Position numbers and translations under genes: made by a program
Source: Bradyrhizobium guangzhouense
GTDB taxonomy: Bacteria; Pseudomonadota; Alphaproteobacteria; Rhizobiales; Xanthobacteraceae
DNA: 64,000 nt
Direction of reading: 5' to 3'
Assembly (NCBI RefSeq): GCF_004114955.1
Contig: NZ_CP030053.1
Coordinates: forward strand, 2,170,001 to 2,234,000
Notes under the pieces: generated by a model
Database searches by the model: none
Seen by the model: the letters and a program-made list of their open reading frames with translations, nothing else
Told to the model about the DNA's origin: nothing
Part shown: piece after piece, positions 1 to 64,000 of the stretch
Numbering within the stretch: the first letter of the stretch is position 1
Layout: each line of letters begins with the position of its first letter

Positions 1-1
1 C

Positions 2-823
2 GACTACACCTCGGTCTCGCGGCTGAAGCTCTGTCAGATCGAAGTCAGCCAGCATCGCATCGCGCACACGCTCGCGCGCGCCAAGGCCAACGAGCACCCG
101 TACATCAAGATTCATTTCCAGACCTATGGCGTGTCCTACTTCGAACAGGAAGGCCGCCACATCGAGCTGAATCCGGGCGACATCATCGCCTATGACGTCT
201 CCTGTCCTCACTCGATCATCAGCCCTGCTTTCACACGCCATGACGTGGTGATCGTGCCGAAGGCCCTGCTGCGCGATCGTGGCTTCCCGTCACAGCGCAT
301 GCCGGCCTGCAAGCTCTCGGCAAAGATCGGAACGGGGCGAATCGCCCACGACTTCGTCCATGCCACGTTCGACGAGGCGGCGAAGCTGTCGGCCAACAGC
401 GCGGTCGGTGTTGCCGATTCGCTGATCGACCTGCTGCTGCTGCCGCTGCGCGAAGCCGACACGATGTTCGATCGGGTCGGGCCCGAGGCGATGTACGTGC
501 GTGCCCAATTCTTCATCCGCGAACATTTGCGCGATCCGGATCTGTGCATCGACCAGATCTCCGCCGAGCTCGGCTGCTCCAAGCGTTATCTGCACATGCT
601 GTTCTCGGAGCGCGGCACCACGGTGAGCGACTACATCTGGCAGGCACGCCTGCAGAATTGCCGGCAGGAACTTGAGGCTCACGGCGGCAAGACCATCACC
701 GATGTCGCATTCTCCTGGGGCTTCTCCAGCTCATCGCATTTCAGCCGCGTATTCCGGAAATATTTCGGCGTGGTGCCGTCCTCGATCCACAAGGCACAGC
801 AGGGCGCGGTGGACGAAACCTAG
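2..823 (+). CDS. AraC-family transcriptional regulator (5' end outside window)
   Basis: The reading frame is open from the left edge, so the true start lies upstream and only the C-terminal 273 or so residues are visible. The N-terminal part looks like the cupin-like sensor half of AraC regulators with an AraC-binding-like domain (NPGDIIAYD, then a run of beta-strand-like sequence). The last 100 residues form a double helix-turn-helix: DQISAELGCSKRYLHMLF is the first recognition unit and DVAFSWGFSSSSHFSRVFRK the second, the usual AraC signature. It ends 14 bases before the convergent stop of the next gene. Its target is unknown. It is near the PQQ dehydrogenase genes but separated from them by a convergent gene, so a regulatory link is only a possibility. 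Confidence 0.9.
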   Translation, partial: DYTSVSRLKLCQIEVSQHRIAHTLARAKANEHPYIKIHFQTYGVSYFEQEGRHIELNPGDIIAYDVSCPHSIISPAFTRHDVVIVPKALLRDRGFPSQRMPACKLSAKIGTGRIAHDFVHATFDEAAKLSANSAVGVADSLIDLLLLPLREADTMFDRVGPEAMYVRAQFFIREHLRDPDLCIDQISAELGCSKRYLHMLFSERGTTVSDYIWQARLQNCRQELEAHGGKTITDVAFSWGFSSSSHFSRVFRKYFGVVPSSIHKAQQGAVDET

Positions 824-836
824 GCGGGTCTGCTGC

Positions 837-1262
837 TTAACTCGAGGTAGCTACGTAGGGAATGCTGGTCACGAGCGCCGCGACCAGCGTTGCGTTGCAG
901 AGCATGCCGCTCCAATGCAGTTGACGTAGTCGACGAACGGCATCGGGATCGCCGGCATCCCTGGCGCTGAGCTCGTCGTCCATCCGTCGCATGAACCAGC
1001 CGCGCCCCCGGATCGCGAGGGTCGCGATCAAGCCGATGCCCATGGCAAACAGCGGCCGACCAGCGACGAGGAAAGCCACGGTCGCAAGGACACCGGTCAC
1101 GGCAATCATTCGGAATTGGATGTTGAACATCCCGCGCAGCAACTGCGTGACGGGCGGAATGTCGAGCTTCACCAGCAGGAATGCGGGCGAGGCCAGCAGG
1201 AAATAGCCCATCGGAAAGAGCAGGATGACCAGGGCGGCGATGGCGACGGCATCGGGTTTCAT
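837..1262 (-). CDS. Hypothetical integral membrane protein
   Basis: A 141-residue protein not recognised as a named family. It starts with a long hydrophobic stretch (residues about 6-33), followed by two further hydrophobic segments around 50-68 and 70-86, then a charged soluble region (RRMDDELSARDAGDPDAVRRL) and a last hydrophobic segment near residues 118-137. Three or four membrane helices are likely. ATG start at 1262. It stands alone, convergent with the AraC-type regulator and about 300 bases from the next gene on the same strand. Codon use and GC look like the neighbours. No function can be given. Confidence 0.7.
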   Translation of the reverse strand: MKPDAVAIAALVILLFPMGYFLLASPAFLLVKLDIPPVTQLLRGMFNIQFRMIAVTGVLATVAFLVAGRPLFAMGIGLIATLAIRGRGWFMRRMDDELSARDAGDPDAVRRLRQLHWSGMLCNATLVAALVTSIPYVATSS

Positions 1263-1415
1263 GCGCTCGGCCTTTCTTGCCCGGAGCAGAGAGGGGCGCC
1301 CGGCGACAGCGCGTGATCATAGCCGGCCAATGTGCTTGTGACACCAGGCTTTGTCGGATGCGCAGGGGCAAGCCGCCTGACTTCGGTGCGCGAGCTGACA
1401 TCTTGCCTCACTCAC

Positions 1416-1518
1416 GCTGTCATCGCCCGGCTTGACCGGGCGATCAGTACTCCGAGGCGGCAGGGATTGACCCGACAGGCCGCGGCGTACTGGATGCCCC
1501 GCCTACGCGGGGCATGAC
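1416..1518. repeat. Dispersed palindromic intergenic repeat, copy 1
   Basis: This segment matches 51554-51659 over about 100 bases. Shared parts are a left hairpin (ATCGCCCG...CGGGCGAT), a spacer ending in GCCGCGGCGTACTGGAT, and a right hairpin (GCCCCGCCTACGCGGGGC, followed by ATGAC). Each copy is flanked by non-coding DNA. The two-hairpin layout is typical of rhizobial intergenic palindromic elements. It fills the gap between the membrane-protein gene and the binding-protein gene at 1559; nothing else is evident in 1263-1558. Confidence 0.8.
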
Positions 1519-1558
1519 ACGGGAGAGCGGCGCTGCATGGCGCCTCTGCATGACGTCC

Positions 1559-2509
1559 TCACCGCTGAATGATCTTCGTCCAGACATCGCCGAGGATCGC
1601 GGGCTCGCGCGGCGGCAGATAGGTGAGGCCGGCCTGCTTGCCGAATTCGGCGATCCTGCCCTCGGCGGCTAGATCCGTCAGCGCCGTGTTGACGCCCTCG
1701 ATCAAGGCGGGATCGCCGTCGAGCCCGACATAGCCGCGATTGGCGCCGATCGGATAATAATAGCCGGAGGCGGTGATGGCGGTGTCAGGATGCGCGGCGC
1801 GATGGGCGTCGTAGCGGGCAAGGTCGATCAGGGTCGCGTCATAATCGCCACGATTGAGCGCGCCCAGGAGGTCGTCGCGGCCGGGAACGAGATGGGTGAT
1901 ATTGTCGATCAGCTTTCCCTTGTCGAACGTCATGAGGATGGCGTCGCCGAGAGAGCCGCTTTCGATCGCGAGGCGAAGCCCGGCGAGATCGCCGATATCG
2001 GCAACCTTGCGCTCGCGCGCCTTCGGCCCAAGGACCACCGTCATCGGCGAATAAACGTAAGGCTTGGTCGGCGCCAGCACGCCGAGTGCGACGCGGCGGC
2101 GATGGTCGTCACGCGTGGCGCCGGAGAAATCCGGCAGGCGCGCCGTCTTCATGCCGGGCTTGACCAGCGCATCCGTCGTCAACGCGTAGCCGCCGACGAG
2201 TGAGCAGCGGCCGTCGGACAGCAACGCATTGGCCTCGAGCTGCGGGCTCGAATCCTCATCCAGCTTGCTCTCGAACCATTGGATCCTGAGCTGCCGCCCC
2301 ATCCGCTCCGCGATCGCCTGCGCCAGCAGCACGTCGAAGCCCGAATCCGGCTTGCCCTTGCGATGCGCCGAGAGCGGCGGGCGATCCTCGTCGAGACAGA
2401 TGGCGAGGGGTTCGGCCGCCCAGGCTGGCGTCCAAGCCGCTGTCCAGGCCGCCGTCGCCGGAGTTGCGAGCATCGTCAGCAGCGCGAGCGCCGCAAGCCG
2501 GTCCCTCAT
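1559..2509 (-). CDS. Quinoprotein-associated periplasmic substrate-binding protein (SBP family 3)
   Basis: A 316-residue exported protein with an N-terminal signal peptide (MRDRLAALALLTMLATPATA and on to about residue 31). The mature part has the layout of family-3 solute-binding proteins: an early ICLDEDRPPLSAH segment, SGFDVLLAQAIAERMG, a middle GLRLAIESGS segment and a late GDYDATLIDLARYD segment. No matching permease or ATPase is adjacent. Instead it is last in a three-gene set after a PQQ dehydrogenase and a cytochrome c, which is the xoxF-xoxG-xoxJ order of lanthanide methanol dehydrogenase operons. Its start overlaps the cytochrome stop (ATGA, 2506-2509), so the two are translationally coupled. 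By analogy with MxaJ/XoxJ it may help maturation or activation of the dehydrogenase. A more canonical MxaJ/XoxJ relative lies at 15730, so this one is the divergent copy. Confidence 0.75.
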   Translation of the reverse strand: MRDRLAALALLTMLATPATAAWTAAWTPAWAAEPLAICLDEDRPPLSAHRKGKPDSGFDVLLAQAIAERMGRQLRIQWFESKLDEDSSPQLEANALLSDGRCSLVGGYALTTDALVKPGMKTARLPDFSGATRDDHRRRVALGVLAPTKPYVYSPMTVVLGPKARERKVADIGDLAGLRLAIESGSLGDAILMTFDKGKLIDNITHLVPGRDDLLGALNRGDYDATLIDLARYDAHRAAHPDTAITASGYYYPIGANRGYVGLDGDPALIEGVNTALTDLAAEGRIAEFGKQAGLTYLPPREPAILGDVWTKIIQR

Positions 2510-2859
2510 GGCTTCCTCCGGCTCGAGATGAAGGCCCAGAGATCGCCGATGTCATCGTCGTTCAGGATATCGCCCCAGGGCGGCATCCTGTTGTTCTTGC
2601 CGTTCTTCACGGTGGTGACGAAGCGCGTCTTGTCATCAGGGAAGGCGCGCAGATCAGGCGTGATGGTGCCGGAGTTCATCAAATTGGGGCCGTGGCAGTG
2701 CGAGCATTTTTCGGCATAGGTCGACTTGCCGTGGTCGATCTGCGCCTGCAGCGGATTGCCGTTCGAATCATCCGCGGCACGAACGGTCGCCGCAAGCGCG
2801 ACCGTCAGCACCGCGACGGTGGCGAGGATCGCCACCGTCTTGTGAGATATGTGCCTCAA
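2506..2859 (-). CDS. Periplasmic c-type cytochrome, likely electron acceptor of the PQQ dehydrogenase
   Basis: A 117-residue protein with an N-terminal signal segment (residues about 7-29) and one haem-binding motif CSHCH at residues 52-56. A downstream Met at about 92 in the NRMPPWG segment is the likely sixth haem ligand. It is shorter than typical XoxG/MxaG cytochromes. The start is a TTG at 2859, 12 bases after the dehydrogenase stop; a GTG at 2835 is an alternative. It overlaps the next gene by four bases. Position directly after a PQQ dehydrogenase argues that it takes electrons from that enzyme, the XoxG role. The motif is seen; the partner is inferred. Confidence 0.85.
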   Translation of the reverse strand: MRHISHKTVAILATVAVLTVALAATVRAADDSNGNPLQAQIDHGKSTYAEKCSHCHGPNLMNSGTITPDLRAFPDDKTRFVTTVKNGKNNRMPPWGDILNDDDIGDLWAFISSRRKP

Positions 2860-2871
2860 AATGTCTCGCCG

Positions 2872-4536
2872 TTACTGCTTCACCGCAAAGACCCACAGCG
2901 AGCCGCCGGGCGGCACCTTGGCCAGCCGTTCGTCGCCGGAGAACAGCGAGTAGACGCCGCCGTAGCCAGACGTGACGGCGACATATTGCACGCCGTCCTG
3001 CTGCCAGGTCACCGGCTGTCCCTCGATGCCGGAGCCGGTCTGGAACTGCCAGAGCTTCTTGCCGGTGTCGGCATCGAAGGCCTCGAACTCGCCGGTCAGC
3101 GCACCCGTGAACACGACGCCGCCCGCCGTCGACAGCACGCCGGAGAAGCGCGGAATGTCGCTGGCCGCCTCCCACTTCGCCTTGCCGGTCATCGGATCGA
3201 TCGCCTTCAGATGGCCGCGCGCACCGTCACCCCACTCCCAGGGATCGGTCAGGTCCATGCCGAGATACCATTCACCCTGCTTGAAGGTGACGGGCTCCGA
3301 CTTGTACTTGCCGCCGAAGGCGAGCGTGTTGGCGTAGGCAAGGCCCGTCTGCGGGTTGAACGACATCGGCTCCCAGTTCTTGCCGCCGAGGATCGACGGA
3401 TAGACGGTGACCTTCTTGCCGTCGCGAGCATCCTTGACGACGTCGGTCTCGATCGGCTTGCCCGTCTTCAGGTCGACGCCGGTCGCCCAATTCACCTTCA
3501 CGTAAGGATTGGCGGCGAGCAACTTCCCGTTGGTGCGGTCGAGCACGTAGAAGAAGCCGTTGCGGTTGGCGTCCATCAGCACCTTGGTCGGCTTGCCCTC
3601 GACATTCATGTCGGCGAGGACCATCTCGGCCACCGCGTCATAGTCGAACGGATTGTTCGGCGAGAACTGGTAGTGCCACTTGATCTTGCCGGTCTTGGGA
3701 TCCATCGCCAGCACGGAGCAAGTGTAGAGATTGTCGCCGGGACGCACGGCCGCGTTGAACGGGCCGGGATTGCCGATGCCCCAATACACGGTGTTCAGCT
3801 CGGGATCATAGGACCCCGTGATCCAGGTCGAGCCGCCGCCGAGCTTCCAGGTGTCGCCCTTCCAGGTGTCGCCGCCGGGCTCGTCCGGCGAGGGGATCGA
3901 GTGGGTGCGCCAGAGGTGCTTGCCCGTTGCCGGATCCCAGCCGTCGATGAAGCCGCGGGTGCCGAATTCGGCACCGGAAATGCCGGTGATGACGACGCCG
4001 TCGGCGACCAGCGGAGCGACCGTCATCGAGTAGCCTTCCTTGATGTCGGCCGCCTTCTGTCGCCACAGCTCCTTGCCGTCCTTGATGTCGATTGCAATCA
4101 CGTTGGCATCGAGCGTGGTGCGGAACAGCTTGCCGTCGAACAGTGCGCCGCCGCGGTTGATGATGCCGCAGCAGACGATGCGCGGGGTCTCTGCCGGATA
4201 TTCGATCTTGGATTTCCAGATCTGCTTGCCGGTCTTGGCGTCCACCGCCATGGTCGCGTTGTGAGAGGTCACGTAGATCACGCCCTGATACACCAGCGGC
4301 TGCGATTCCTCGCTGCGATCGTCGTTGAGGGAGTAGTTCCAGACCGGGACGAGATTCTTGATCGTATCCCTGTTGATCTGGTTCAGCGTCGAGAAGCGCT
4401 GAAGATTGTAGCCCATGCCGTAGTTGAGAACGTTCGACGTATCGGTTGCGCCCTTGACCAGTTGATCGGTCGTCTGTGCGCTCGCAACCGAGCATGCGGA
4501 TATGACGAGGCTCGCGGCCATCGCAAAGCGTTTCAT
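2872..4536 (-). CDS. PQQ-dependent alcohol dehydrogenase, lanthanide-type signature
   Basis: A 554-residue exported quinoprotein of the methanol/ethanol dehydrogenase family, with a signal peptide ending near residue 20 (SACSVASAQ). Repeated tryptophan-docking segments (AVDAKTGKQIWKSKIE, AIDIKDGKELWRQ, DADTGKKLWQF) show the eight-bladed propeller. Adjacent cysteines at 122-123 give the vicinal disulfide that stacks on PQQ. Metal-site residues are present: Glu190 in SGAEFG, Asn256 in GIGNPGP and catalytic Asp298. Asp300, two residues after the catalytic Asp (Asp-Tyr-Asp), is the extra ligand found in lanthanide-dependent XoxF/ExaF enzymes and absent from calcium-dependent MxaF. At 554 residues it is shorter than typical XoxF (about 600), so it may belong to another lanthanide clade and the alcohol substrate is open. 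It heads an operon with cytochrome and binding-protein genes and is divergent from a lanmodulin-like gene. Confidence 0.9.
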   Translation of the reverse strand: MKRFAMAASLVISACSVASAQTTDQLVKGATDTSNVLNYGMGYNLQRFSTLNQINRDTIKNLVPVWNYSLNDDRSEESQPLVYQGVIYVTSHNATMAVDAKTGKQIWKSKIEYPAETPRIVCCGIINRGGALFDGKLFRTTLDANVIAIDIKDGKELWRQKAADIKEGYSMTVAPLVADGVVITGISGAEFGTRGFIDGWDPATGKHLWRTHSIPSPDEPGGDTWKGDTWKLGGGSTWITGSYDPELNTVYWGIGNPGPFNAAVRPGDNLYTCSVLAMDPKTGKIKWHYQFSPNNPFDYDAVAEMVLADMNVEGKPTKVLMDANRNGFFYVLDRTNGKLLAANPYVKVNWATGVDLKTGKPIETDVVKDARDGKKVTVYPSILGGKNWEPMSFNPQTGLAYANTLAFGGKYKSEPVTFKQGEWYLGMDLTDPWEWGDGARGHLKAIDPMTGKAKWEAASDIPRFSGVLSTAGGVVFTGALTGEFEAFDADTGKKLWQFQTGSGIEGQPVTWQQDGVQYVAVTSGYGGVYSLFSGDERLAKVPPGGSLWVFAVKQ

Positions 4537-4874
4537 CCGTTCCTCCCAATATGCGCGCCTTTTGACGCTGCGATCGCAACACTCTGTCGGAAAGCAAAAC
4601 AGGTCAATACGAAAGTCGAAAGCACGCTACCGATATGTTGGATTCCAGACGCGGTCACCTGGAGGAAACTGACGAACAAACTCCGACTTGCGCGCAGACG
4701 CTGAAAAAATTCCGCGGCATGATGCAAGGCCTGCGATGAGCGGTCGCCTGGACAGTCCCGGTTCTGCCGGTTGTGCAGTGCGCACGTTGCAATTGCGGAC
4801 TTGAACTGCGGCCGTCTTGCCGACTTATGTTGTCGCGAGCCCGGCGAATCGGGCCCTTGGTCAGGGAGGTCAGA
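4537..4874. promoter_or_regulatory. Divergent intergenic region between the PQQ dehydrogenase and lanmodulin-like genes
   Basis: These 338 bases hold the upstream regions of both genes. A good ribosome binding site (AGGGAGG, about 4863-4869) precedes the lanmodulin-like ATG at 4875 and supports that start over an earlier in-frame start at 4773. I could not assign promoters with confidence. No clear palindromic operator was seen. No other gene is evident here. Confidence 0.5.
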
Positions 4875-5267
4875 ATGATATCGCGTCGCTCAGTTGCACT
4901 TGCGCTCACGCTCACTGCGCTGTCCGGTCCGGCCTGGTCGGCCTCCGGCACCGCCGTCAAAATGTTCGACACCGACAATGACGGCACGCTCGATCTGGCC
5001 GAGGTGAAGAAGGCCGCAGCCGCGCTGTTCGCCAAGCTCGATCCGGACCATGATGGCACGCTCGATGTACGCGAACTGCGCGGACGGTTAACGGCGAAAG
5101 AACTCGCCGCCGCGGACCCCGATCACGACGGCACGCTGACGCTCGATGAATATCTCGCCGTTGTGGAGCAGCGCTTCAATGCGGCGAATCCCGACAAGGA
5201 CGGCACGCTCGACGCCAAGGAGCTGCATTCGCGTGCAGGTCGCGCATTGCTGCAATTGTTGCGCTGA
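4875..5267 (+). CDS. lanM: Lanmodulin-like periplasmic lanthanide-binding EF-hand protein
   Basis: A 130-residue exported protein; signal peptide to about residue 22 (WSAS). Four 12-residue EF loops lie at 32-43, 56-67, 81-92 and 105-116, separated by only 12, 13 and 12 residues. Ordinary EF-hand pairs have about 25. This close spacing and a proline at loop position 2 in EF2-EF4 are hallmarks of lanmodulin, the picomolar lanthanide binder of Methylorubrum. EF4 begins with Asn, as in the Methylorubrum protein, and the C-terminus after EF4 (ELHSRAGRALLQLLR) also resembles it. Departures: EF1 has Thr at position 2, EF3 has Thr at position 9, and EF2 and EF3 carry His at position 4. Start chosen at 4875 because of the strong ribosome binding site and clean signal peptide. 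Divergence from a lanthanide-type PQQ dehydrogenase supports a role in lanthanide binding. Biochemistry is inferred. Confidence 0.88.
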   Translation: MISRRSVALALTLTALSGPAWSASGTAVKMFDTDNDGTLDLAEVKKAAAALFAKLDPDHDGTLDVRELRGRLTAKELAAADPDHDGTLTLDEYLAVVEQRFNAANPDKDGTLDAKELHSRAGRALLQLLR

Positions 5268-5438
5268 GGTCGTCAGCGCTTGACTGGGAGCGAAGACGAT
5301 TTGCCCGAGAGTGAAATTTGCGCGTGTTATTCGATACTTCGCGGTGTTTGCGGTCCGATTCCAGACTTGCGCTGTGCTTGAGGCAGCCCTAGGTTTTGCC
5401 CGGCGCGATGTCGCGCTCAATACTTGGGGAGACCCCGA

Positions 5439-5519
5439 ATGGCCTGGAAAGCTCCGAAGATCGTCGAAGTGCCGGTCGGCATGGAAATCAACATGTACGC
5501 CTGCGCAGCGCGCAAGTAA
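5439..5519 (+). CDS. pqqA: PqqA, precursor peptide of pyrroloquinoline quinone
   Basis: A 26-residue peptide starting MAWKAPKIVEV and ending in MYACAARK. It contains the invariant Glu-x-x-x-Tyr pair of PqqA (Glu16 and Tyr20), the residues crosslinked by PqqE and trimmed into PQQ. A purine-rich ribosome binding site (GGGGAGA, 5426-5432) sits just upstream. A weak sigma-70-like pair (TTGCGC, 17 bases, TAGGTT) lies about 50-80 bases before the start. No pqqB, C, D or E gene is nearby, so this is an isolated copy between the lanmodulin-like gene and an RND pump. A stable hairpin follows 13 bases after the stop. The peptide is too small for usual gene finders, but the motif is clear. Confidence 0.9.
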   Translation: MAWKAPKIVEVPVGMEINMYACAARK

Positions 5520-5532
5520 GACTGACGACCTG

Positions 5533-5568
5533 CCACGGCTTCGATCGCAGATGCCCTCGAAGCCGTGG
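5533..5568 (+). terminator. Perfect 12-bp hairpin after pqqA
   Basis: CCACGGCTTCGA at 5533-5544 pairs exactly with TCGAAGCCGTGG at 5557-5568, leaving a 12-base loop. No T-run follows, so it may be a transcript-stabilising or attenuating structure rather than an intrinsic terminator. In many pqq operons pqqA is expressed far above the following genes, and such a hairpin would protect a short pqqA message. Confidence 0.6.
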
Positions 5569-5715
5569 TAGTGTCGGAATTGCGGTCGCGCCCCGTCATG
5601 TGGCTCGCGCCGACCTGCCATTCATGAAAAGCCACGTCTGATCGAGCTTGGGCTCGGTCCTCTCCCGCCAAATACGTCCTGCGTTTTCCGCGCTCCGCCT
5701 TTCGCCGGCACCCGG

Positions 5716-8700
5716 TCAGTGTGGCTGCGTTTGAAGCTGCGTATCGTCGTGCTTCTGCGCCCCATCGGGATGGTTCTTGAAACGCGCATATCGAAGCGCC
5801 AGGGTCGGCAGGACCAACAGACTAAGCGCCATCGACGTCATCAATCCTCCGAGGATGACGATCGCCATGGGTCCCTCGATTTCACGTCCGGGCTCTCCCG
5901 CGCCGATCGCGAGTGGCAGCAATCCCAGGCCTGTGACAAGGGACGTCATCAGAATCGGAACGAGGCGGTCAGCCGCGCCTTCGATCGCGGTATCGAGGTC
6001 CCAGACGCGACCATCGACCAGGACGAGATGTTCGTAGTGAGAGATGATGAGGATGGAGTTGCGCAGCGTGATCCCGAACAGCGTGACAAAGCCGACCATC
6101 GATCCGAGCGAAAGCAGGCCACCCGTCAGCGCCAAGGCGAACACTCCGCCGACGAAGGCAAATGGCAAGTTGATCATGACCAGCAACAGATTGCGCCAAT
6201 GGCCGGTGACCATGGCAAGGAGAATGATGATGCCCGTTCCGGCCAGCAGGAAGTTGACGATGAGATCGCGCCGAGACCGGGCCTGGGCCTCGGCGGCTCC
6301 GGCAAATTCGAGGCGGGCACCGGTCGGTAGCGTGACCTCACGAGCCAGTTTTCGTTTGGCGGCCGCCACGAAGGATTCGAGGTCGCGTCCGTTGACATTC
6401 GACGTGACCGTCTGAACGCGCTGCGCGTTCTGGTGCTGGATTTGATACCGTCCGGAGGTTTCGTAGACGTCGGCGATCTGCTTGAGCAGAATGTAGGCTC
6501 CGCTCGGCGTGCGCACCGGCAAGTCTCCGATCTGGGTGAGCCGCGCTCGGACATGCGCATCGAGAATCACGATCACATTGAAGACGGCATTGCCTTCGTA
6601 TCCCTGTCCGACGATGTCGCCCTGATAGGCCGTGCGCACCAGCTCGAGCACCTCGACCGCATCGAGCCCCCAACGTTGCAGATCGGTCGGGCGAAGCGTC
6701 ACATTGACCTGCGGCATGCCCGGCGGAGTTCGCCGCTGCACGTCGGCCGCGCCGCCGACCTCGTCGAGTTCGCGCGCGACGTCGCGCGCGGCGCGGTCGA
6801 GTGAGTCGAGATCAGGCCCATAGATGTTGATGACGACAGCTGCGCTGAAGCCAGAGACGGTCTCTTCCACGCGCTCCGTCAGATAGGTCTTGCTGGAGAA
6901 AGAAATTCCCGGGAAGTCGGCCAGAGCTGCCCTGATGCGTGCTTCGGCTTCGGATTGCTGCCGGCCCGAGAGCTCCGGTTCCAGATCGACCTCAAACTCG
7001 CTGGAGTGCGGACCAACGGTGTCGATGCCGGCCTCGGCCCGTCCTGCATGCTGCGCGACCCTGCGGATGCCGGGGATATGTTGCAGCGCGTCCGTCATCA
7101 GTTTCCCGATGCGAAGGGATTCGTCGAGCGAGGTCCCGGGAATCGCCGAGACGTGCAAGATCAGATGGCCTTCACGCAGATCCGGCAGGAAGGTTCCGCC
7201 GAAGAAGGGCAACATCGCTGCGCCGGCGATCGTGATAGCCGCGGCGGCCGCCATCACGAGCTTCGGAAAACGGCCGATATGACGCAGCAGGGCCTGGTAA
7301 TGGCGACGCGACCATCGCACCGCAGGCGGTTCATGCAGGCGCTCCGTGTTGCTTCTGCCGACGAGGAGCAGCATGGAGAGCGCCGGCGTCACCGTGAGGG
7401 CGACCGCGAGCGAGGCGATCACGGCGAGGATGTAAGCGATACCCAGGGGGGCGAACAGGCGGCCGGCAATGCCGGAAAGGGCCAAAACCGGAAAGAAGAC
7501 CAGCAACACCGCAAACGTCGCATAAGCGACCGCGGTGCGCACCTCGAGGAAGGCGTCGAGCACGACGCGAGGCTCGGGCCTCGGCACTGTCGCCCGACGA
7601 TTTTCGCGCAACCGGCGCACGACGTTTTCGACACCGATGACGGCATCATCGACGACCTCGCCGATCGCGATCGCGAGGCCGCCCAGAGTCATCGTGTTCA
7701 GAGTCTCGCCCATCCATTGCAACGCGAGTACGGCCGCTATCAATGACAGGGGGATAGCAGTGCAACTGATGATCGAGGTGCGCCAGTCGAACAAGAAGAG
7801 AAAAAGGACGACGACGACCAGCGCCCCGCCGATCAACAGGGCGTTGAGGACGTTCTTCGTTGCGGCGTCGATGAAGCTGGCGGGACGAAATATGTCCGCA
7901 TATAGCTTGACGTTGTCGGCCTCGAGGCCGGGACGCAGCTCCTGCAGCGCGGCTTCGGCGCGCGTGGTGATCTCTCGTGTATTCGCGCCATATTGCTGGC
8001 TGACCATGAGCATGATGCCAGGTGCGCCGTCAATGAGGGCGGCGCCGATCGGCGGTTCGGGAGCGGTTACGACAGTGGCGACGTCGCCGAGGACGACGCT
8101 GGCGCCGCCTTCGTGCAGAAGGACGGTGCGGGCAAGTTGGTCGGGCGTCAGTGACTGGCCCTGGGTTTGCAGCGTGATGCGCTGATTGGCGGTGTCGATG
8201 AACCCGGCGCCGCGCACGCCTGTGGCCTTACGCGCGGCGGCCAGCACATCGTTCATGCCGACGCGAAAGCGGATCAGGTCATCCGGACGGACCTGAACCT
8301 GCAAAGACCTGACGTCCTTGCCGTAAGTCGAGACTTGCGCCACGCCCGGCACGGCCAGCAGCCGTCGTGCCACGGTCCAGTCCGCGATGGTGCGCAGATC
8401 CATCAGCGATCGCTTGTCGGACGTCAAGCCGATGACCAGTACCGTGCCGGCAAGTGGGGTCAATGGCGTCATCGACGGCGGTTGAACGCCTTGCGGCAGT
8501 CGCGCGGCGACGACCGCGAGACGTTCCGTCACCAATTGTCGCGCCCGGTAGATATCGCTGCGCGGCTGGAAGACGACGGTTACGACCGAGAGGCCCTGGA
8601 TCGATGACGACCGCAGACTCTCGACGCCGGCCAGGCCGTTGATCGAAGTCTCGATCGGCTGCGTGACCAGGATCTCGACGTGCTCCGGGCTGAGGCCGGG

Positions 8701-8895
8701 AGCTTCGGTTTGTATCGTCACCTGAGGTGGGGCGAATTCGGGAAAGACCCCGTATTTGGCTTCGCCGATCGCGAACAAGCCGTAGCCCAGCAGAGCAAAG
8801 GAAAGCGCCAGCACGATGCCTCGGAAGCGGATGGCGAATGCGACGAGAGCGGCTTGCGGCCCCGACCTGCCGGAGCCGATGTCATCAGTCGTCAT
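5716..8895 (-). CDS. RND efflux pump inner-membrane subunit, heavy-metal (CusA/CzcA) type
   Basis: A protein of about 1059 residues with RND architecture: a first membrane helix near the N-terminus (GIVLALSFALLGYGLFAIGE), the family segment FPEFAPPQVTIQTEAPGLSP, a first periplasmic loop, membrane helices 2-6, a second large loop and helices 7-12 (GMVTGH and FVTLFGITLRNSILIISHYEHL regions). The helix-4 segment reads AIGEVVDDAVIGVENVVRRL. It keeps the acidic pair and Glu-Asn of metal RNDs but has Ala where CzcA has its first Asp, as in CusA. The start at 8895 (MTTDDIGS) overlaps the adaptor stop by 11 bases and avoids a low-quality upstream extension. It forms an operon with the adaptor at 8885-9949. 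No outer-membrane factor is adjacent. The substrate is probably a metal ion; which one is not shown. Confidence 0.88.
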   Translation of the reverse strand: MTTDDIGSGRSGPQAALVAFAIRFRGIVLALSFALLGYGLFAIGEAKYGVFPEFAPPQVTIQTEAPGLSPEHVEILVTQPIETSINGLAGVESLRSSSIQGLSVVTVVFQPRSDIYRARQLVTERLAVVAARLPQGVQPPSMTPLTPLAGTVLVIGLTSDKRSLMDLRTIADWTVARRLLAVPGVAQVSTYGKDVRSLQVQVRPDDLIRFRVGMNDVLAAARKATGVRGAGFIDTANQRITLQTQGQSLTPDQLARTVLLHEGGASVVLGDVATVVTAPEPPIGAALIDGAPGIMLMVSQQYGANTREITTRAEAALQELRPGLEADNVKLYADIFRPASFIDAATKNVLNALLIGGALVVVVLFLFLFDWRTSIISCTAIPLSLIAAVLALQWMGETLNTMTLGGLAIAIGEVVDDAVIGVENVVRRLRENRRATVPRPEPRVVLDAFLEVRTAVAYATFAVLLVFFPVLALSGIAGRLFAPLGIAYILAVIASLAVALTVTPALSMLLLVGRSNTERLHEPPAVRWSRRHYQALLRHIGRFPKLVMAAAAAITIAGAAMLPFFGGTFLPDLREGHLILHVSAIPGTSLDESLRIGKLMTDALQHIPGIRRVAQHAGRAEAGIDTVGPHSSEFEVDLEPELSGRQQSEAEARIRAALADFPGISFSSKTYLTERVEETVSGFSAAVVINIYGPDLDSLDRAARDVARELDEVGGAADVQRRTPPGMPQVNVTLRPTDLQRWGLDAVEVLELVRTAYQGDIVGQGYEGNAVFNVIVILDAHVRARLTQIGDLPVRTPSGAYILLKQIADVYETSGRYQIQHQNAQRVQTVTSNVNGRDLESFVAAAKRKLAREVTLPTGARLEFAGAAEAQARSRRDLIVNFLLAGTGIIILLAMVTGHWRNLLLVMINLPFAFVGGVFALALTGGLLSLGSMVGFVTLFGITLRNSILIISHYEHLVLVDGRVWDLDTAIEGAADRLVPILMTSLVTGLGLLPLAIGAGEPGREIEGPMAIVILGGLMTSMALSLLVLPTLALRYARFKNHPDGAQKHDDTQLQTQPH

Positions 8896-9949
8896 CGCCG
8901 CCCCGAAGCTCGCTCTTGGCCTCCTCGGACAACAGGACCTGCGCTCCGCGCATGACGATTTCGGATCCGGATGGAATGTCTCGGACGACATAGTCGTCGT
9001 CCGAGACCGGCTGATCCATGCTGATCGGGTGCCGCCGGAAGCTGTCGGGGCTCACGCGCAGGTAAACCCACGATCGCCCCTGCCATCGCACGATCGCGGT
9101 GTCCTCGATGAACACACCCTCATAGGTGTTACCTGACGGCACATAGACAGTGGTGTTCATGCCCGGCAGCAGGCCGCTGTCCCCCGGCACGGAGAAGAAA
9201 TAGCTCAATCCCTGAATACGAGGGTCGGTGCGCGTTGCCGGAGAGATGTACTGGAGATCGATATTGGCATTCCGCGTCGGTGCCTGCGCCAGAGCCGTTC
9301 CCGGAGTGCCGGTGACGGTCACGCCGGGCGGCAGTGTCACCTGAACCAGCAACTGGTCGCGCTCGATCAGTTTGACAACGGCAGGCGAGCGCTCGACGAT
9401 TCCCCGGCCGATGACCGGCCCCCATTCCTGCTGTGCCGTTGCGGTGAGAGTTCTGAGCTGCGATTCCGCGCCGGCCAGTGCGGCCTTGTCGACGCGTAAC
9501 GTTCCCTCCGCGGTCTCGGCTTCCTTCTTCGGAAGGGCGGCGGAGTCGACGAGATTCTTGGTGCGGTCGTATGCGCTCCTGGCGACTTCGAGCTTAGCCT
9601 GCGCTGTCTGGAGTTGAGCTTGCGCATTGGCGTAGTTGTTGGTGAGCTCCGTGATGCGGGAGATATCGAGCACGGCACCATAGGCGCGGAATTGCTCCGG
9701 ATGTGGCGCCGCTTCCAGGAGCGCGGTTTCGAGCCCAATCTGTGTTTGCTGGCTTGGCGTCAACTTGACCACGGGCTGGTCGCTGTCTGCAGTGCCGGAA
9801 GGCGCCGTGCGGGCAGAATTCGATTTGTCGGACGGCGTCTCGGCAGCAGCTCGCCGGACGTAACCCGTGACAGCCCAGGTGCTGGCCAAAAGCACCAGCA
9901 CGCAGACTGTGGCCGCGACGCCGCGGCGGGAGGTTTCCGTAAGAGCCAT
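8885..9949 (-). CDS. RND efflux periplasmic adaptor (membrane-fusion protein)
   Basis: A protein of about 354 residues. The start at 9949 gives MALTETSRRGV followed by one hydrophobic segment (AATVCVLVLLASTWAV), which fits an anchored or secreted adaptor. A barrel/lipoyl half (QFRAYGAVLDISRITEL) flanks a coiled-coil hairpin (NYANAQAQLQTAQAKLEVAR to AALAGAESQLRTL), followed by a beta-barrel part (LLPGMNTTVYVPSG) and a membrane-proximal part. The C-terminus is acidic (GGDDD). Longer in-frame starts up to 10231 would add about 94 residues of unlikely sequence. The pump gene overlaps its 3' end. The neighbouring lanthanide-related genes raise the possibility of metal efflux linked to that system, but this is inference from position only. 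Confidence 0.85.
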   Translation of the reverse strand: MALTETSRRGVAATVCVLVLLASTWAVTGYVRRAAAETPSDKSNSARTAPSGTADSDQPVVKLTPSQQTQIGLETALLEAAPHPEQFRAYGAVLDISRITELTNNYANAQAQLQTAQAKLEVARSAYDRTKNLVDSAALPKKEAETAEGTLRVDKAALAGAESQLRTLTATAQQEWGPVIGRGIVERSPAVVKLIERDQLLVQVTLPPGVTVTGTPGTALAQAPTRNANIDLQYISPATRTDPRIQGLSYFFSVPGDSGLLPGMNTTVYVPSGNTYEGVFIEDTAIVRWQGRSWVYLRVSPDSFRRHPISMDQPVSDDDYVVRDIPSGSEIVMRGAQVLLSEEAKSELRGGDDD

Positions 9950-10162
9950 CAGCCTGTTAGCAGTTGTCGGGAACCAGCTTATTGGCGAAATTGACAGGCG
10001 GCAAGGCACCGGCTGCACCTCTGTCACTTCGGGCAACCCAGGTGCGTATGGCGGCGAAGCCGTAACCGTTGCCTCGCATGGCTCGCGCCCATTTGAAACT
10101 TCTGACTGCCCAGGACGTAGGTTTTTATGGTAGTTTTCTTCGATCCCTGAAGGATTCTCGGC

Positions 10163-10372
10163 ATGAACCCGATCGATCTGGTGGTGACTGTGTGTGCGCT
10201 GCTCTCGCCCGCGACCTGCGAGGAGCAGCATCTGGTCTTCAACTTCGGCGGCTCACCGGCGCAATGCTCCATGGCCGCGCCGCCCTATATCGCGCAATGG
10301 ATCGGCGATCACCCGAAATGGCAGGCGGTGCGCTGGCGCTGCGAGTATCCGCATACGCATGACAAGGCGTGA
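10163..10372 (+). CDS. Small hypothetical protein, 69 residues
   Basis: A short protein with a hydrophobic N-terminus (PIDLVVTVCALL) and four cysteines (residues 11, 19, 35, 60), plus two Trp in the IAQWIGDHPKWQAVRW segment. A plausible ribosome binding site (GAAGGA) precedes the ATG. The cysteine pattern suggests an exported disulfide-containing peptide, although the N-terminus is a poor signal peptide. It lies between the divergent adaptor gene and a convergent exported-protein gene. Not recognised as a named family. Confidence 0.6.
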   Translation: MNPIDLVVTVCALLSPATCEEQHLVFNFGGSPAQCSMAAPPYIAQWIGDHPKWQAVRWRCEYPHTHDKA

Positions 10373-10382
10373 TGCGCGAGCG

Positions 10383-10736
10383 CTACTTCGTGCACTCCTT
10401 CAAATCCTTGTCGGCGATCGAGAAAACTGCGTCCGCCTTGATCTCGATGTCGCGGACGATGCATTGCCGGGAATTGGGATAGCTGACCTTGGCATCATAA
10501 CGGCCGGGCTCGACGCCGGTGATGCGCAAGCGTTCGTCGTGGTCGACCTCCTTGTCCTTGTCGTTCAGGCACTGGTTCGGGCCCCAGTCAGTCTTGCCTG
10601 ATGGCGCGAGCTGGAAGCCGGAGATCGTCTCGCTGGTCAAATTCCAGAGCCTGACGCCCTTGCCCTTGGTCTGCGCAAGCGCCGCACCCGGCATCGCAAC
10701 CAAAAGGATGCCTGCCGCAATCAGCTGACGGCGCAT
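10383..10736 (-). CDS. Hypothetical exported protein
   Basis: About 117 residues from the ATG at 10736, with a clean signal peptide (RRQLIAAGILLVAMPGAALAQ). The mature protein contains VRLWNLTSETISGFQLAPSG and three cysteines (ending QCIVRDIEIKAD and KECTK). The phrase about tissue of secondary-structure strands such as LRITGVEPGRYDAKVSY suggests a small beta-sandwich. It follows the ABC ATPase gene by 47 bases on the same strand and may be the last gene of that transporter operon. Family not recognised. Confidence 0.7.
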   Translation of the reverse strand: MRRQLIAAGILLVAMPGAALAQTKGKGVRLWNLTSETISGFQLAPSGKTDWGPNQCLNDKDKEVDHDERLRITGVEPGRYDAKVSYPNSRQCIVRDIEIKADAVFSIADKDLKECTK

Positions 10737-10783
10737 GGTGACCTCCCCGACTTGTCTCATTGGACGTAATTGACCACGAGTTC

Positions 10784-11494
10784 TCATTTCGATTCAAGCA
10801 GCAAGGCCGCAAGCTCCGCCCTGATCCTGGCGAGCTCGACCTCGCTGCGCTCTGCGCGCGGAGTCAAGATCGGGACCTCCTGCACGATGCGTGCGGGGCG
10901 GGGCGACAGGAAGAACAGGCGGTCCCCGAGGCGGATGGCGTCGTCGAGACTATGGGTGACGAGCAGCGTCATCACGGGACGGCTTGCCACCAGCGTCGCG
11001 ATCTCGTCGCGCAGGCGGCCGGCGAGCGCATCGTCGAGCGAGGCGAGGGGCTCGTCGAGCACGAGCAGGTCGGGCTCGACCGCGAAGGCGCGCGCAAGCG
11101 CGACGCGGCGGGCGAGACCCAGCGACAATTCGCCGGGGAAATGGCTGCGGTGCGCCTCCAGCTCGAGGATCCTGAACAGCTCCGCCAGCTTGGCATCGGT
11201 GACATCAGGCGCAGCCAGCCGCACATTCTGCTCGACCGAGCGCCACGGTAGCAGCCGCGGCTCCTGGAACACCATGCCGATCCGCGCCTCCGGTGGGCGC
11301 GCGACGCGGCCGTCGAAGTCGCGGTCGAGTCCGAGGATGATGCGCAGCATCGTGCTCTTGCCGCAGCCGGACGGGCCGATGAGCACGCCAACTTCGCCGG
11401 ACTGCAGAGCGAATTTCAGTGGCGCCAGCACCTGGTGCGATCCGCCCGCAGCGCTCCGGTAGGTCTTGCCTGTGATCTCGACCTCAAGCCGCAC
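10784..11494 (-). CDS. ABC transporter ATP-binding protein (nitrate/sulfonate/taurine type)
   Basis: About 236 residues from a GTG at 11494. Walker A is GPSGCGKST, the Q-loop is MVFQEPRLLPWRSV, the signature region is ELSLGLARRVALARAF (LSLGL replaces the usual LSGGQ), Walker B is LLVLDEPLASLD, and the switch His is in LLVTHSLDDA. The start overlaps the permease stop by 11 bases. The RLLPW segment is typical of SsuB/TauB-like ATPases. It completes an importer with the permease and binding protein upstream. Confidence 0.9.
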   Translation of the reverse strand: MRLEVEITGKTYRSAAGGSHQVLAPLKFALQSGEVGVLIGPSGCGKSTMLRIILGLDRDFDGRVARPPEARIGMVFQEPRLLPWRSVEQNVRLAAPDVTDAKLAELFRILELEAHRSHFPGELSLGLARRVALARAFAVEPDLLVLDEPLASLDDALAGRLRDEIATLVASRPVMTLLVTHSLDDAIRLGDRLFFLSPRPARIVQEVPILTPRAERSEVELARIRAELAALLLESK

Positions 11495-12221
11495 GGGGCC
11501 GCCACCGCGTTGCACGGGCCTCGAACGGCTGCACCAGCGCCGTCTCGATGACGAGCACGACCGCGGCGAAGGTGAGAGAATAGGCGAGCAGGCGAGGCGT
11601 GTCGAACAGCTGGAAGGCGACGCCAATCTCGAAACCGACGCCGTTCGGCCGCCCCAAGAGTTCAGCGACCAGCACGATCTTCCACACCAGCGACAGGCCG
11701 GAGCGGGCGGAGGCCGCTATATAGGGTGCAAGCTGGGGCAGCACGACATGGCGGAACGCGCGCCAACGCGGCATCGCAAAGACGGTCGCCATCTCGTCGA
11801 GAGAACGGTCGAGCGCGCGCGTGCCCTCGCGCAAGGTGACGACCGCGGTCGGCAGCTTGTTGATGGCAATCGCGGCGATCGCTGCGGCCTCGGTGAGCCC
11901 CGCCCAGATATAGGCCAGCACGATCACCACCAGCGCTGGCAGATTGAGCAGCAGGATCAGCCAGGGATCGCCGAGCCGGTCGGCGAGCTTCACCCGTCCC
12001 ATCAGATAGCCGATGGCGCTGCCGAGCGACATCGCCAGCACGAAGGCGAGCGCGACGCGCGCAAGCGTGGCGCCGAGATGCAGGAACAGCGCGCCCGATG
12101 CTGCTTCCGCGATGATGACGTGGAGCACGACGGGCGGGGAGGGCAGTTTTGCACCGCCGACGAACAGCGCGGCCGTCCACCAGATCGCAAGCAACAGGGC
12201 AATCGAAAGAAGGCGCAGCAC
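11484..12221 (-). CDS. ABC transporter permease (SsuC/TauC-like)
   Basis: About 245 residues from a GTG at 12221, which lies two bases from the binding-protein stop. Hydrophobic segments begin at once (LLSIALLLAIWWTAALFV) and continue as five to six helices. The cytoplasmic EAA-like loop reads LDEMATVFAMPRWRAFRHVVLPQLAPYI, which is close to the SsuC/TauC consensus. Upstream in-frame starts add a polar segment unlike a permease N-terminus and were rejected. The substrate cannot be read from the sequence. Confidence 0.88.
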   Translation of the reverse strand: MLRLLSIALLLAIWWTAALFVGGAKLPSPPVVLHVIIAEAASGALFLHLGATLARVALAFVLAMSLGSAIGYLMGRVKLADRLGDPWLILLLNLPALVVIVLAYIWAGLTEAAAIAAIAINKLPTAVVTLREGTRALDRSLDEMATVFAMPRWRAFRHVVLPQLAPYIAASARSGLSLVWKIVLVAELLGRPNGVGFEIGVAFQLFDTPRLLAYSLTFAAVVLVIETALVQPFEARATRWRPRAA

Positions 12222-12222
12222 C

Positions 12223-13212
12223 TCAGTCTCCGGGCACGGCGTGATAGAAAGTGCCGGGATCGACCTCCGCCGCCGGTCCCACCAGATCGTGACCGCCAAT
12301 CTCGGCCAGCACGCGATAGAGCACGCGCGCATCCGCCTCCTCGTCATTGATGCTCCGGCGTGGAATGCCGTCGCGATAGCGGTCGCGGTATGTCTTCAGC
12401 ATGGCGGGATCGGCCGTGCCGGTGAGCGGGGCGATCTTGTCCCAGGCCGCGTCGGAGGTGACCAGAAGCTGCTTGGCCTTGCGGGTCATGGCGATGAAGC
12501 GCGCCACGGCGTCGCGATGGCTCGCGGCCCAGCTCTCATCGAAGACATAGCCGACGGCGGAGACCGCGCCCTTGGCGCCGAGTTTCGGCAGGATCTCCTC
12601 GATACCCGCAAGGCGCCTGAAGCCCTTGGCCTCGAGCTGGGCGCAGAAATTCCAGAAATTCAAGCTCGCATCCATCTCGCCGTCGAGCGCCTTAGCGGCG
12701 ATCAGAGGCGGCGCGCCATAGACGATGGTCGCATCCGACTTGAGGTCGATGCCGTCCTGCTTCATCCGTGCCTGCAGCAGCAGCCAGCTCTTGTCGATCG
12801 GGCCGCCGCCGACGCCGAGCTTGCGTCCCTTCAGATCGGCGAGCGTCTTGATCGGCGAGGATGCCGGCACCATCACCGCGCCGAGCGCGCTGGAATAGGG
12901 ATAGAAGGTCAGCTTGGCGCCGAGTGCACGCTCGCGAGACACCCAGAGCCAATCCGACAGCATGATGTCGGCATTGCCGGCGCGGAGCGCGATCTTGCCA
13001 GCCTCGGGGCTCGCAAGCTCGGTGACCTCCAGCGACAGATCGGCCTCCTTGTCGAGCCCGGCCTGGCGGATCGTCGCCAGTTCCCAGGAGAACGTTCCGG
13101 TCTTCTGCACCGCAAGGCGGATGGTGTCGGCGGCATGGGCCGGCGTGCCCACTGCCAGCAGCATCAGCAGCACTATTGTTCGTGCCAAATCTCTCATCAC
13201 CTTGTGAGCCAT
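12223..13212 (-). CDS. ABC transporter substrate-binding protein (NMT1/SsuA-like)
   Basis: About 329 residues from ATG 13212; an alternative ATG at 13197 has a better ribosome binding site (AAGGTG). The signal peptide (RTIVLLMLLAVGTPAHA) ends before ADTIRLAVQKTGTF. The mature part follows the SsuA/NMT1 plan: LRAGNADIMLSDWLW, then KTLADLKGRKLGVGGGPIDKS and GEMDASLNFWNFCAQLEAKG. Together with the overlapping permease and ATPase it forms a complete importer. Its position between quinoprotein accessory genes and the pump is suggestive, but SsuA-like proteins carry many different ligands (sulfonates, thiamine precursors, nitrate). Confidence 0.85.
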   Translation of the reverse strand: MAHKVMRDLARTIVLLMLLAVGTPAHAADTIRLAVQKTGTFSWELATIRQAGLDKEADLSLEVTELASPEAGKIALRAGNADIMLSDWLWVSRERALGAKLTFYPYSSALGAVMVPASSPIKTLADLKGRKLGVGGGPIDKSWLLLQARMKQDGIDLKSDATIVYGAPPLIAAKALDGEMDASLNFWNFCAQLEAKGFRRLAGIEEILPKLGAKGAVSAVGYVFDESWAASHRDAVARFIAMTRKAKQLLVTSDAAWDKIAPLTGTADPAMLKTYRDRYRDGIPRRSINDEEADARVLYRVLAEIGGHDLVGPAAEVDPGTFYHAVPGD

Positions 13213-13284
13213 TTCCCCGGACAGAGTGCTTTTCAGGACAATACGCATAGCATAGCTTCCATCGCAACCAGCGGGAGGACGCTC

Positions 13285-13644
13285 ATGAGTTTTGCGGGAC
13301 GGGTACGACCTGTTGTCGCCGTCGTGGTCGTGCTCGGAGCGAGCGCGTATGCGGCCAGGGCCGAGGAGGCCAATGATTATCCGACCTCGGCGCGCGCGGA
13401 GTATGTCTATGGCTGCATGAAAGCCAATGGCGAGACGCGGCAGGCGATCGAGCAATGCTCCTGCTCGATCGACGTGGTCGCCTCGATCGTGCCCTATGAA
13501 CGCTACGTCACTGCCGAGACCGCGCTCAGCATGTCCCAGGTTCGCGGCAATCTCGGCACCCAGTTCCGGACGTCCGAGCAGGCGAACGCGGCCGTGAATG
13601 ATCTGCGCCGGGCGCAGGCTGAGGCCGAGGTGAGATGTTTCTGA
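13285..13644 (+). CDS. Small exported cysteine-containing protein, possibly quinoprotein-associated
   Basis: A 119-residue protein from ATG 13285, preceded by GGGAGG. Signal peptide to about residue 25 (VVVLGASAYAARAEE). The mature part has four cysteines: one in VYGCMKANG, two in QCSCSIDVV and the last near the end (RCF). The layout CMKANGETRQAIEQCSCS suggests two disulfides in a small helical protein. It lies alone between the divergent SsuA-like gene and the convergent SoxYZ-like gene, inside the quinoprotein accessory block. No family was recognised with certainty. Confidence 0.75.
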   Translation: MSFAGRVRPVVAVVVVLGASAYAARAEEANDYPTSARAEYVYGCMKANGETRQAIEQCSCSIDVVASIVPYERYVTAETALSMSQVRGNLGTQFRTSEQANAAVNDLRRAQAEAEVRCF

Positions 13645-13652
13645 TTTAGCGC

Positions 13653-13736
13653 CCGTCATTCCGGGATGGTCCAAAGGACCAGACCCGTAATCTCGAGATT
13701 CCGGGTTCGATGCTTCGCATCGCCCCGGAATGACGG
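13653..13736. repeat. Composite palindromic intergenic repeat
   Basis: Outer arms CCGTCATTCCGGG (13653-13665) and CCCGGAATGACGG (13724-13736) pair perfectly. Inside lie two smaller hairpins: GGTCC-AAA-GGACC (13668-13680) and GATGCTTCGCATC (13710-13722). The element lies between two convergent genes and could end transcription in both directions. Sequences of this form are frequent between Bradyrhizobium genes. Confidence 0.75.
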
Positions 13737-13744
13737 CTTGACTA

Positions 13745-14563
13745 CTAAGTCCCAGACTTCTCCACGTCCCACTCGTTCCTGAACACGTGCCCGTCCGTGT
13801 CCTTGGCCTCCGCGCGGAATCGCTTCGCGCCGTTGGAGACATAGGTGAAGCGCAGGTTGGGATCTTCGGAGATCGAGATGCCGCCTTCCATCGACAGCAC
13901 GGGACTGTCGTCCTGGGTCAGCTTCAGCTGATTGATGAAAAAGGCGGGAATATAGAGCTGGGTCACCTGATCCATCTGCAGGCCGGAATTGTTGGGATGG
14001 CCGATCATGATCTGGGCTTCACGGATGCGGCTTGCCGGCGCATCCTCGCGCGCGAATTGCCGATAGCGCATCTGGCCGAGGTGGTTCTTGGCCTCCTCGG
14101 CGTTTTTCCCGGCTGGTGCCGAGCAGCCACCTGACGCCTTCACATAGGTCTTGGAGACATAGAGCTGGCCGTCGCTGAGCTCGGCGACCGCGTGTACGTC
14201 AGTGTAATTGTTGACGCGCACGCGCGTGGAGATTTCGCTGACATTGGCATCCGGCCCGAGATCGAACTTTGCTGCCATCGGCGCCGGGTTGCGGTCGATC
14301 ACCAGCGTGATCGAGCGGATGCGGCGGCTGTCTGCGGGCGACAGCTTGCTGCGCAGCGTCACAGGCACGATCGCCGCATCCTCGGCGCGATAGGGCATCT
14401 CGATCGCGATGACGTCGGTGCCGTCGTTCATCGGACGGTTGTTGAAGATGTCCTGCACCAGGCCGGGCCAGGGATCGTATGCCTCTTCGGCGCTGGCAGG
14501 TGCAGCAAAGGCGATGCCGAGCAGCGCGGCGATCAGGGTCAGGCGGCGTGTGCATCCCGTCAT
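13745..14563 (-). CDS. Quinoprotein dehydrogenase-associated SoxYZ-like carrier protein
   Basis: A 272-residue exported protein, signal peptide to about residue 25 (FAAPASAEE). The N-terminal half is SoxY-like and ends around KASGGCSAPAGKN, where Cys147 in a Gly-Gly-Cys setting corresponds to the carrier cysteine of SoxY. The C-terminal half (HPNNSGLQMDQVTQLYIPAF to the end) is SoxZ-like, with the beta-sandwich pattern ISISEDPNLRFTY. Such fusions occur in methylotroph and alcohol-oxidiser clusters together with a metallohydrolase and PQQ dehydrogenase, where they form a proposed relay system of unknown chemistry. It follows the metallohydrolase gene with a gap that holds a tandem repeat. Confidence 0.88.
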   Translation of the reverse strand: MTGCTRRLTLIAALLGIAFAAPASAEEAYDPWPGLVQDIFNNRPMNDGTDVIAIEMPYRAEDAAIVPVTLRSKLSPADSRRIRSITLVIDRNPAPMAAKFDLGPDANVSEISTRVRVNNYTDVHAVAELSDGQLYVSKTYVKASGGCSAPAGKNAEEAKNHLGQMRYRQFAREDAPASRIREAQIMIGHPNNSGLQMDQVTQLYIPAFFINQLKLTQDDSPVLSMEGGISISEDPNLRFTYVSNGAKRFRAEAKDTDGHVFRNEWDVEKSGT

Positions 14564-14592
14564 GGTCGTGGTCTCGCACGGTCGAAGCAGTC

Positions 14593-14661
14593 TGGGTCAG
14601 CGTAGCTGATCCCACTGGGTAGCGTAGCTGATCCCACTGGGTCAGCGTGGCTGATCCCAAC
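14593..14661. repeat. Three tandem copies of a 22-24 base unit
   Basis: The unit TGGGTCAGCGTAGCTGATCCCA occurs three times in a row at 14593-14615, 14616-14637 (one base shorter) and 14638-14661 (one substitution and one extra base). Each unit contains the partial palindrome GGGTCAGCGTAGCTGATCCC, so the array could fold into hairpins or offer repeated protein sites. It sits between the metallohydrolase and SoxYZ-like genes of one apparent operon. Confidence 0.85.
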
Positions 14662-14673
14662 GTAGCGCGCCCG

Positions 14674-15600
14674 CTACTCCCATTCAATTTCAGAAAATGC
14701 TGCAGTTGCGTTGCGGGCATTGTAATCGTCAAAAAGTTCCCAATGCGATCGCTCGGTCGCGGCGGCCTTATCGGCGGCATTTCGGATCGTCTCGCCCTTC
14801 TGGTTCGACGCACGGACATCCGACAGCAGCACCGAGAGATAACGCCGTTCATCGGCCAAAGCGGCAGGCCAGCTACTCACCGGACCGTGACCGGGAATGA
14901 CGCGGACCGCCGGAACGGCCTCGAGCCCCTTCATCAGTCCAAGCCAGCCGAGAATGCTGCCGTCCATCACCGGAATGTGGCGGAGAAAGACGAGGTCGCC
15001 CGCGAACAGCGTCTTCGTGGTCTCGTCAAACACGGTCAGATCGCTGTCGCTGTGCGCGGCCCGCCACGCCCGCAAGGTGATCAGGCGGGATCCGAGATCG
15101 AGCGTCATCGTGCCTTTCACGAGCAAAGTCGGCGGCACGATCTTTACGGGGTCGATCAGCTCCGCGCCCATGATGCGCCGGAAATTGTCGAGATAATACG
15201 GCCCGCGCGTCGCGAGCGCCTGCGGCAGCTTGCTGTGGCCGACGAAGCTGGTTCCATCGGCCACGAAGGCGGCGTTGCCGAAGACATGGTCGGGATGGCC
15301 GTGGGTGTTGATGACGTAGCGGATCGGTTTCCTGGTGTGGGCCCGTACAGCCGCGAGCAGCGCCTCGCCTTCGCGAAGGCTGCCCCCGGTGTCGATCACG
15401 GCCACCGCATCCTCACCGATGATAAAGCCGACATTGGCGATATCGCCCTCGTTCTCGCGGGTCATCAGGGCGATGGCCCCGGAGTGCACGAAGATTCCGC
15501 TCGCGACTTCGCTTACAGGCAATTCGGCCGCCCAGGCGCGTGCTAGCGTCGCCAGTCCAAGCAGAGATAGGGCTGCGATCTTTGAAATGAGCTGCGACAC
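14674..15600 (-). CDS. Quinoprotein relay system zinc metallohydrolase (metallo-beta-lactamase fold)
   Basis: About 308 residues from a GTG at 15600, preceded by GGGGCGG. Signal peptide to about residue 25 (LARAWAAELP). The metal-binding motif THGHPDH at 99-105 gives His100, His102, Asp104 and His105. Further metal ligands are likely in VGHSKLP, AHSDSDLTVF and VIPGHGPVS, which are the usual later His and Asp positions of the fold. Placement next to a SoxYZ-like carrier identifies it with the quinoprotein-associated metallohydrolase family rather than true beta-lactamases or SoxH. The substrate is unknown. It is divergent from an MxaJ/XoxJ-like gene 130 bases away. Confidence 0.87.
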   Translation of the reverse strand: MSQLISKIAALSLLGLATLARAWAAELPVSEVASGIFVHSGAIALMTRENEGDIANVGFIIGEDAVAVIDTGGSLREGEALLAAVRAHTRKPIRYVINTHGHPDHVFGNAAFVADGTSFVGHSKLPQALATRGPYYLDNFRRIMGAELIDPVKIVPPTLLVKGTMTLDLGSRLITLRAWRAAHSDSDLTVFDETTKTLFAGDLVFLRHIPVMDGSILGWLGLMKGLEAVPAVRVIPGHGPVSSWPAALADERRYLSVLLSDVRASNQKGETIRNAADKAAATERSHWELFDDYNARNATAAFSEIEWE

Positions 15601-15729
15601 TTTTCCGCCCCAGTTCAGGATTTGCCTGATGCACTGCAACACAACGAGCCAACACCAAGTTTGGCAAACAAAAGAGGGTGCGTCCTGATTTGCATGGATA
15701 CCACTCGAGGGAAATGAGGAGGAAGCGCG

Positions 15730-16608
15730 ATGGAGGCCGGACGACATCGTCGCTGGTTGTTTTCACTGTGTGTGATGGCGGCGTCCTGTGCGATCGGCGA
15801 CCTCGCCCGCGCGCAGACGAGTGATGGTGGCGATCTCTCGTTCGAACTGGTCGATCCCAAGGTGCTGCGGGTCTGTGCCGATCCGCGCAACATGCCGTTC
15901 TCCAACGAGAAGGGCGAGGGCATCGAGAACAAGCTTGCCGAGTTGTTCGCCGACAAGCTCGGCAAGAAGCTCGACTATGTGTTTTTCCCACAAGCGACGG
16001 GCTTCGTGCGCATGACGCTGGGCGCGCATCGGTGCGACGTCATCATGGGCTTTCCGCAGGGTGACGACATCGTGCAAGGCACCAATCCCTATTACCGCAC
16101 CACCTATGCGATGGTGGCCAAGGCCGGCGGTGGGCTCGAGGATGTCGACACGCTCGAGGATCCAAGGCTGAAGGGCAAGCATGTCGGTATCATTGCCGGT
16201 ACGCCGCCTGCGACCAACATGGCGATCGCCGGGCTGATGAGCGACGCCAAGCCCTATCCGTTGATGATCGACACGCGCTACGACAATTCGGCGCAGGCGA
16301 TGATCGACGATCTCACCTCGGGGAAAATCGATGCCGGCGTGCTGTGGGGGCCGATGGCGGGATATTACGCCAAGAAAGCCGGCTCGCTGCACGTGACGCC
16401 GCTGGTGAAGGAAACCACGGGCCCAAAACTGGTCTATCGCATCGGCATGGGCGTGCGTGTCGCCGATCAGAACTGGAAGCGGCAGCTCAACAAGCTGATC
16501 CAGGACAATCAGGGCGAGATCAACAAGATCCTGCTCGATTTCGGTGTGCCTCTGCTGGACGAAAATGACCGGCCGCTCGGCGTGGAGGCGGCCAAGAAGG
16601 CGCCATGA
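15730..16608 (+). CDS. MxaJ/XoxJ-like quinoprotein-associated periplasmic binding protein
   Basis: A 292-residue exported protein; signal peptide to about residue 28 (GDLARAQ). Typical MxaJ/XoxJ segments are present: LRVCADPRNMPFSNEKGEG near the mature N-terminus, then HRCDVIMGFPQGDD, GKHVGIIAGTPPATNMA and KIDAGVLWGPMAGYYAKK. XoxJ is thought to assist activation of the lanthanide methanol dehydrogenase; a crystal structure of one shows a large groove without an obvious small ligand. The next gene starts inside its stop codon (ATGA, 16605-16608). It has no cognate permease here, which fits this accessory role. Compare the second, more divergent binding protein at 1559. Confidence 0.88.
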   Translation: MEAGRHRRWLFSLCVMAASCAIGDLARAQTSDGGDLSFELVDPKVLRVCADPRNMPFSNEKGEGIENKLAELFADKLGKKLDYVFFPQATGFVRMTLGAHRCDVIMGFPQGDDIVQGTNPYYRTTYAMVAKAGGGLEDVDTLEDPRLKGKHVGIIAGTPPATNMAIAGLMSDAKPYPLMIDTRYDNSAQAMIDDLTSGKIDAGVLWGPMAGYYAKKAGSLHVTPLVKETTGPKLVYRIGMGVRVADQNWKRQLNKLIQDNQGEINKILLDFGVPLLDENDRPLGVEAAKKAP

Positions 16609-17177
16609 GATGGCCTCTCGCCGCAGCGCTGGTCGCCGCCATGCTGGCGGCGGCGGTGTCGGCGCAGCAAGATCAGGCGCGGCAGCAAGAGCCGTTCGAG
16701 CCGGAAGGCTATCGCACCGACGTTTACCGCGCGCCGGTGCCGGCGACATTGGAAGGCGCGCGCGTGCTGACGACGGCGGACGCGGAGACGATCTGGCGGT
16801 CGAAGAGCGGTGCTTTCATCGATGTGCTTCCGCGCGCACCGAAGCCGAAGAATCTCCCCGCAGGCACCGTGTGGCGCGATACGCCGCGCAGAAACATTCC
16901 GGGCAGCATCTGGCTACCGGACACAGGCTATGGCGCGTTGCCGCCGGCGATGGATGACTATTTTCGCCGGGGCCTAACACACGCCTCGCACGGCGACACG
17001 GCCGCGCTGCTCGTGATCTATTGCCTCGCGGACTGCTGGATGTCCTGGAACGCCGCCAAGCGCGCGCTGGCGTACGGCTATTCCAACATTGCTTGGTATC
17101 CTGAGGGCACTGACGGCTGGGAGCATGCGAAGTTGCCGACGGAGGAAGCGCAGCCGGAGCCGCGGCCCGAGCAGTAG
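16605..17177 (+). CDS. PQQ-dependent catabolism-associated CXXCW-motif protein (rhodanese-like)
   Basis: A 190-residue exported protein with a short signal peptide (RWPLAAALVAAMLAAAVSAQ). A rhodanese-like region holds the signature Cys140-Leu-Ala-Asp-Cys144-Trp145 followed by MSWNAAKRALAYGYSNIAWYPEG. The family is named for CXXCW, although three residues separate the cysteines here. It is coupled by a four-base overlap to the XoxJ-like gene. Members occur almost only in genomes with PQQ alcohol dehydrogenase modules. A thiol redox or carrier function together with the SoxYZ-like protein is plausible but unproven. Confidence 0.87.
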   Translation: MRWPLAAALVAAMLAAAVSAQQDQARQQEPFEPEGYRTDVYRAPVPATLEGARVLTTADAETIWRSKSGAFIDVLPRAPKPKNLPAGTVWRDTPRRNIPGSIWLPDTGYGALPPAMDDYFRRGLTHASHGDTAALLVIYCLADCWMSWNAAKRALAYGYSNIAWYPEGTDGWEHAKLPTEEAQPEPRPEQ

Positions 17178-17192
17178 GCCCAACTCTTTCCC

Positions 17193-17272
17193 CGTCATTG
17201 CGAGCGCAGCGAAGCAATCCAGAATCTCACCGTTGAGAGACTCGGGATTGCTTCGCTGCGCTCGCAATGACG
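17193..17272. repeat. Perfect 28-bp inverted repeat between convergent genes
   Basis: The arm from 17193 to 17220 (beginning CGTCATTGCGAGCGCAGCG) is the exact reverse complement of 17245-17272, with a 24-base spacer. A related half (CGCTGCGCTCGCAATGACG) recurs at 51689-51707. It lies between the CXXCW-protein gene and a convergent small gene and can act as a bidirectional terminator. It is one of the dispersed intergenic palindromes of this genome. Confidence 0.9.
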
Positions 17273-17291
17273 ATGTGGGTAAAGCGTCGCC

Positions 17292-17591
17292 CTACTGCTT
17301 CTGCAACTTCGTCAGCGTGCTCGATCCATCCATATCGGTCGCGGTGTACGTCACCCTGTCGCCGGCATGGACGGCATCCAGCATCGCGGCGTCCTTGGCC
17401 TTGTACTGCTGGAGCGCGCCGGCACCGCCGGCACTGCCGCCGACCGTACCTTTCTGCATCTCCTGAATCGAGATCGTGTTGTTGAGCCTGTTGATGCTGG
17501 TGACCATTCCGGTCATGTCGTCAGCAAAGGCGCTTGTCGTGAGTACGGTGATGGCCGCAGCGCTTGCGAGGATGAATCTTGCTGTTCCCAT
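17292..17591 (-). CDS. Small exported OB-fold-like protein (DUF1344/CusF-like appearance)
   Basis: About 99 residues from ATG 17591. Signal peptide to about residue 23 (TTSAFADD). The mature part has a strand pattern like small OB-fold periplasmic proteins: MTGMVTSINRLNNTISIQ, a Gly-rich loop, then HAGDRVTYTATDMDGSSTLTKL. No copper-type Met/His cluster is obvious beyond the MTGMV start, so metal binding is not shown. It lies between the quinoprotein accessory genes and the lut-like operon. A family match is only suggestive. Confidence 0.7.
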   Translation of the reverse strand: MGTARFILASAAAITVLTTSAFADDMTGMVTSINRLNNTISIQEMQKGTVGGSAGGAGALQQYKAKDAAMLDAVHAGDRVTYTATDMDGSSTLTKLQKQ

Positions 17592-17740
17592 CGAGGCCTC
17601 CCGGCGTTTGCAATTCACGGGACAAGCCATCCTAGATCGATTTGGTTCCGGCAGATAGCGCGGCAAACATTAATGATCGCGTTGATACCGCAGGAACTTT
17701 CATGAAAGCCGTCAGCAGGACTGACGTTTTAAAGATCGCG

Positions 17741-18355
17741 CTATTCCATTTCCTGCTGGATCACCCGGCCGAGCGCGAACAGACGCTGGTCGATCGTGGT
17801 CGGAACCTCGCAGACGAAACGCACCACCTTGCGGCGGTCCTCGAAAATGCGGGTCTCCCAGATCAGCTGGTTGCTCATGGCGTCGACCTTGGTGTCGTCG
17901 CGCGGCGTGGCATCCTGGAGCGCCTGGAGCTGGATGGTCTCCTCGCGGATCTTGTCGGCGGCCTCGCGCTGCTTGTGGCTGACGCGCTCGAGCCCGCTCA
18001 TGACCTGGGAGCGCTGGGCGTTCAGCGTGTCGAACAGGCCGGCGAACAGCAGCTTTGCGTTGGTGCTCTTGTCGGCGGCCGAGCCGGCCAAAAAGTCCTT
18101 CACCGATTTCTCGGCCTCGTCCAGCGGCGTTTTGCGCGCCGCGAGCTTGGAGACCAGCGCGCTGATCTTGCTGTCGTCCTTCCACTTGGTCTCGGCGTCA
18201 CCGAGCTCCGGACCGGCCCACACCGCGGCTAGTGAAATCTCCGGAACCTTGGCCTGCGCACACGGCCAGTTGGGAAAGCGCGGATCGGCGGCGCGCGCGG
18301 CGGTGGCGGAGACCGCGAACGCGAGAGCCGCCATGGCAACTGTCCGAACCGTCAT
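17741..18355 (-). CDS. Exported helical protein, last gene of the lut-like operon
   Basis: A 204-residue exported protein with a signal peptide (MAALAFAVSATAARAAD). The mature part opens with PRFPNWPCAQAKVPEISLAAVW and continues as long charged helices (AARKTPLDEAEKSVKDFLAG, VSHKQREAADKIREETIQLQ), ending with a second cysteine in VRFVCEVPTT. No enzyme motif was seen. It is coupled to the ABC-2 permease by an ATGA overlap (18352-18355). Exported proteins of unknown function are part of the lanthanide utilisation (lut) cluster of Methylorubrum, and this may be the equivalent, but I cannot match it to a specific lut gene. Confidence 0.75.
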   Translation of the reverse strand: MTVRTVAMAALAFAVSATAARAADPRFPNWPCAQAKVPEISLAAVWAGPELGDAETKWKDDSKISALVSKLAARKTPLDEAEKSVKDFLAGSAADKSTNAKLLFAGLFDTLNAQRSQVMSGLERVSHKQREAADKIREETIQLQALQDATPRDDTKVDAMSNQLIWETRIFEDRRKVVRFVCEVPTTIDQRLFALGRVIQQEME

Positions 18356-19200
18356 CCTTCGCCTCCCGCGGGCCCGCGCCGCGCCAGCCCGCGCGACGGA
18401 TCATAGGCGAAAATCGCTGCCGTCATGAAGACGATTGTGCAGCCGCCAACCACGGCGAGCGAGATCCAGTTGATCTGTCCGTACAGCGCAAACCGTATCA
18501 GCTCGACCGCATGGGTGAACGGATTGGCCTGGCAGACATAGTAGAGATAGGGACTGCCCTCCTGCACCCGCCAGAGCGGATAGAGCGCCGAGGACGCAAA
18601 GAACATCGGGAAGATGACGAAGTTCATCACGCCGGCAAAGTTTTCCAGCTGCTTGATGCCGGAGGAGATCAGCATGCCCAGCGAGCCCAGCATCAGCCCC
18701 GACAGGATCAGGGCCGGAAGCACGGTGAGGTAGCCGATCGGCGGTGGCGTGATGTCCCAGAACCAGGCGATGATCAGGAACGCATAGACCTGGAGCAATG
18801 ACACCGCGGTGCCCGCGAGCAGCTTGCAGAACAGGAGGAAGCCGCGCGGCAGCGGGCTCACCAGTAGCGTGCGCATATTGCCCATCTCCCGGTCATAGAC
18901 CATCGAGAGCGAGGACTGCATGCCGTTGAACAGCTGGATCATCGCCATCAGCCCCGGCGCGATGAAGACCTCATAGAGGATGTAGGTCTCGTAAGGCGGG
19001 ATGATGGAGATGCCGAGCACCTGGCGGAAGCCGGCGGCGAAGATGAACAGCCAGACCAGCGGCCGCACCAGCGCCGAGACGAAACGCTCACGCTGATGCA
19101 GGAAACGCAGGCCCTCGCGCCAGACGATGCCGGTCAGGCAGGTCATATATTCCGCGGCGGAGAAGCCGCGTGGTGCCTCGCGCGTGGCGATGCTGCTCAT
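18352..19200 (-). CDS. ABC-2 type permease of the PQQ-dependent alcohol dehydrogenase-associated ABC system (LutF-like)
   Basis: A 282-residue membrane protein with six hydrophobic segments, including FVSALVRPLVWLFIFAAGFRQVL, LLCFCKLL-type helix entry in FLLFCKLLAGTAVSLLQVYAF, and SLAVVGGCTIVFMTAAIF near the C-terminus. The segment YDREMGNMRTLLVSPLPRGFLL is the ABC-2 permease signature seen in NodJ/DrrB-like transporters. It overlaps the ATPase stop and the following exported-protein start by four bases each. ABC-2 systems of this clade are found beside PQQ alcohol dehydrogenases and include LutE-LutF in Methylorubrum, required for lanthanide transport or signalling. Transport direction is not evident. 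Confidence 0.88.
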   Translation of the reverse strand: MSSIATREAPRGFSAAEYMTCLTGIVWREGLRFLHQRERFVSALVRPLVWLFIFAAGFRQVLGISIIPPYETYILYEVFIAPGLMAMIQLFNGMQSSLSMVYDREMGNMRTLLVSPLPRGFLLFCKLLAGTAVSLLQVYAFLIIAWFWDITPPPIGYLTVLPALILSGLMLGSLGMLISSGIKQLENFAGVMNFVIFPMFFASSALYPLWRVQEGSPYLYYVCQANPFTHAVELIRFALYGQINWISLAVVGGCTIVFMTAAIFAYDPSRGLARRGPAGGEG

Positions 19201-20003
19201 GCGCCGCCTCCCGGCATCGCTTGCGCACCTGTCAGGCGCATGAAGGCGGTGTTGACGTCCTGCGCGCCTGATTCGCTGATGACGCGACCCATCGGCCCCT
19301 GCGCCAGCACCTTGCCCTGGTGCAGCACCACGAGGTCGTCACTGGGCATGATCTCGTCGAACAGATGCGTGGCCCAGAGCACACCGATGCCTTGCTCGGT
19401 GACGAGCTGGCGGACATGGCTGATGATGTCGGCGCGCGCCTTGACGTCGAGACCGACGGTCGGCTCATCCAGCAGCAGCAATCGCGGCCGGTGCAGCAGC
19501 GCGCGCGCGATCTCCAGCCGTCGCATCTGCCCGCCGGAGAGATCGCGCACCTTGCTGCCGGCGCGGTCCTCGAGCCCAATGCGCGCGAGCAGCTCGGCGC
19601 TGCGCGCGGCGGCCTCGCGGCGGCTGATGCCATGCAGCGCGGCGTGATAGAGCAGGTTCTGCGTCAGCGACAGGTCGAGATCGAGCGTGCGCGGCTGGAA
19701 GACCACGCCGAGCAGGCGCAGCGCTTCGCCGGGACTCTTGCCGATGTCATGGCCGAAGATGCCGATACGGCCGGTCTGGATGCCGAACAGCCGCGTGATC
19801 AACGAGAACAGCGTGCTCTTGCCGGCGCCGTTGAGGCCGAGCAGGGCGGTGAAGCTCGCCGGCTGCACCTTGAAGGAGACGTCGATCAGCGCCCGGCGCG
19901 GGCCGTAGGCATGGCTGACACCGTCGATCGACAGCGCCGGCACCGCGGCGGGATCGGGCCGTGGCGTCTCGCGTGGTTCGGCGATGGGGAGGGGACTTGT
20001 CAT
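19197..20003 (-). CDS. ABC transporter ATP-binding protein, PQQ alcohol dehydrogenase system (LutE-like)
   Basis: A 268-residue ATPase with Walker A GLNGAGKST, Q-loop VVFQPRTLDLDLSL, signature LSGGQMRRLEIARAL, Walker B LLLLDEPTVGLD and switch His in LWATHLFDE. The RTLDLDLSLTQNL segment is typical of the ABC-2-partner ATPases of PQQ alcohol dehydrogenase clusters. ATGA overlaps tie it to the beta-propeller gene before it (20000-20003) and to the permease after it (19197-19200), giving a tightly coupled operon. Confidence 0.9.
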   Translation of the reverse strand: MTSPLPIAEPRETPRPDPAAVPALSIDGVSHAYGPRRALIDVSFKVQPASFTALLGLNGAGKSTLFSLITRLFGIQTGRIGIFGHDIGKSPGEALRLLGVVFQPRTLDLDLSLTQNLLYHAALHGISRREAAARSAELLARIGLEDRAGSKVRDLSGGQMRRLEIARALLHRPRLLLLDEPTVGLDVKARADIISHVRQLVTEQGIGVLWATHLFDEIMPSDDLVVLHQGKVLAQGPMGRVISESGAQDVNTAFMRLTGAQAMPGGGA

Positions 20004-20989
20004 GGCGCGATCGTGATGCCCCAGGGCAGCTCGCCCACCTGAATGGTCTTGATCACCTTTTGCGCGGCGACGTCGATGACGGAGACATCGTTGGAGACGC
20101 CGTTGGTGGTGAGCAGGTATTTTTCGTCCGGCGTGAACGCCATGTGCCAGACGCGCTGGCCGACCAGGAGATATTTGGTCACCTTGCGGGTGGCGGTGTC
20201 GACCACCGCGACGCGGTTGGCGGGTCCGAGCGCGACGAAGGCGGTCTTGTCGTCCTTGGTCATGCCGATGCCGACCGGCTGGATCGCTTCTTTCCGCAGC
20301 CCCGGGATCTCGAAGACGACCTTGCCGATCACCTCATGCTTGACGGGATCGACGATCGACACCGTGCCGCCGATCTCGGACGACACCCACAATTCGGAGG
20401 CGTCGTGCTTGAACTCCGCAAAGCGCGGCCGCGGATCGACCAGCACGTTGGCGACGATCTGGCGCGACGACGTGTCGATGAAATGCGCCATGTTGGTCGT
20501 CTCAGACGTGTTGATCAGGGTCTTGCCGTCGGGGCTGATGGTCATGCCCTCGGGCTCGACGCCGACCTGGATGTCGCCGAGACGGGCGCGTTTCTCCAGG
20601 TCGATCACGGTCACCGTGTTGTCGTTCTCGTTGGCGACATAGAGCGTCTTGCCGGCGGCATCCTGGGTGAACAATTCGGGGTCGGGGCCGGAGGGAAGGG
20701 TGTCCACCACGCCTTGCGTCTTGGCGTCGATCACCTGGATCGTGTCGTCGTCGCCGACCGCGACCATCACGAACTTGCCGTCGCGCGTGAACTCGATGCC
20801 GCGCGGACGCTGGCCGACCTTGACGGTCTTGGTCACCGTCCAGCTGTCGGTGTCAATCACCGACACCGTGTTGCTCTTCTCGTTCGAGACATAGGCGATG
20901 AAGGCCTGCGCGGGCGTGGCGGCGAGCGTTAGGGCGAATATCGACGCTGCTCCCAAGATGTGCGATATCTGTCCGCGGGCTGGTTTCAC
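20000..20989 (-). CDS. PQQ-dependent catabolism-associated beta-propeller protein (YVTN repeats)
   Basis: About 329 residues from a GTG at 20989; an ATG at 21016 is an alternative. Signal peptide through LTLAATPAQA. The mature part is a seven-bladed propeller with repeated NTVSVIDTDSWTVTKTVKVGQRPRGIEFTRDG-like units, recognisable from VIDTDSW, VIDAKTQG, VIDLEKRA, FIDTSSRQ, IVDPVKHE, VVDTATRK and VIDVAAQK. It is coupled to the ATPase by ATGA. The start region lies on the edge of a palindromic repeat (20988-21117) that separates this gene from the binding-protein gene, so the repeat may supply the ribosome binding site (GGGAGAG) and the first codons. It probably works in the periplasm as a scaffold or sensor; its ligand is not known. 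Confidence 0.87.
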   Translation of the reverse strand: MKPARGQISHILGAASIFALTLAATPAQAFIAYVSNEKSNTVSVIDTDSWTVTKTVKVGQRPRGIEFTRDGKFVMVAVGDDDTIQVIDAKTQGVVDTLPSGPDPELFTQDAAGKTLYVANENDNTVTVIDLEKRARLGDIQVGVEPEGMTISPDGKTLINTSETTNMAHFIDTSSRQIVANVLVDPRPRFAEFKHDASELWVSSEIGGTVSIVDPVKHEVIGKVVFEIPGLRKEAIQPVGIGMTKDDKTAFVALGPANRVAVVDTATRKVTKYLLVGQRVWHMAFTPDEKYLLTTNGVSNDVSVIDVAAQKVIKTIQVGELPWGITIAP

Positions 20990-21117
20990 CTCTCCCGCTT
21001 GCGGGAGAGGTCGCATCGCATCGATAGATGCGATGCGGGTGAGGGTTCTCTCCTCTTGGGGGCTATCGCCTGCGGAGACACCCTCTCCCCAACCCTCGCC
21101 CGCAAGCGGGGGAGCGG
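20988..21117. repeat. Palindromic repeat inside the lut-like operon
   Basis: Two perfect hairpins are adjacent: ACCTCTCCCGC / GCGGGAGAGGT (20988-20998 and 21001-21011) and CGCATCGCATC / GATGCGATGCG (21012-21022 and 21027-21037). A third GC-rich arm (CTCGCCCGCAAGCGGGGGAG) ends the element near 21117. It resembles a common rhizobial intergenic element. It separates the binding-protein stop from the beta-propeller start, where it may change mRNA stability or stoichiometry. Confidence 0.8.
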
Positions 21118-21162
21118 GCGCAGCGTCGTTACGGCCGCAGCTCGAGCTCATCGCACAAAGGT

Positions 21163-22344
21163 TTACTTCAGCTTGCATTTGCTCTCCGGGCGATCGTAGC
21201 CGAGCGTGTCGAGCTCGGAGACCTGGTGCAGAAAGCCTTCCTGCGGCGAGACCGACACCACCATGCGGCCGTCGACCAGCAGGATCGGCTGGCGGAGCTG
21301 GAGATTCCAGTCGCGCACGGTAAGCCTTGTGCCCTTGAAGGCGGCGACCTCGAAATTCGGTCCCTTGATGAAGTCGGTGACTTTCTTGACGTCGCCGGAA
21401 TTGGTCCTCGAAGTCGCTTCGCCGATCATGCGCACCGCGGTCCAGGCCTGCATGTCGAGCGCGGTCATGCGGCGCGCGTTCAGCTTCATGAAGCGGTTCT
21501 GCATCTGCGTCGCGCCCCACTGGTCCTGCGCCGCGTCCCAGCTGCGCGGCACGAGGCCGGCCGAGCCCGCAACGGGGCGGGGGTCCCAGGTGCGGTAGGG
21601 CAGATAGGCGGCGAACACCTCGCTCTCGTCGGCGGCAACCAGCACGTCATAGGCGGGGGCCTGTTGCGTGAACACCGGAATCTGGCGCTGGATCAGCGTG
21701 ACGCCGGAATCCGTGCGGCGTGCCCCGCCGGTGTCCTCGAAGGTACGCTCCTGCACGATCTTGGCGCCGAACCGCGTCGCGGCGCGCCGGAGCGCATCGG
21801 CGTAGAGCTTGTCCTCGTCATGCGAGCCCACCACCAGCAGCCAGCGCGACCATTTCTTCCACACCAGGTACTGGCCGAGCGCATCCGCCAGCATCGACCG
21901 CGTCGGCGCGGTGTGGATGACATTGGCGCGGCAATCGGCTTCGCGGAGCCGCTCGTCGATGGCGCCGGCGTTGAACAGCAGCGTGCCGCGGTCACGCAAC
22001 GCGTCGGCCACCTTCAGAAGTGCATCGGCCGGCAGGTCGGCGACGATGAAGCCGTTCTTCTCGGCGAGCGCGGTCGCAGCCTGGACCGGATCTTCTCCCT
22101 CCTTGATGCGGTGCTCTTCCAGCGTGAAACGCTGGCCCAGGAATTTTCCGGTGGTGTTGTTGTCCTCGATCGCGAGCTTGGCGCCCGCGACGCCGTCATT
22201 CTCGGCCGGCTGCTCGACCAGGGACAGCGTCGATCTGGCGCCGGCGACACCGAGATAGCCGACGCCGATCGTAACAGGGTCGGCCGCGAGCGCTTGCGCC
22301 GCCACCAGACACAGGCCGATCGGGCCGAGCAACCATCGGATCAT
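21163..22344 (-). CDS. Periplasmic binding protein of the PQQ alcohol dehydrogenase-associated ABC system (LutA-like)
   Basis: A 393-residue exported protein with signal peptide LGPIGLCLVAAQALAAD. The mature part has the Leu/Ile/Val-type (family 6) binding-protein plan: VTIGVGYLGVAG, GAKLAIEDNNTTGKFLGQRF, VADLPADALLKVADALRDRG, WSRWLLVVGSHDEDKLYADALR and YDVLVAADESEVFAAYLPYR. Two cysteines remain (DCRANVI and SKCKLK at the end). It heads the operon with the beta-propeller, ATPase, permease and exported protein. In Methylorubrum the comparable LutA is the periplasmic component of the lanthanide uptake system. Whether this copy binds lanthanide chelates or another signal is inferred. Confidence 0.87.
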   Translation of the reverse strand: MIRWLLGPIGLCLVAAQALAADPVTIGVGYLGVAGARSTLSLVEQPAENDGVAGAKLAIEDNNTTGKFLGQRFTLEEHRIKEGEDPVQAATALAEKNGFIVADLPADALLKVADALRDRGTLLFNAGAIDERLREADCRANVIHTAPTRSMLADALGQYLVWKKWSRWLLVVGSHDEDKLYADALRRAATRFGAKIVQERTFEDTGGARRTDSGVTLIQRQIPVFTQQAPAYDVLVAADESEVFAAYLPYRTWDPRPVAGSAGLVPRSWDAAQDQWGATQMQNRFMKLNARRMTALDMQAWTAVRMIGEATSRTNSGDVKKVTDFIKGPNFEVAAFKGTRLTVRDWNLQLRQPILLVDGRMVVSVSPQEGFLHQVSELDTLGYDRPESKCKLK

Positions 22345-22451
22345 GCTTCCTCCGCAACGCCCTCCCCGGCTTGACCGCAGGTGGAGAATTGTTTCTCTTC
22401 AAGCATGACCGATTTGGCCGGGCTTGCAACCCCGCATTTGGTCGTCGCGAC

Positions 22452-22973
22452 ATGAGGATCGGAATCACGATCATGCGAGCGCTGATATGTATCGCAGCTT
22501 TGCTGCTGATGGGGTCGCAGGCAGCCGCCGAGCCGCCGAAGCTTGCCGTGTTCGATTTCGAGCTGATCGACACCAGCCTGCCCGGCGAATTCTATGGTTC
22601 GAAGCCGGAGGAAGTGCGGCTTGCGCATATCAGCGAGCAGCTCCGCAAGGAACTGACCGATTCAGGCAAGTTCCAGGTGCTGGACATCGCGCCGGTCAGG
22701 GATGCCGCCATTCACAGCAATCTGCAGGCCTGCGGCGGCTGCGACCTCAAGCTTGCCGGACAATTAGGCGCTGACCTCGAGATCACAGGCATGGTGCAAA
22801 AGGTCTCGAACCTGATCATCAACCTCAACATCTATCTGCGTGACGTCAAGACCGGCGCCATGATCACCGCGGCGAGTGCCGACATGCGCGGCAACACCGA
22901 TGAATCCTGGACGCGCACGATGAGCTACCTGATCCGCAACCGCCTGCTGGCGCCGAATTACGGCAGGCCGTGA
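22452..22973 (+). CDS. Exported DUF2380/DUF3280-like protein
   Basis: About 173 residues from ATG 22452, with an alternative ATG at 22473. Signal peptide ALICIAALLLMGSQAAAEPP. The mature protein begins PKLAVFDFELIDTS, the hallmark of small periplasmic proteins that resemble the TolB/CsgG nucleotide-independent fold. A Cys-Gly-Gly-Cys motif follows (LQACGGCDLKLAGQLGADL), then LEITGMVQKVSNLIINLNIYLRD. It is divergent from the lut-like operon and convergent with fghA. Proteins of this type recur in PQQ dehydrogenase clusters; the exact role is unknown. Confidence 0.78.
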   Translation: MRIGITIMRALICIAALLLMGSQAAAEPPKLAVFDFELIDTSLPGEFYGSKPEEVRLAHISEQLRKELTDSGKFQVLDIAPVRDAAIHSNLQACGGCDLKLAGQLGADLEITGMVQKVSNLIINLNIYLRDVKTGAMITAASADMRGNTDESWTRTMSYLIRNRLLAPNYGRP

Positions 22974-23038
22974 GTAGGTTTTTACCCTCTCCCGCAAGGG
23001 GAGAAGGAAGAAGGCGGCGTTTGCTTGGCGCGCAAACC

Positions 23039-23884
23039 TCACCCCTTCAGCCTCTCCGCATGCCAATGCAGATGATCGCTCATGAAGGTCGAGATGAAAT
23101 AATAGCTGTGGTCATAGCCCGGCTGGCGGCGCAGCGTCAGCTCGATGTTGGCCTTGGCGCAGGCCGCTTGCAGCAGCTCGGGCTTGAGCTGTTCCTTCAG
23201 GAAATTGTCGGCCTCGCCGACATCGACCAGGAAGCCGGAATATTTCGCGCCGTCCTCGATCAGCGCCACCGTATCGTGGTTGCGCCAGGCGTCCTTGTTC
23301 GGCCCGAGATAACCCGTGAGCGCCTTGATGCCCCACGGCACCTGTGACGGCGCCACGATCGGGGCGAAGGCGCTGGCGGCGCGATAGCGGTGCGGGTTGC
23401 GCAGCGCGACCGTCAGCGCGCCGTGGCCGCCCATGGAATGGCCCATGATCGATTGCCGCTTGGCATCGACGGGAAAATTTCCCGATACTATCTTGGGCAA
23501 TTCGTCGGTGACATAGCTCCACATGCGGTAATTGCGCGCGAACGGCTCTTGCGTGGCATCGACATAGAAGCCGGCCCCCAGGCCGAAATCATAGGCATTG
23601 TTGGCATCGCCGGGAACGTCGGGTCCGCGCGGCGAGGTGTCGGGGGCGACGAAGATCAGGCCAAGCTCGGCGCAGGCTTTGCGGAATTCGCCCTTCTCGG
23701 TGACATTGGCGTGGGTGCAGGTGAGACCGGAGAGATACCAGACCACGGGCAGCTTGGCGCCCTCGGCATGCGGGGGCGCATAGACCGAGAACACCATGTC
23801 GGTTCCGGTCGCCTGGCTGGCATGGCGGTACACGCCCTGCACGCCGCCATAGGATCTGTTGGTCGAGACAGTCTGGATCGTCAT
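23039..23884 (-). CDS. fghA: S-formylglutathione hydrolase
   Basis: A 281-residue esterase D family enzyme that cleaves S-formylglutathione to formate and glutathione, the last step of glutathione-linked formaldehyde oxidation. The nucleophile is Ser150 in MGHSMGGHGAL. Early signature segments are LSGLTCTHANVTEKGEF and FVAPDTSPRG; the late His lies in GYDHSYYFISTF. Length and motif order match the family (about 280 residues). It follows the response-regulator gene by 72 bases on the same strand and may be co-transcribed. In this setting it would process formaldehyde from methanol oxidation. The usual partner genes (gfa, flhA/adhC) are not in the window. Confidence 0.95.
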   Translation of the reverse strand: MTIQTVSTNRSYGGVQGVYRHASQATGTDMVFSVYAPPHAEGAKLPVVWYLSGLTCTHANVTEKGEFRKACAELGLIFVAPDTSPRGPDVPGDANNAYDFGLGAGFYVDATQEPFARNYRMWSYVTDELPKIVSGNFPVDAKRQSIMGHSMGGHGALTVALRNPHRYRAASAFAPIVAPSQVPWGIKALTGYLGPNKDAWRNHDTVALIEDGAKYSGFLVDVGEADNFLKEQLKPELLQAACAKANIELTLRRQPGYDHSYYFISTFMSDHLHWHAERLKG

Positions 23885-23956
23885 GCCTGATAGCTCCGTG
23901 GCATTTTACCACATCGAGAATGCGATGCTTGTGTGACCGAAATTTGTGGCGCGGTT

Positions 23957-24577
23957 CTAGGCCACGCCGCTGTCGATCGCCAGCCGCACCAGCTCGACGG
24001 AAGTCTTCACCCCGAGTTTCTGGCGCATGATCGAGGAGGTGTTGGCGACGGTCTTGTAGGACGATTGCACCAGCCAGGCGATCTCGGAGAGGCTCTTTCC
24101 TGCGCTGAGCAGCCGCAAGATCTCCATCTCGCGTGCGTTCAGCTTCGACAGCGGGCTCTGCGCCAGCGTCGGCCCTGCGAAAGCGATGCTGCGGGCGATC
24201 GCGCTCGGCAGATATGTGCCGCCGGCGCCGACGGTGCGGATCGCCTCGACGAGATCGTCGGGGTCGCCGGTCTTGGAGACATACCCCTTGGCACCGCATT
24301 CGATCGCGCGGGCGGCGAAGGCGGGGTCGTCGTTCATGCTGAACATGATGATGCGGGCTTCCGGCGCGCGCTCGAGGATGCGGCGCGCCAACTCGAAGCC
24401 GGAGACCGTCGGCAGGTTGATGTCGATGACACAGAGGTCGGGGCGCTCCACGATGAAGATGCTCTCGCCGTCCTCGGCGTCGGCGGCCTCCAGGATCTCG
24501 ATCTCGCCCTCGTCGGCCAGCACGGCACGGCAGCCGGAGGCGACAATGGGATGATCGTCGACGATCAGAATGCGCAT
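23957..24577 (-). CDS. LuxR/NarL-type response regulator
   Basis: About 206 residues from the ATG at 24577 (MRILIVDDHP). The receiver domain has Asp7 and Asp8, phospho-acceptor Asp52 in VIDINLP and the conserved Lys in GYVSKTGD. The C-terminal LuxR helix-turn-helix is LNAREMEILRLLSAGKSLSEIAWLV with TVANTSSIMRQKLGV as recognition part. The sensor-kinase gene is divergent 194 bases away. The arrangement resembles MoxXY of Paracoccus, which controls methanol oxidation, so control of the surrounding dehydrogenase, lut-like and fghA genes is a fair inference. No phosphorylation partner test is possible here. Confidence 0.9.
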   Translation of the reverse strand: MRILIVDDHPIVASGCRAVLADEGEIEILEAADAEDGESIFIVERPDLCVIDINLPTVSGFELARRILERAPEARIIMFSMNDDPAFAARAIECGAKGYVSKTGDPDDLVEAIRTVGAGGTYLPSAIARSIAFAGPTLAQSPLSKLNAREMEILRLLSAGKSLSEIAWLVQSSYKTVANTSSIMRQKLGVKTSVELVRLAIDSGVA

Positions 24578-24771
24578 AGGCGTTCCCCGTGACAGCGCCG
24601 GCCTCTTTAGTTTCGCGATTTCGCGCCGCATGGTGCCGAACGAGGAAATCCGTCCGGTCATGCAACCCGGCCGGGATTGCTGTACGCTTCCGATTAGATA
24701 TCGGGCGCTTTGCCCCTGTCAACGTTATCGGACAGGCGCGGGCGCTCCTCGACGGGGCACGGGCGAAAGCA

Positions 24772-26127
24772 ATGTGGCAAAATCTCTCCTTGCGCGGGCG
24801 CATCAACCTTCTGCTGGCGCTGTTGCTGGCGCTCGGGCTCGCCGTCAACATCGCTCGCCAGGTCGCGGAGGCGGGGCCGCGCGTGCAAGCCGAGGACCAA
24901 AGCGTGATCCGGCTGGCGCGCGAATTCATCGAGATGATCGTTGCCGATCTCAACGAGGCGCCGGATCCCGATGCCAGGCTGAACCAGATCGCGCACGATC
25001 TGAACCGTCTGCGCCATGTCAGCATCGCGCTTCGCGATGCCGGCGGTAACCCGCTGACACCATTGCGGTCCGGTGCGGATGATACGCCGGGGCCGCCGGC
25101 CTGGTTCGTCAGCCTGGTGCATCCCGAGCAGACCGCTGTCACTGTGCCGGTCTCGGTTCATGGCAAGCCAGGCTCCCTGGTGATCACCTCGCATCCCAAC
25201 GACGAGATCGCCGAGATATGGGACGCCATCGTCACCCAGCTCGAGGTCGGATCGGTGATCGCGCTGGCGCTGTTCCTGGTGATGATGACCGTGGTCGGCC
25301 GCGCGCTCGCGCCGCTGGAATCTCTGGCGCAGACCATGGGCGAGCTCGAGGGCGGCGACTACGATGCGCGCGTTGCGCCCGGTGGCGCGCCGGAGCTGGC
25401 TGCGATCTGCTCCAGGCTCAATCATCTCGCGGCGACTCTCGGCGAGGCGGTCGAGGACAAGCGTCGCCTTGCCGAGCGCGCGGTGTCGCTCCAGGACGTC
25501 GAGCGCAAGGAGATCGCACGCGAGCTGCATGACGAGTTCGGGCCGTATCTGTTCTCGCTGCGCGCGCATGCCAGTGCGCTGGCGAAACTGGCCGATGGAC
25601 GGGCGCCGAGCGCGGACGCCGTGCGAAAGCACGGCGGCGCGCTGCTGGAGCAGATCAACGCGCTGCAGCAGTTCACGCGCCGCGTGCTGGAGCGGCTGCG
25701 GCCGGTCGGGCTTGCCGAGCTGGGCCTCGGCAAGGCGCTGGAATCGCTGTCGCGGCTGTGGCGGGAATCGCATCCTGACGTCACCATCGAGACCACGATC
25801 TCGCCGGCGCTTGGCCCGACGGGCGAGACTGCCGACCTCACGATCTATCGCGTCGTGCAGGAGGCCCTCACCAACGCGTTCCGCCACGCCGGCGCAACTG
25901 CGATCAACGTCGTGATCGAGCCCGCGGAGCAGCCGGGCCGCGATGGCCGCTTCTGTGCGCGTGTGCGGGTCAGCGACAACGGCCGCGGCATGGAGCCCGG
26001 CCAGAAGCTCGGCTTCGGCCTCGTTGGCATGCGCGAGCGCATTCTGGCGCTCGGCGGCACGCTCAACGTCGCCAGTGGTGAGAGCGGCGTCACCGTGGAG
26101 GCGCTGGTTCCAACCGCGGCGGCCTGA
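24772..26127 (+). CDS. Sensor histidine kinase (HAMP, HisKA_3, HATPase)
   Basis: About 451 residues from ATG 24772 (MWQNLSLRG). One membrane segment near residues 11-28, a periplasmic domain of about 120 residues, a second membrane segment near 156-178 (VGSVIALALFLVMMTVVG), a HAMP-like linker, then the phospho-acceptor His253 in KEIARELHDEFGPYLFSLR (HisKA_3 type, as in NarX and MoxY). The ATP-binding region has ALTNAFRHAGATAI (N-box), SDNGRGM (G1) and GFGLVGMRERI (G2). The divergent response regulator at 23957 is the evident partner. The start was chosen because earlier in-frame codons give an unlike N-terminus. The signal it senses is unknown. Confidence 0.9.
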   Translation: MWQNLSLRGRINLLLALLLALGLAVNIARQVAEAGPRVQAEDQSVIRLAREFIEMIVADLNEAPDPDARLNQIAHDLNRLRHVSIALRDAGGNPLTPLRSGADDTPGPPAWFVSLVHPEQTAVTVPVSVHGKPGSLVITSHPNDEIAEIWDAIVTQLEVGSVIALALFLVMMTVVGRALAPLESLAQTMGELEGGDYDARVAPGGAPELAAICSRLNHLAATLGEAVEDKRRLAERAVSLQDVERKEIARELHDEFGPYLFSLRAHASALAKLADGRAPSADAVRKHGGALLEQINALQQFTRRVLERLRPVGLAELGLGKALESLSRLWRESHPDVTIETTISPALGPTGETADLTIYRVVQEALTNAFRHAGATAINVVIEPAEQPGRDGRFCARVRVSDNGRGMEPGQKLGFGLVGMRERILALGGTLNVASGESGVTVEALVPTAAA

Positions 26128-26145
26128 TCGCGCCCGCCTTCATCA

Positions 26146-26177
26146 GGGAAATTTCCCGATCGGGAAAAGTTCCCGAT
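26146..26177. promoter_or_regulatory. Nested palindromic operator candidate upstream of the TonB receptor
   Basis: Three overlapping palindromes lie in 32 bases: GGGAAATTTCCC (26146-26157), TTCCCGATCGGGAA (26153-26166) and ATCGGGAAAAGTTCCCGAT (26159-26177). A further half-site GTCGGGAAAAC follows within 15 bases. It is 126 bases before the receptor start and 19 after the kinase stop. Repeated TTCCCGA/TCGGGAA half-sites fit a dimeric regulator, for example the LuxR-type regulator nearby. A role as a terminator is less likely because no T-run follows. Confidence 0.5.
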
Positions 26178-26302
26178 TTCGTCGGGAAAACGGGTGCGGA
26201 TTCCCTACGACCTTTTGGGGCTAGTGCATCAGGTGTCGTCGAATAGACTCGCCCCAAACCATCAGGCGAACATCAATACAGCCGGTGGTGCCTGATGGGG
26301 CG

Positions 26303-28777
26303 ATGGGAATGGGCAAGCTGGGACACGCGCGTAATTTGCTGATGGCCTCGGTCTCATCAGGGTTGCTGTCCGTGCCTGTATTCGCGACCGACGCGCGGGC
26401 TGCGCAAGACGAGGAGACCAACGTCCAGAATTTGCCCGCGGTCGAGGTGGTGGCTCCGCAGCCGACCGCACGTCGCGCGCCGTCCCGTCCCGTCGCGCGG
26501 ACGGCCGCGAATTCCGGGAAGCCGAGGAGTAGCGGCAGGATCTACGTCTACCCGACAGCGCCCGGCACCGGCAGGGGTCTCGAGGTCGACAAGGTTCCGT
26601 CGGCGATCAATGCCGTCGATGCGAACCAGATCAAGCGCACCGGCTCGCTCAATGTCACGGATGCGCTGCGCGACAACATCGCCGGCGTCAGCATCAGCGA
26701 GGTCACCGGCAACCCGTTCCAGCCCAATGTCGAGTTTCGCGGCTTCATCGCCTCGCCCGTGACGGGCACGCCGCAAGGCCTCGCCGTGTACCAGAACGGC
26801 GTCCGCATCAACGAAGCGTTCTCTGACGCCGTCAACTGGGACCTGATCCCGACCGCGGCGATCAGGTCGGTGACGCTCGTGACCAACAATCCCGCCTTCG
26901 GCCTCAACGCGCTCGGAGGCGCGATCAATCTGCAAATGAAGGACGGCTTCACCTATCAGGGTGCAGAGCTCGATGTCATGGGTGGCTCGTTCGGCCGTAT
27001 GCAAGGCTCGGCGCAATGGGGCAAGCAGGTCGACCAGAACTGGGGCATCTACGCCGCGCTCGAAGGCCTGCACGACGACGGCTTCCGCAACTTCTCCCAA
27101 TCGGATGTGCGGCGCTTCTACAGCGACGTCGGCTACAAGGCCGGCGACAGCGAATTCCACGTCAATATGGGAGCCGCCAAGAACGATTTCGGCGCCAACG
27201 CCACCGTGCCGGCCGAGCTCCTGAACAATTATTGGGGCGCAACCTACACGACGCCGCAGACCAGCTCCAACCGCGTCGGCTATCTCAACCTGACCGCCAA
27301 GGCCGACGCGACGCCGACCTGGACGCTCGAAGGCACCGCTCATGTGCGACGGTACGAGCAGAAGATCGTCGACGGCAATCCCACCAACGTCGGAGAGTGC
27401 ACGGCGGACGCGACGCTGCTGTGCTTCGGCGACGGTGCGACTCCCGCGAACGGCATGAACGGCGTGCAGCTCGACAATCCCTTTGCGCCGGGAACGATCC
27501 TCGGCGAGATCGACCGCAGCTCGATACGGTCGACCAGCTTCGGCGTCTCGGGGCAGGCCACCAACAGCGATCAGTTGTTCGGGCACGATAACCGCTTCGT
27601 GATGGGCACGAGCTACGATGCCAGCACCACGCGCTACGATGCCATGGCGGAGATCGGCTCGATCGGAGAGAACTACATCGTCAGCGGCAGCGGCGTCTTC
27701 CTGGGGCCGACAGGCACCATCGCGACCGGGCTTGCCGGTCCCGTCTCGCTGCGGACGGTCAATCAATATAACGGCTTCTATGCGACGGATACGTTCAACG
27801 TGACGGATGCCTTCGCGCTCACGGGCGGAGGCCGCTTCAACGTGGCGCGCATCTCGCTGGAGGACCAGCTCGGCACCGCGCTCAACGGCGACTCCACCTA
27901 CACGAGGTTCAACCCGGTGATCGGCGGCACCTACAAGATCACCTCGGAGTTGACCGCCTATGCCGGCTATTCCGAGGCCAACCGCGTGCCGACGCCGCTG
28001 GAGCTCGGCTGCGCCGATCCGAACAATCCCTGTCTCATCGCGGCGTTTCTGGTCTCGGACCCGCCGTTGAAGCAGGTCGTGTCCAAGACCGTGGAAGCGG
28101 GCTTGCGCGGCACCAGGGAGCTGACCATCGGCACGCTCGGCTGGAAGATCGGCGGCTTCCGCGCCACCAACTATGACGACATCCTGGCCGTCCCGGTCCC
28201 TGATCGAACCGGATTTGGTTATTTCACCAATGTCGGCAGGACGCGGCGGCAGGGGCTCGAGGCCGAGGTCAACGTCAAGTCAGCGGCACTTCAGTTCCAG
28301 GCGAGCTACACCTTCATCGATGCCCGCTTCCTCGACCCGTTGACGCTCGGCTCGAACAGCCCGTTCGCCGATGCCGACGGCCACATCCAGGTCTTGCCCG
28401 GCAACCAGATCCCCGCGATCCCGCGCCACCGCATCAAGATCGGTGTCGACTACGCCGTGACCGATGAGTGGAAGGTTGGCGGCAACGCACTGTTCGTCTC
28501 CAGCCAATATCTGGTGGGCGACGAATCCAACCAATCTGCGAAGCTGCCGTCCTACACGGTCTTCAACCTGCACACTTCCTACCAGGTCACCAGGAACGTC
28601 CAGCTCTACGGCAAGGTCGACAACGTCTTCGACAACAGATACGCGACCTACGGACAGTTCTTCGACACCGGCGCGCTGCCGAATTTCACCAACGGCGGAA
28701 ACCCCTTCACCGACCCGCGCTCGCTGAGCCCGGCAAGGCCAAGGGCTTTCTATGCCGGGGCGCGAGTCACGTTCTGA
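26303..28777 (+). CDS. TonB-dependent outer-membrane receptor (LutH-like candidate)
   Basis: About 824 residues from ATG 26303 (ATG 26309 and GTG 26285 are alternatives). Signal peptide through VFATDARA; a TonB-box-like segment LPAVEVVAPQ follows. The plug domain reads KVPSAINAVDANQIKRTGSLNVTDALRDNIAGVSISE, then VEFRGFIASPVTGTPQGLAVYQNGVRINEAF and GLNALGGAINLQMKDG. The barrel ends with the usual aromatic C-terminal strand (RPRAFYAGARVTF). Receptors of this size carry iron-siderophores or other metal chelates. Its position beside the two-component genes and the lut-like operon suggests that it imports a chelated lanthanide like LutH, but TonB receptors for iron look alike and substrate cannot be read by eye. 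Confidence 0.85.
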   Translation: MGMGKLGHARNLLMASVSSGLLSVPVFATDARAAQDEETNVQNLPAVEVVAPQPTARRAPSRPVARTAANSGKPRSSGRIYVYPTAPGTGRGLEVDKVPSAINAVDANQIKRTGSLNVTDALRDNIAGVSISEVTGNPFQPNVEFRGFIASPVTGTPQGLAVYQNGVRINEAFSDAVNWDLIPTAAIRSVTLVTNNPAFGLNALGGAINLQMKDGFTYQGAELDVMGGSFGRMQGSAQWGKQVDQNWGIYAALEGLHDDGFRNFSQSDVRRFYSDVGYKAGDSEFHVNMGAAKNDFGANATVPAELLNNYWGATYTTPQTSSNRVGYLNLTAKADATPTWTLEGTAHVRRYEQKIVDGNPTNVGECTADATLLCFGDGATPANGMNGVQLDNPFAPGTILGEIDRSSIRSTSFGVSGQATNSDQLFGHDNRFVMGTSYDASTTRYDAMAEIGSIGENYIVSGSGVFLGPTGTIATGLAGPVSLRTVNQYNGFYATDTFNVTDAFALTGGGRFNVARISLEDQLGTALNGDSTYTRFNPVIGGTYKITSELTAYAGYSEANRVPTPLELGCADPNNPCLIAAFLVSDPPLKQVVSKTVEAGLRGTRELTIGTLGWKIGGFRATNYDDILAVPVPDRTGFGYFTNVGRTRRQGLEAEVNVKSAALQFQASYTFIDARFLDPLTLGSNSPFADADGHIQVLPGNQIPAIPRHRIKIGVDYAVTDEWKVGGNALFVSSQYLVGDESNQSAKLPSYTVFNLHTSYQVTRNVQLYGKVDNVFDNRYATYGQFFDTGALPNFTNGGNPFTDPRSLSPARPRAFYAGARVTF

Positions 28778-28939
28778 AGCCGTGTACTCATAAATCCGCG
28801 CTGTACGTCGTATGAGGTCCGTTCTGCCTCTGAGAGCTGCGCGGTGGCACAGCTTACCCTAAGTCCGAGATGGGCCAAGACGAGACATTACCAGCTATAG
28901 AAGTCGTCCCTAACATCGGGCGGCTCCGGGCAACTAGCA

Positions 28940-30699
28940 TCAATCGGGAAGACCCGCTAAACGCAGACCCTCGAGAAACCTCTCAACATCTTGCTTTCGA
29001 TTGAAAGGTGACCACTCCTCTACATTGGAAAGGCGCATGACCATATCGATTTCGCGCAAGCGCCCCATCATTGACCGTGCTTGATCAAGCCTCCCTGATA
29101 GGGCATGTCCAACTGACGCAATTCTTAGGGATGGAGTAATTCTTGGCTGAATAGCGAGCGCGCGCTCTGCGCTGTGGCAAGCTTCATCATATTTACCCAG
29201 AAAAAGCAGGGCAAAGCCCCTAGCATTTTCTAAGTGATAGTTTTGCGGGTCGATTGGGTTAACGCGGATCGCGCGATCAATCTCATTCAGGGCCTTCTCG
29301 TGTTCCCCGAGATAAACACTGATCCATGCGCGCGCACGAAGCGCGATTGCAAGATTGGAGTTCATGGCAATAGCGCTATCAACCAACGTAGCGGCCTGCT
29401 CATGTTCAAAAAAATAAAAGAAAGTGCAAACGCCACGCGCGACAACGCGACGGCGTCGTCCTGACCAAATTTGATAGCGCATTCAATCAGACGCCTCGCT
29501 TCGGCAAATTCGCGCTCTTTATCTACGATCCACCCGTTCATTTTGCGAACGTGATATCGGCTGGCCGCCCAGCCATAGGCTGAAGCTGACTGCGGATCCA
29601 GTTCTATTGCACGGTAGAAAAACCGCAGCGCTTCATCATCTTTTTCCCTGTCCCCAGCCGTTTGTAAACAGTCCATTCCCCTCAGAATGGAATCATAAGC
29701 ATCGAGGTTTTGGATGGGCTTGCGCTTGGCGCGATCAATCTCAACTTGCTCAAGTTTTGGTACGATTGCGCCGACGACGCTTGTCGTCAAGTTGTCCTGC
29801 AATTCAAAAATATCTTCCAACGAACCGTCGAATCTATCCGCCCACACATGCGCGCCGCTCACTGCGTCTATCAATTGCCCAACAATACGAACCTTTCGGC
29901 CAGCCTTTCGGACGCTGCCCTCAAGTACGTAGCGAACGCCAAGCTCGCGACCAACCAGCTTGATGTCAACTGCCGCCCCCTTGTAGATAAAGCTCGAATT
30001 GCGTGCGATTACGAATAGGGATTTGAAGCGAGACAATGCGGTGATTATGTCATCGACTATTCCGTCAGCGAAATATCCCTGCTCCGGATCATCGCTCATA
30101 TTCTGAAACGGAAGCACCGCGATTGAGGGCCGATCGGGCAAGCGCAGTGACTTGGTCGTTTCCGAATGAGGCTTGGCGCTCGTGGTAGATGCCGACCGAG
30201 CTGAATAAAGCCGTACCGGCCGCTCGATGTTCTTCAAACTGCGGTCGCCGAGATCGTCGAAGGCAAATGCGGTCTTGCCGCGGACCTGCTCGTAGGCGCT
30301 GCCGGACAGGCAGACGCCTCCGGGCTCGCATTCACTCTCAACACGCGCTGCGACGTTGACGCCGTCGCCGAAGATATCGTCGTCATCAATAATGATGTCG
30401 CCGACGTTTATGCCGATCCGGAACGAAATAGTCTCGTTCCTCCGAGCGATCTGATCCTGAATGGTCACGGCGCTGGTGACCGCATCAACCGCGCTGGCGA
30501 ACTCGACCAGCATGCCATCTCCGGTCGTTTTGACGATGCGGCCTTTGTGCGCAGCGATGGCGGGATCGACGATCTCGCGACGAATCGCTTTGAGAGCCTG
30601 CAATGTGCCGAGTTCGTCAGCGCCCATGAGGCGGCTATAACCGGCAACGTCTGCCGCCAGCACTGCCGCCAATCGTCGCTCTACGCGTCCGCCTGTCAC
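28940..30699 (-). pseudogene. Class III adenylate/guanylate cyclase with TolB-like and TPR domains, broken by a frameshift
   Basis: Reading from a GTG at 30699, the N-terminus has the cyclase catalytic domain: metal Asp17 in LAADVAGYSRLMG, then GDGMLVEFASAVDAV and the Asn/Arg site DGVNVAARVESECEPGG. A TolB-N-like segment (RPSIAVLPFQNMSDDPEQGYFADGIVDDIITALSR) and TPR helices follow. The frame breaks at seven T's on the coding strand (A7 at 29408-29414): this frame then runs into a stop at 29362. The other frame resumes the protein exactly with FFEHEQAATLVDSAIAM and more TPRs to 28940. One added T would restore about 584 residues, the usual length of this family. It could be a real mutation, slippage-dependent expression or a sequencing error. 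Confidence 0.8.
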
Positions 30700-31307
30700 T
30701 GCAAATCCCCACCAATCCCGAAAATCGGGACCTATCCAATCACGGGATAGTCAGGCCTACCAGTCCGGGCGCCAGGATTCCGACGATCATCGAGGTCCGA
30801 AATGGGTCATAAGCCGACGTGACCAAAAGGCCGGAAATCGCTGCCGCCCAGAAATTCCGCGCGATAAAGCCCCGTCCCGTGGTTCCACTTAAGTAAAGCT
30901 CCAGAGGGGCAACGCTCTCTATTCCGGTGTTAGTTTGGGGCAATGGAAAAGACGGCCTATCCCTGAGAGCCGAACTGCCACAGGTGCGGTCTGCCACGCA
31001 TGCGCCTCGATGCCGTTTCATCCGGAAGCACCGGCTCTATCGCCGTACTTGCGGCTACCAAGCGTGGAAGTGAGCAGCTCGTTCTGAGTTGCTCAATGCG
31101 ACAGGCATGAGCAGCGAGGCAATCGCTGAATTGTCCAAGATACGATTGGCGTTGGAGTGACACGCTGCCGACCAAGACCACCAACATCCATCGTATCGCG
31201 TTCGCCCGCGCCGTCCCAATCACCGTGAACGGGGGTACTGCGGCAAAGTTCCGACCATGGAGCGGGAAGGGGAGTCAATAAAGACGCGCAGTTCTTCGTG
31301 CTCGTCG
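30700..31307. other. Intergenic region, 608 bases
   Basis: A palindrome TCCCGA-AAA-TCGGGA (30716-30730) lies 17 bases upstream of the cyclase start and may be an operator or overlap its ribosome binding site. Short open frames on both strands (for example 30740-31021 and 31093-31278) lack a clear ribosome binding site, a recognisable motif and normal codon periodicity, so I do not call them genes. The stretch may hold a decayed gene. No RNA gene or insertion sequence was recognised. Confidence 0.4.
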
Positions 31308-33158
31308 TCAGTTGCAGACTTCGGTCGTGCCCACCCCGCTTCCGCTTCGCGCATACGCCTGCTGCCCGTACAGGGCGTCAAGGTGACAGCCCGGACGAAC
31401 CGGACGGCAGCCCGCAGAGTTGCAGAATATCTGGCCGCTGGCCCGCGGCTTCGCGGGTTCAGCCTCGGTCTGCTTGCGCTCGGTGTCCCGTTTCCTGGCA
31501 TCCTCGCGAGTCACGACGGGTTTCTTGTCCCGCACCTTCTCGCATTCGTCATCGTCGTTGATGCGATAGCCGGCTCGGCATGCGATCTTCACGCATGCAT
31601 TGCCATCGGCCTTGAAGCCGTGCTCGCACACCAGCGGGCAGACGCGGCCGGGCTTGGCCTTGATCGCGTCGAGTGCCTCGAAGCTTGCAAGCTTGGCGTC
31701 GAACTTTGTACCGGCGAACCTGTTGAACAGCGTCAGCGAGCGCTGCGAGGCCGTATTCCAGTCGCCATCCGGGTTGCCGGCCAGACATCCGACCCGGCGC
31801 AGTTCCGACTGCACCAGCTTCGCAATCTCCGCGGAGGACAGGCCCGGCGGCGTCTCGGCAGGCGTGATAGCCGCAACCTTGCGCTCGCTTTCAGGCTGCG
31901 CCTTTTCGGGCGCCTGCTTCTCCGCTTGATCGGACACCGCCTTGTCGTTGGCAATCTTGTCGGCGAGGGCCTTCTCGGCGGCCTGCTTGTCGGCGAGTGC
32001 CTGGGCGACGGCGGCTTCCGCGTCCTTTCGACGCTGTTCGGCCGCGGCCGCCTTGGTCTCTTCGATCTGCTTGGCCTTCTCTGCCGCGATCCGTGCATCC
32101 TCGGCGGCCTTGGCGGCGGCCGCCGCCTTGTCCTGATCAGCCTTCTTCGCGCGTTCGGCGACCAGCCGCGCTTTGTCCTCCTCGGCTTGCCGCGCCTTTT
32201 CGGCAGCCGCCGAGCGGGCTTCCTCGGCCGCGATCTTGTTGAGCTGGCCCTTGGCGAGGTCGGCATAGAATCCGTCGGCATACCTGTTCAGGAAAGCCGT
32301 CCAGGCGTCACGGGTGCCGAGTTGCAGCGCGAGCTCGTAATTGCGGCGAACCGCCTCCTCGGGGTTCGCCTGCGGGCCCGTCGTCACGGGCTTTGGGGCT
32401 ACCAGCGGCACGTCGTCGCCGCCGAGCGAACCGTAGACATACGGCTCCTGCTGATAGGCGGTGTTCTTCAGGACATCGTCGCGGACGAAGCCGAATGCCT
32501 TGCGCAGGTCGAGGCCGGGTGTCGGCAGGCGTTCGACGAGCGCCGTGGCGAACGGGCTGTTCCTGCTACTGCCGTCCGATGCGGTCGAGCCGGCTTTCGC
32601 GGCGAAGGCGATCATGGTGTTGGGGCTGGTCGGCTCGACCTTGGCGAGGCCGCGTCCGATGGCGCGGGCCGCCACGGTGCGCTTCATGGTCTTGGCGAAA
32701 GGATTGTCGCGGCAGGCGTCAAGGATGATCAACCGAAGCTGCTTTGCAGGCTCGACTGCGAACAGCGCACGGTCGAGACCCACGGCTTCGTCCAGCACGT
32801 CGCTGTCGGTCTCGAGCGCCGCATCGACCGGAATGAGATAGTTGGTGCCGTCGAGCTCGATGCCGTGACCGGCATAGTAGATGACGGCGACCTCGGCATC
32901 CCGCGTCCGCTGACCGAAGTCGCGCAGGGCCTTGCGCATCTCGGATGCGTTCACGTCGGTCTTGATGTCGATCCAGTCGAACCCGGCGCTCCTGAACATG
33001 CCCCCGACTAGCGCGGCATCGTTGGTGGGGTTGGCGAGTTTTGGGACGCGTTTGTAGGCCGAGTTGCCAATCACCAGTGCCATGCGGCGCTCGGCGTGCG
33101 CCGTGCCGCACACCAGCCAAATGGAAACGACCAAACAAAACCAGCGAAAAGTACCCAT
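31308..33158 (-). CDS. Exported caspase-like (peptidase C14) protein with coiled-coil and cysteine-rich tail
   Basis: About 616 residues from ATG 33158 (MGTFRWFC), signal peptide to about residue 22 (CGTAHAERR). The caspase-like p20 domain shows RMALVIGNSAY, catalytic His98 in YYAGHGIE and catalytic Cys149 in ILDACRDNP. A long Ala/Lys/Glu-rich coiled coil (roughly residues 315-430, with EEARSAAAEKARQAEEDKAR-type repeats) follows. A peptidoglycan-binding-like segment (LSSAEIAKLVQSELRRVGCLAG) comes next, then a cysteine-rich tail (VCPLVCEHGFKADGNACVKIAC). Such proteins are common in Bradyrhizobium and may be secreted or anchored proteases (metacaspase relatives). Stands alone on its strand. Substrate unknown. 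Confidence 0.88.
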   Translation of the reverse strand: MGTFRWFCLVVSIWLVCGTAHAERRMALVIGNSAYKRVPKLANPTNDAALVGGMFRSAGFDWIDIKTDVNASEMRKALRDFGQRTRDAEVAVIYYAGHGIELDGTNYLIPVDAALETDSDVLDEAVGLDRALFAVEPAKQLRLIILDACRDNPFAKTMKRTVAARAIGRGLAKVEPTSPNTMIAFAAKAGSTASDGSSRNSPFATALVERLPTPGLDLRKAFGFVRDDVLKNTAYQQEPYVYGSLGGDDVPLVAPKPVTTGPQANPEEAVRRNYELALQLGTRDAWTAFLNRYADGFYADLAKGQLNKIAAEEARSAAAEKARQAEEDKARLVAERAKKADQDKAAAAAKAAEDARIAAEKAKQIEETKAAAAEQRRKDAEAAVAQALADKQAAEKALADKIANDKAVSDQAEKQAPEKAQPESERKVAAITPAETPPGLSSAEIAKLVQSELRRVGCLAGNPDGDWNTASQRSLTLFNRFAGTKFDAKLASFEALDAIKAKPGRVCPLVCEHGFKADGNACVKIACRAGYRINDDDECEKVRDKKPVVTREDARKRDTERKQTEAEPAKPRASGQIFCNSAGCRPVRPGCHLDALYGQQAYARSGSGVGTTEVCN

Positions 33159-33740
33159 TAATGTCCCCGGCAATAAGTGCGCAGCCTATCTAGAGACTGC
33201 TGAAAGACAAGGACCACTTATGTGACATCGATCACCTAAAGATCATTGGATCCAATACAAGGCGAGGTCTGCTGCGGGTCACAAGCCGTCGATCATGCTT
33301 AACATGGCAGACTTCCGCGGTGCGTTGGTGAGCCGACGTGTATGAGTGCACGCCCTAGTTAACCTTCGGAGCCTCACGCGTGGGACGCGGCGTGAAGCTG
33401 TGAGACATTGAGACGGAGTCGGCGGAGCGAGGGCCCGACCCAGCAGTCCCTGATGGCGCCATCATGCGCCTGTCTCGTCCGACGAGTGAAAAGATGTTCT
33501 GTTTTTCGGAAGTATCGTGCTCGAACGACAGGCTCATGCGCGATGACTGGTCATCCCGAACACAGTGCGCTTTCCGGGTCGGCGAGGGCAGATACGACAG
33601 CAGCCCGCGCCCTTTGGCCCCGACATCCCGTTTTAAACTTGTGAATACCTTGATCGGCCGCAAGGCAGCATCTTGCCAGCTGCCCGTAGGCTCTCCGGCG
33701 TTATAGTGCGGCGTTACGCGAGCACGATAAGGCAGAGACA
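33159..33740. other. Intergenic region, 582 bases
   Basis: No convincing gene is seen. An open frame of 128 codons on the minus strand (33355-33741) has no recognisable domain, has no clear ribosome binding site and would overlap the start of the next gene. The stretch from about 33480 to 33600 resembles part of 34185-34290 (TTTTCGGAA, then GCGCGATGA...TCATCCCG and CGCGCTTT in the same order), so it may hold a degraded copy of a dispersed non-coding element. Confidence 0.35.
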
Positions 33741-34097
33741 ATGTGGATCAGAGCATTCCTGCTGGGATTGAGCTTGACGGTTTGTGCGGCGCTTCCAGCC
33801 GACGCTCGGTCGGGAGGCGTTGGTCATGACGATCCCCTGAATTCCGAGCACATCGACGTTCTACCCGCCGAAGTCCGGCACTATATTGCCGGGATCTGCA
33901 AGGGCCCCGCGCGCGCCCAACACGACTTCGCGACCTATCTGCCGTCGGAGAAGCGATGGCGCATCAACCTCGAATATCTGCGTTGCGAGGGCCTGGGCGC
34001 TTTTCGTCGCGGCAACCAATGTCTGGACGTTGATTTCGTCGGCGACGGCTCGCACTTCCATTTGGCGCGGAAGGGCTATGCGGACTGTGGTTTCTGA
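33741..34097 (+). CDS. Hypothetical exported protein, 118 residues
   Basis: A small exported protein with signal peptide RAFLLGLSLTVCAALPADARS. The mature part has four cysteines after the signal (GICKGP, LRCEGL, NQCLDV, ADCGF) and ends in HFHLARKGYADCGF. Two disulfides are likely. No enzyme motif is visible. ATG start at 33741. It stands alone between two intergenic stretches. Family not recognised. Confidence 0.75.
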   Translation: MWIRAFLLGLSLTVCAALPADARSGGVGHDDPLNSEHIDVLPAEVRHYIAGICKGPARAQHDFATYLPSEKRWRINLEYLRCEGLGAFRRGNQCLDVDFVGDGSHFHLARKGYADCGF

Positions 34098-34159
34098 CGT
34101 CGGCCGCAGTTCGATCGAATCGATTGCTGGGTCGGGAGGAAACGCAGCCGAACACTGCG

Positions 34160-34330
34160 GATGATGTCACCATACACCTGTTTTGCCCGACAGGTCAAAT
34201 CAAATGCGGATTTTCGGAAAAATCTTGGCCGGACAACGACCTCGCGCGCGATGATACCTCATCCCGGTCGCATCGCGCTTTAAGCCATTGATTTCGCTAT
34301 CCCCGGCTACTGTGCATGGGGTTGTTTTCG
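34160..34330. repeat. Candidate dispersed non-coding element
   Basis: The order CACCTGTTTTGCCCGACAGG, then TCAAATCAAATGCGG, and TGTGCATGGGGTTGTTTTCGA about 130 bases later looks like a non-coding sequence that I recall between many Bradyrhizobium genes. A weaker relative lies near 33480-33600. The recall cannot be checked here, so confidence is low. No gene is seen between 34098 and 34348. Confidence 0.35.
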
Positions 34331-34348
34331 ACTTCCCTCACGCCACCG

Positions 34349-35362
34349 TCACCCCTCCAGCGGGGCGGCGGCGAGGCTGGTCTGCGTCCGGCCCTTGGCC
34401 GCGCCGACGCGTTGCCGGCGCTGGACGAGATACTGGTCTGCGAGGACGCCGATCAGGATCACTGCGCCCATCACAGCGAAATTCAGCGAGCTCGGAATGC
34501 CCAAGAGATTGACCAGGTTCTGCAGCACCTGGAGCAGCACGGTGCCGAGCACGACGCCGACGATCGAGCCTTCGCCACCGCGCAGGGAGCAGCCGCCGAG
34601 CACGGCCGCGGCGATGGCATAGAGCTCGTAGAACGAGCCGTGCACGGCCGGCGAGATCGAGCGGGTGTACATCGCGAACAGGATTGCCGAGAACGCGGTC
34701 AGCCCGCCGCAGATGACATAGGCCGAAACCATCACGCGCTCGGAGCGGATTCCGGAATAGCGCGCGGCCTCCTCGTTCTTGCCGACGGCGTAGAGATAGC
34801 GGCCGAACACCGAGCGATGCAGCAGAACCCATGCAATGGCGGCGACGACAATCAGGGCCACCAGGCTGTGCGGGACGGGAAAGCCGAGTAGATTGGTGCG
34901 GCCCGCGGTCAGCCATTCCAGCGTCGGAAAGCTGGCGCCGAAGCCGAAGCCCGCGGTCGCGTCCTCGGTGTAATAGCGCGCGGCGCCGCGATAGATCAGA
35001 AGTCCGCACAGCGTCACCACGAACGGCTGGATATGCATCCGCGTCACCAGCGCGCCGTGCACGAGGCCGATCACGAGGCCGCCCGCGATGATTGCGGCAA
35101 AGGCGAGCATCCAGTTGACGTCGTGATTGACGATGAGGTCGATGAAGAGAACGCCGAGCAGCGCGATCACCGATCCGACCGAGAGCTCGATCCCGCCGAT
35201 GATGATCACGAAGGCTTCCGCGATCGAGAAGATGCCGAACATCCCGACCTGGTTCAGCGTGTTGGAGAGATTGCCGACGTAGAGGAAACGCGGATTGATG
35301 AAGGCCACGACCGCGCCGACGACGAGGATCAGGACCAGCAGGCTCAGATCTTTCTTGTTCAA
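34349..35362 (-). CDS. Sugar ABC transporter permease (RbsC-like)
   Basis: A 337-residue membrane protein starting at a TTG (35362). The family segments are present: SNTLNQVGMFGIFSIAEAFVIIIGGIELSVGSV, the helix-rich middle, and the conserved SYAISA-type stretch AAAVLGGCSLRGGEGSIVGVVLGTVLLQVLQNLVNLLGI near the end. About nine hydrophobic helices. It is the last gene of an operon with the binding protein and ATPase, starting 12 bases after the ATPase stop. The C-terminus is basic and cytoplasmic (RRQRVGAAKGR). Confidence 0.92.
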   Translation of the reverse strand: MNKKDLSLLVLILVVGAVVAFINPRFLYVGNLSNTLNQVGMFGIFSIAEAFVIIIGGIELSVGSVIALLGVLFIDLIVNHDVNWMLAFAAIIAGGLVIGLVHGALVTRMHIQPFVVTLCGLLIYRGAARYYTEDATAGFGFGASFPTLEWLTAGRTNLLGFPVPHSLVALIVVAAIAWVLLHRSVFGRYLYAVGKNEEAARYSGIRSERVMVSAYVICGGLTAFSAILFAMYTRSISPAVHGSFYELYAIAAAVLGGCSLRGGEGSIVGVVLGTVLLQVLQNLVNLLGIPSSLNFAVMGAVILIGVLADQYLVQRRQRVGAAKGRTQTSLAAAPLEG

Positions 35363-35374
35363 GGCACCCTCATC

Positions 35375-36877
35375 TCAAACCGCGTGGCCGACGGCCAACT
35401 GAAGCACGTTGTGCTCGCTGAACTGGCTGCGATCAAGGAACCCCGAGATCGCCCCCTCGTGCATGACGGCGATCCGGTCGCTGACCCCGATCACCTCCTC
35501 CATGTCGCTCGAAATCATCAGGATGGCGACGCCGGCGTCGGTCAGCCGGCGCAGCATCTCGTAGATTTCCTGCTTGGCGCCGACGTCGACACCGCGCGTC
35601 GGCTCGTCGAAGATCAGCACCTTGGGCCGCATCGACAGCCATTTGGCCAGCACGACCTTCTGCTGATTGCCGCCGGACAACGAGCCGACCGTGGTCGCAA
35701 CATCGGGCGCGCGGATCTTGAGCTGCTCGCGCTGGGCCCGGGCGTTCTTGGTCTCCTGCGCGGTGTTCACCAGGAAGAAGCGCAGATAGGACGACAGATC
35801 CGGCAGCGAAATGTTCTCGGCGATCGACACGTCGAGCAGGAGCCCGCAGCCCTTGCGGTCCTCCGGAATCAGGTAGATGCCGTAGTCGATCGCCGCGCGC
35901 GGGTTTGTCACGCGGATCGCTTCGCCGTTCAGCTTGATCGCGCCGCGGCGGAGCGGATCGACGCCGAAAACGGCGCGCGCCAGCTCGGTTCGGCCGGAGC
36001 CGACGAGGCCGGCCAGCCCCAAAATCTCCCCGCGCCGAACCGACAGGCTCACGGCGCGCTCCGGATAGGTGTCGGTCACGGCCTCGATGATATCGAGCAC
36101 CGCCTCGCCGGGCGGCGCGGCCGGCGGCACGTAGAGCGATTTGAGGTCGCGCCCGATCATTAGCCGGATCATCGCCGCCGGCGACAGCTCGGCCCGGGTC
36201 AGCGCGCCGACCATGCGTCCGTCGCGCAAGACCACGGCGCGGTCGGCGCACTGCATCACCTCGTTGAGGCGATGGGTGATGAAGATGATGCTGACGCCGT
36301 GGGCCTTCAGGGCGGCGATGACCCGCATCAGCCGGTCGGTTTCGGAAAGGGTCAGGCTCGATGTCGGCTCGTCCATGATGACGAGGCGCGCATCGAGCGA
36401 CAGCGCCTTCATGATCTCGACGAGCTGGCGCTGGGCCAGCGACAGCTCCGCGAGCGGCGCGTCCGGCGCGAAATCGGCACCTAAGCGGTCGAGCAGCGGC
36501 TGCGTCCTGGCGTACAGGGTCTTGCGGTCGATCAGCCGCAGCGGCCCGCCATGCACGGGCTCACGGCCGATGAACACGTTGCCGGCAACGTCGAGATTGT
36601 CGAAGAGGTTGAGCTCCTGATGGACGAAGGCGATGCCCGCGGCGATCGCCTCAGCCACCGTCAATGCGTTTCGCTCGACGCCGTCGACGCGGATGCGGCC
36701 GCCGCTGGGCTCGACCACGCCGCCGAGCACCTTCATCAAGGTCGACTTGCCGGCGCCGTTCTCGCCGATCAGCGCGATCACCTCGCCCGGCGACACGGCA
36801 AGGCCGACGTGGTCGAGTGCGACCACGCCGGGATAGCTCTTGCTGATATCGACGAGTTCGAGAAACGGCTCAGTCAT
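35375..36877 (-). CDS. Sugar ABC transporter ATP-binding protein (RbsA-like, two ABC domains)
   Basis: A 500-residue protein with two ABC domains, as in RbsA, XylG and MglA. The first has Walker A GENGAGKST, signature LSLAQRQLVEIMKAL and Walker B LVIMDEPTSSL. The second has the degenerate Walker A GLVGSGRTELARAVFG, signature LSGGNQQKVVLAKWL and Walker B VLIFDEPTRGVD. The gene follows the binding-protein gene by 30 bases and precedes the permease. The operon encodes import of a monosaccharide; which sugar is not decidable by eye. Confidence 0.93.
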   Translation of the reverse strand: MTEPFLELVDISKSYPGVVALDHVGLAVSPGEVIALIGENGAGKSTLMKVLGGVVEPSGGRIRVDGVERNALTVAEAIAAGIAFVHQELNLFDNLDVAGNVFIGREPVHGGPLRLIDRKTLYARTQPLLDRLGADFAPDAPLAELSLAQRQLVEIMKALSLDARLVIMDEPTSSLTLSETDRLMRVIAALKAHGVSIIFITHRLNEVMQCADRAVVLRDGRMVGALTRAELSPAAMIRLMIGRDLKSLYVPPAAPPGEAVLDIIEAVTDTYPERAVSLSVRRGEILGLAGLVGSGRTELARAVFGVDPLRRGAIKLNGEAIRVTNPRAAIDYGIYLIPEDRKGCGLLLDVSIAENISLPDLSSYLRFFLVNTAQETKNARAQREQLKIRAPDVATTVGSLSGGNQQKVVLAKWLSMRPKVLIFDEPTRGVDVGAKQEIYEMLRRLTDAGVAILMISSDMEEVIGVSDRIAVMHEGAISGFLDRSQFSEHNVLQLAVGHAV

Positions 36878-36907
36878 TAAAGGCTGCGGGCAACGCCCGC
36901 ACGTCTC

Positions 36908-37861
36908 CTACTTCTTGAGCATCGCCTTCATCGAGGCCATGAAGTCGTCGACATTGCTCTTGTCGATGACCTTGCCGGGCACGATGATGATGCCGTTGGC
37001 GGGCACGCCGGACTTGTCGCCCTCGATGTACTTCGCCATCAGCTTCATGCCCTGATAGCCCCACTCGAACGGCTGCTGCACGACGGTGCCGGCGATGGCG
37101 CCTTCCTTGACGCCGCCCAGCGTGATCGGATCCTCGTCGAAGCCGATGATCTGGATCTTGCCGAGCTTGCCGGCCTCCTTCAGCACTTCATAGATGCGGG
37201 GCGTGTTGTAGGAGTAGAAGCCGACCAGGCAGCTCACGTCGGGCATGGCGGCGAGGATGTCCTCGACGTTGCGCTTGGCGCGGGTCTGATCGATCTCGTC
37301 GCCGCGAACGTCGACCAGCTCGACCTTCGAGCCCTTGATGGTTTCCTTGACGCCTTCGATGCGCTCGCGGGCGTTGTCGGCGCCGGGCAGACCGACGAAG
37401 CCGACGCACTTGCCGCCGTTCGGCAGCGCCTTGAGCATCAGCTTGCCGGCGTCCTTGCCGAGGTCGACGTTGGACGAGCCGATATAGGCGATGCGCTTCG
37501 AGTTCGGGGCGTCGCTGTCGGTGGTGAACAGCAGCGTCTGCGAGGCGATCTTGTTGAGGTGCTCGACCTGGTTCTTCGGATCGACCGCGCTGACCATGAT
37601 GCCGGCGGCACCCGCGGCAACGAGGTCGTCCATCATGCGCTGCTGAACGGCAGCGGCGGCCTGCTCCGGATATTTGAGCTGAAGATTGTAGTTGGGCAGT
37701 TCGCCCTGGGCCTTCTTCACGCCGGCTTCCGCGATCTTCCAGAAGTCGGACGCGCCGTTGACGACGAAGGCCAGGACCTTCTTGTCGGCCGCATTGGCCG
37801 AGCCGAGGCCCAGAGCCAGTGCGAACGCGACAGATATACCTGCGATCAAGTGACGCTGCAT
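36908..37861 (-). CDS. Sugar ABC transporter substrate-binding protein (RbsB-like)
   Basis: A 317-residue exported protein with signal peptide GISVAFALALGLGSANA. The mature part begins KKVLAFVVNGASDFWKIAEAGVKKAQGE, the start of periplasmic binding-protein-like (ribose/galactose) domains. It continues with AAGAAGIMVSAVDPKNQ, RIAYIGSSNVDLGKDAGK, GFVGLPGADNARERIEG and the C-terminal FDEDPITLGGVKEGAIAGTVVQQPFEWGYQG. First gene of the three-gene operon. About 390 bases of non-coding DNA separate it from the next, divergent gene. Confidence 0.92.
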   Translation of the reverse strand: MQRHLIAGISVAFALALGLGSANAADKKVLAFVVNGASDFWKIAEAGVKKAQGELPNYNLQLKYPEQAAAAVQQRMMDDLVAAGAAGIMVSAVDPKNQVEHLNKIASQTLLFTTDSDAPNSKRIAYIGSSNVDLGKDAGKLMLKALPNGGKCVGFVGLPGADNARERIEGVKETIKGSKVELVDVRGDEIDQTRAKRNVEDILAAMPDVSCLVGFYSYNTPRIYEVLKEAGKLGKIQIIGFDEDPITLGGVKEGAIAGTVVQQPFEWGYQGMKLMAKYIEGDKSGVPANGIIIVPGKVIDKSNVDDFMASMKAMLKK

Positions 37862-38249
37862 GTCATCCTCCCCTTGTGCGGTCAGCCCTTGATGGAGGCC
37901 AACTCTGCTTCAGCCCGAATTGGGCACATGCCTCGCTCCCCCCACGGGACACACCGGTCGGCCGCCAATCCGCATCTTTGCGGCAGGGGCGGGGTCACCA
38001 GTCGGCCCATGAGGTGAAATGAGGCGCGTACCTCAACCGTAGCAAAAGCACGTCGAGCGTGCAACAGGAGGCGACGTTCGCGCGAAATCGCCCCAACGCT
38101 CGCCTCGCCGGCGTTCATCATCCTGAACGTGTTGGGGGAACTGGAAGTCCCGCCGCGGGGCCCCGGATTGGTACGGACCGGGTTATTAACCACGCTTTAG
38201 CGCTGATCGTGCGGATGATCGGCGTGGCGAGACCAGGGGAGCGGCCCCC
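37862..38249. other. Intergenic region between sugar transporter operon and GrlR-like gene, 388 bases
   Basis: This divergent gap should hold the promoters of the sugar transporter operon and of the gene at 38250. A ribosome binding site (AGGGGAG, about 38235-38241) precedes the ATG at 38250. No tidy operator or RNA gene was seen. Confidence 0.4.
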
Positions 38250-38657
38250 ATGCTGAAGGACGGTACCTACGCGGCGTGGTACAAGACGCCATTCGATCAG
38301 GGCACCGGCATCGTCCATGTCGCTGACGGCCAGATCTGGGGCCGCGACAGCCTGATGACGTATCACGGCTCCTGCAAGATCGATGGCGATCGTTTCACCG
38401 CGACCGTTTCGACGAAGCGTCACACCGAAGGGCGTGACACGGTGTTCGGCGTCTATGATGAACTCACGCTGGACATCGAGGGCATGTGCCCCGGCAAAAT
38501 CGCGACCTACACGGCAACGGCGGGGCAGGCGCAGGGAGTCGTCCTTGAGGGAACGCTCATCCTGACGGAGCAGCCGACGGCGGCGCTTGAACGAACCTCA
38601 GAAGTCCCGCGGTTCAATCCCGGCAAGCTGCCAAAGCTGCCGAGGCGCTCGCGCTGA
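38250..38657 (+). CDS. GrlR-like small beta-barrel protein
   Basis: A 135-residue soluble protein. The N-terminus MLKDGTYAAWYKTPFDQGTGIVHVADGQIWGRDS has the strand pattern of GrlR-like proteins (lipocalin-like barrel first described as a type III secretion regulator of enteropathogens). The segment GEGRDTVFGVYDELTLDIEG fits as later strands, and the C-terminal 30 residues are a basic, proline-containing tail (FNPGKLPKLPRRSR). Many environmental proteobacteria have such genes outside secretion loci. None of the neighbours is a secretion gene. Function not known. Confidence 0.7.
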   Translation: MLKDGTYAAWYKTPFDQGTGIVHVADGQIWGRDSLMTYHGSCKIDGDRFTATVSTKRHTEGRDTVFGVYDELTLDIEGMCPGKIATYTATAGQAQGVVLEGTLILTEQPTAALERTSEVPRFNPGKLPKLPRRSR

Positions 38658-38796
38658 AGCGCAGCGTCGCCTGCCGCGACATCTCGTGCCCTCGGCCAGT
38701 GCGATTGTGCATCCTCAAATTCCGGTGCTGGCGCTTCTCAAACGGACGACGCCCAGTCATTGTGCCGCCGCATCGTCAATCTGGGAGCCAGCATCA

Positions 38797-40260
38797 ATGT
38801 CAGACAAGGTCTCGCGTCGCCAGTTCGCGAAAATCGCGGGCCTGTCTGCGGCCGGAATCGCAAATCCACCCGAGGTCGCCGATGCCAAGCCGGCAGCCGC
38901 GCCGCGCCGCACCGGCGGCTTCCCGGCAGGCTTCCTCTGGGGCACCGCGACCTCGTCCTATCAGGTCGAGGGCGCGGTCGAGGAGGACGGGCGAGGGGCC
39001 TCGATCTGGGACAAGTTCGTCCGCATCCCCGGCAAGATCGAGGACGGCACCAATGGCGATCGCGCCGCTGAGCATTATCATCGCTACGTCGATGACATCG
39101 CACTCATCAAGGAACTCGGCTGCAAGGCCTATCGGTTCTCGGTGGCCTGGCCGCGGGTGTTTCCTGACGGCGACGGCAAGCCGAACCCGAAGGGGCTCGA
39201 CTTCTACAATCGACTGATCGACGAACTCTTGAAGAACGGCATCGAGCCGTGGCTGACACTTTATCATTGGGACCTGCCGCAGTCATTGCAGGACCGTTTC
39301 GGCGGCTGGCGGTCGACCGAGACCTGCAAGATCTTCGGTGACTACGCGGCCTATGTCGCCGAGCACCTGACCGATCGCGTCAGGAACGTGTTCACGCTGA
39401 ACGAGAGCGGCCGCTTCGTCTATTTTGGCTATGGCATCGGCATCGACGCGCCCGGTCTGACGCTGCCACAGGCCGAGGTAAACCAGATCAGGCATAACAG
39501 CGCGCTCGCGCATGGGCTCGCGGTGCAGGCGGTGCGTGCCCATGGCCGCCGCGGCACGCGCGTCGGACCCGCCGAGAACATCGATGCCTGCATTCCCGCG
39601 ATCGACACGCCCGAAAACGTCCGCGCCGCCGAGATCGCGTTGCGCGAGCTGAATGCCGGCTATCTCAACGTCATCATGACCGGCCGCTACACCGACGCAT
39701 TCCTGAAATATGCAGGCAGCGACGCGCCGAAATATACCGACGCCGAATTGAAGATCATCTCCTCGCCGGTCGATTTCCTCGGCCTCAACATCTACGCGCC
39801 GCAGCACTATATCGTCGCGTCCGACCAGGGCGCCGGCTTCACGCCCCTGCCGATCCCGAAATCGTTTCCGCACATGAACTCGGACTGGCTGCGCGTCGGC
39901 CCCGAGACGATCTACTGGGTGCCGAAGCTCGCGGCAAAGATCTGGAAGACCGATGCGATCTATATCAGCGAGAACGGCACCTCCGGCGAGGATCAGGTGA
40001 CGCCTGACGGCAAGATCTACGACACCGACCGCATCATGTATTTGCGCAACTATCTCGCCCAGCTCCAGCGCGCCACCGCGGAAGGCGCGCCGGTGCGCGG
40101 CTATTTCCTCTGGAGCCTGCTGGACAATTTCGAATGGGTGTTCGGGCTCAACAAGCGCTTCGGGCTCTATCACGTCAATTTCGACACCCAGGTGCGCACC
40201 GCCAAGCTGAGTGCGAGCTTCTACCGCAATGTGGTCGCGAAGAACGCGGCGGGGGCGTGA
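38797..40260 (+). CDS. Tat-exported family 1 glycosidase (beta-glucosidase-like)
   Basis: About 487 residues from ATG 38797. The N-terminus SRRQFAKIAGLSAAG is a twin-arginine signal, so the folded enzyme should cross to the periplasm. The family 1 N-terminal signature GFPAGFLWGTATSSYQVEGA is followed by WPRVFPDG, the acid/base Glu203 in FTLNESGRF and the nucleophile Glu392 in YISENGTSG. The usual Thr-Phe/Leu-Asn-Glu-Pro motif ends in Ser here. C-terminal RGYFLWSLLDNFEWVFGLNKRFGLYHV is the expected last (beta/alpha) unit. The upstream in-frame extension is not part of the protein. Substrate is likely a beta-glucoside; specificity is not predictable. Confidence 0.92.
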   Translation: MSDKVSRRQFAKIAGLSAAGIANPPEVADAKPAAAPRRTGGFPAGFLWGTATSSYQVEGAVEEDGRGASIWDKFVRIPGKIEDGTNGDRAAEHYHRYVDDIALIKELGCKAYRFSVAWPRVFPDGDGKPNPKGLDFYNRLIDELLKNGIEPWLTLYHWDLPQSLQDRFGGWRSTETCKIFGDYAAYVAEHLTDRVRNVFTLNESGRFVYFGYGIGIDAPGLTLPQAEVNQIRHNSALAHGLAVQAVRAHGRRGTRVGPAENIDACIPAIDTPENVRAAEIALRELNAGYLNVIMTGRYTDAFLKYAGSDAPKYTDAELKIISSPVDFLGLNIYAPQHYIVASDQGAGFTPLPIPKSFPHMNSDWLRVGPETIYWVPKLAAKIWKTDAIYISENGTSGEDQVTPDGKIYDTDRIMYLRNYLAQLQRATAEGAPVRGYFLWSLLDNFEWVFGLNKRFGLYHVNFDTQVRTAKLSASFYRNVVAKNAAGA

Positions 40261-40385
40261 TGGCTTGAGTCCGGATTTTACGCGGAGCGGAAAATCCGGG
40301 CTCAGGGTGCAAATGCCGCGCATTGACTCCACTTTCCCCCTGATTCAAAACCGTCCTCAATATGCACAACGAGAGGACAACGCTC

Positions 40386-41618
40386 ATGACCGACGCACTG
40401 ATCATCGATGCCTGCCGAACCCCGCGCGGCGTCGGCAAGGCCGGCAAGGGAGCGCTGTCAGGCATTCATCCGCAGCAGTTGGGCGCCACCGTGCTGCGTG
40501 CGCTCGCCGATCGCACCGGCATCAACACCGCCGATGTCGACGATATCGTGTGGGGCTGCAGCGCGCAGGTGGCAACGCAAGGCGGCGATCTTGGCCGCAT
40601 GTCGGCACTCGATGCCGGCTATGACGTCCGGGCCAGCGCCGTGACGCTGGATCGCTTCTGCGGTTCCGGCATCACCAGCGTCAACATGGCGGCCTCCTCG
40701 ATCATGGCGGGCGCGGAAGATCTCGTCATCGCCGGTGGTTGCGAGATGATGTCGATGGAGGGACGTCGCGGCGGCGGCCCGATGATGATGGACTCCGGAA
40801 ATCTGCGGCTTCGTGCAAGACATCCGCAGTCGCATCAGGGCGTCTGTGCCGACGCGATTGCGACGCTGGAAGGCATCACGCGGCACGACGTCGACGCGCT
40901 TGGCCTCGAAAGCCAGAAGCGCGCGGCGCAGGCGATTGCCGGCGGCCATTTCAACAAGAGCCTCGTGCCCGTTCATCGCGAGGACGGCAGCCTTGCGCTC
41001 GACCATGAAGAATATCCGCGGCCACAGACGACGATGGAAGGGCTAGCTGCCCTGAAGCCCGCGTTCCCCGCGATCGCGGACTATGCGCTGGACGACAAGG
41101 GCACGACCTATCGCGGCCTGATCCTGCAAAAATATCCTGACCTCGACATCGACTTCATGCATCACGCCGGCAATTCGTCCGGTGTCGTCGACGGCGCCGC
41201 GGCGATCCTGCTCGCGTCGCCGTCTTACGCCAGAGCACATGGCCTCAAGGCCCGCGCCCGGGTGGTCGCCATGGCCAATATGGGGGACTCGCCGACCCTG
41301 ATGCTGAACGCACCAGTGCCGGCGACGCGCAAGGTGCTGGCGAAGGCCGGGCTCGCCATCGACGACATCGACCTGTTCGAGATCAACGAGGCTTTCGCGG
41401 TGGTGGCGGAAAAATATATCAGGGATCTCAAGCTCGACCGCGCCAAGGTCAACGTCAACGGCGGCTCGATCGCGCTCGGTCATCCCATCGGCGCGACCGG
41501 CTCGATCCTGATCGGCACCGTGCTCGACGAGCTGGAGCGGCGGGATCTCAAGCGCGGTCTCGTCACCATGTGCGCGGCCGGCGGTATGGCGCCAGCCATC
41601 ATCATCGAGCGCGTCTAG
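40386..41618 (+). CDS. Acetyl-CoA C-acyltransferase (thiolase)
   Basis: About 410 residues from ATG 40386, preceded by GAGAGGA. The acyl-accepting Cys92 lies in DRFCGSGITSVN; the His in NGGSIALGHPIGATGS and the C-terminal Cys in GLVTMCAAGGMAPA complete the catalytic set. The middle has SGVVDGAAAILLASPSYA and the NEAFA motif. Length is typical. It condenses or cleaves acyl-CoA in fatty-acid or polyhydroxybutyrate metabolism. No other beta-oxidation gene is adjacent. Confidence 0.93.
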   Translation: MTDALIIDACRTPRGVGKAGKGALSGIHPQQLGATVLRALADRTGINTADVDDIVWGCSAQVATQGGDLGRMSALDAGYDVRASAVTLDRFCGSGITSVNMAASSIMAGAEDLVIAGGCEMMSMEGRRGGGPMMMDSGNLRLRARHPQSHQGVCADAIATLEGITRHDVDALGLESQKRAAQAIAGGHFNKSLVPVHREDGSLALDHEEYPRPQTTMEGLAALKPAFPAIADYALDDKGTTYRGLILQKYPDLDIDFMHHAGNSSGVVDGAAAILLASPSYARAHGLKARARVVAMANMGDSPTLMLNAPVPATRKVLAKAGLAIDDIDLFEINEAFAVVAEKYIRDLKLDRAKVNVNGGSIALGHPIGATGSILIGTVLDELERRDLKRGLVTMCAAGGMAPAIIIERV

Positions 41619-41952
41619 TGCGCCGCGGCCCCGTAAAAAGCAGGGAAAAACGTCGCAGGACGACGATCCAGCCTTATTTTTCAGGGTGAATCGCGCATCC
41701 CTTCTCACAAAGAGGTCGGTCGTCGCTTGTCGAAAGCATCGAATCAGCTTTAGCAAGGCTGCTTGCGGGCCTTTGAAACAAGGCAAAAACCGCTGCGTGA
41801 GGCGCCATCCACTCTGGAAGCCGCTAAAATGCAGGGTTTTTTGTCTCAGGGGGCCAAAAAAGCCCGTAAAACCGCGACAAAACTGTGCAGAAGGCTATAG
41901 GCCTTCGCCGGTTGGTCTAATATGCAACCGGCAACGAATCAGAGGAGACACG
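41619..41952. other. Intergenic region upstream of the HU gene, 334 bases
   Basis: AT-richer than the neighbours. A ribosome binding site (AGAGGAGA, 41941-41948) precedes the HU start. The stretch is expected to contain the HU promoter, but no clear -35/-10 pair could be fixed. No RNA gene was recognised. Confidence 0.4.
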
Positions 41953-42255
41953 ATGCCAGCCCAAATGTCCAAATCGCAGTTGATCGAAAAGATTGCGACC
42001 GCCACCGAGCTTTCCAAGCGCGACGTCAAGAGCGTCATGGAGACGCTGACCGATGTCGGCCACAAGGAGCTCAAGAAGAACGGCCTGTTCCTGGTGCCGG
42101 GCTTCGCCAAGTTCGTGGTCATTAAGAAGCCCGCGACCAAGGCGCGTAAGGGCACCAACCCGTTCACGGGCGAAGAGATGATGTTCAAGGCCAAGCCGGC
42201 CCGGAAGATCGTCCGCGCCCGCCCCGTCAAGGCCGCCAAGGACGCCGTGGCCTGA
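41953..42255 (+). CDS. HU-family DNA-binding protein
   Basis: A 100-residue protein from ATG 41953. Helical N-terminus KSQLIEKIATATELSKRDVKSVMETLTDV is the HU dimerisation part; LVPGFAKFVVIKKPATKARKGTNPFTGEEMMFKAKPA is the beta-arm region with the RKGxNPxTGE motif. The tail (RKIVRARPVKAAKDAVA) is Lys/Arg/Ala-rich. The PGFAKF segment differs from the canonical GFGTF/SFGKF, as in the rhizobial HU-like proteins. A strong terminator follows within seven bases of the stop, so it is a single-gene transcript and probably abundant. Confidence 0.93.
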   Translation: MPAQMSKSQLIEKIATATELSKRDVKSVMETLTDVGHKELKKNGLFLVPGFAKFVVIKKPATKARKGTNPFTGEEMMFKAKPARKIVRARPVKAAKDAVA

Positions 42256-42261
42256 TAACGC

Positions 42262-42292
42262 AAAGGCCCCCTCGATGAGAGGGGGCCTTTTG
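42262..42292 (+). terminator. Rho-independent terminator after the HU gene
   Basis: AAAGGCCCCCTC (42262-42273) pairs with GAGGGGGCCTTT (42279-42290) around the loop GATGA, and TTTTGATTT follows. Twelve base pairs, very GC-rich, starting 6 bases after the HU stop. Confidence 0.95.
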
Positions 42293-42325
42293 ATTTGAAT
42301 GCCCGCGCGGGCCGATCGGAGGGGA

Positions 42326-42481
42326 TCAGCCCTTGCGGCGCCTCACCCGGACCGGGATCGGCTGAAGCCGCGGCACCGGTCCTGCAAGCGCATCGCGCAC
42401 CCGGTCGATGGCACGACCGAGCAGCTGGCGCAGCTTCTGCGTCGTCCGCGATCGCTTCGCGTCTTCCAGCAGTTTATTCAT
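42326..42481 (-). CDS. Small basic protein encoded immediately after lon
   Basis: A 51-residue ORF that begins MNKLLEDAKRSRTTQKLRQLL and ends VPVRVRRRKG. It is strongly basic, with an amphipathic helix in the first half. It begins 5 bases after the lon stop on the same strand, suggesting translational coupling. It is too small for usual gene finders. No domain was recognised. It could be a Lon substrate, an adaptor or an unrelated nucleic-acid-binding peptide. Confidence 0.5.
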   Translation of the reverse strand: MNKLLEDAKRSRTTQKLRQLLGRAIDRVRDALAGPVPRLQPIPVRVRRRKG

Positions 42482-42486
42482 CGCAT

Positions 42487-44874
<2,388 letters not shown>

Positions 44875-44882
44875 GATCGACC

Positions 44883-45266
44883 TCAGGATTTGGCGAGGCG
44901 CAGTGCGACGCAGCCGTCCATCACGAAGCGGCTGATGGCGTAGCGGCCAAGGGGAAGCGCGATGCGGCGCTCAAATCGCCCCTGCGGCAGCTCGAGCCGG
45001 TGGATGCGGGCGTTGCGAAGCTCCGGCGGCAGCGTGCGCTGGCCGGAAATGACCAGCACGCCGTCATGGATGACGGTCTCGACATTGTCCGGATTGACGC
45101 CGGGAAGCGCCACCAGGATCAAAAGTTCATGCTCGGTCTCGAGCACGTCGATCGGCGGCTCCCAGCAGGTGTCCTGGCGGCCGAACTGCTGCCGCAGCCG
45201 TTCGGCGCGGGTCAGCTGGTCGAGGGCCTCGGACAGCATCCAGTTAAAGGGATTTTTGGGTTGCAT
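44883..45266 (-). CDS. Hsp20/alpha-crystallin family small heat-shock protein
   Basis: About 127 residues from ATG 45266 (MQPKNPFNWM). The alpha-crystallin domain starts WEPPIDVLETEHELLILVALPGVNPDNVETVIHDGVLVISGQR and continues with ARIHRLELPQGRFERRIALP. It lacks the IXI/V C-terminal motif in its usual place and is shorter than most small heat-shock proteins. The leading residues before MQP are not homologous-looking and were left out. It is coupled to lon (8-base gap). I looked for a ROSE RNA thermometer in its leader and did not find the usual features. Confidence 0.9.
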   Translation of the reverse strand: MQPKNPFNWMLSEALDQLTRAERLRQQFGRQDTCWEPPIDVLETEHELLILVALPGVNPDNVETVIHDGVLVISGQRTLPPELRNARIHRLELPQGRFERRIALPLGRYAISRFVMDGCVALRLAKS

Positions 45267-45453
45267 GGCAAAACTCTGGGAAGGCGCTGCGGTTGGAAAA
45301 CGGGGATATGGTGATGGTTCCCGCAATTTCCAGCATCGCGCGTTTGCGGCATGCCTGCCTCTCTAAGGGAAGCAGGCCCTTGCGCTCAGACGCATCGACG
45401 CCGCGAAAGATGTTCCGCGGCGCCGGAGGCAACAATTGGGCGGGTGGTCGGGA

Positions 45454-46023
45454 TCAGGCGGCTTCGCGGTATTCGGCCTCCGCTTCGAGGTTGATGACCG
45501 ACGTGGCGAGCTCGGTCAGGGTGTGGTCGGTCGCCTCTTCCTCGTCCAGCGTATCCTGGAGCAACCTTGCCGCCTCGGGCATGCCGAGCTCCTCGGCCCA
45601 GGTGCGAAGTGTGCCGTAACGGGAGATCTCGTAGTGCTCGACGGCCTGCGCCGCCGCCAGCAGGCCAGCGTCGAGGGCAGGGGCGTTCTTGAAGTCCTTC
45701 ATGATCTCGGCGCCCTCGTCGGTAATGCCGTTGATCGCCTCGCACGGCTTGCCGCGTGCAGGCTTGTCCAGCATCCGGAAGATCTGCTCGAGCCGTCTGA
45801 CCTGGCCCTGCGTCTCCCGCAGGTGCTTGTTGAAGGCGGCGGCAAGGTCCTTCGAATGCGCGGCCTTGGCCATCTTCGGCAGCGTCTTGATGATCTTGTT
45901 CTCGGCGTAATAGATGTCTTTCAGCGTTTCCAGGAAAAGGTCGCTCAGCATCTTAGGCGCCCGCCGCGGGCGGCGCGATGCGGTCTTTTTCGTAGGTGCA
46001 CGTTTCTTTGCTTTCTTCGCCAT
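45454..46023 (-). CDS. DUF892 (YciF-like) ferritin-like protein
   Basis: A 189-residue protein. A basic, Lys/Arg/Ala-rich head (KKAKKRAPTKKTASRRPRRAP) precedes the four-helix domain: LFLETLKDIYYAENKIIKTLPKMAKAAHSKDLAAAFNKHL, then GQVRRLEQIFRMLDKPARGKPCEAINGI, and AGLLAAAQAVEHYEISRYGTLRTWAEELG. Glu/His positions typical of the di-iron ferritin-like fold are present (YYAE, VEHYE). DUF892 proteins are linked to stress resistance in rhizobia. A hairpin (45399-45405 with 45416-45422) follows the stop and could end the transcript. ATG start at 46023. Confidence 0.9.
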   Translation of the reverse strand: MAKKAKKRAPTKKTASRRPRRAPKMLSDLFLETLKDIYYAENKIIKTLPKMAKAAHSKDLAAAFNKHLRETQGQVRRLEQIFRMLDKPARGKPCEAINGITDEGAEIMKDFKNAPALDAGLLAAAQAVEHYEISRYGTLRTWAEELGMPEAARLLQDTLDEEEATDHTLTELATSVINLEAEAEYREAA

Positions 46024-46168
46024 TGGTCCTCCTCATGAGGCGACACGGGAAGGCACGTCCTTCCTCAATCCTCACGCGATCAAGAGCCGGGACAGGCAAA
46101 TGTTCCTCGCGAAGGTCTGCGCGAGCCGCTATGGCTGGCGATCCACGCTTGTCTGAGGCGCCCGACCC

Positions 46169-46795
46169 ATGCTCGACTTCGCCCTGTCCGCCTTCGTCAC
46201 GCTGCTGCTGGTGGTCGATCCCGTCGGCCTTGCGCCGGCGTTTCTGGCCGCGACCGGCGGCATGCCCGACGCGAGCAAGCGGACCGTGGCGCTGCGGGCG
46301 CCGTTCATCGCGGCCTCGATCCTGGTCGTGATCGCGCTGGTCGGAAACTGGCTGCTGCGCCAGCTCGGGATCGGCATCCCCGCCTTCCAGATCGCGGGCG
46401 GACTGCTGCTGTTCGGAGTGTCCTACCAGATGATCTTCGGCGACCGGCCGCATCGCGAGGCGCGGGAGGCCGACAAGGCCACGGCCGAGCACGCCTCCGA
46501 TGTCGCGGTGTTTCCGCTCGCCATCCCCATGATGGCCGGTCCCGGGGCGATCGCGACCACGCTGCTGCTGGCCGGCGATGCGGGCTATGGGGCGAGGCTC
46601 GCGATCATCATCGCGATCGTGCTGGCGGTCTGCCTGCTCTGCATGCTCTGCTTCGCCTCGGCGCACCTGATTGCGCGCACGCTCGGGCGCACCGGAAATG
46701 CGGTGCTCTCGCGGGTGCTCGGCATGCTGCTGGCGGCCTATTCGGTGCAATTCGTGATCAACGGCATTGCGGCCGTCCGGGCGAGCCTGTCCTAG
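46169..46795 (+). CDS. MarC-family integral membrane protein
   Basis: A 208-residue protein with six hydrophobic helices. The family opening is LSAFVTLLLVVDPVGLAPAFLAATGG; further helices are IAASILVVIALVGNWLL, PAFQIAGGLLLFGVSY, FPLAIPMMAGPGAIATTLLLA, LAIIIAIVLAVCLLCML and VLSRVLGMLLAAYSVQFVING. The FPLAIPMMAGPGAI stretch is the MarC/SNARE-like signature. Function of the family is unresolved, despite the historical antibiotic-resistance name. It stands alone. Confidence 0.9.
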   Translation: MLDFALSAFVTLLLVVDPVGLAPAFLAATGGMPDASKRTVALRAPFIAASILVVIALVGNWLLRQLGIGIPAFQIAGGLLLFGVSYQMIFGDRPHREAREADKATAEHASDVAVFPLAIPMMAGPGAIATTLLLAGDAGYGARLAIIIAIVLAVCLLCMLCFASAHLIARTLGRTGNAVLSRVLGMLLAAYSVQFVINGIAAVRASLS

Positions 46796-46990
46796 CGCCG
46801 CGACAAACTGTTAATCTGTTGATTTTACAATAAATTCATGGCCCTTGCGGGCGCGTCGGCAATCTGGCGCCTGAACAGGTCCGCTTTCGCTTGCACTGCC
46901 ATATTGCTTTGACGTACTTCGGGTCTAACAAGAGCCCATCGCCACGAAGATCACCAAGAAAATCCGCAACAAGGTCGAGATACAATCGAG

Positions 46991-47644
46991 ATGTCGATGA
47001 CAGCGGACGAACTCGCAAAGAGACAGGCCATCATCGACGCCTGCCGCCGGATGAATGCGCTCGGCATCAACCAGGGCACCTCAGGCAATATCAGCGTGCG
47101 GCATGAGGACGGGCTCCTGATCACGCCCACCAGCCTTCCCTATGACACCATGACGCCGGACCAGATTGTCTTCATGGCGATGGACGGCTCTCATGCCCCG
47201 GGCCAGAAGCCGTCCAGCGAGTGGCGCTTCCATCTGGACATCCTGAAGGCGCGCAGCGACGTCAACGCCGTCGTGCACGCCCATCCGACCTATTGCACCA
47301 TCCTGGCGATCATGGGCATGGAGATCCCGCCGGTGCACTACATGATCGCGGCGGCCGGCGGCGACAGCATCCGCTGCGCGCCCTACGCCACCTTCGGGAC
47401 GGTGGAATTGTCCGAGCATGCGGTGCGTGCACTGGAGGGCCGGCTCGCCTGCCTGCTGGACCATCACGGCATGATCGTGCTCGGCAAGACCCTCGACAAG
47501 GCGATGTGGCTCGCCGTCGAGGTCGAGACGCTGGCGCGGCAGTATCACGGCTGCCTCCAGATCGGCAAACCGCCGCTGCTGTCGAGCGCCGAGATCGAAC
47601 GGGTCCGTCAGCGCATGGCCGGCTACGGCCTATCGGAAGGGTAG
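46991..47644 (+). CDS. Class II aldolase/adducin family protein (L-fuculose-phosphate aldolase-like)
   Basis: A 217-residue enzyme. NQGTSGNISVR near residues 27-37 is the family glycine-rich motif. Zinc ligands: the two His of VVHAHPTYC, and the later His in LDHHGMIVLGK; a catalytic acidic residue lies in KPSSEWRFHLDI. Length matches FucA-type aldolases. The following ClC gene starts 12 bases after its stop. The substrate may be fuculose phosphate or another sugar phosphate. Confidence 0.9.
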   Translation: MSMTADELAKRQAIIDACRRMNALGINQGTSGNISVRHEDGLLITPTSLPYDTMTPDQIVFMAMDGSHAPGQKPSSEWRFHLDILKARSDVNAVVHAHPTYCTILAIMGMEIPPVHYMIAAAGGDSIRCAPYATFGTVELSEHAVRALEGRLACLLDHHGMIVLGKTLDKAMWLAVEVETLARQYHGCLQIGKPPLLSSAEIERVRQRMAGYGLSEG

Positions 47645-47656
47645 GGCTCGCAAGCG

Positions 47657-49444
47657 GTGTTCGCGCGGATCAGATATTTCGTCGACGGCAAGGGGACCAA
47701 CCGAACCATGGTTCGGCTGCGCGCGCTGTTGCGCAGCAACGAGTTCTACCTGATCCCGCTCGCGCTCGTCATCGGCACGCTGGCCGGTGCGATCGTGACC
47801 CTGATGGCCGAGATCGCGCAGATCGCCCATGTCGTGATCTTTGGCATTCCGATCGACGTGCGCCTCTCCGCCAACGCCTATATCAATCCCTGGGCGGCGA
47901 TGACCGCGCCGGCGCTCGGCGGGCTCGTGCTCGGCGTCATGGAATGGTGGCGGCGGCGGCTGAAGATCTCGAGCGCGGTTGATCCGATCGAGGCGAACGC
48001 GCTGCGCGGCGGCATCCTGTCGATGCGCGACAGCGTGGTGGTGTCGAGCCAGACCTTGATCTCGAACGGCTGCGGCGCCTCGGTCGGCCTGGAGGCCGGC
48101 TACACCCAGATCGGCTCGGGCATCGCCTCGCTGTTCGGCAAGTTCTTCAACCTCCGCCGCAACGATCTGCGCCTGATGGTCGGCTGCGGCGCAGCCGCAG
48201 CAATCGCGGCGGCGTTCGGCGCGCCGATCACCGGCGCGTTCTACGCCTGCGAGCTCATCGTCGGCGTCTATTCGGTCGGCAGCGCAGCTCCCATCCTGGC
48301 GGCTTCGCTCGCCGGCGCGCTGACCGCACAATGGCTGGGCGGCGCGCCTTACTCGATCGAAATCCCCAAGGTCAGCGCCGTCGGCGTCGAGCAATATCTG
48401 GCGCTGATCGGGCTCGCGCTCATCACCAGCGGCGTCGGCATTGCCGTGATGCGCTCGTCCTCGATGTTCGAGCGGCTGTTCAAATGGCTGCCGGTCTGGC
48501 TGCGCCCCGTGATCGGCGGCCTCATCGTCGGCAGCTTCGCCCTCGTCACGCCGCAGGTGCTGGCGGCCGGCCACGGCGCCATGGTGCTCGACCTCTTCCA
48601 CGACATGACGATCGGCCTGGTCGCGATCATCATCGCGCTGAAGGTGACCTCCTGCCTGATCTCGCTGGCCTCGGGCTTCCGCGGCGGTCTGTTCTTCGCC
48701 TCGCTGTTCGTCGGCAGCCTGATCGGAAAATTCTTCTCCGCCGTCCTGCTCTTGATAAGTCCGAATTTCGCGATCGATCCGCTGGTGGCGATGCTGACCG
48801 GCATGGCCACGCTGGGCGTCGCCATCGTCGGCGGTCCGCTGACCATGTCGTTCCTCGTGCTCGAGATGACCCGCAATGTCGATGTCACCGCCGTGGTGCT
48901 GGCCGGCTGCATCGTCACCTCGATCTGCGTCCGCTTCATGTTCGGCCACTCCTTCTCGACCTGGCGCCTGCATCTGCGTGGCGAGACCATCCGCAGCGCC
49001 AACGACGTCGGCTGGCTGCGCAATCTCACCGTCGAACGGCTGATGCGCTCCGACGTCGGCAAGGTGCCGTCGAGCACCACGATCGCCGCGACCCGCAGCG
49101 AATTCCCGCTGGGATCGCGCCCGGGCGTCGTCATCGTCAACAACGCCGACGAATATGTCGGCCTGGTCCTGCTGCCCGATTTGTTCTCCAGCGACCTCGA
49201 CACCATCGCCGACGATATCCAGATCATCGAGCTCGCGCGGCTGACCGAGATCGTGCTGATCCCGGAAATGAACGTGAAGTCGGCCATGGCGGTGTTCGAC
49301 GAGGCCGAGGCCGAGATGCTGGCCGTGGTCGATTCCACCGACAGCCGCAAGGTCGTCGGCTTCCTGACCGAGACCACCGCCCGCCGACGCTATGTCGAGG
49401 AGATCGACAAGGCCACGCGCGGCGTGCTGGGAGCGCTGTCCTGA
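47657..49444 (+). CDS. ClC-family chloride channel/antiporter with CBS domain
   Basis: About 595 residues from a GTG at 47657, with an ATG alternative at 47708. The membrane part has the ClC pattern of about 10-12 helices (LALVIGTLAGAIVTLMAEIAQIAHVVIFG and others). The gating glutamate is in ASVGLEAGYTQ, where other ClCs have GREGP. Other motif positions read CGAAAAIAAAFGAPITGAFYACE and ASGFRGGLFFASLFVG. A C-terminal CBS pair follows (LTVERLMRSDVGKVPSSTTIAATR to VVDSTDSRKVVGFLTETT). The pore motifs are altered, so anion selectivity may differ. It is coupled to the class II aldolase. Confidence 0.9.
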   Translation: MFARIRYFVDGKGTNRTMVRLRALLRSNEFYLIPLALVIGTLAGAIVTLMAEIAQIAHVVIFGIPIDVRLSANAYINPWAAMTAPALGGLVLGVMEWWRRRLKISSAVDPIEANALRGGILSMRDSVVVSSQTLISNGCGASVGLEAGYTQIGSGIASLFGKFFNLRRNDLRLMVGCGAAAAIAAAFGAPITGAFYACELIVGVYSVGSAAPILAASLAGALTAQWLGGAPYSIEIPKVSAVGVEQYLALIGLALITSGVGIAVMRSSSMFERLFKWLPVWLRPVIGGLIVGSFALVTPQVLAAGHGAMVLDLFHDMTIGLVAIIIALKVTSCLISLASGFRGGLFFASLFVGSLIGKFFSAVLLLISPNFAIDPLVAMLTGMATLGVAIVGGPLTMSFLVLEMTRNVDVTAVVLAGCIVTSICVRFMFGHSFSTWRLHLRGETIRSANDVGWLRNLTVERLMRSDVGKVPSSTTIAATRSEFPLGSRPGVVIVNNADEYVGLVLLPDLFSSDLDTIADDIQIIELARLTEIVLIPEMNVKSAMAVFDEAEAEMLAVVDSTDSRKVVGFLTETTARRRYVEEIDKATRGVLGALS

Positions 49445-49569
49445 GGTCCGCCCCCCGGGCAAGTTGACGCTGGCACGCCGGGCGGACTTGCCAGATCGTT
49501 CACAACCTCTAGGCTGGGGACCGGCGGCGGGGCCGGCGCCTGGCCGCATCCAGCGACGAGGGACGTGCG

Positions 49570-50889
49570 ATGCCGGATACGCTTCGCCTGTTACTTGCTT
49601 TGCTCGAGCTCGGGCCCCGTCTGAAAGACCTGCTCGGCGACAGATGGCCCCCTTATGCCGACGAATTACAGGAATTGGCCGGTCGGGCCGGCAGGGGCGA
49701 GGATCCGGCCAGGCTTCGTCCGTCGCTTGATCTGCTGCTCGTGCGGCTGCTCGCGGAGGCGCCGGCCACGGAATTCGTCGCGCATTTGATGGAGGACATG
49801 GCGGCTCCCACGGCCGCCACGGAGATTGTGACCCGTCGCGGCCGGATTTCGCCGCTGGTCGTCCCGGAGATCGTCCGGCCGACCACCGATGAGGCGACCG
49901 GCGTCGTCACCATCCCCGTGTTCTACGGCACCGACCGCGCCCGCGGCGACGACACGCCGTCGCACTATTTTGGCGGTGTACGCGGGACGCTGTCATTCGG
50001 GATCGCGGAGGTCAGCGTGCCCACGCATGGCCGCGACCTCGGCGAGCTCACCAGCCCGAGCTGGTGGCACCTCGAATTCTCGGCCAATCCGGAAAAGCAT
50101 GTCATCCTCAAGTCGGTGGGCGCGCTGGACAGGGATACCTTCGTCACCGGTCTGAAGGACTCGCTCGCGGCGGCGGATTTGCACGACGTCCTGATTTTCG
50201 TGCACGGCTACAACGTCACCTTCGAGGATGCGGCGCGGCGCGCGGGGCAGCTTGCGGTGGATCTGAAATTCGCCGGCAGGACGCTGCTGTACAGCTGGGC
50301 GTCGGCGGCGGACACCAAGAAGTACACGGTGGACGAGAGCACGATCGACTGGTCGCGCGATCATTTCGAGGCGTTTCTCCAGCTTGCGCTCGGCGAAATC
50401 GGTGCCGGCAAGGTGCACGTCATCGCTCACAGCATGGGCAATCGCGCGGTGATCAACACGCTCGAACGCGTGACGTCGTGGCAGCTGCCATCAGGCGCCG
50501 CAAAGCTCGGTCAGATCATCTTTGCCGCGCCCGACATCGATCGCGACCGCTTTGTCCAGCTCGCGGCCAAGTTCAAAGGCTGCGCTGCGCGCGTCACGCT
50601 TTATGCCTCGTCGCGCGACGTGGCGCTGCTGGCCTCGAAATTCGTGCACGGCTATCCCCGGGCGGGCGAGGCCGGCGATGCGCTGACTGTTGTCGACGGC
50701 GTCGACACGATCGATGCCTCGCTGGTCGACACCAGCCTGGTCGGCCTGCGCCATTCCTATTTCGGCGAGAAGCGCTCGATCCTGAACGACATGTTCAATC
50801 TGATCGTGCAGCAGCTCGCGCCCGATCAGCGTTTTGATCTCCAGGCTGCGGGCGATGCGCTGCGGAAGTATTGGAGCTGCAGGGCCTAG
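49570..50889 (+). CDS. DUF900-type alpha/beta hydrolase with helical N-terminal extension
   Basis: A 439-residue protein. The C-terminal two thirds is the DUF900 hydrolase: a first strand VVTIPVFYGTDRARGDD, oxyanion segment VLIFVHGYNVTFEDAARR, nucleophile Ser in VHVIAHSMGNRAVI, acid in IIFAAPDIDRDRF and final His in LRHSYFGEKRSI. The first 90 residues (LLLALLELGPRLKDLLGDRWPPYADELQEL and on) are a helical domain not typical of the family. ATG start at 49570. No neighbour indicates the substrate; lipase/esterase activity is plausible. Confidence 0.85.
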   Translation: MPDTLRLLLALLELGPRLKDLLGDRWPPYADELQELAGRAGRGEDPARLRPSLDLLLVRLLAEAPATEFVAHLMEDMAAPTAATEIVTRRGRISPLVVPEIVRPTTDEATGVVTIPVFYGTDRARGDDTPSHYFGGVRGTLSFGIAEVSVPTHGRDLGELTSPSWWHLEFSANPEKHVILKSVGALDRDTFVTGLKDSLAAADLHDVLIFVHGYNVTFEDAARRAGQLAVDLKFAGRTLLYSWASAADTKKYTVDESTIDWSRDHFEAFLQLALGEIGAGKVHVIAHSMGNRAVINTLERVTSWQLPSGAAKLGQIIFAAPDIDRDRFVQLAAKFKGCAARVTLYASSRDVALLASKFVHGYPRAGEAGDALTVVDGVDTIDASLVDTSLVGLRHSYFGEKRSILNDMFNLIVQQLAPDQRFDLQAAGDALRKYWSCRA

Positions 50890-51006
50890 AGGCGGCACGA
50901 CCGGTCAAAGCGTGGCAGATTGCCGCGATCGCGAAACCAATTTTGCGCTTTGCGCATTATAGGGTGTTTCCATATCTCTTTTTGGCGAGAGCAGAGGACG
51001 TGAAAG

Positions 51007-51384
51007 ATGAGTGACAGGTCCGTGAATTCGAGAGTTGGCCGCAGCACCGCATTGGCCGCTTTCGCCAGTCTTGCTCTGGTCGCGGCGTCCGTGACGCCTT
51101 CGGCGGCCGCCTCTCCGGCGAAGGCCTCGCGCGCCGCTACGGCCGGGCAGGGCTCGTCCAACGCGACCGATTTCAGTGCTGCGCGCCGTCATCGCTATTA
51201 TCGGCGGGGGCCGAGCGCGGCGGGCCTTGCCTTCATGGGCGCCGCGGCTGGCCTGATCGGAGGCGCGATCGCCGAAAGCCGACGCCAGGAATATTACGAC
51301 AATTATTATTATGGCGGACCGCGCTACTATGGTCCCGGCTACGGCTACTATGGTGGGCCGCGCTACTACTACAATCCGTACTGA
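51007..51384 (+). CDS. Hypothetical exported Gly/Tyr-rich protein
   Basis: A 125-residue exported protein with a signal peptide (LAAFASLALVAASVTPSAAA) after ribosome binding site GAGGACG. A basic patch (ARRHRYYRRG) precedes one hydrophobic Gly-rich segment (AGLAFMGAAAGLIGGAIAE), and the end is Gly/Tyr-rich (YYDNYYYGGPRYYGPGYGYYGG). Similar proteins are frequent in Bradyrhizobium and may be surface-associated. Function not known. Confidence 0.8.
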   Translation: MSDRSVNSRVGRSTALAAFASLALVAASVTPSAAASPAKASRAATAGQGSSNATDFSAARRHRYYRRGPSAAGLAFMGAAAGLIGGAIAESRRQEYYDNYYYGGPRYYGPGYGYYGGPRYYYNPY

Positions 51385-51553
51385 TGCCAACGGGGGATGG
51401 ACCGGTGCTGTGTCGCCCCCTGCCAATCAGCGTCGGCAAAATCATTCCGCTTAGCGAAATTCGGAAATGGCGTATGTGTGGCGCATATCGGCTTGACTTT
51501 GAGGGGCGATCGTAAATCGTCACGTTTGCGAGGCGCGTCTGTGTCTACACACC
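51385..51553. other. Start of the 362-base gap before the next gene
   Basis: The gap 51385-51746 contains the repeat at 51554-51659 and a half palindrome at 51689-51707 like that at 17193-17272. Nothing else was recognised in it. Confidence 0.4.
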
Positions 51554-51659
51554 CGCTGTAATCGCCCGCGATAGCGGGCGATCCAGTATTCCAGAGGCGG
51601 ATGTGGTTGAGCCGAGAAGCCGCGGCGTACTGGATTCCCCCGCCTTCGCGGGGAATGAC
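51554..51659. repeat. Dispersed palindromic intergenic repeat, copy 2
   Basis: Second copy of the element at 1416-1518. It shares the ATCGCCCG..CGGGCGAT hairpin, GCCGCGGCGTACTGGAT and the right hairpin (CCCCGCCTTCGCGGGG followed by ATGAC). The two copies differ by scattered substitutions and small indels, so they are not a recent duplication. Confidence 0.8.
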
Positions 51660-51746
51660 CGTTTCATTTGGAGAGTAATGCCGGCCCGTCGCTGCGCTCG
51701 CAATGACGATGTGATGTGGAGAGAACCCGGCCCTATGCCTTCGGTC

Positions 51747-51965
51747 TCATCGCCCCGCCGGCGCCGACAACGCCCCATTGGCGTAGCGCCAATAGTCCAC
51801 TTCGCTCGGCTGCGATGGCCACATGGCCGCGTTGGAGTCGCGGACCGATTGGGTGATGGGAGCAGGTCGCGCCTTGCGAACATGGTGACGGTCGTTCGCG
51901 GCGGCGGTCTGGAGGGTGATGGCGGTGATCAGCGTGGCGCCAAGAATGGCAAGAGACTTTTGCAT
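51747..51965 (-). CDS. Small exported protein, 72 residues
   Basis: From the ATG at 51965, the signal peptide is SLAILGATLITAITLQTAAAND. The mature part is short and rich in polar residues: DRHHVRKARPAPITQSVRDSNAAMW, then PSEVDYWRYANGALSAPAGR. Similar proteins with a YWRY/ANGALSAPAG ending are abundant in Bradyrhizobium. No function known. Longer in-frame starts upstream were rejected because they place unlikely sequence before a clean signal peptide. Confidence 0.75.
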   Translation of the reverse strand: MQKSLAILGATLITAITLQTAAANDRHHVRKARPAPITQSVRDSNAAMWPSQPSEVDYWRYANGALSAPAGR

Positions 51966-52186
51966 TGCTGTTTCTCCCGTGACGACGTTCCGGTCGTGTG
52001 AAATGTCATCGTCGTCACCGCTGACATGGCGATGCGACCGGCCTGATGTCACCGTCGCCGGGTTCACGATGGGGAGAGCCGATTTTTTGGTCCCGGCTAA
52101 ATATTCGGCAGCCGCATGGCGGGGTCCGGATGGACTTGGCCGGCGCCATCAGGTTGAATGGTGCAATAAAGGTTTCAGGCGCGACA

Positions 52187-52477
52187 ATGATGTCGAAATA
52201 TCTGCTGGTCCTGCTCTTGATCGCCTCGCCGGCTGTGGCGCAGGTCAAACCCGCTCCCAGAACCTCGGCGGCGCATCCCGACCCCTGCGCTCCGATCGGA
52301 CGCACCGCGGACGGCAAGTTGGTCTATTCCATGAAATGCGAGAATCTGCCGGCGCCGCCTGAGCCAGCTCCCCAGGCGGAACTGAAGGAGGCGCCGCCGG
52401 CGGCAGCCGCCGCTGCGGAGCCCGAGCCGGAGGTGCGGCGGAGCGGCATATTTGGCTGGTCCTACGACCGCAGGTAA
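52187..52477 (+). CDS. Small exported Pro/Ala-rich protein, 96 residues
   Basis: From ATG 52187 (MMSKYLLVLLLIASPAVAQ, a short signal peptide). The mature part carries two cysteines (DPCAPIGR and SMKCENL) and a Pro/Ala/Glu-rich tail (PPEPAPQAELKEAPPAAAAAAEPEPE), ending GWSYDRR. No enzyme motif. It is divergent from the 72-residue exported protein. Function unknown. Confidence 0.7.
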   Translation: MMSKYLLVLLLIASPAVAQVKPAPRTSAAHPDPCAPIGRTADGKLVYSMKCENLPAPPEPAPQAELKEAPPAAAAAAEPEPEVRRSGIFGWSYDRR

Positions 52478-52589
52478 CGGGCCTTAGTGACAAGCCTTGC
52501 GCCCTTGCGCGAAGCCCGCTGGAATGCTCTTTGCGTGCAAGTTCCACGTGGGCCCTCCAACACGTCGGCCCCCGATCCAGAGAGATGAG

Positions 52590-53003
52590 ATGAGCAAACT
52601 CGTTATCCGCGCCGGCGATTTCACCTTCGATGCCCGCTTCGAAGAGGAGGCTGCTCCCAAGACCGTCGCGGCGTTCCGCAAGGCGCTGCCGTTCGAGAGC
52701 CACATCATCCATGTGCGCTGGAGCGGCGAAGGCGTCTGGATGCCGCTCGGCGATCTCGACTTCGGCGTCGGCTACGAGAACCACACCAGCTATCCCGCGC
52801 CGGGCCAGATCATCCTCTATCCCGGCGGCATCAGCGAGACCGAGATCCTGCTCGCCTATGGCGGCGTGCACTTCGCCAGCAAGATGGGCCAGCTCGCCGG
52901 CAATCACTTCATCACCGTGACTTCGGGTTTGGAGAACCTGGCGACGCTCGGCAAGAGCGTGCTGTGGAAGGGCGCGCTGCCGATCCGTTTCGAGGAAGTC
53001 TGA
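52590..53003 (+). CDS. DUF3830 protein (cyclophilin-like fold), ureide cluster
   Basis: About 137 residues from ATG 52590 (SKLVIRAGDFTFDARFEEEAAPKTVAAFRKALPFES). The sequence has the cyclophilin-like strand pattern of DUF3830: HVRWSGEGVWMPLGDLDFGVGYENHTSYPAPGQIILYPGGISE. The allantoinase gene begins at the very next base after its stop. Relatives occur beside purine and pyrimidine degradation genes, so an accessory role in ureide metabolism is plausible. No catalytic residue set was identified. Confidence 0.85.
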   Translation: MSKLVIRAGDFTFDARFEEEAAPKTVAAFRKALPFESHIIHVRWSGEGVWMPLGDLDFGVGYENHTSYPAPGQIILYPGGISETEILLAYGGVHFASKMGQLAGNHFITVTSGLENLATLGKSVLWKGALPIRFEEV

Positions 53004-53939
53004 GTGACCGACAACAGCTATCCGCGCGATCTCCGCGGTTACGGTCGCAACCCGCCGCATCCAGAGTGGCCCGGCCATGCGCGGGTCGCGGTGCAGTTCG
53101 TCGTCAATTTCGAGGAGGGCGGCGAGAACAACATTTTGCACGGCGATCGTGCCTCGGAAGCATTCCTGTCCGACGTGCTGGGCGCGCAGCCCTGGCCAGG
53201 CCAGCGTCACGCCAATATCGAATCCATGTTCGAATACGGCTCGCGCGCCGGCTTTTGGCGGCTGTGGCGGATGTTCGATGAACGAAAGTGGCCAACCACC
53301 GTGTTCGGTGTCGCCACCGCGCTGAAGCGCAATCCGGAAATCGTGGCGGCGATGAAGGAATCAGGCTGGGACATTGCGAGCCACAGCCTGAAATGGATCG
53401 AGCACAAGGACATGACCGAGGCGCAGGAGCGCGCCGAGATCGCCGAGTCCATTCGCGTCCACACCGAGGCGGTCGGATCGCGGCCGCTCGGCTGGTACAC
53501 TGGGCGCTCCTCGATCAATACCAACCGGCTACTGACGGAGGAGGGCGGCTTCCTCTATCTCTGCGACTCCTATGCCGACGATCTGCCCTATTGGGTCAAG
53601 GGCGCCAACGGCAAGCAGCTCATCATTCCCTACACGCTTGACGCCAACGACATGCGCTTCATCAACCCGCAGGGCTTTGCCGAAGGCGAGCAGTTCTTCA
53701 TCTATCTGAAGGACGCCTTCGACGTGCTCTATGCGGAAGGGCAGACCGCGCCGAAGATGATGTCGGTGGGACTGCACTGCCGCCTCGCCGGCCGGCCCGG
53801 CCGCGCCGCGGGCCTGATCCGCTTCCTCGACTACATCGGCAAGCACGAACGCGTCTGGGTGCCGACGCGGCTGCAGATCGCGCAGCATTGGCACGACAAG
53901 CATGCGCATCTTGCCGACAACGCCTTCGAGATCGGATAG
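53004..53939 (+). CDS. puuE: Allantoinase PuuE (polysaccharide deacetylase-like)
   Basis: A 311-residue protein starting at a GTG that follows the preceding stop directly. The polysaccharide deacetylase fold appears as VAVQFVVNFEEGGENN, KWPTTVFGVATALKRNPEIV, WDIASHSLKWIEHKDMTEAQERAEI, RPLGWYTGRSSINTNRLLTEEGGFLYLCDSYADDLPYWV. It closes with MMSVGLHCRLAGRPGRAAGLIRFLDYI. The TGRSSINTNRL and DSYADDLPYW motifs mark the metal-independent PuuE family, which hydrolyses allantoin to allantoate. Neighbouring HIU hydrolase/OHCU decarboxylase genes agree. Confidence 0.93.
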   Translation: MTDNSYPRDLRGYGRNPPHPEWPGHARVAVQFVVNFEEGGENNILHGDRASEAFLSDVLGAQPWPGQRHANIESMFEYGSRAGFWRLWRMFDERKWPTTVFGVATALKRNPEIVAAMKESGWDIASHSLKWIEHKDMTEAQERAEIAESIRVHTEAVGSRPLGWYTGRSSINTNRLLTEEGGFLYLCDSYADDLPYWVKGANGKQLIIPYTLDANDMRFINPQGFAEGEQFFIYLKDAFDVLYAEGQTAPKMMSVGLHCRLAGRPGRAAGLIRFLDYIGKHERVWVPTRLQIAQHWHDKHAHLADNAFEIG

Positions 53940-53946
53940 GCAATCA

Positions 53947-54834
53947 ATGTCGCGGATCGCCTTGTCTGATCTCAATGCCGCGAGCTTGGACGATTTCGTC
54001 GCCGTACTTGAAAACGTGGTCGAATACTCGCCTTGGATCGCCCAGGAAGCGGCGGCGCGCCGTCCGTTTGCCGGGATCAATCAGCTGCATGCCGCGCTGA
54101 TGGCGGCGATCCAGGCCGCCGAACCCGAGGTGCAGCTGGCGCTGATCCGCGCGCATCCCGATCTCGCCAACAAGACCCAGCGCGCGGCGGGCCTGACGGC
54201 GGAATCGACCGGCGAGCAGAACAGCGCCGGTCTCGACCGGCTCTCGGAGGCCGAATATTCTGCGTTCGAGCGCGTCAACGGCGCCTATCGCGAAAAGTTC
54301 GGCTTCCCCTATATCGTCTGCGTGCGGCGTCACACCAAGGATTCGGTGCTGCGCGACTTCGAGACGCGCCTGCGCAACATCGCCAAGACCGAGACGCGCC
54401 GCGCGATCGAGGAGATCGCCCGCATCGCAGCGCTGCGCCTCGACCAGCTCGTCGTCGCCGACGACAAGCTGAAAGTGCATGGTCGGCTTTCGACCCATGT
54501 GCTGGATAATCACGTCGGGAAGCCCGGGGCAGGGATCGCGGTGGAGTTGGTGGAGCTTGCCAGTCTCGGCGAGAGCCGAGTGATCGCTCGCAGCGTTACC
54601 AACGCTGACGGCCGCACCGACCAGCCGCTGATCGGCGGTCGCCCGCTGCCGATCGGACGCTACGAGCTCCGCTTCAATGTCGGAAAGTATTACGCGGAGC
54701 GCAACGTGCAGCTTCCCGATCCACCATTCCTCGACGAGATCCCGCTGCGCTTCGCGATCAGCGAGCCGGAAGGCCACTACCACGTGCCGCTGCTGGTCAC
54801 GCCGTGGAGCTACTCGACCTATCGCGGCAGCTAG
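53947..54834 (+). CDS. Fused OHCU decarboxylase-5-hydroxyisourate hydrolase (UraD-UraH type)
   Basis: A 295-residue protein from ATG 53947. The N-terminal half is OHCU decarboxylase: DLNAASLDDFVAVLENVVEYSPWIAQ, then LALIRAHPDLANKTQ with the catalytic His in RAHPDL and TAESTGEQNSAGLD. The C-terminal 110 residues are the HIU hydrolase (transthyretin-like): LSTHVLDNHVGKPGAG with the first active-site His, and the terminal signature HYHVPLLVTPWSYSTYRGS. The order is D then H. The two enzymes catalyse consecutive steps converting 5-hydroxyisourate to S-allantoin. Its stop overlaps the convergent xanthine-dehydrogenase-like gene by four bases. Confidence 0.93.
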   Translation: MSRIALSDLNAASLDDFVAVLENVVEYSPWIAQEAAARRPFAGINQLHAALMAAIQAAEPEVQLALIRAHPDLANKTQRAAGLTAESTGEQNSAGLDRLSEAEYSAFERVNGAYREKFGFPYIVCVRRHTKDSVLRDFETRLRNIAKTETRRAIEEIARIAALRLDQLVVADDKLKVHGRLSTHVLDNHVGKPGAGIAVELVELASLGESRVIARSVTNADGRTDQPLIGGRPLPIGRYELRFNVGKYYAERNVQLPDPPFLDEIPLRFAISEPEGHYHVPLLVTPWSYSTYRGS

Positions 54835-57557
54835 TCGCCGAACTTGTCGTGCAGGGCTGGAAACAGCCGGTCCGGCTTGAATGGCGGCGCAGTGAAGCGG
54901 ATGCCCGTGGCATCGGCGATGGCGTTGCCGAGGGCGGCCGCGACCGGATTGTACGGGCTCTCGCTCATCGACTTCGCGCCCAGCGGTCCGATGGTATCGG
55001 AGGTCTCGGCGAACAAAACTTCCGTGCGCGGCACATCCGCGAAGGACGGCAGATGGTAATCGCGGAATTTGGGATTGGTAACGCGGCCCTCTGCGTCGAT
55101 CACCATTTCCTCGTAGAGCGCAGCCCCAAGGGCCTGCGCAACGCCGCCTTCGACCTGGCCGCGGCATTGCATGGGGTTGGCGACGACGCCGGCATCGGCG
55201 GCCTGCACGCTCCGGAGAATCCTGATCTCGCCTGTGCCCTTGTTCACGGCAACACGGAAGCCCTGCACGTTGAAGCCGACCGAGCGCGGCGTTCCCTCGG
55301 AATTGCCGTGCGCGGCGAGCGGACGACCGGCCTCGCGCGCGAGCTTTGCGAGCTCGGCAAAAGACATCCGCCGCACGCCGCTGACGACGAACTCGCCCTC
55401 GAGCGTGCACGTCGCGACATCGCAAAGCCACGCGCCGGCGGCGGCGGCCTTCAGCTCGGCTGCAAGCTGCATCGCTGCGGCTTCAGTTGCCTTGCCGGCC
55501 ACGAAGGTGCCGGTGCTGCCATAGGCGCCGGTGTCGTGGCCGCCATGGGCGGTGTCGGACTGGCGCAGGCGGATCCTGTCGACGGTGGTCGCGAGCACAG
55601 TCGCGGCGATCTGCCGGTGCACGGTGCTGGTGCCATTGCCGAACTCGGCGGTGCCGACGGTGAGATCGAAACCGCCATCGTCGTTGAGCGCGATCATGGC
55701 GTCTGCGATGTGGCCGGCGGGCGGCGCGGTGTCGATCATGGTCAGTGCAATGCCGTCGCCGGTCAGCCAGTCGGGCGATAGCTCGTGTTGCGGCTGATCG
55801 GCCTGCATCGCGCGCTCGACGAGATCGATGCACTGGTCGAGCCCGTAGGAGCCGTAGAGCACGTCGTGATATTCGGATTCAGGCGGCGACAGCATGGGAT
55901 CGCCGGGCCTGACGATATTGCGGCGGCGGATCTCGTAGGGGCTGATGTTGAGCTGCTTCGCCAACTCGTCGATTGCGGCTTCCACCGCGATCACGGTCTG
56001 TGGCAAGCCATAGCCGCGAAATGCGCCCGCGGGCACCGTATTGGTGTAGACCACGAAACCGTCGACGCGCTTGTTCGGGCAAATATAGACGGCAATCGAC
56101 TCGTTTACAGCGTGAAACATCACAGAGGGGCCGTGATTGCCATAGGCGCCGGTGTTGGAGAGCACGTCGAGCTGCAGCGCGGTGAGCTTTCCTCGCGCAT
56201 CGGCGCCGGCCTTGATGTGGACGCGCATAGGGTGCCGCGTCGAGGTCGCGATGAACTGCTCCTCGCGGGTGAGCTCGAGCTTGACGGGCCGGCCGGTCTT
56301 GAGTGCGGCCAGCGCCAGGATGTCCTCGACGAACATCTCCTGCTTGCCGCCAAAGCCGCCGCCGACGCGCTCGCAGAACACGCGGACCTTGTCCATGGGA
56401 AGCTGGAAGATGTCCGAGAGCGCGCGCCGCGTCAGGAACGGAACCTGCGTCGAGGTGCGGACGTTGAGCACGCCAGAAACGTCGAGCCATGCGAGGCCGC
56501 CATGGGTCTCCAGCGCCGCATGCTGCACACGATGGCTGTGGAAGGTGGCCTCGTACGTGACCGCGGATGTGGCGAGCGCGGCCGCGACATCGCCGAACTC
56601 GCCATGAATCTCCGCGACCAGATTGCGCTGCGCGTCGGCAATGCGGTTGGCGCTGGTCCTGTCAGGGTGAACGAGCGGCGCGCCCGGCATCATCGCCTGC
56701 TCCGGATCGATCAACGCAGGCAAAATCTCGTAACCGACCTTCAGCCGGCGGCAGGCCTCCTCGGCTGCGCCTTCACTCTCGGCCACCACCGCCGCGACCC
56801 TCTGGCCGATGAAGCGGACGACGTCGTCGAGGATGCGGGTGTCCTCGGGGTCCATCCAGTCCTTCTCGTGCCGCGCCGTCGATGTCAGCACCGACGGCGC
56901 ATCCTCATGGGTCAGGATTGCGTGCACGCCCGGAACGGCCATCGCTGCCGATCTGTCGATCGACACGATCCGGGCGTGAGCGTGCGGCGAGCGCAGCAGC
57001 TTGATGTGCAGCAGGCCGTCGACTTGCGTGTCGAACGTGTAGCGCGCCTTGCCACGCACGACGTCCGGCCCTGCGGGCGCCGGCAGGCTGCGGCCGAAGG
57101 CCCTGCCGGCCTCGACATGCGCCTCGGCATTGCTCCTGCCGTGGATCGCATCCTCGATCGCGCGATAACCGGTGCAGCGGCAGATATTGCCCTTCAGCGC
57201 GGCGCCAAGGTCGGTGCGCTGCGCCTGGTTCAGCGAAGCACAGGTCACGATCATGCCGGCCGTGCAGAAGCCGCACTGGAATCCCTGCGCGTCGAGGAAG
57301 TCCTGCTGCATCGGATGCGCGCCGTCCTCGCCGCCGAGCCCTTCGATCGTGGTGACGGCGCGCCCCTCCGCGCGGAACGCGGGAATCAGGCAGCTATGCA
57401 CGGGTTCGCCGTCGAGCAGCACGGTGCAAGCGCCGCAATCGCCGGCGTCGCAGCCCTTTTTCACCCCGAAATGGCCAAGCTCCCGCAGGAATGTGCGCAG
57501 GCACTGACCGGCGCCCGGCGTTTGCGGAAATGTCGTCCCGTTAATCAAGAAACTCAT
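54831..57557 (-). CDS. Xanthine dehydrogenase-like fused FeS and molybdenum subunit
   Basis: A 908-residue protein. The first about 80 residues are a ferredoxin-like 2Fe-2S domain (KKGCDAGDCGACTVLLDGEPVHSC) and the second FeS domain follows (CGFCTAGMIVTCASLNQ...GNICRCTGY). The molybdopterin part carries GRSLPAPAGPDVVRGKARYTFD, ERVGGGFGGKQEMFVED, VPAGAFRGYGLPQ and AKSMSESPYNPVAAALGNAIADAT near the end. This is a fusion of the XdhA-like small and XdhB-like large subunits, while the FAD subunit is separate and upstream (ATGA overlap). Purine-pathway context supports a purine hydroxylase; which purine is not shown. No xdhC was seen. Confidence 0.92.
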   Translation of the reverse strand: MSFLINGTTFPQTPGAGQCLRTFLRELGHFGVKKGCDAGDCGACTVLLDGEPVHSCLIPAFRAEGRAVTTIEGLGGEDGAHPMQQDFLDAQGFQCGFCTAGMIVTCASLNQAQRTDLGAALKGNICRCTGYRAIEDAIHGRSNAEAHVEAGRAFGRSLPAPAGPDVVRGKARYTFDTQVDGLLHIKLLRSPHAHARIVSIDRSAAMAVPGVHAILTHEDAPSVLTSTARHEKDWMDPEDTRILDDVVRFIGQRVAAVVAESEGAAEEACRRLKVGYEILPALIDPEQAMMPGAPLVHPDRTSANRIADAQRNLVAEIHGEFGDVAAALATSAVTYEATFHSHRVQHAALETHGGLAWLDVSGVLNVRTSTQVPFLTRRALSDIFQLPMDKVRVFCERVGGGFGGKQEMFVEDILALAALKTGRPVKLELTREEQFIATSTRHPMRVHIKAGADARGKLTALQLDVLSNTGAYGNHGPSVMFHAVNESIAVYICPNKRVDGFVVYTNTVPAGAFRGYGLPQTVIAVEAAIDELAKQLNISPYEIRRRNIVRPGDPMLSPPESEYHDVLYGSYGLDQCIDLVERAMQADQPQHELSPDWLTGDGIALTMIDTAPPAGHIADAMIALNDDGGFDLTVGTAEFGNGTSTVHRQIAATVLATTVDRIRLRQSDTAHGGHDTGAYGSTGTFVAGKATEAAAMQLAAELKAAAAGAWLCDVATCTLEGEFVVSGVRRMSFAELAKLAREAGRPLAAHGNSEGTPRSVGFNVQGFRVAVNKGTGEIRILRSVQAADAGVVANPMQCRGQVEGGVAQALGAALYEEMVIDAEGRVTNPKFRDYHLPSFADVPRTEVLFAETSDTIGPLGAKSMSESPYNPVAAALGNAIADATGIRFTAPPFKPDRLFPALHDKFGD

Positions 57558-58384
57558 GGCGACATTGCACCCTGCAGTTCGGCGCGGATCTCCTCGGCGA
57601 GCCGCAGTGTCATGTGCTTGCGCCAGAGCGGCTTGCCATGAACGTCGGTGTGATAGAGATCGTCGGGAATCTGCTCAGAGATCGCGGTGCGAAGCGTGCT
57701 CGCATCGACCGGCCTGGGAAACGACACCTGGATCGGGCGCACGGTCGAAGCGGTCACAGTCAGCTTCAGCGCGCCATTGCCGTCGAGGCAACCGATCAGA
57801 AGCGCTGCGGACCGGCCGACCGGGGCGAGCGAGATCTGGCGAAACGCCGAGCGGCGCTTCAGCGCAGCAATCGGGATGTCGATCTGCCGCAACAACTCGC
57901 CCGGCGACAGCCGATTGCGCTGGTTGCCGGTGACGAAGTCGGTGACGGGAATCCTCTGCTCACCGTTGCCGCCGGCCTTCCAGATGGTGCAAACGCCGTC
58001 GAGTGCGGCGGCGAGCGAGATCATCGGCCCCGCCGGCAGCGACATGCAGAGATTGCCGCCCACGGTCGCCGTCTTCCAGATCTTGAAGGACGCGAGGAAG
58101 GCGCGGCAGCATTGGCCGATCAGCGGTGCCGCGAGCCAGTCGGGCGGACAGGTGAACGCATCGAGCTGCGAAATCGTGCAGGTGGCGGCGATGCTGAGGT
58201 GACCGGGCGTGATCGTCAGTGCCGGCCATCTCAGATCGGTGAGATCGATCAGCCGCGTGAGATGGACTTGCGGCTCGGAGAACAGCCACGTGCCGCCCGC
58301 GAGCCAAGCATCACCTGGCGCCCAAACTGGCAGTTCGGAACGCGTTTGCGGATGAGAGACCGCTGTGATGGTATTCAAGTCCAT
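57554..58384 (-). CDS. FAD-binding subunit of the molybdenum hydroxylase
   Basis: A 276-residue protein from ATG 58384. FAD-binding pattern: NTITAVSHPQTR near the N-terminus, DAWLAGGTWLFSEPQVHLTRLIDLTDLRW, then SFKIWKTATVGGNLCMSLPAGPMISLAAAL, which is the second FAD-binding motif (TVGGNL). Downstream is coupled by ATGA to the fused FeS/Mo subunit. The first motif usually reads GGT-x-L; here it is AGGTWLF. It would pass electrons to NAD or another acceptor. Divergent from the deaminase gene, across a 154-base gap. Confidence 0.9.
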   Translation of the reverse strand: MDLNTITAVSHPQTRSELPVWAPGDAWLAGGTWLFSEPQVHLTRLIDLTDLRWPALTITPGHLSIAATCTISQLDAFTCPPDWLAAPLIGQCCRAFLASFKIWKTATVGGNLCMSLPAGPMISLAAALDGVCTIWKAGGNGEQRIPVTDFVTGNQRNRLSPGELLRQIDIPIAALKRRSAFRQISLAPVGRSAALLIGCLDGNGALKLTVTASTVRPIQVSFPRPVDASTLRTAISEQIPDDLYHTDVHGKPLWRKHMTLRLAEEIRAELQGAMSP

Positions 58385-58538
58385 GGCTGCGACAACGCCT
58401 GCGCCGAAGTGATTTGTGTCGAGGGAAAGTCTTGCAAGACCAGCGCCAAGTAGCAACAAGAAGTAGCAGCAACAGTGCTCTGGTGATGGTCTCTGCCTTG
58501 CAGGCGCTTCGTTAACGAGGACGAGGAGAAATAGAGGC

Positions 58539-59888
58539 ATGAGCGACGCAAAGCCGATCTGGATCAGGGATCCCTTGGCGATTCTCGCTGACGGCGCCGG
58601 GCGCGGAATCGTCGTGAGGGATGGTCGTATCGTCGAACTGGTGCCCGCAGGCGGGACACCTGTGACCGCAGACGTCACCGTGTTCGATGCGAGCGAGCAT
58701 GTCGTGCTGCCGGGCCTTATCAACACCCATCATCATTTTTATCAGACGCTGACGCGGGCGCTGCCGGCGGCGATGGACCGCGAGTTGTTTCCTTGGCTTC
58801 AGGCACTCTATCCTGTATGGGCGAGGATGACGCCCGAGGCGCTCGAGCTCGGCGTCACCGTGGCGATGTCGGAGCTGCTGCTCTCGGGCTGCACCACCAT
58901 GACGGATCATCATTACGTCTTCCCGGCGGGGCTCGAAGAGTCCGTGGATATCGAGGTCGGCGCCGCAAAGCGGCTCGGCGTGCGCGTGTTGCTGACGCGC
59001 GGCTCGATGAACCTGTCGCAGCGCGATGGCGGCTTGCCGCCCGACAGCGTCGTGCAGGACGAGGACACCATCCTCGCCGACAGCGCGCGCGTAGTCGGCA
59101 AGCACCACCAGCGCGGTGCGGATGCGATGGTGCAGATCGCGCTCGCGCCATGCTCGCCGTTCTCGGTGACGACATCACTCATGCGCGCCACCGCCGACCT
59201 CGCCGCCAAGCTCGACGTGCGTCTGCACACCCATCTGGCCGAGACCGAGGATGAGAACAGATTCTGCCAGCAGATGTATGGCTGCCGCCCGCTCGACTAT
59301 TTAGAGCAATGCGGCTGGCTCAATGCGCGGACCTGGCTCGCGCACGGCATCTTTTTCAACGCCGACGAGATCAAGCGGCTCGGCAAGGCCAGGACCACCA
59401 TCAGCCATTGCGCGTGCAGCAACCAGTTGCTGGCGTCGGGCTGCTGCCCGGTTTGCGAGATGGAAGAGGCGGGCGTCGGGATCGGCATCGGCGTCGACGG
59501 CTCGGCCTCCAATGACGGATCGAACCTGATGCAGGAGGTGCGCGCGGCCTTCCTGCTGCAGCGGGCGCGCTATGGCGTGACCAAGGTCAGCCACAAGGAT
59601 GCGCTGCGCTGGGCCACAAAAGGTTCGGCAGCCTGTGTCGGCCGTCCGGAGCTCGGCGAGATCGCGGTCGGCAAGGCCGCCGACCTCGCGCTGTTCAAGC
59701 TGGATGAGCTTCGCTTCTCCGGCCATGGCGATCCCCTGGCCGCGCTGGTGCTGTGCGGGGCGCATCGGGCTGACAGGGTGATGGTGGCAGGGAACTGGGC
59801 CGTGGTCGACGGCGCAGTCCCGGGATTGGACGTTCCGGACCTGATCCGCCGGCACAGCGCCGCGGCGCGGGCCATGCAGGCGGGATAG
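58539..59888 (+). CDS. 8-oxoguanine deaminase-like amidohydrolase
   Basis: A 449-residue amidohydrolase. Metal motif LPGLINTHHHFYQTLTRALP, then TTMTDHHYVFPAGLEESVDIEV, second metal His in LHTHLAETEDE, later His in LAHGIFFNADEI and SHCACSNQLLASGCCPVCEMEEAG, and final Asp in GIGVDGSASNDGSNLMQE. The HHHFYQTLTR and VDGSASND stretches are those of 8-oxoguanine deaminases and the related hydroxydechloroatrazine hydrolases. Purine cluster context favours deamination of a purine (guanine or 8-oxoguanine). It is divergent from the molybdenum hydroxylase genes. Confidence 0.92.
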   Translation: MSDAKPIWIRDPLAILADGAGRGIVVRDGRIVELVPAGGTPVTADVTVFDASEHVVLPGLINTHHHFYQTLTRALPAAMDRELFPWLQALYPVWARMTPEALELGVTVAMSELLLSGCTTMTDHHYVFPAGLEESVDIEVGAAKRLGVRVLLTRGSMNLSQRDGGLPPDSVVQDEDTILADSARVVGKHHQRGADAMVQIALAPCSPFSVTTSLMRATADLAAKLDVRLHTHLAETEDENRFCQQMYGCRPLDYLEQCGWLNARTWLAHGIFFNADEIKRLGKARTTISHCACSNQLLASGCCPVCEMEEAGVGIGIGVDGSASNDGSNLMQEVRAAFLLQRARYGVTKVSHKDALRWATKGSAACVGRPELGEIAVGKAADLALFKLDELRFSGHGDPLAALVLCGAHRADRVMVAGNWAVVDGAVPGLDVPDLIRRHSAAARAMQAG

Positions 59889-59896
59889 GACAGAAA

Positions 59897-59939
59897 GAGG
59901 GGGCGGCCACAAGTGCCGGGTGCTTCTGGCCACCCCCTC
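59897..59939. terminator. Bidirectional terminator between deaminase and BMP genes
   Basis: GAGGGGGCGGCCA (59897-59909) pairs with TGGCCACCCCCTC (59927-59939) with one mismatch, loop of 17 bases. A second small hairpin (CCTCCTCC..GGAGGAG) follows to about 59960. It lies between convergent genes. Confidence 0.7.
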
Positions 59940-59988
59940 CGAACCTCCTCCGGGAGGAGCAGGTGATTTAGACGATGCAAGAAGCGTG

Positions 59989-61068
59989 CTACTTGCCCGG
60001 CAGCTTGTCGTCGATGCCCTTGACGTAGAAATTCATGCCGAGGATCTGGCCGTCGGCGAGGTTGGCGCCGCCCTTGCACTCGATCTCCTTGCCGTCCTGC
60101 CCAATCACCGGGCACTTGAACGGATGCAAGGTGCCGGCCGTGATGGCGGCTTGGGCATCCTCGGCGATCTTTTTCACGTCGTCCGGCATGTTGGTATAAG
60201 GCGCCATCGCGAACATGTGGCTGTCGAGGCCGCCGTAGGTGTCCTCCGACTTCCAGGTACCGTCGAGCTCGGCCTTGACGCGGGCGATGTAGTAGGGGGC
60301 CCAGGTGTCGAGGATCGAGGTCAGCTGGGTCTTGGGCCCGAACTTGATCATCTCGGAGTCCTGGCCGAAGGCGAGCTTGCCGCGTTCGCTGGCAATCTGC
60401 ATCGCCGCGGGCGAATCCGTATGCTGCATGATCACGTCGGCGCCCTGGTCGATCAGCGCCTTGGCGGCGTCGGCTTCCTTGCCCGGATCGAACCAGGTGT
60501 TGGCCCAGATGATCTTGACCTTGATGTTCGGGTTGATGCTCTGCGCCGCGATCATCGTCGCGTTGATGCCGGAGACGACCTCGGGAATCGGGAACGAGCC
60601 GATATAGCCGAGCACGCCCGACTTCGACATCTTGGCCGCGATCAGGCCTTGAATGTAGCGGCCCTGATACCATTTCGACGAATAAGTCGACATATTCTTG
60701 TCGCGCTTGTAGCCGGTCGCGTGCTCGAAATGCACGTTCGGATACTTCTTGGCGACCTTCAGCGTCGGATCCATGTAGCCGAACGACGTCGTGAAGATCA
60801 GCTTGTTGCCGGCGCGGACGAGCTGCTCGATGGCACGCTCGGCGTCGGGGCCTTCTGGGACGTTTTCGAGATAGGTGGTCTCGATCTTGTCGCCGAACTC
60901 CTTCACCAGCGCCTGGCGGGCGAGCTCATGCTGGTAGGTCCAACCGAGATCGCCGATCGGGCCGAGGTAGATGAAGCCGACTTTCAGCTTGTCGGCGGCG
61001 GAAGCTGCGCTGACGCTTCCGGCAAGCAGAAGGCCGGCAGCCAGCGCAAGAAGTGATTTCCTCATCAT
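59989..61068 (-). CDS. BMP-family nucleoside/purine ABC substrate-binding lipoprotein-like protein
   Basis: About 359 residues from ATG 61068 (MMRKSLLALAAG; ribosome binding site GGAGA). Signal peptide ends near AASAAD. The mature part starts KLKVGFIYLGPIGDLGWTYQHELAR, and continues LIFTTSFGYMDPTLKVAKKYPNVHFEHATGYKR, IGSFPIPEVVSGINATMIAAQSINPNI, IIWANTWFDPGKEADAAKAL and QGADVIMQHTDSPAAMQ, the layout of BMP family proteins such as PnrA and YufN. It precedes two permeases and an ATPase gene transcribed in the same direction. Purine-nucleoside or base import is likely because of the catabolic genes next to it. Confidence 0.92.
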   Translation of the reverse strand: MMRKSLLALAAGLLLAGSVSAASAADKLKVGFIYLGPIGDLGWTYQHELARQALVKEFGDKIETTYLENVPEGPDAERAIEQLVRAGNKLIFTTSFGYMDPTLKVAKKYPNVHFEHATGYKRDKNMSTYSSKWYQGRYIQGLIAAKMSKSGVLGYIGSFPIPEVVSGINATMIAAQSINPNIKVKIIWANTWFDPGKEADAAKALIDQGADVIMQHTDSPAAMQIASERGKLAFGQDSEMIKFGPKTQLTSILDTWAPYYIARVKAELDGTWKSEDTYGGLDSHMFAMAPYTNMPDDVKKIAEDAQAAITAGTLHPFKCPVIGQDGKEIECKGGANLADGQILGMNFYVKGIDDKLPGK

Positions 61069-61144
61069 CAATCTCCAAACATCAGGGGAAAGCCACGATC
61101 CGCAACTTGCGCGCCCCATCGCGCATGCTGCGAAAACCAAAACT

Positions 61145-62062
61145 CTAGCGGTCAGGCACGAACACGGTGCCGAGCGCGGCCGGCGCGGTTGAGCCGCCTG
61201 TGCGCGCGCGGGAGAGCAGGACCAGCACGATGACTGTCGCCAGATACGGCAGCGCCGACATGAACTGCGAGGGAATGCCGACGCCCCAGCCCTGCGCATG
61301 CAATTGCAGGATGGTCACCGCGCCGAACAGGTAAGCGCCGACCACGAGCCGGCCCGGCCGCCAGGATGCGAACACGACCAGTGCGAGCGCGATCCAGCCG
61401 CGGCCCGCGGTCATGCCGGGAATGAAGAATGGCGTATAGGCGAGCGGCAGATAGGCGCCGGCAAGACCCGCGCAGGCGCCACCGAACATCACGGCAAGGG
61501 TGCGGATGCGCAGCACGGGATAGCCGAGCGCGTGCGCGGAAACGTGATTGTCGCCGCAGGCGCGCAGGATCAATCCCGCCCGCGTCCGGTACAGGAACCA
61601 CCACACGCCGATGATGAGAGCGATCGAGAAATAGACGAAAGCGTCCTCTCCGAACAGCACGCGGCCGATCAGCGGAATGTCAGTGAGGCCGGGAATGTAG
61701 AGGTGTGCGGCCGGCGTCAGGCGTTCGCCAACGAAGCCGGCGCCGATCAGACCCGACAGGCCGATGCCGAAAATGGTCAGCGCCAAACCCGTAGCGACCT
61801 GGTTGACGGCGAGGCCGAGTGCCATCAGCGCGAAGACCAGGGACATCAGCACTCCCGCGATGATGCCGAACACCGCGCCGATGAAGATTGATCCGCTGAG
61901 CCATGCGCCGCCGAAGCCGCAGGCGGCGCCGACGATCATCATGCCCTCGACGCCGAGATTGAGCACGCCGGACCGCTCGGTGACGAGCTCGCCGGTTGCC
62001 GCGATCAGCAGCGGTGTCGAGGCGGCGAGCACCGACAGGATGATGGCTTCAACCAGCTCCAC
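61145..62062 (-). CDS. Nucleoside/purine ABC transporter permease (YufQ/NupQ-like)
   Basis: A 305-residue membrane protein from a GTG at 62062. It contains VLAASTPLLIAATGELVTERSGVLNLGVEGMMIVGAACG, the family opening, and about eight further hydrophobic segments, for example LALVVFASWRPGRLVVGAYLFGAVTILQL. The start overlaps the previous permease stop by 14 bases. The binding-protein gene follows 76 bases after its stop. It forms the second transmembrane subunit of the importer. Confidence 0.92.
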   Translation of the reverse strand: MELVEAIILSVLAASTPLLIAATGELVTERSGVLNLGVEGMMIVGAACGFGGAWLSGSIFIGAVFGIIAGVLMSLVFALMALGLAVNQVATGLALTIFGIGLSGLIGAGFVGERLTPAAHLYIPGLTDIPLIGRVLFGEDAFVYFSIALIIGVWWFLYRTRAGLILRACGDNHVSAHALGYPVLRIRTLAVMFGGACAGLAGAYLPLAYTPFFIPGMTAGRGWIALALVVFASWRPGRLVVGAYLFGAVTILQLHAQGWGVGIPSQFMSALPYLATVIVLVLLSRARTGGSTAPAALGTVFVPDR

Positions 62063-63140
62063 GGGCCACCTGTCGGTTCGGGAAGACCAGCTTGAAGCGA
62101 TAGAGAATGAGAGAATCGCAGGCGAGCACGTAGAACAGCAGGATGCCCTGGAACACCTTGGTGACGTCCAACGGGATCTTCATTGCGATCTGCGCCTGCT
62201 CGCCGCCGATAAAGGTGAGCGCGAGAAAAAGGCCTGCAATTAGTATTCCAATCGGGTTCAAACGGCCGAGGAACGCGACGATGATCGCAGTGAAACCATA
62301 GCCGGGCGAGATGCCGGGCTGGAGGTGTCCGACGGGACCGGCGACCTCGATGATGCCGGCAAGGCCGGCGAGTGCGCCCGATACCGCGAAGGTCAGGATC
62401 ACCAGCTGGTTGGCATTGAAACCGCCGAACCGCGCCGCACGCGGCGAAGCACCGACCACGCGGATCTCGAACCCCTTGATGGTGCGTCCGAGCAGGATTG
62501 CCGCTGCTGCAACGACCAGCAACGCAATGATCGAGCCGAGATGCAGCCGTCCGCCTTCGATCAGCAACGGCACCGTCGCGACGGGATCGAATTCCGCCGT
62601 GGTCGGGAAGTTGAACCCGTTCGGATCGCGCCAGGGACCGCGCACCAGATAATCCAGCAGAAGGTCGGCGACATAGACCAGCATCAGGCTGGTCAGGATT
62701 TCACTGGCACCGAACTTCACCTTGCAGATCGCCGGGATCAGCGCATAGAGCGCGCCCGCGGCGGCCGCGAGCACGAGCATCGCCGGCAGCACCCAAGCCC
62801 CGGCATCGGTGCCTTGCGTCTTCACTGCGATCCAGCTTCCGGCAACGGCGCCGATCAGGAATTGCCCCTCCGCGCCGATGTTCCAGGCGTTGGCAAGATA
62901 GCAGAGCGACAGTCCGATCGCGATCATCACCAGCGGCGTCGCCTTCACTGCGATCTCCTGGAGCGAATAGCCGTCGGTCAGGGGCGCAATGAAATAGGCT
63001 TGCAGGGCGAGCAGCGGATTCTTGCCGAGGATCGCGAACAGGATAGTCATGGTCACGATCGTCAAGCCGATCGCGATCAGCGGCGAGACCAGCGCGATCG
63101 TATTGGAGCGCTCGGCGCGCTTCTCAAGCACCAACTGCAT
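62049..63140 (-). CDS. Nucleoside/purine ABC transporter permease (YufP/NupP-like)
   Basis: A 363-residue membrane protein. Segments LQEIAVKATPLVMIAIGLSLCYLANAWNIGAEGQFLIGAVAGSW and RFGGFNANQLVILTFAVSGALAGLAGIIEVAGPVGHLQPGISPGYGFTAIIVAFLGRLNP are typical of the first permease in BMP-type importers. About nine to ten helices. Its start overlaps the ATPase stop by 17 bases and its stop overlaps the next permease start. Confidence 0.92.
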   Translation of the reverse strand: MQLVLEKRAERSNTIALVSPLIAIGLTIVTMTILFAILGKNPLLALQAYFIAPLTDGYSLQEIAVKATPLVMIAIGLSLCYLANAWNIGAEGQFLIGAVAGSWIAVKTQGTDAGAWVLPAMLVLAAAAGALYALIPAICKVKFGASEILTSLMLVYVADLLLDYLVRGPWRDPNGFNFPTTAEFDPVATVPLLIEGGRLHLGSIIALLVVAAAAILLGRTIKGFEIRVVGASPRAARFGGFNANQLVILTFAVSGALAGLAGIIEVAGPVGHLQPGISPGYGFTAIIVAFLGRLNPIGILIAGLFLALTFIGGEQAQIAMKIPLDVTKVFQGILLFYVLACDSLILYRFKLVFPNRQVARGAG

Positions 63141-64000
63141 GCGCGGCCTCCTTCGGCTCCAGGCTGCTGCCGCCCATCAACAGGCCGAGCTTCTCGCGTG
63201 TCGCTTCGCTTGCTGCCAGCGGAACAGACAGGCGGCCGTGGAACATCACCGCGATGCGATCGGCGATTTCGGCGAGCTCGTCGAGATCCTGGCTGGTCAC
63301 CAGCACCGCAGCACCGGCGGTCGCAAGGTCAAGCAACGCCTGGCGGATGACGGCGGCAGCTCCGGCGTCGACGCCCCAGGTCGGCTGGCTCACCACCAGC
63401 ACGGCGGGGTTGCGCAGGATCTCACGGCCGACGATGAATTTCTGCAAATTGCCCCCGGAAAGAGATGCCGCTTCCGGGTCGCGCTTGGCCTTGCGCACGT
63501 CGAAGGTCTCGGTCGCCCTGTCCACCGTCTTCAGCGTGGCCGCGGTGTCGATGAAGCCGCGATTGACCATGCCGCTGGCGGCGTGACCCGTCAGCAGCGC
63601 GTTCTCCGACAGCTTCATGCGCGGCGCGGTACCGTGGCCGAGCCGCTCTTCGGGCACAAAGGCGGCACCGAGCTTGCGGCGCTTGGTGATCGAGAGGTGG
63701 CCGGCAGCGATCCCCTCGATGACAACAGTGCCGGGATCCGTCGACAGCCGCTCACCGGACAGGGCGGCAAACAGTTCGTCCTGGCCGTTCCCGGCGACGC
63801 CGGCGATGCCGAGAATCTCGCCGCCTTTCAGCTCGAACGAGATGTGCTCGAGCCGCACCCCATGCGCTTCGTCGGGCGCGAGCGAGAGATCGTTGACGAC
63901 GAGCCGCGGGATCGTTGTCCGTCGCCCGGCCGCCGCCTTCACTTCCCTGATCTCGCCGCCGACCATCATGCGCGCGAGCGAGGCGGCGGTCTCCTGCCGG
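63124..64000 (-). CDS. Nucleoside/purine ABC transporter ATP-binding protein, second ABC domain (runs off the right edge)
   Basis: The frame is open to position 64000, so the gene continues beyond the window. The visible part begins in the linker (ARMMVGGEIREVK) and covers the second ABC domain of a YufO/NupO-type ATPase with two ABC domains: strand HISFELKGGEILGIAGVAGNGQDELFAALSGE with degenerate Walker A, signature LSGGNLQKFIVGREIL, then AVLVVSQPTWGVDAGAAAVI (degenerate Walker B) and the switch region VLVTSQDLDELAEIADRIAVMF. Such a non-canonical second domain is usual in this family. The first ABC domain is not in the window. Confidence 0.92.
   Translation of the reverse strand, partial: RQETAASLARMMVGGEIREVKAAAGRRTTIPRLVVNDLSLAPDEAHGVRLEHISFELKGGEILGIAGVAGNGQDELFAALSGERLSTDPGTVVIEGIAAGHLSITKRRKLGAAFVPEERLGHGTAPRMKLSENALLTGHAASGMVNRGFIDTAATLKTVDRATETFDVRKAKRDPEAASLSGGNLQKFIVGREILRNPAVLVVSQPTWGVDAGAAAVIRQALLDLATAGAAVLVTSQDLDELAEIADRIAVMFHGRLSVPLAASEATREKLGLLMGGSSLEPKEAAHAVGA

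Follow-up and report, generated by a model that had tools for sequence, protein, structure and literature searches.

A predicted lanmodulin gene between a lanthanide-type PQQ dehydrogenase gene and a second pqqA in Bradyrhizobium guangzhouense

The window analyzed here, a stretch of 64,000 nucleotides from Bradyrhizobium guangzhouense (NCBI RefSeq assembly GCF_004114955.1, contig NZ_CP030053.1, positions 2,170,001 to 2,234,000), contains a gene for a predicted lanmodulin (lanM) that is flanked on one side by a divergently oriented gene for a PQQ alcohol dehydrogenase and on the other by a stand-alone gene for the PQQ precursor peptide (Table 1). The lanM open reading frame is intact at exactly the tabulated coordinates, running from ATG to stop over 130 codons, and a genome search found it to be the sole match of its kind in 8.14 Mb. 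For comparison we used the best 80 of 194 named loci, a choice that favors near relatives in the locus counts. A first-pass annotation, made from the sequence alone, had suspected Bradyrhizobium as the source, and that name is borne by 79 of these best 80 of 194 loci.

Table 1. Features of the lanM locus, with positions in the window
Feature	Position	Strand	Evidence and remarks
AraC-type regulator	2..823	+	PF12833, PF14525; between xoxF5 and the lanM cluster; start lies before the window (L012:17789)
Periplasmic solute-binding-like protein	1559..2509	-	PF00497 3.6e-7; only weak PDB matches
Small c-type cytochrome	2506..2859	-	PF13442 1.7e-15; CSHCH haem site; behind the dehydrogenase
PedH-like PQQ alcohol dehydrogenase	2872..4536	-	TIGR03075 698 bits; 6zcv 1.2e-133; lanthanide-type ligand set
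Divergent intergenic region lanM/dehydrogenase	4537..4874	.	338 bp; 66 of 81 loci aligned (window plus best 80 of 194)
lanM, lanmodulin (predicted)	4875..5267	+	130 aa; NF053806, Mex-LanM match, predicted fold
EF loop 1, DTDNDGTLDLAE	4968..5003	+	residues 32-43; Thr at position 2
EF loop 2, DPDHDGTLDVRE	5040..5075	+	residues 56-67; His at position 4
EF loop 3, DPDHDGTLTLDE	5115..5150	+	residues 81-92; His at position 4, Thr at position 9
EF loop 4, NPDKDGTLDAKE	5187..5222	+	residues 105-116; Asn at position 1, shared with Mex-LanM
Second pqqA, PQQ precursor peptide, stand-alone	5439..5519	+	26 aa; PF08042 3.5e-10; EINMY core; ~172 bp after lanM

The product of the divergent gene has as its best PDB sequence match 6zcv, which is described as a quinoprotein ethanol dehydrogenase and which we take to be PedH. 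It carries the ligand set expected of a lanthanide-type enzyme, namely, Glu190, Asn256, the catalytic Asp298, and an extra Asp300 two residues on, and alignment of the orthologues from the window and the best 80 of 194 loci found this set kept in 77 of 77 copies, in agreement with the first-pass reading of the neighbor as a lanthanide-type PQQ dehydrogenase. A narrow pattern for the Asp pair missed 55 of the 77 copies because those copies read FDYDS at this place. The Asp pair is common to all four PQQ dehydrogenases of soluble size that the genome encodes. Two further PQQ matches are a weak one at 2640260 and an 814-aa open frame at 2938828 that fits the full profile and, going by its length alone, may be of the membrane glucose type. 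In 77 of 81 loci (window plus best 80 of 194) the PedH-like gene lies divergent from lanM, and the cytochrome and the solute-binding-like protein were each matched at the same place in 77 of the 81. The cytochrome is likely the electron acceptor of the dehydrogenase, and the solute-binding-like protein is placed like XoxJ in xoxFGJ, a likeness by position only.

A second dehydrogenase gene, xoxF5, is found on the minus strand with its start 0.65 kb before the window and 5.5 kb from the start of lanM. Its product is plainly XoxF5-like (1068 bits to 6oc5), where the clade number is a putative assignment by likeness to M. extorquens XoxF1. Among the best 80 of 194 loci, xoxF5 at 75% identity or more lies within the flank in 61, at distances of 1.5 to 7.8 kb. 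The other 19 comprise 14 with a full 8 kb and no edge piece, three with short flanks, and two with a short edge piece of xoxF5.

The pqqA gene behind lanM was overlooked in the first-pass annotation. PqqA is a short peptide with a Glu-x3-Tyr core, and the product of the small frame has this form. The genome's other pqqA copy sits beside pqqB at 1.75 Mb, 425 kb from the lanM-side copy. A same-strand pqqA follows lanM in 81 of 81 loci (window plus best 80 of 194), and another search, not independent of this one, found a pqqA pattern less than 1.5 kb from lanM in 29 of 29 loci of the genus. The gap between the two genes is shorter than 260 bp in 40 of the 81 loci (window plus best 80 of 194), 260 to 399 bp in 12, 400 to 759 bp in 26, and longer in 3. 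Inside the gap, 28 of these 81 loci encode a small, secreted-looking protein (107 to 139 aa and ending in DKGC in L092, L050, L051, L111, L123, and L056), which the window does not carry because its gap is too short.

Regulatory features were sought around both genes. Between 4400 and 5720, we found no sigma-70-like promoter (0.4 expected) and one terminator-like site (5371-5387; 1.0 expected), and the 172-bp gap between lanM and pqqA held no convincing promoter or terminator. The predicted RNA fold of this gap is unremarkable (z of -0.84), and Rfam gave zero matches at E <= 0.5 over positions 1 to 14000 of the window. An alignment of 66 of the 81 loci (window plus best 80 of 194) shows the divergent intergenic region to be far better conserved at positions 4537-4640, on the dehydrogenase side, than toward lanM. 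This stretch may hold a regulator site, and the region as a whole is a candidate shared control region of lanM and the dehydrogenase. Directly past pqqA, at 5716-10231 on the minus strand, there is a CusA/CzcA-like RND efflux pump with an adaptor-like gene, the pump scoring below the model cut-off. Since the pump was matched within the flank in only 11 of 80 related loci (best 80 of 194), it is no constant component of the island.

Within the genus, lanM and the PedH-like gene tend to be found together. Among 146 Bradyrhizobium genomes, 107 have lanM; 97 have both genes, 10 lanM alone, 7 the PedH-like gene alone, and 32 neither (Fisher p of 7e-17, for presence regardless of adjacency and uncorrected for kinship). 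The xoxF5 gene is present in 106 of the 107 genomes with lanM versus 31 of the 39 without it. Beyond the genus, 38 genomes of the order gave a match, and our sample took a single locus from each of 34 of these (G255, G391, G465, and G512 were not included). A PQQ dehydrogenase match lies less than 7 kb from lanM in only three of these 34 loci (L172, L180, and L187), and a pqqA pattern, identified as a sequence pattern only, in two. The synteny seen in Bradyrhizobium can therefore be a matter of inheritance and not of selection. In L167 (genome G411), which belongs to another genus, three tandem pqqA genes adjoin lanM, a possible independent pairing of the two genes.

A few genomes depart from the common arrangement. 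A second match to lanM occurs in six of the 107 genomes with the gene (G040, G056, G060, G081, G129, and G145), and in G040, G056, G081, and G129 the two copies are about 18 to 19 kb apart. The second copies of G056 (L174) and G081 (L173) each have a different PQQ dehydrogenase roughly 1 kb away, 40% identical to that of the window, and the second copy of G129 has two in-frame TGA codons. The Bradyrhizobium island is also carried by a contig titled Frankia sp. RB7 (JAUEPE010000019.1, L063), which looks like a wrong label.

The four EF loops of the window protein are separated by 12, 13, and 12 residues, Pro stands at position 2 of loops 2, 3, and 4, and Asn opens the last loop, all as first described. 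The same description had called two loops altered, pointing to Thr2 (loop 1), His4 (loops 2 and 3), and Thr9 (loop 3), and had proposed that such differences could tune metal affinity or selectivity. The residues are present and may have such an effect, but they are departures only from Mex-LanM and are normal for Bradyrhizobium. Specifically, in the 77 of 81 loci (window plus best 80 of 194) that fit a strict four-loop pattern, with L064, L094, L112, and L118 dropped, EF1 position 2 is Thr (65) or Pro (12); EF2 position 4 is His (65), Arg (11), or Gln (1); EF3 has Arg (45), His (30), Lys (1), or Gly (1) at position 4 and Thr (76) or Ser (1) at position 9; and EF4 opens with Asn (65) or Asp (12). 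Outside the genus, the 23 of 34 order-level loci with readable loops have Asp (11), Glu (10), Thr (1), or Asn (1) at EF3 position 9. Thr9 or Ser9 in EF3 thus looks like a mark of Bradyrhizobium. A link between Thr9 and engineered position-9 variants of lanmodulin is possible, although a search of PMC11561317 for it found nothing and the available text of PMC10232371 (Mattocks 2023) goes no further than naming positions 1, 2, and 9 as important in Mex-LanM.

On its sequence and predicted fold, the window protein is a lanmodulin from the Mex side of the family. It scored 181.6 bits against a cut-off of 135 on NF053806, NCBI's lanmodulin model, and matched Mex-LanM at 1.2e-32, so that the profile search proposed in the first-pass annotation did not place it with calcium EF-hand proteins. 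Its predicted structure is a three-helix bundle with the metal sites at the edge, and superposition on Nd-bound Mex-LanM (8fns) gave an rmsd of 0.7 Å. The criteria accessible in PMC10232371 are that adjacent loops of lanmodulins lie 12 to 13 residues apart, with Pro at position 2 in at least one loop, versus about 25 residues between the loops of calmodulin-like calcium EF-hand proteins; the window protein has the former spacing and Pro2 in three loops. An argument can be made that this is a calcium-binding EF-hand protein that merely resembles LanM, given that many listed relatives are named calcium-binding protein or Ca2+-binding EF-hand protein and that the Pfam matches fall mainly to generic EF-hand families. 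The lanmodulin equivalog, the Mex-LanM match, the loop geometry, and a predicted fold to which LanM chains match far above other EF-hand chains leave this reading very little probability, and we rejected it, as the first-pass annotation had done for a calmodulin-like protein. It is likewise highly improbable that the protein is a Hans-type LanM, which would dimerize and discriminate light from heavy lanthanides through dimer formation. EF3 position 9 does depart from the Asp of Mex-LanM, as it does in Hans-LanM, where Glu is found; yet position 9 of EF1 to EF3 reads Asp, Asp, and Thr, Glu9 occurs in none of the loops, and the tree, which set the Hans group apart with 100/100 support and led us to reject this candidate, has the window protein on the Mex side. 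A chance origin of the gene is excluded by 4398 of 5211 candidate proteins matching at E <= 1e-3, a set that may include generic EF-hand proteins, and by a mean dN/dS of 0.087 against 56 Bradyrhizobium orthologues (0.058 over residues 25-130; ungapped alignment of the 57 of 81 genes, window plus best 80 of 194, with exactly 130 codons). By these ratios, lanM is under strong purifying selection.

Sequence, predicted fold, and gene order make it quite probable that LanM acts as a periplasmic lanthanide buffer or donor serving the nearby lanthanide-type dehydrogenases. The signal-peptide-like N-terminus (residues ~1-23, judged by eye only) suggests that LanM would be exported to the periplasm, where it would take up light lanthanide ions at EF1 to EF3 with very high affinity and fold upon binding them. 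By buffering the metal or passing it on, it could ensure that XoxF5 and the PedH-like enzyme receive lanthanide instead of calcium, while the extra PqqA could provide more of the organic cofactor that these enzymes use. Together, LanM, the extra pqqA, the dehydrogenases, and the cytochrome c would thus unite metal, cofactor, enzyme, and electron acceptor. Nevertheless, in the portion of PMC9260416 that was available, deletion of lanM left growth on methanol unimpaired in Methylobacterium aquaticum 22A and in Methylorubrum (M. extorquens PA1), and for this reason a donor role is unproven in the literature covered. Alternatively, LanM may mainly store, buffer, or detoxify periplasmic lanthanide without delivering it to the neighboring dehydrogenase, the neighborhood then reflecting shared descent or a common signal. 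We hold this as possible without favoring it: it would fit the intact methanol growth of the deletion strains, the 10 of 107 lanM-bearing genomes in which the PedH-like gene is missing, and the few dehydrogenases near lanM outside the genus (3 of 34 loci), but it sits less well with the strong co-occurrence of the two genes in Bradyrhizobium, even if the genomes are not independent, and with their divergent pairing in 77 of 81 loci (window plus best 80 of 194).

Published expression data count against a simple model of delivery or of co-induction of lanM and pqqA. As far as the accessible parts of the reports go, La did not upregulate lanM in M. extorquens AM1 and the pqqA genes went down (log2 of -3.7 and -3.4), and in strain RH AL1 pqqA decreased with Nd or a lanthanide cocktail; the fall of pqqA in both strains argues against co-induction. 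In Bradyrhizobium USDA 3456, the accessible text of PMC12628762 describes no rise of the PQQ genes or of a predicted lanthanide transport cluster on methanol versus succinate, both with La.

We also entertain a bolder proposal, which at present seems unlikely. The lanmodulins of Bradyrhizobium might form a genus-wide subfamily, in which the change from Asp9 to Thr or Ser in EF3 might alter second-sphere water and thereby the preference for, or release of, light lanthanides, and LanM, its own pqqA, and the divergent PedH-like enzyme might form a metal-plus-cofactor loading module for a dehydrogenase that is not XoxF. The genus-wide grouping of the three genes and the change at EF3 position 9 are worth testing. 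As an agricultural symbiont, Bradyrhizobium encounters both methanol and lanthanides at the root. Because lanM is nearly always tied there to a non-XoxF lanthanide-type dehydrogenase and a spare pqqA, the genus offers a direct test ground for delivery, and the natural Thr9 is a ready variant for studying a position named as important in the accessible text of PMC10232371.

Lanmodulin itself is not new to Bradyrhizobium, as its presence in 107 of 146 genomes and earlier publications make clear. The available text of PMC10875860 describes one from a single genome, that of PMC12482762 counts 15 copies on Bradyrhizobium plasmids, and that of PMC12628762 establishes lanthanide-dependent methanol growth in the genus; the suggestion that the present gene would extend the lanthanide biology of soil rhizobia is thus not supported. 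The words lanM and lanmodulin are absent from the main text of PMC12628762, and Mattocks 2023 (PMC10232371), in its accessible part, lists 696 putative LanMs. The accessible text of the open PubMed Central papers to which a search for a lanM-pqqA pairing led does not mention one.

Compared with known systems, the window protein is most readily set beside Mex-LanM (6mi5, 8fns), with which it shares four loops spaced 12-13-12, Pro2, Asn1 in EF4, the C-terminal tail, and the fold (rmsd of 0.7 Å), and from which it differs by Thr2 in EF1, by Thr9 in EF3 (Asp in Mex-LanM), and by His4 in EF2 and EF3. The setting differs as well: from the literature at hand, lanM of M. extorquens is part of the lut transport cluster, whereas the window gene adjoins a PQQ dehydrogenase gene and pqqA. 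Of the two dehydrogenases encoded nearby, the adjacent one is nearest to 6zcv by PDB score and the one upstream is of the XoxF type (6oc5). With Hans-LanM (8dq2) the window protein has the fold and loop spacing in common, but not Glu9 or Asn1 in loops 1 to 3. According to the accessible text of PMC9260416, LanM of M. aquaticum 22A shares Thr2 in loop 1 and changes shape with La, but has Lys2 in its loop 2 and another gene neighborhood. The Bradyrhizobium lanmodulin of PMC10875860 is of the same genus and family and has three EF hands with proline; co-location with XoxF is not reported in the available part of that paper, whereas xoxF5 starts 5.5 kb from the window lanM. Finally, the copies in the accessible text of PMC12482762 are plasmid-borne, whereas the window lanM is located on a 7.16-Mb contig that is not a plasmid.
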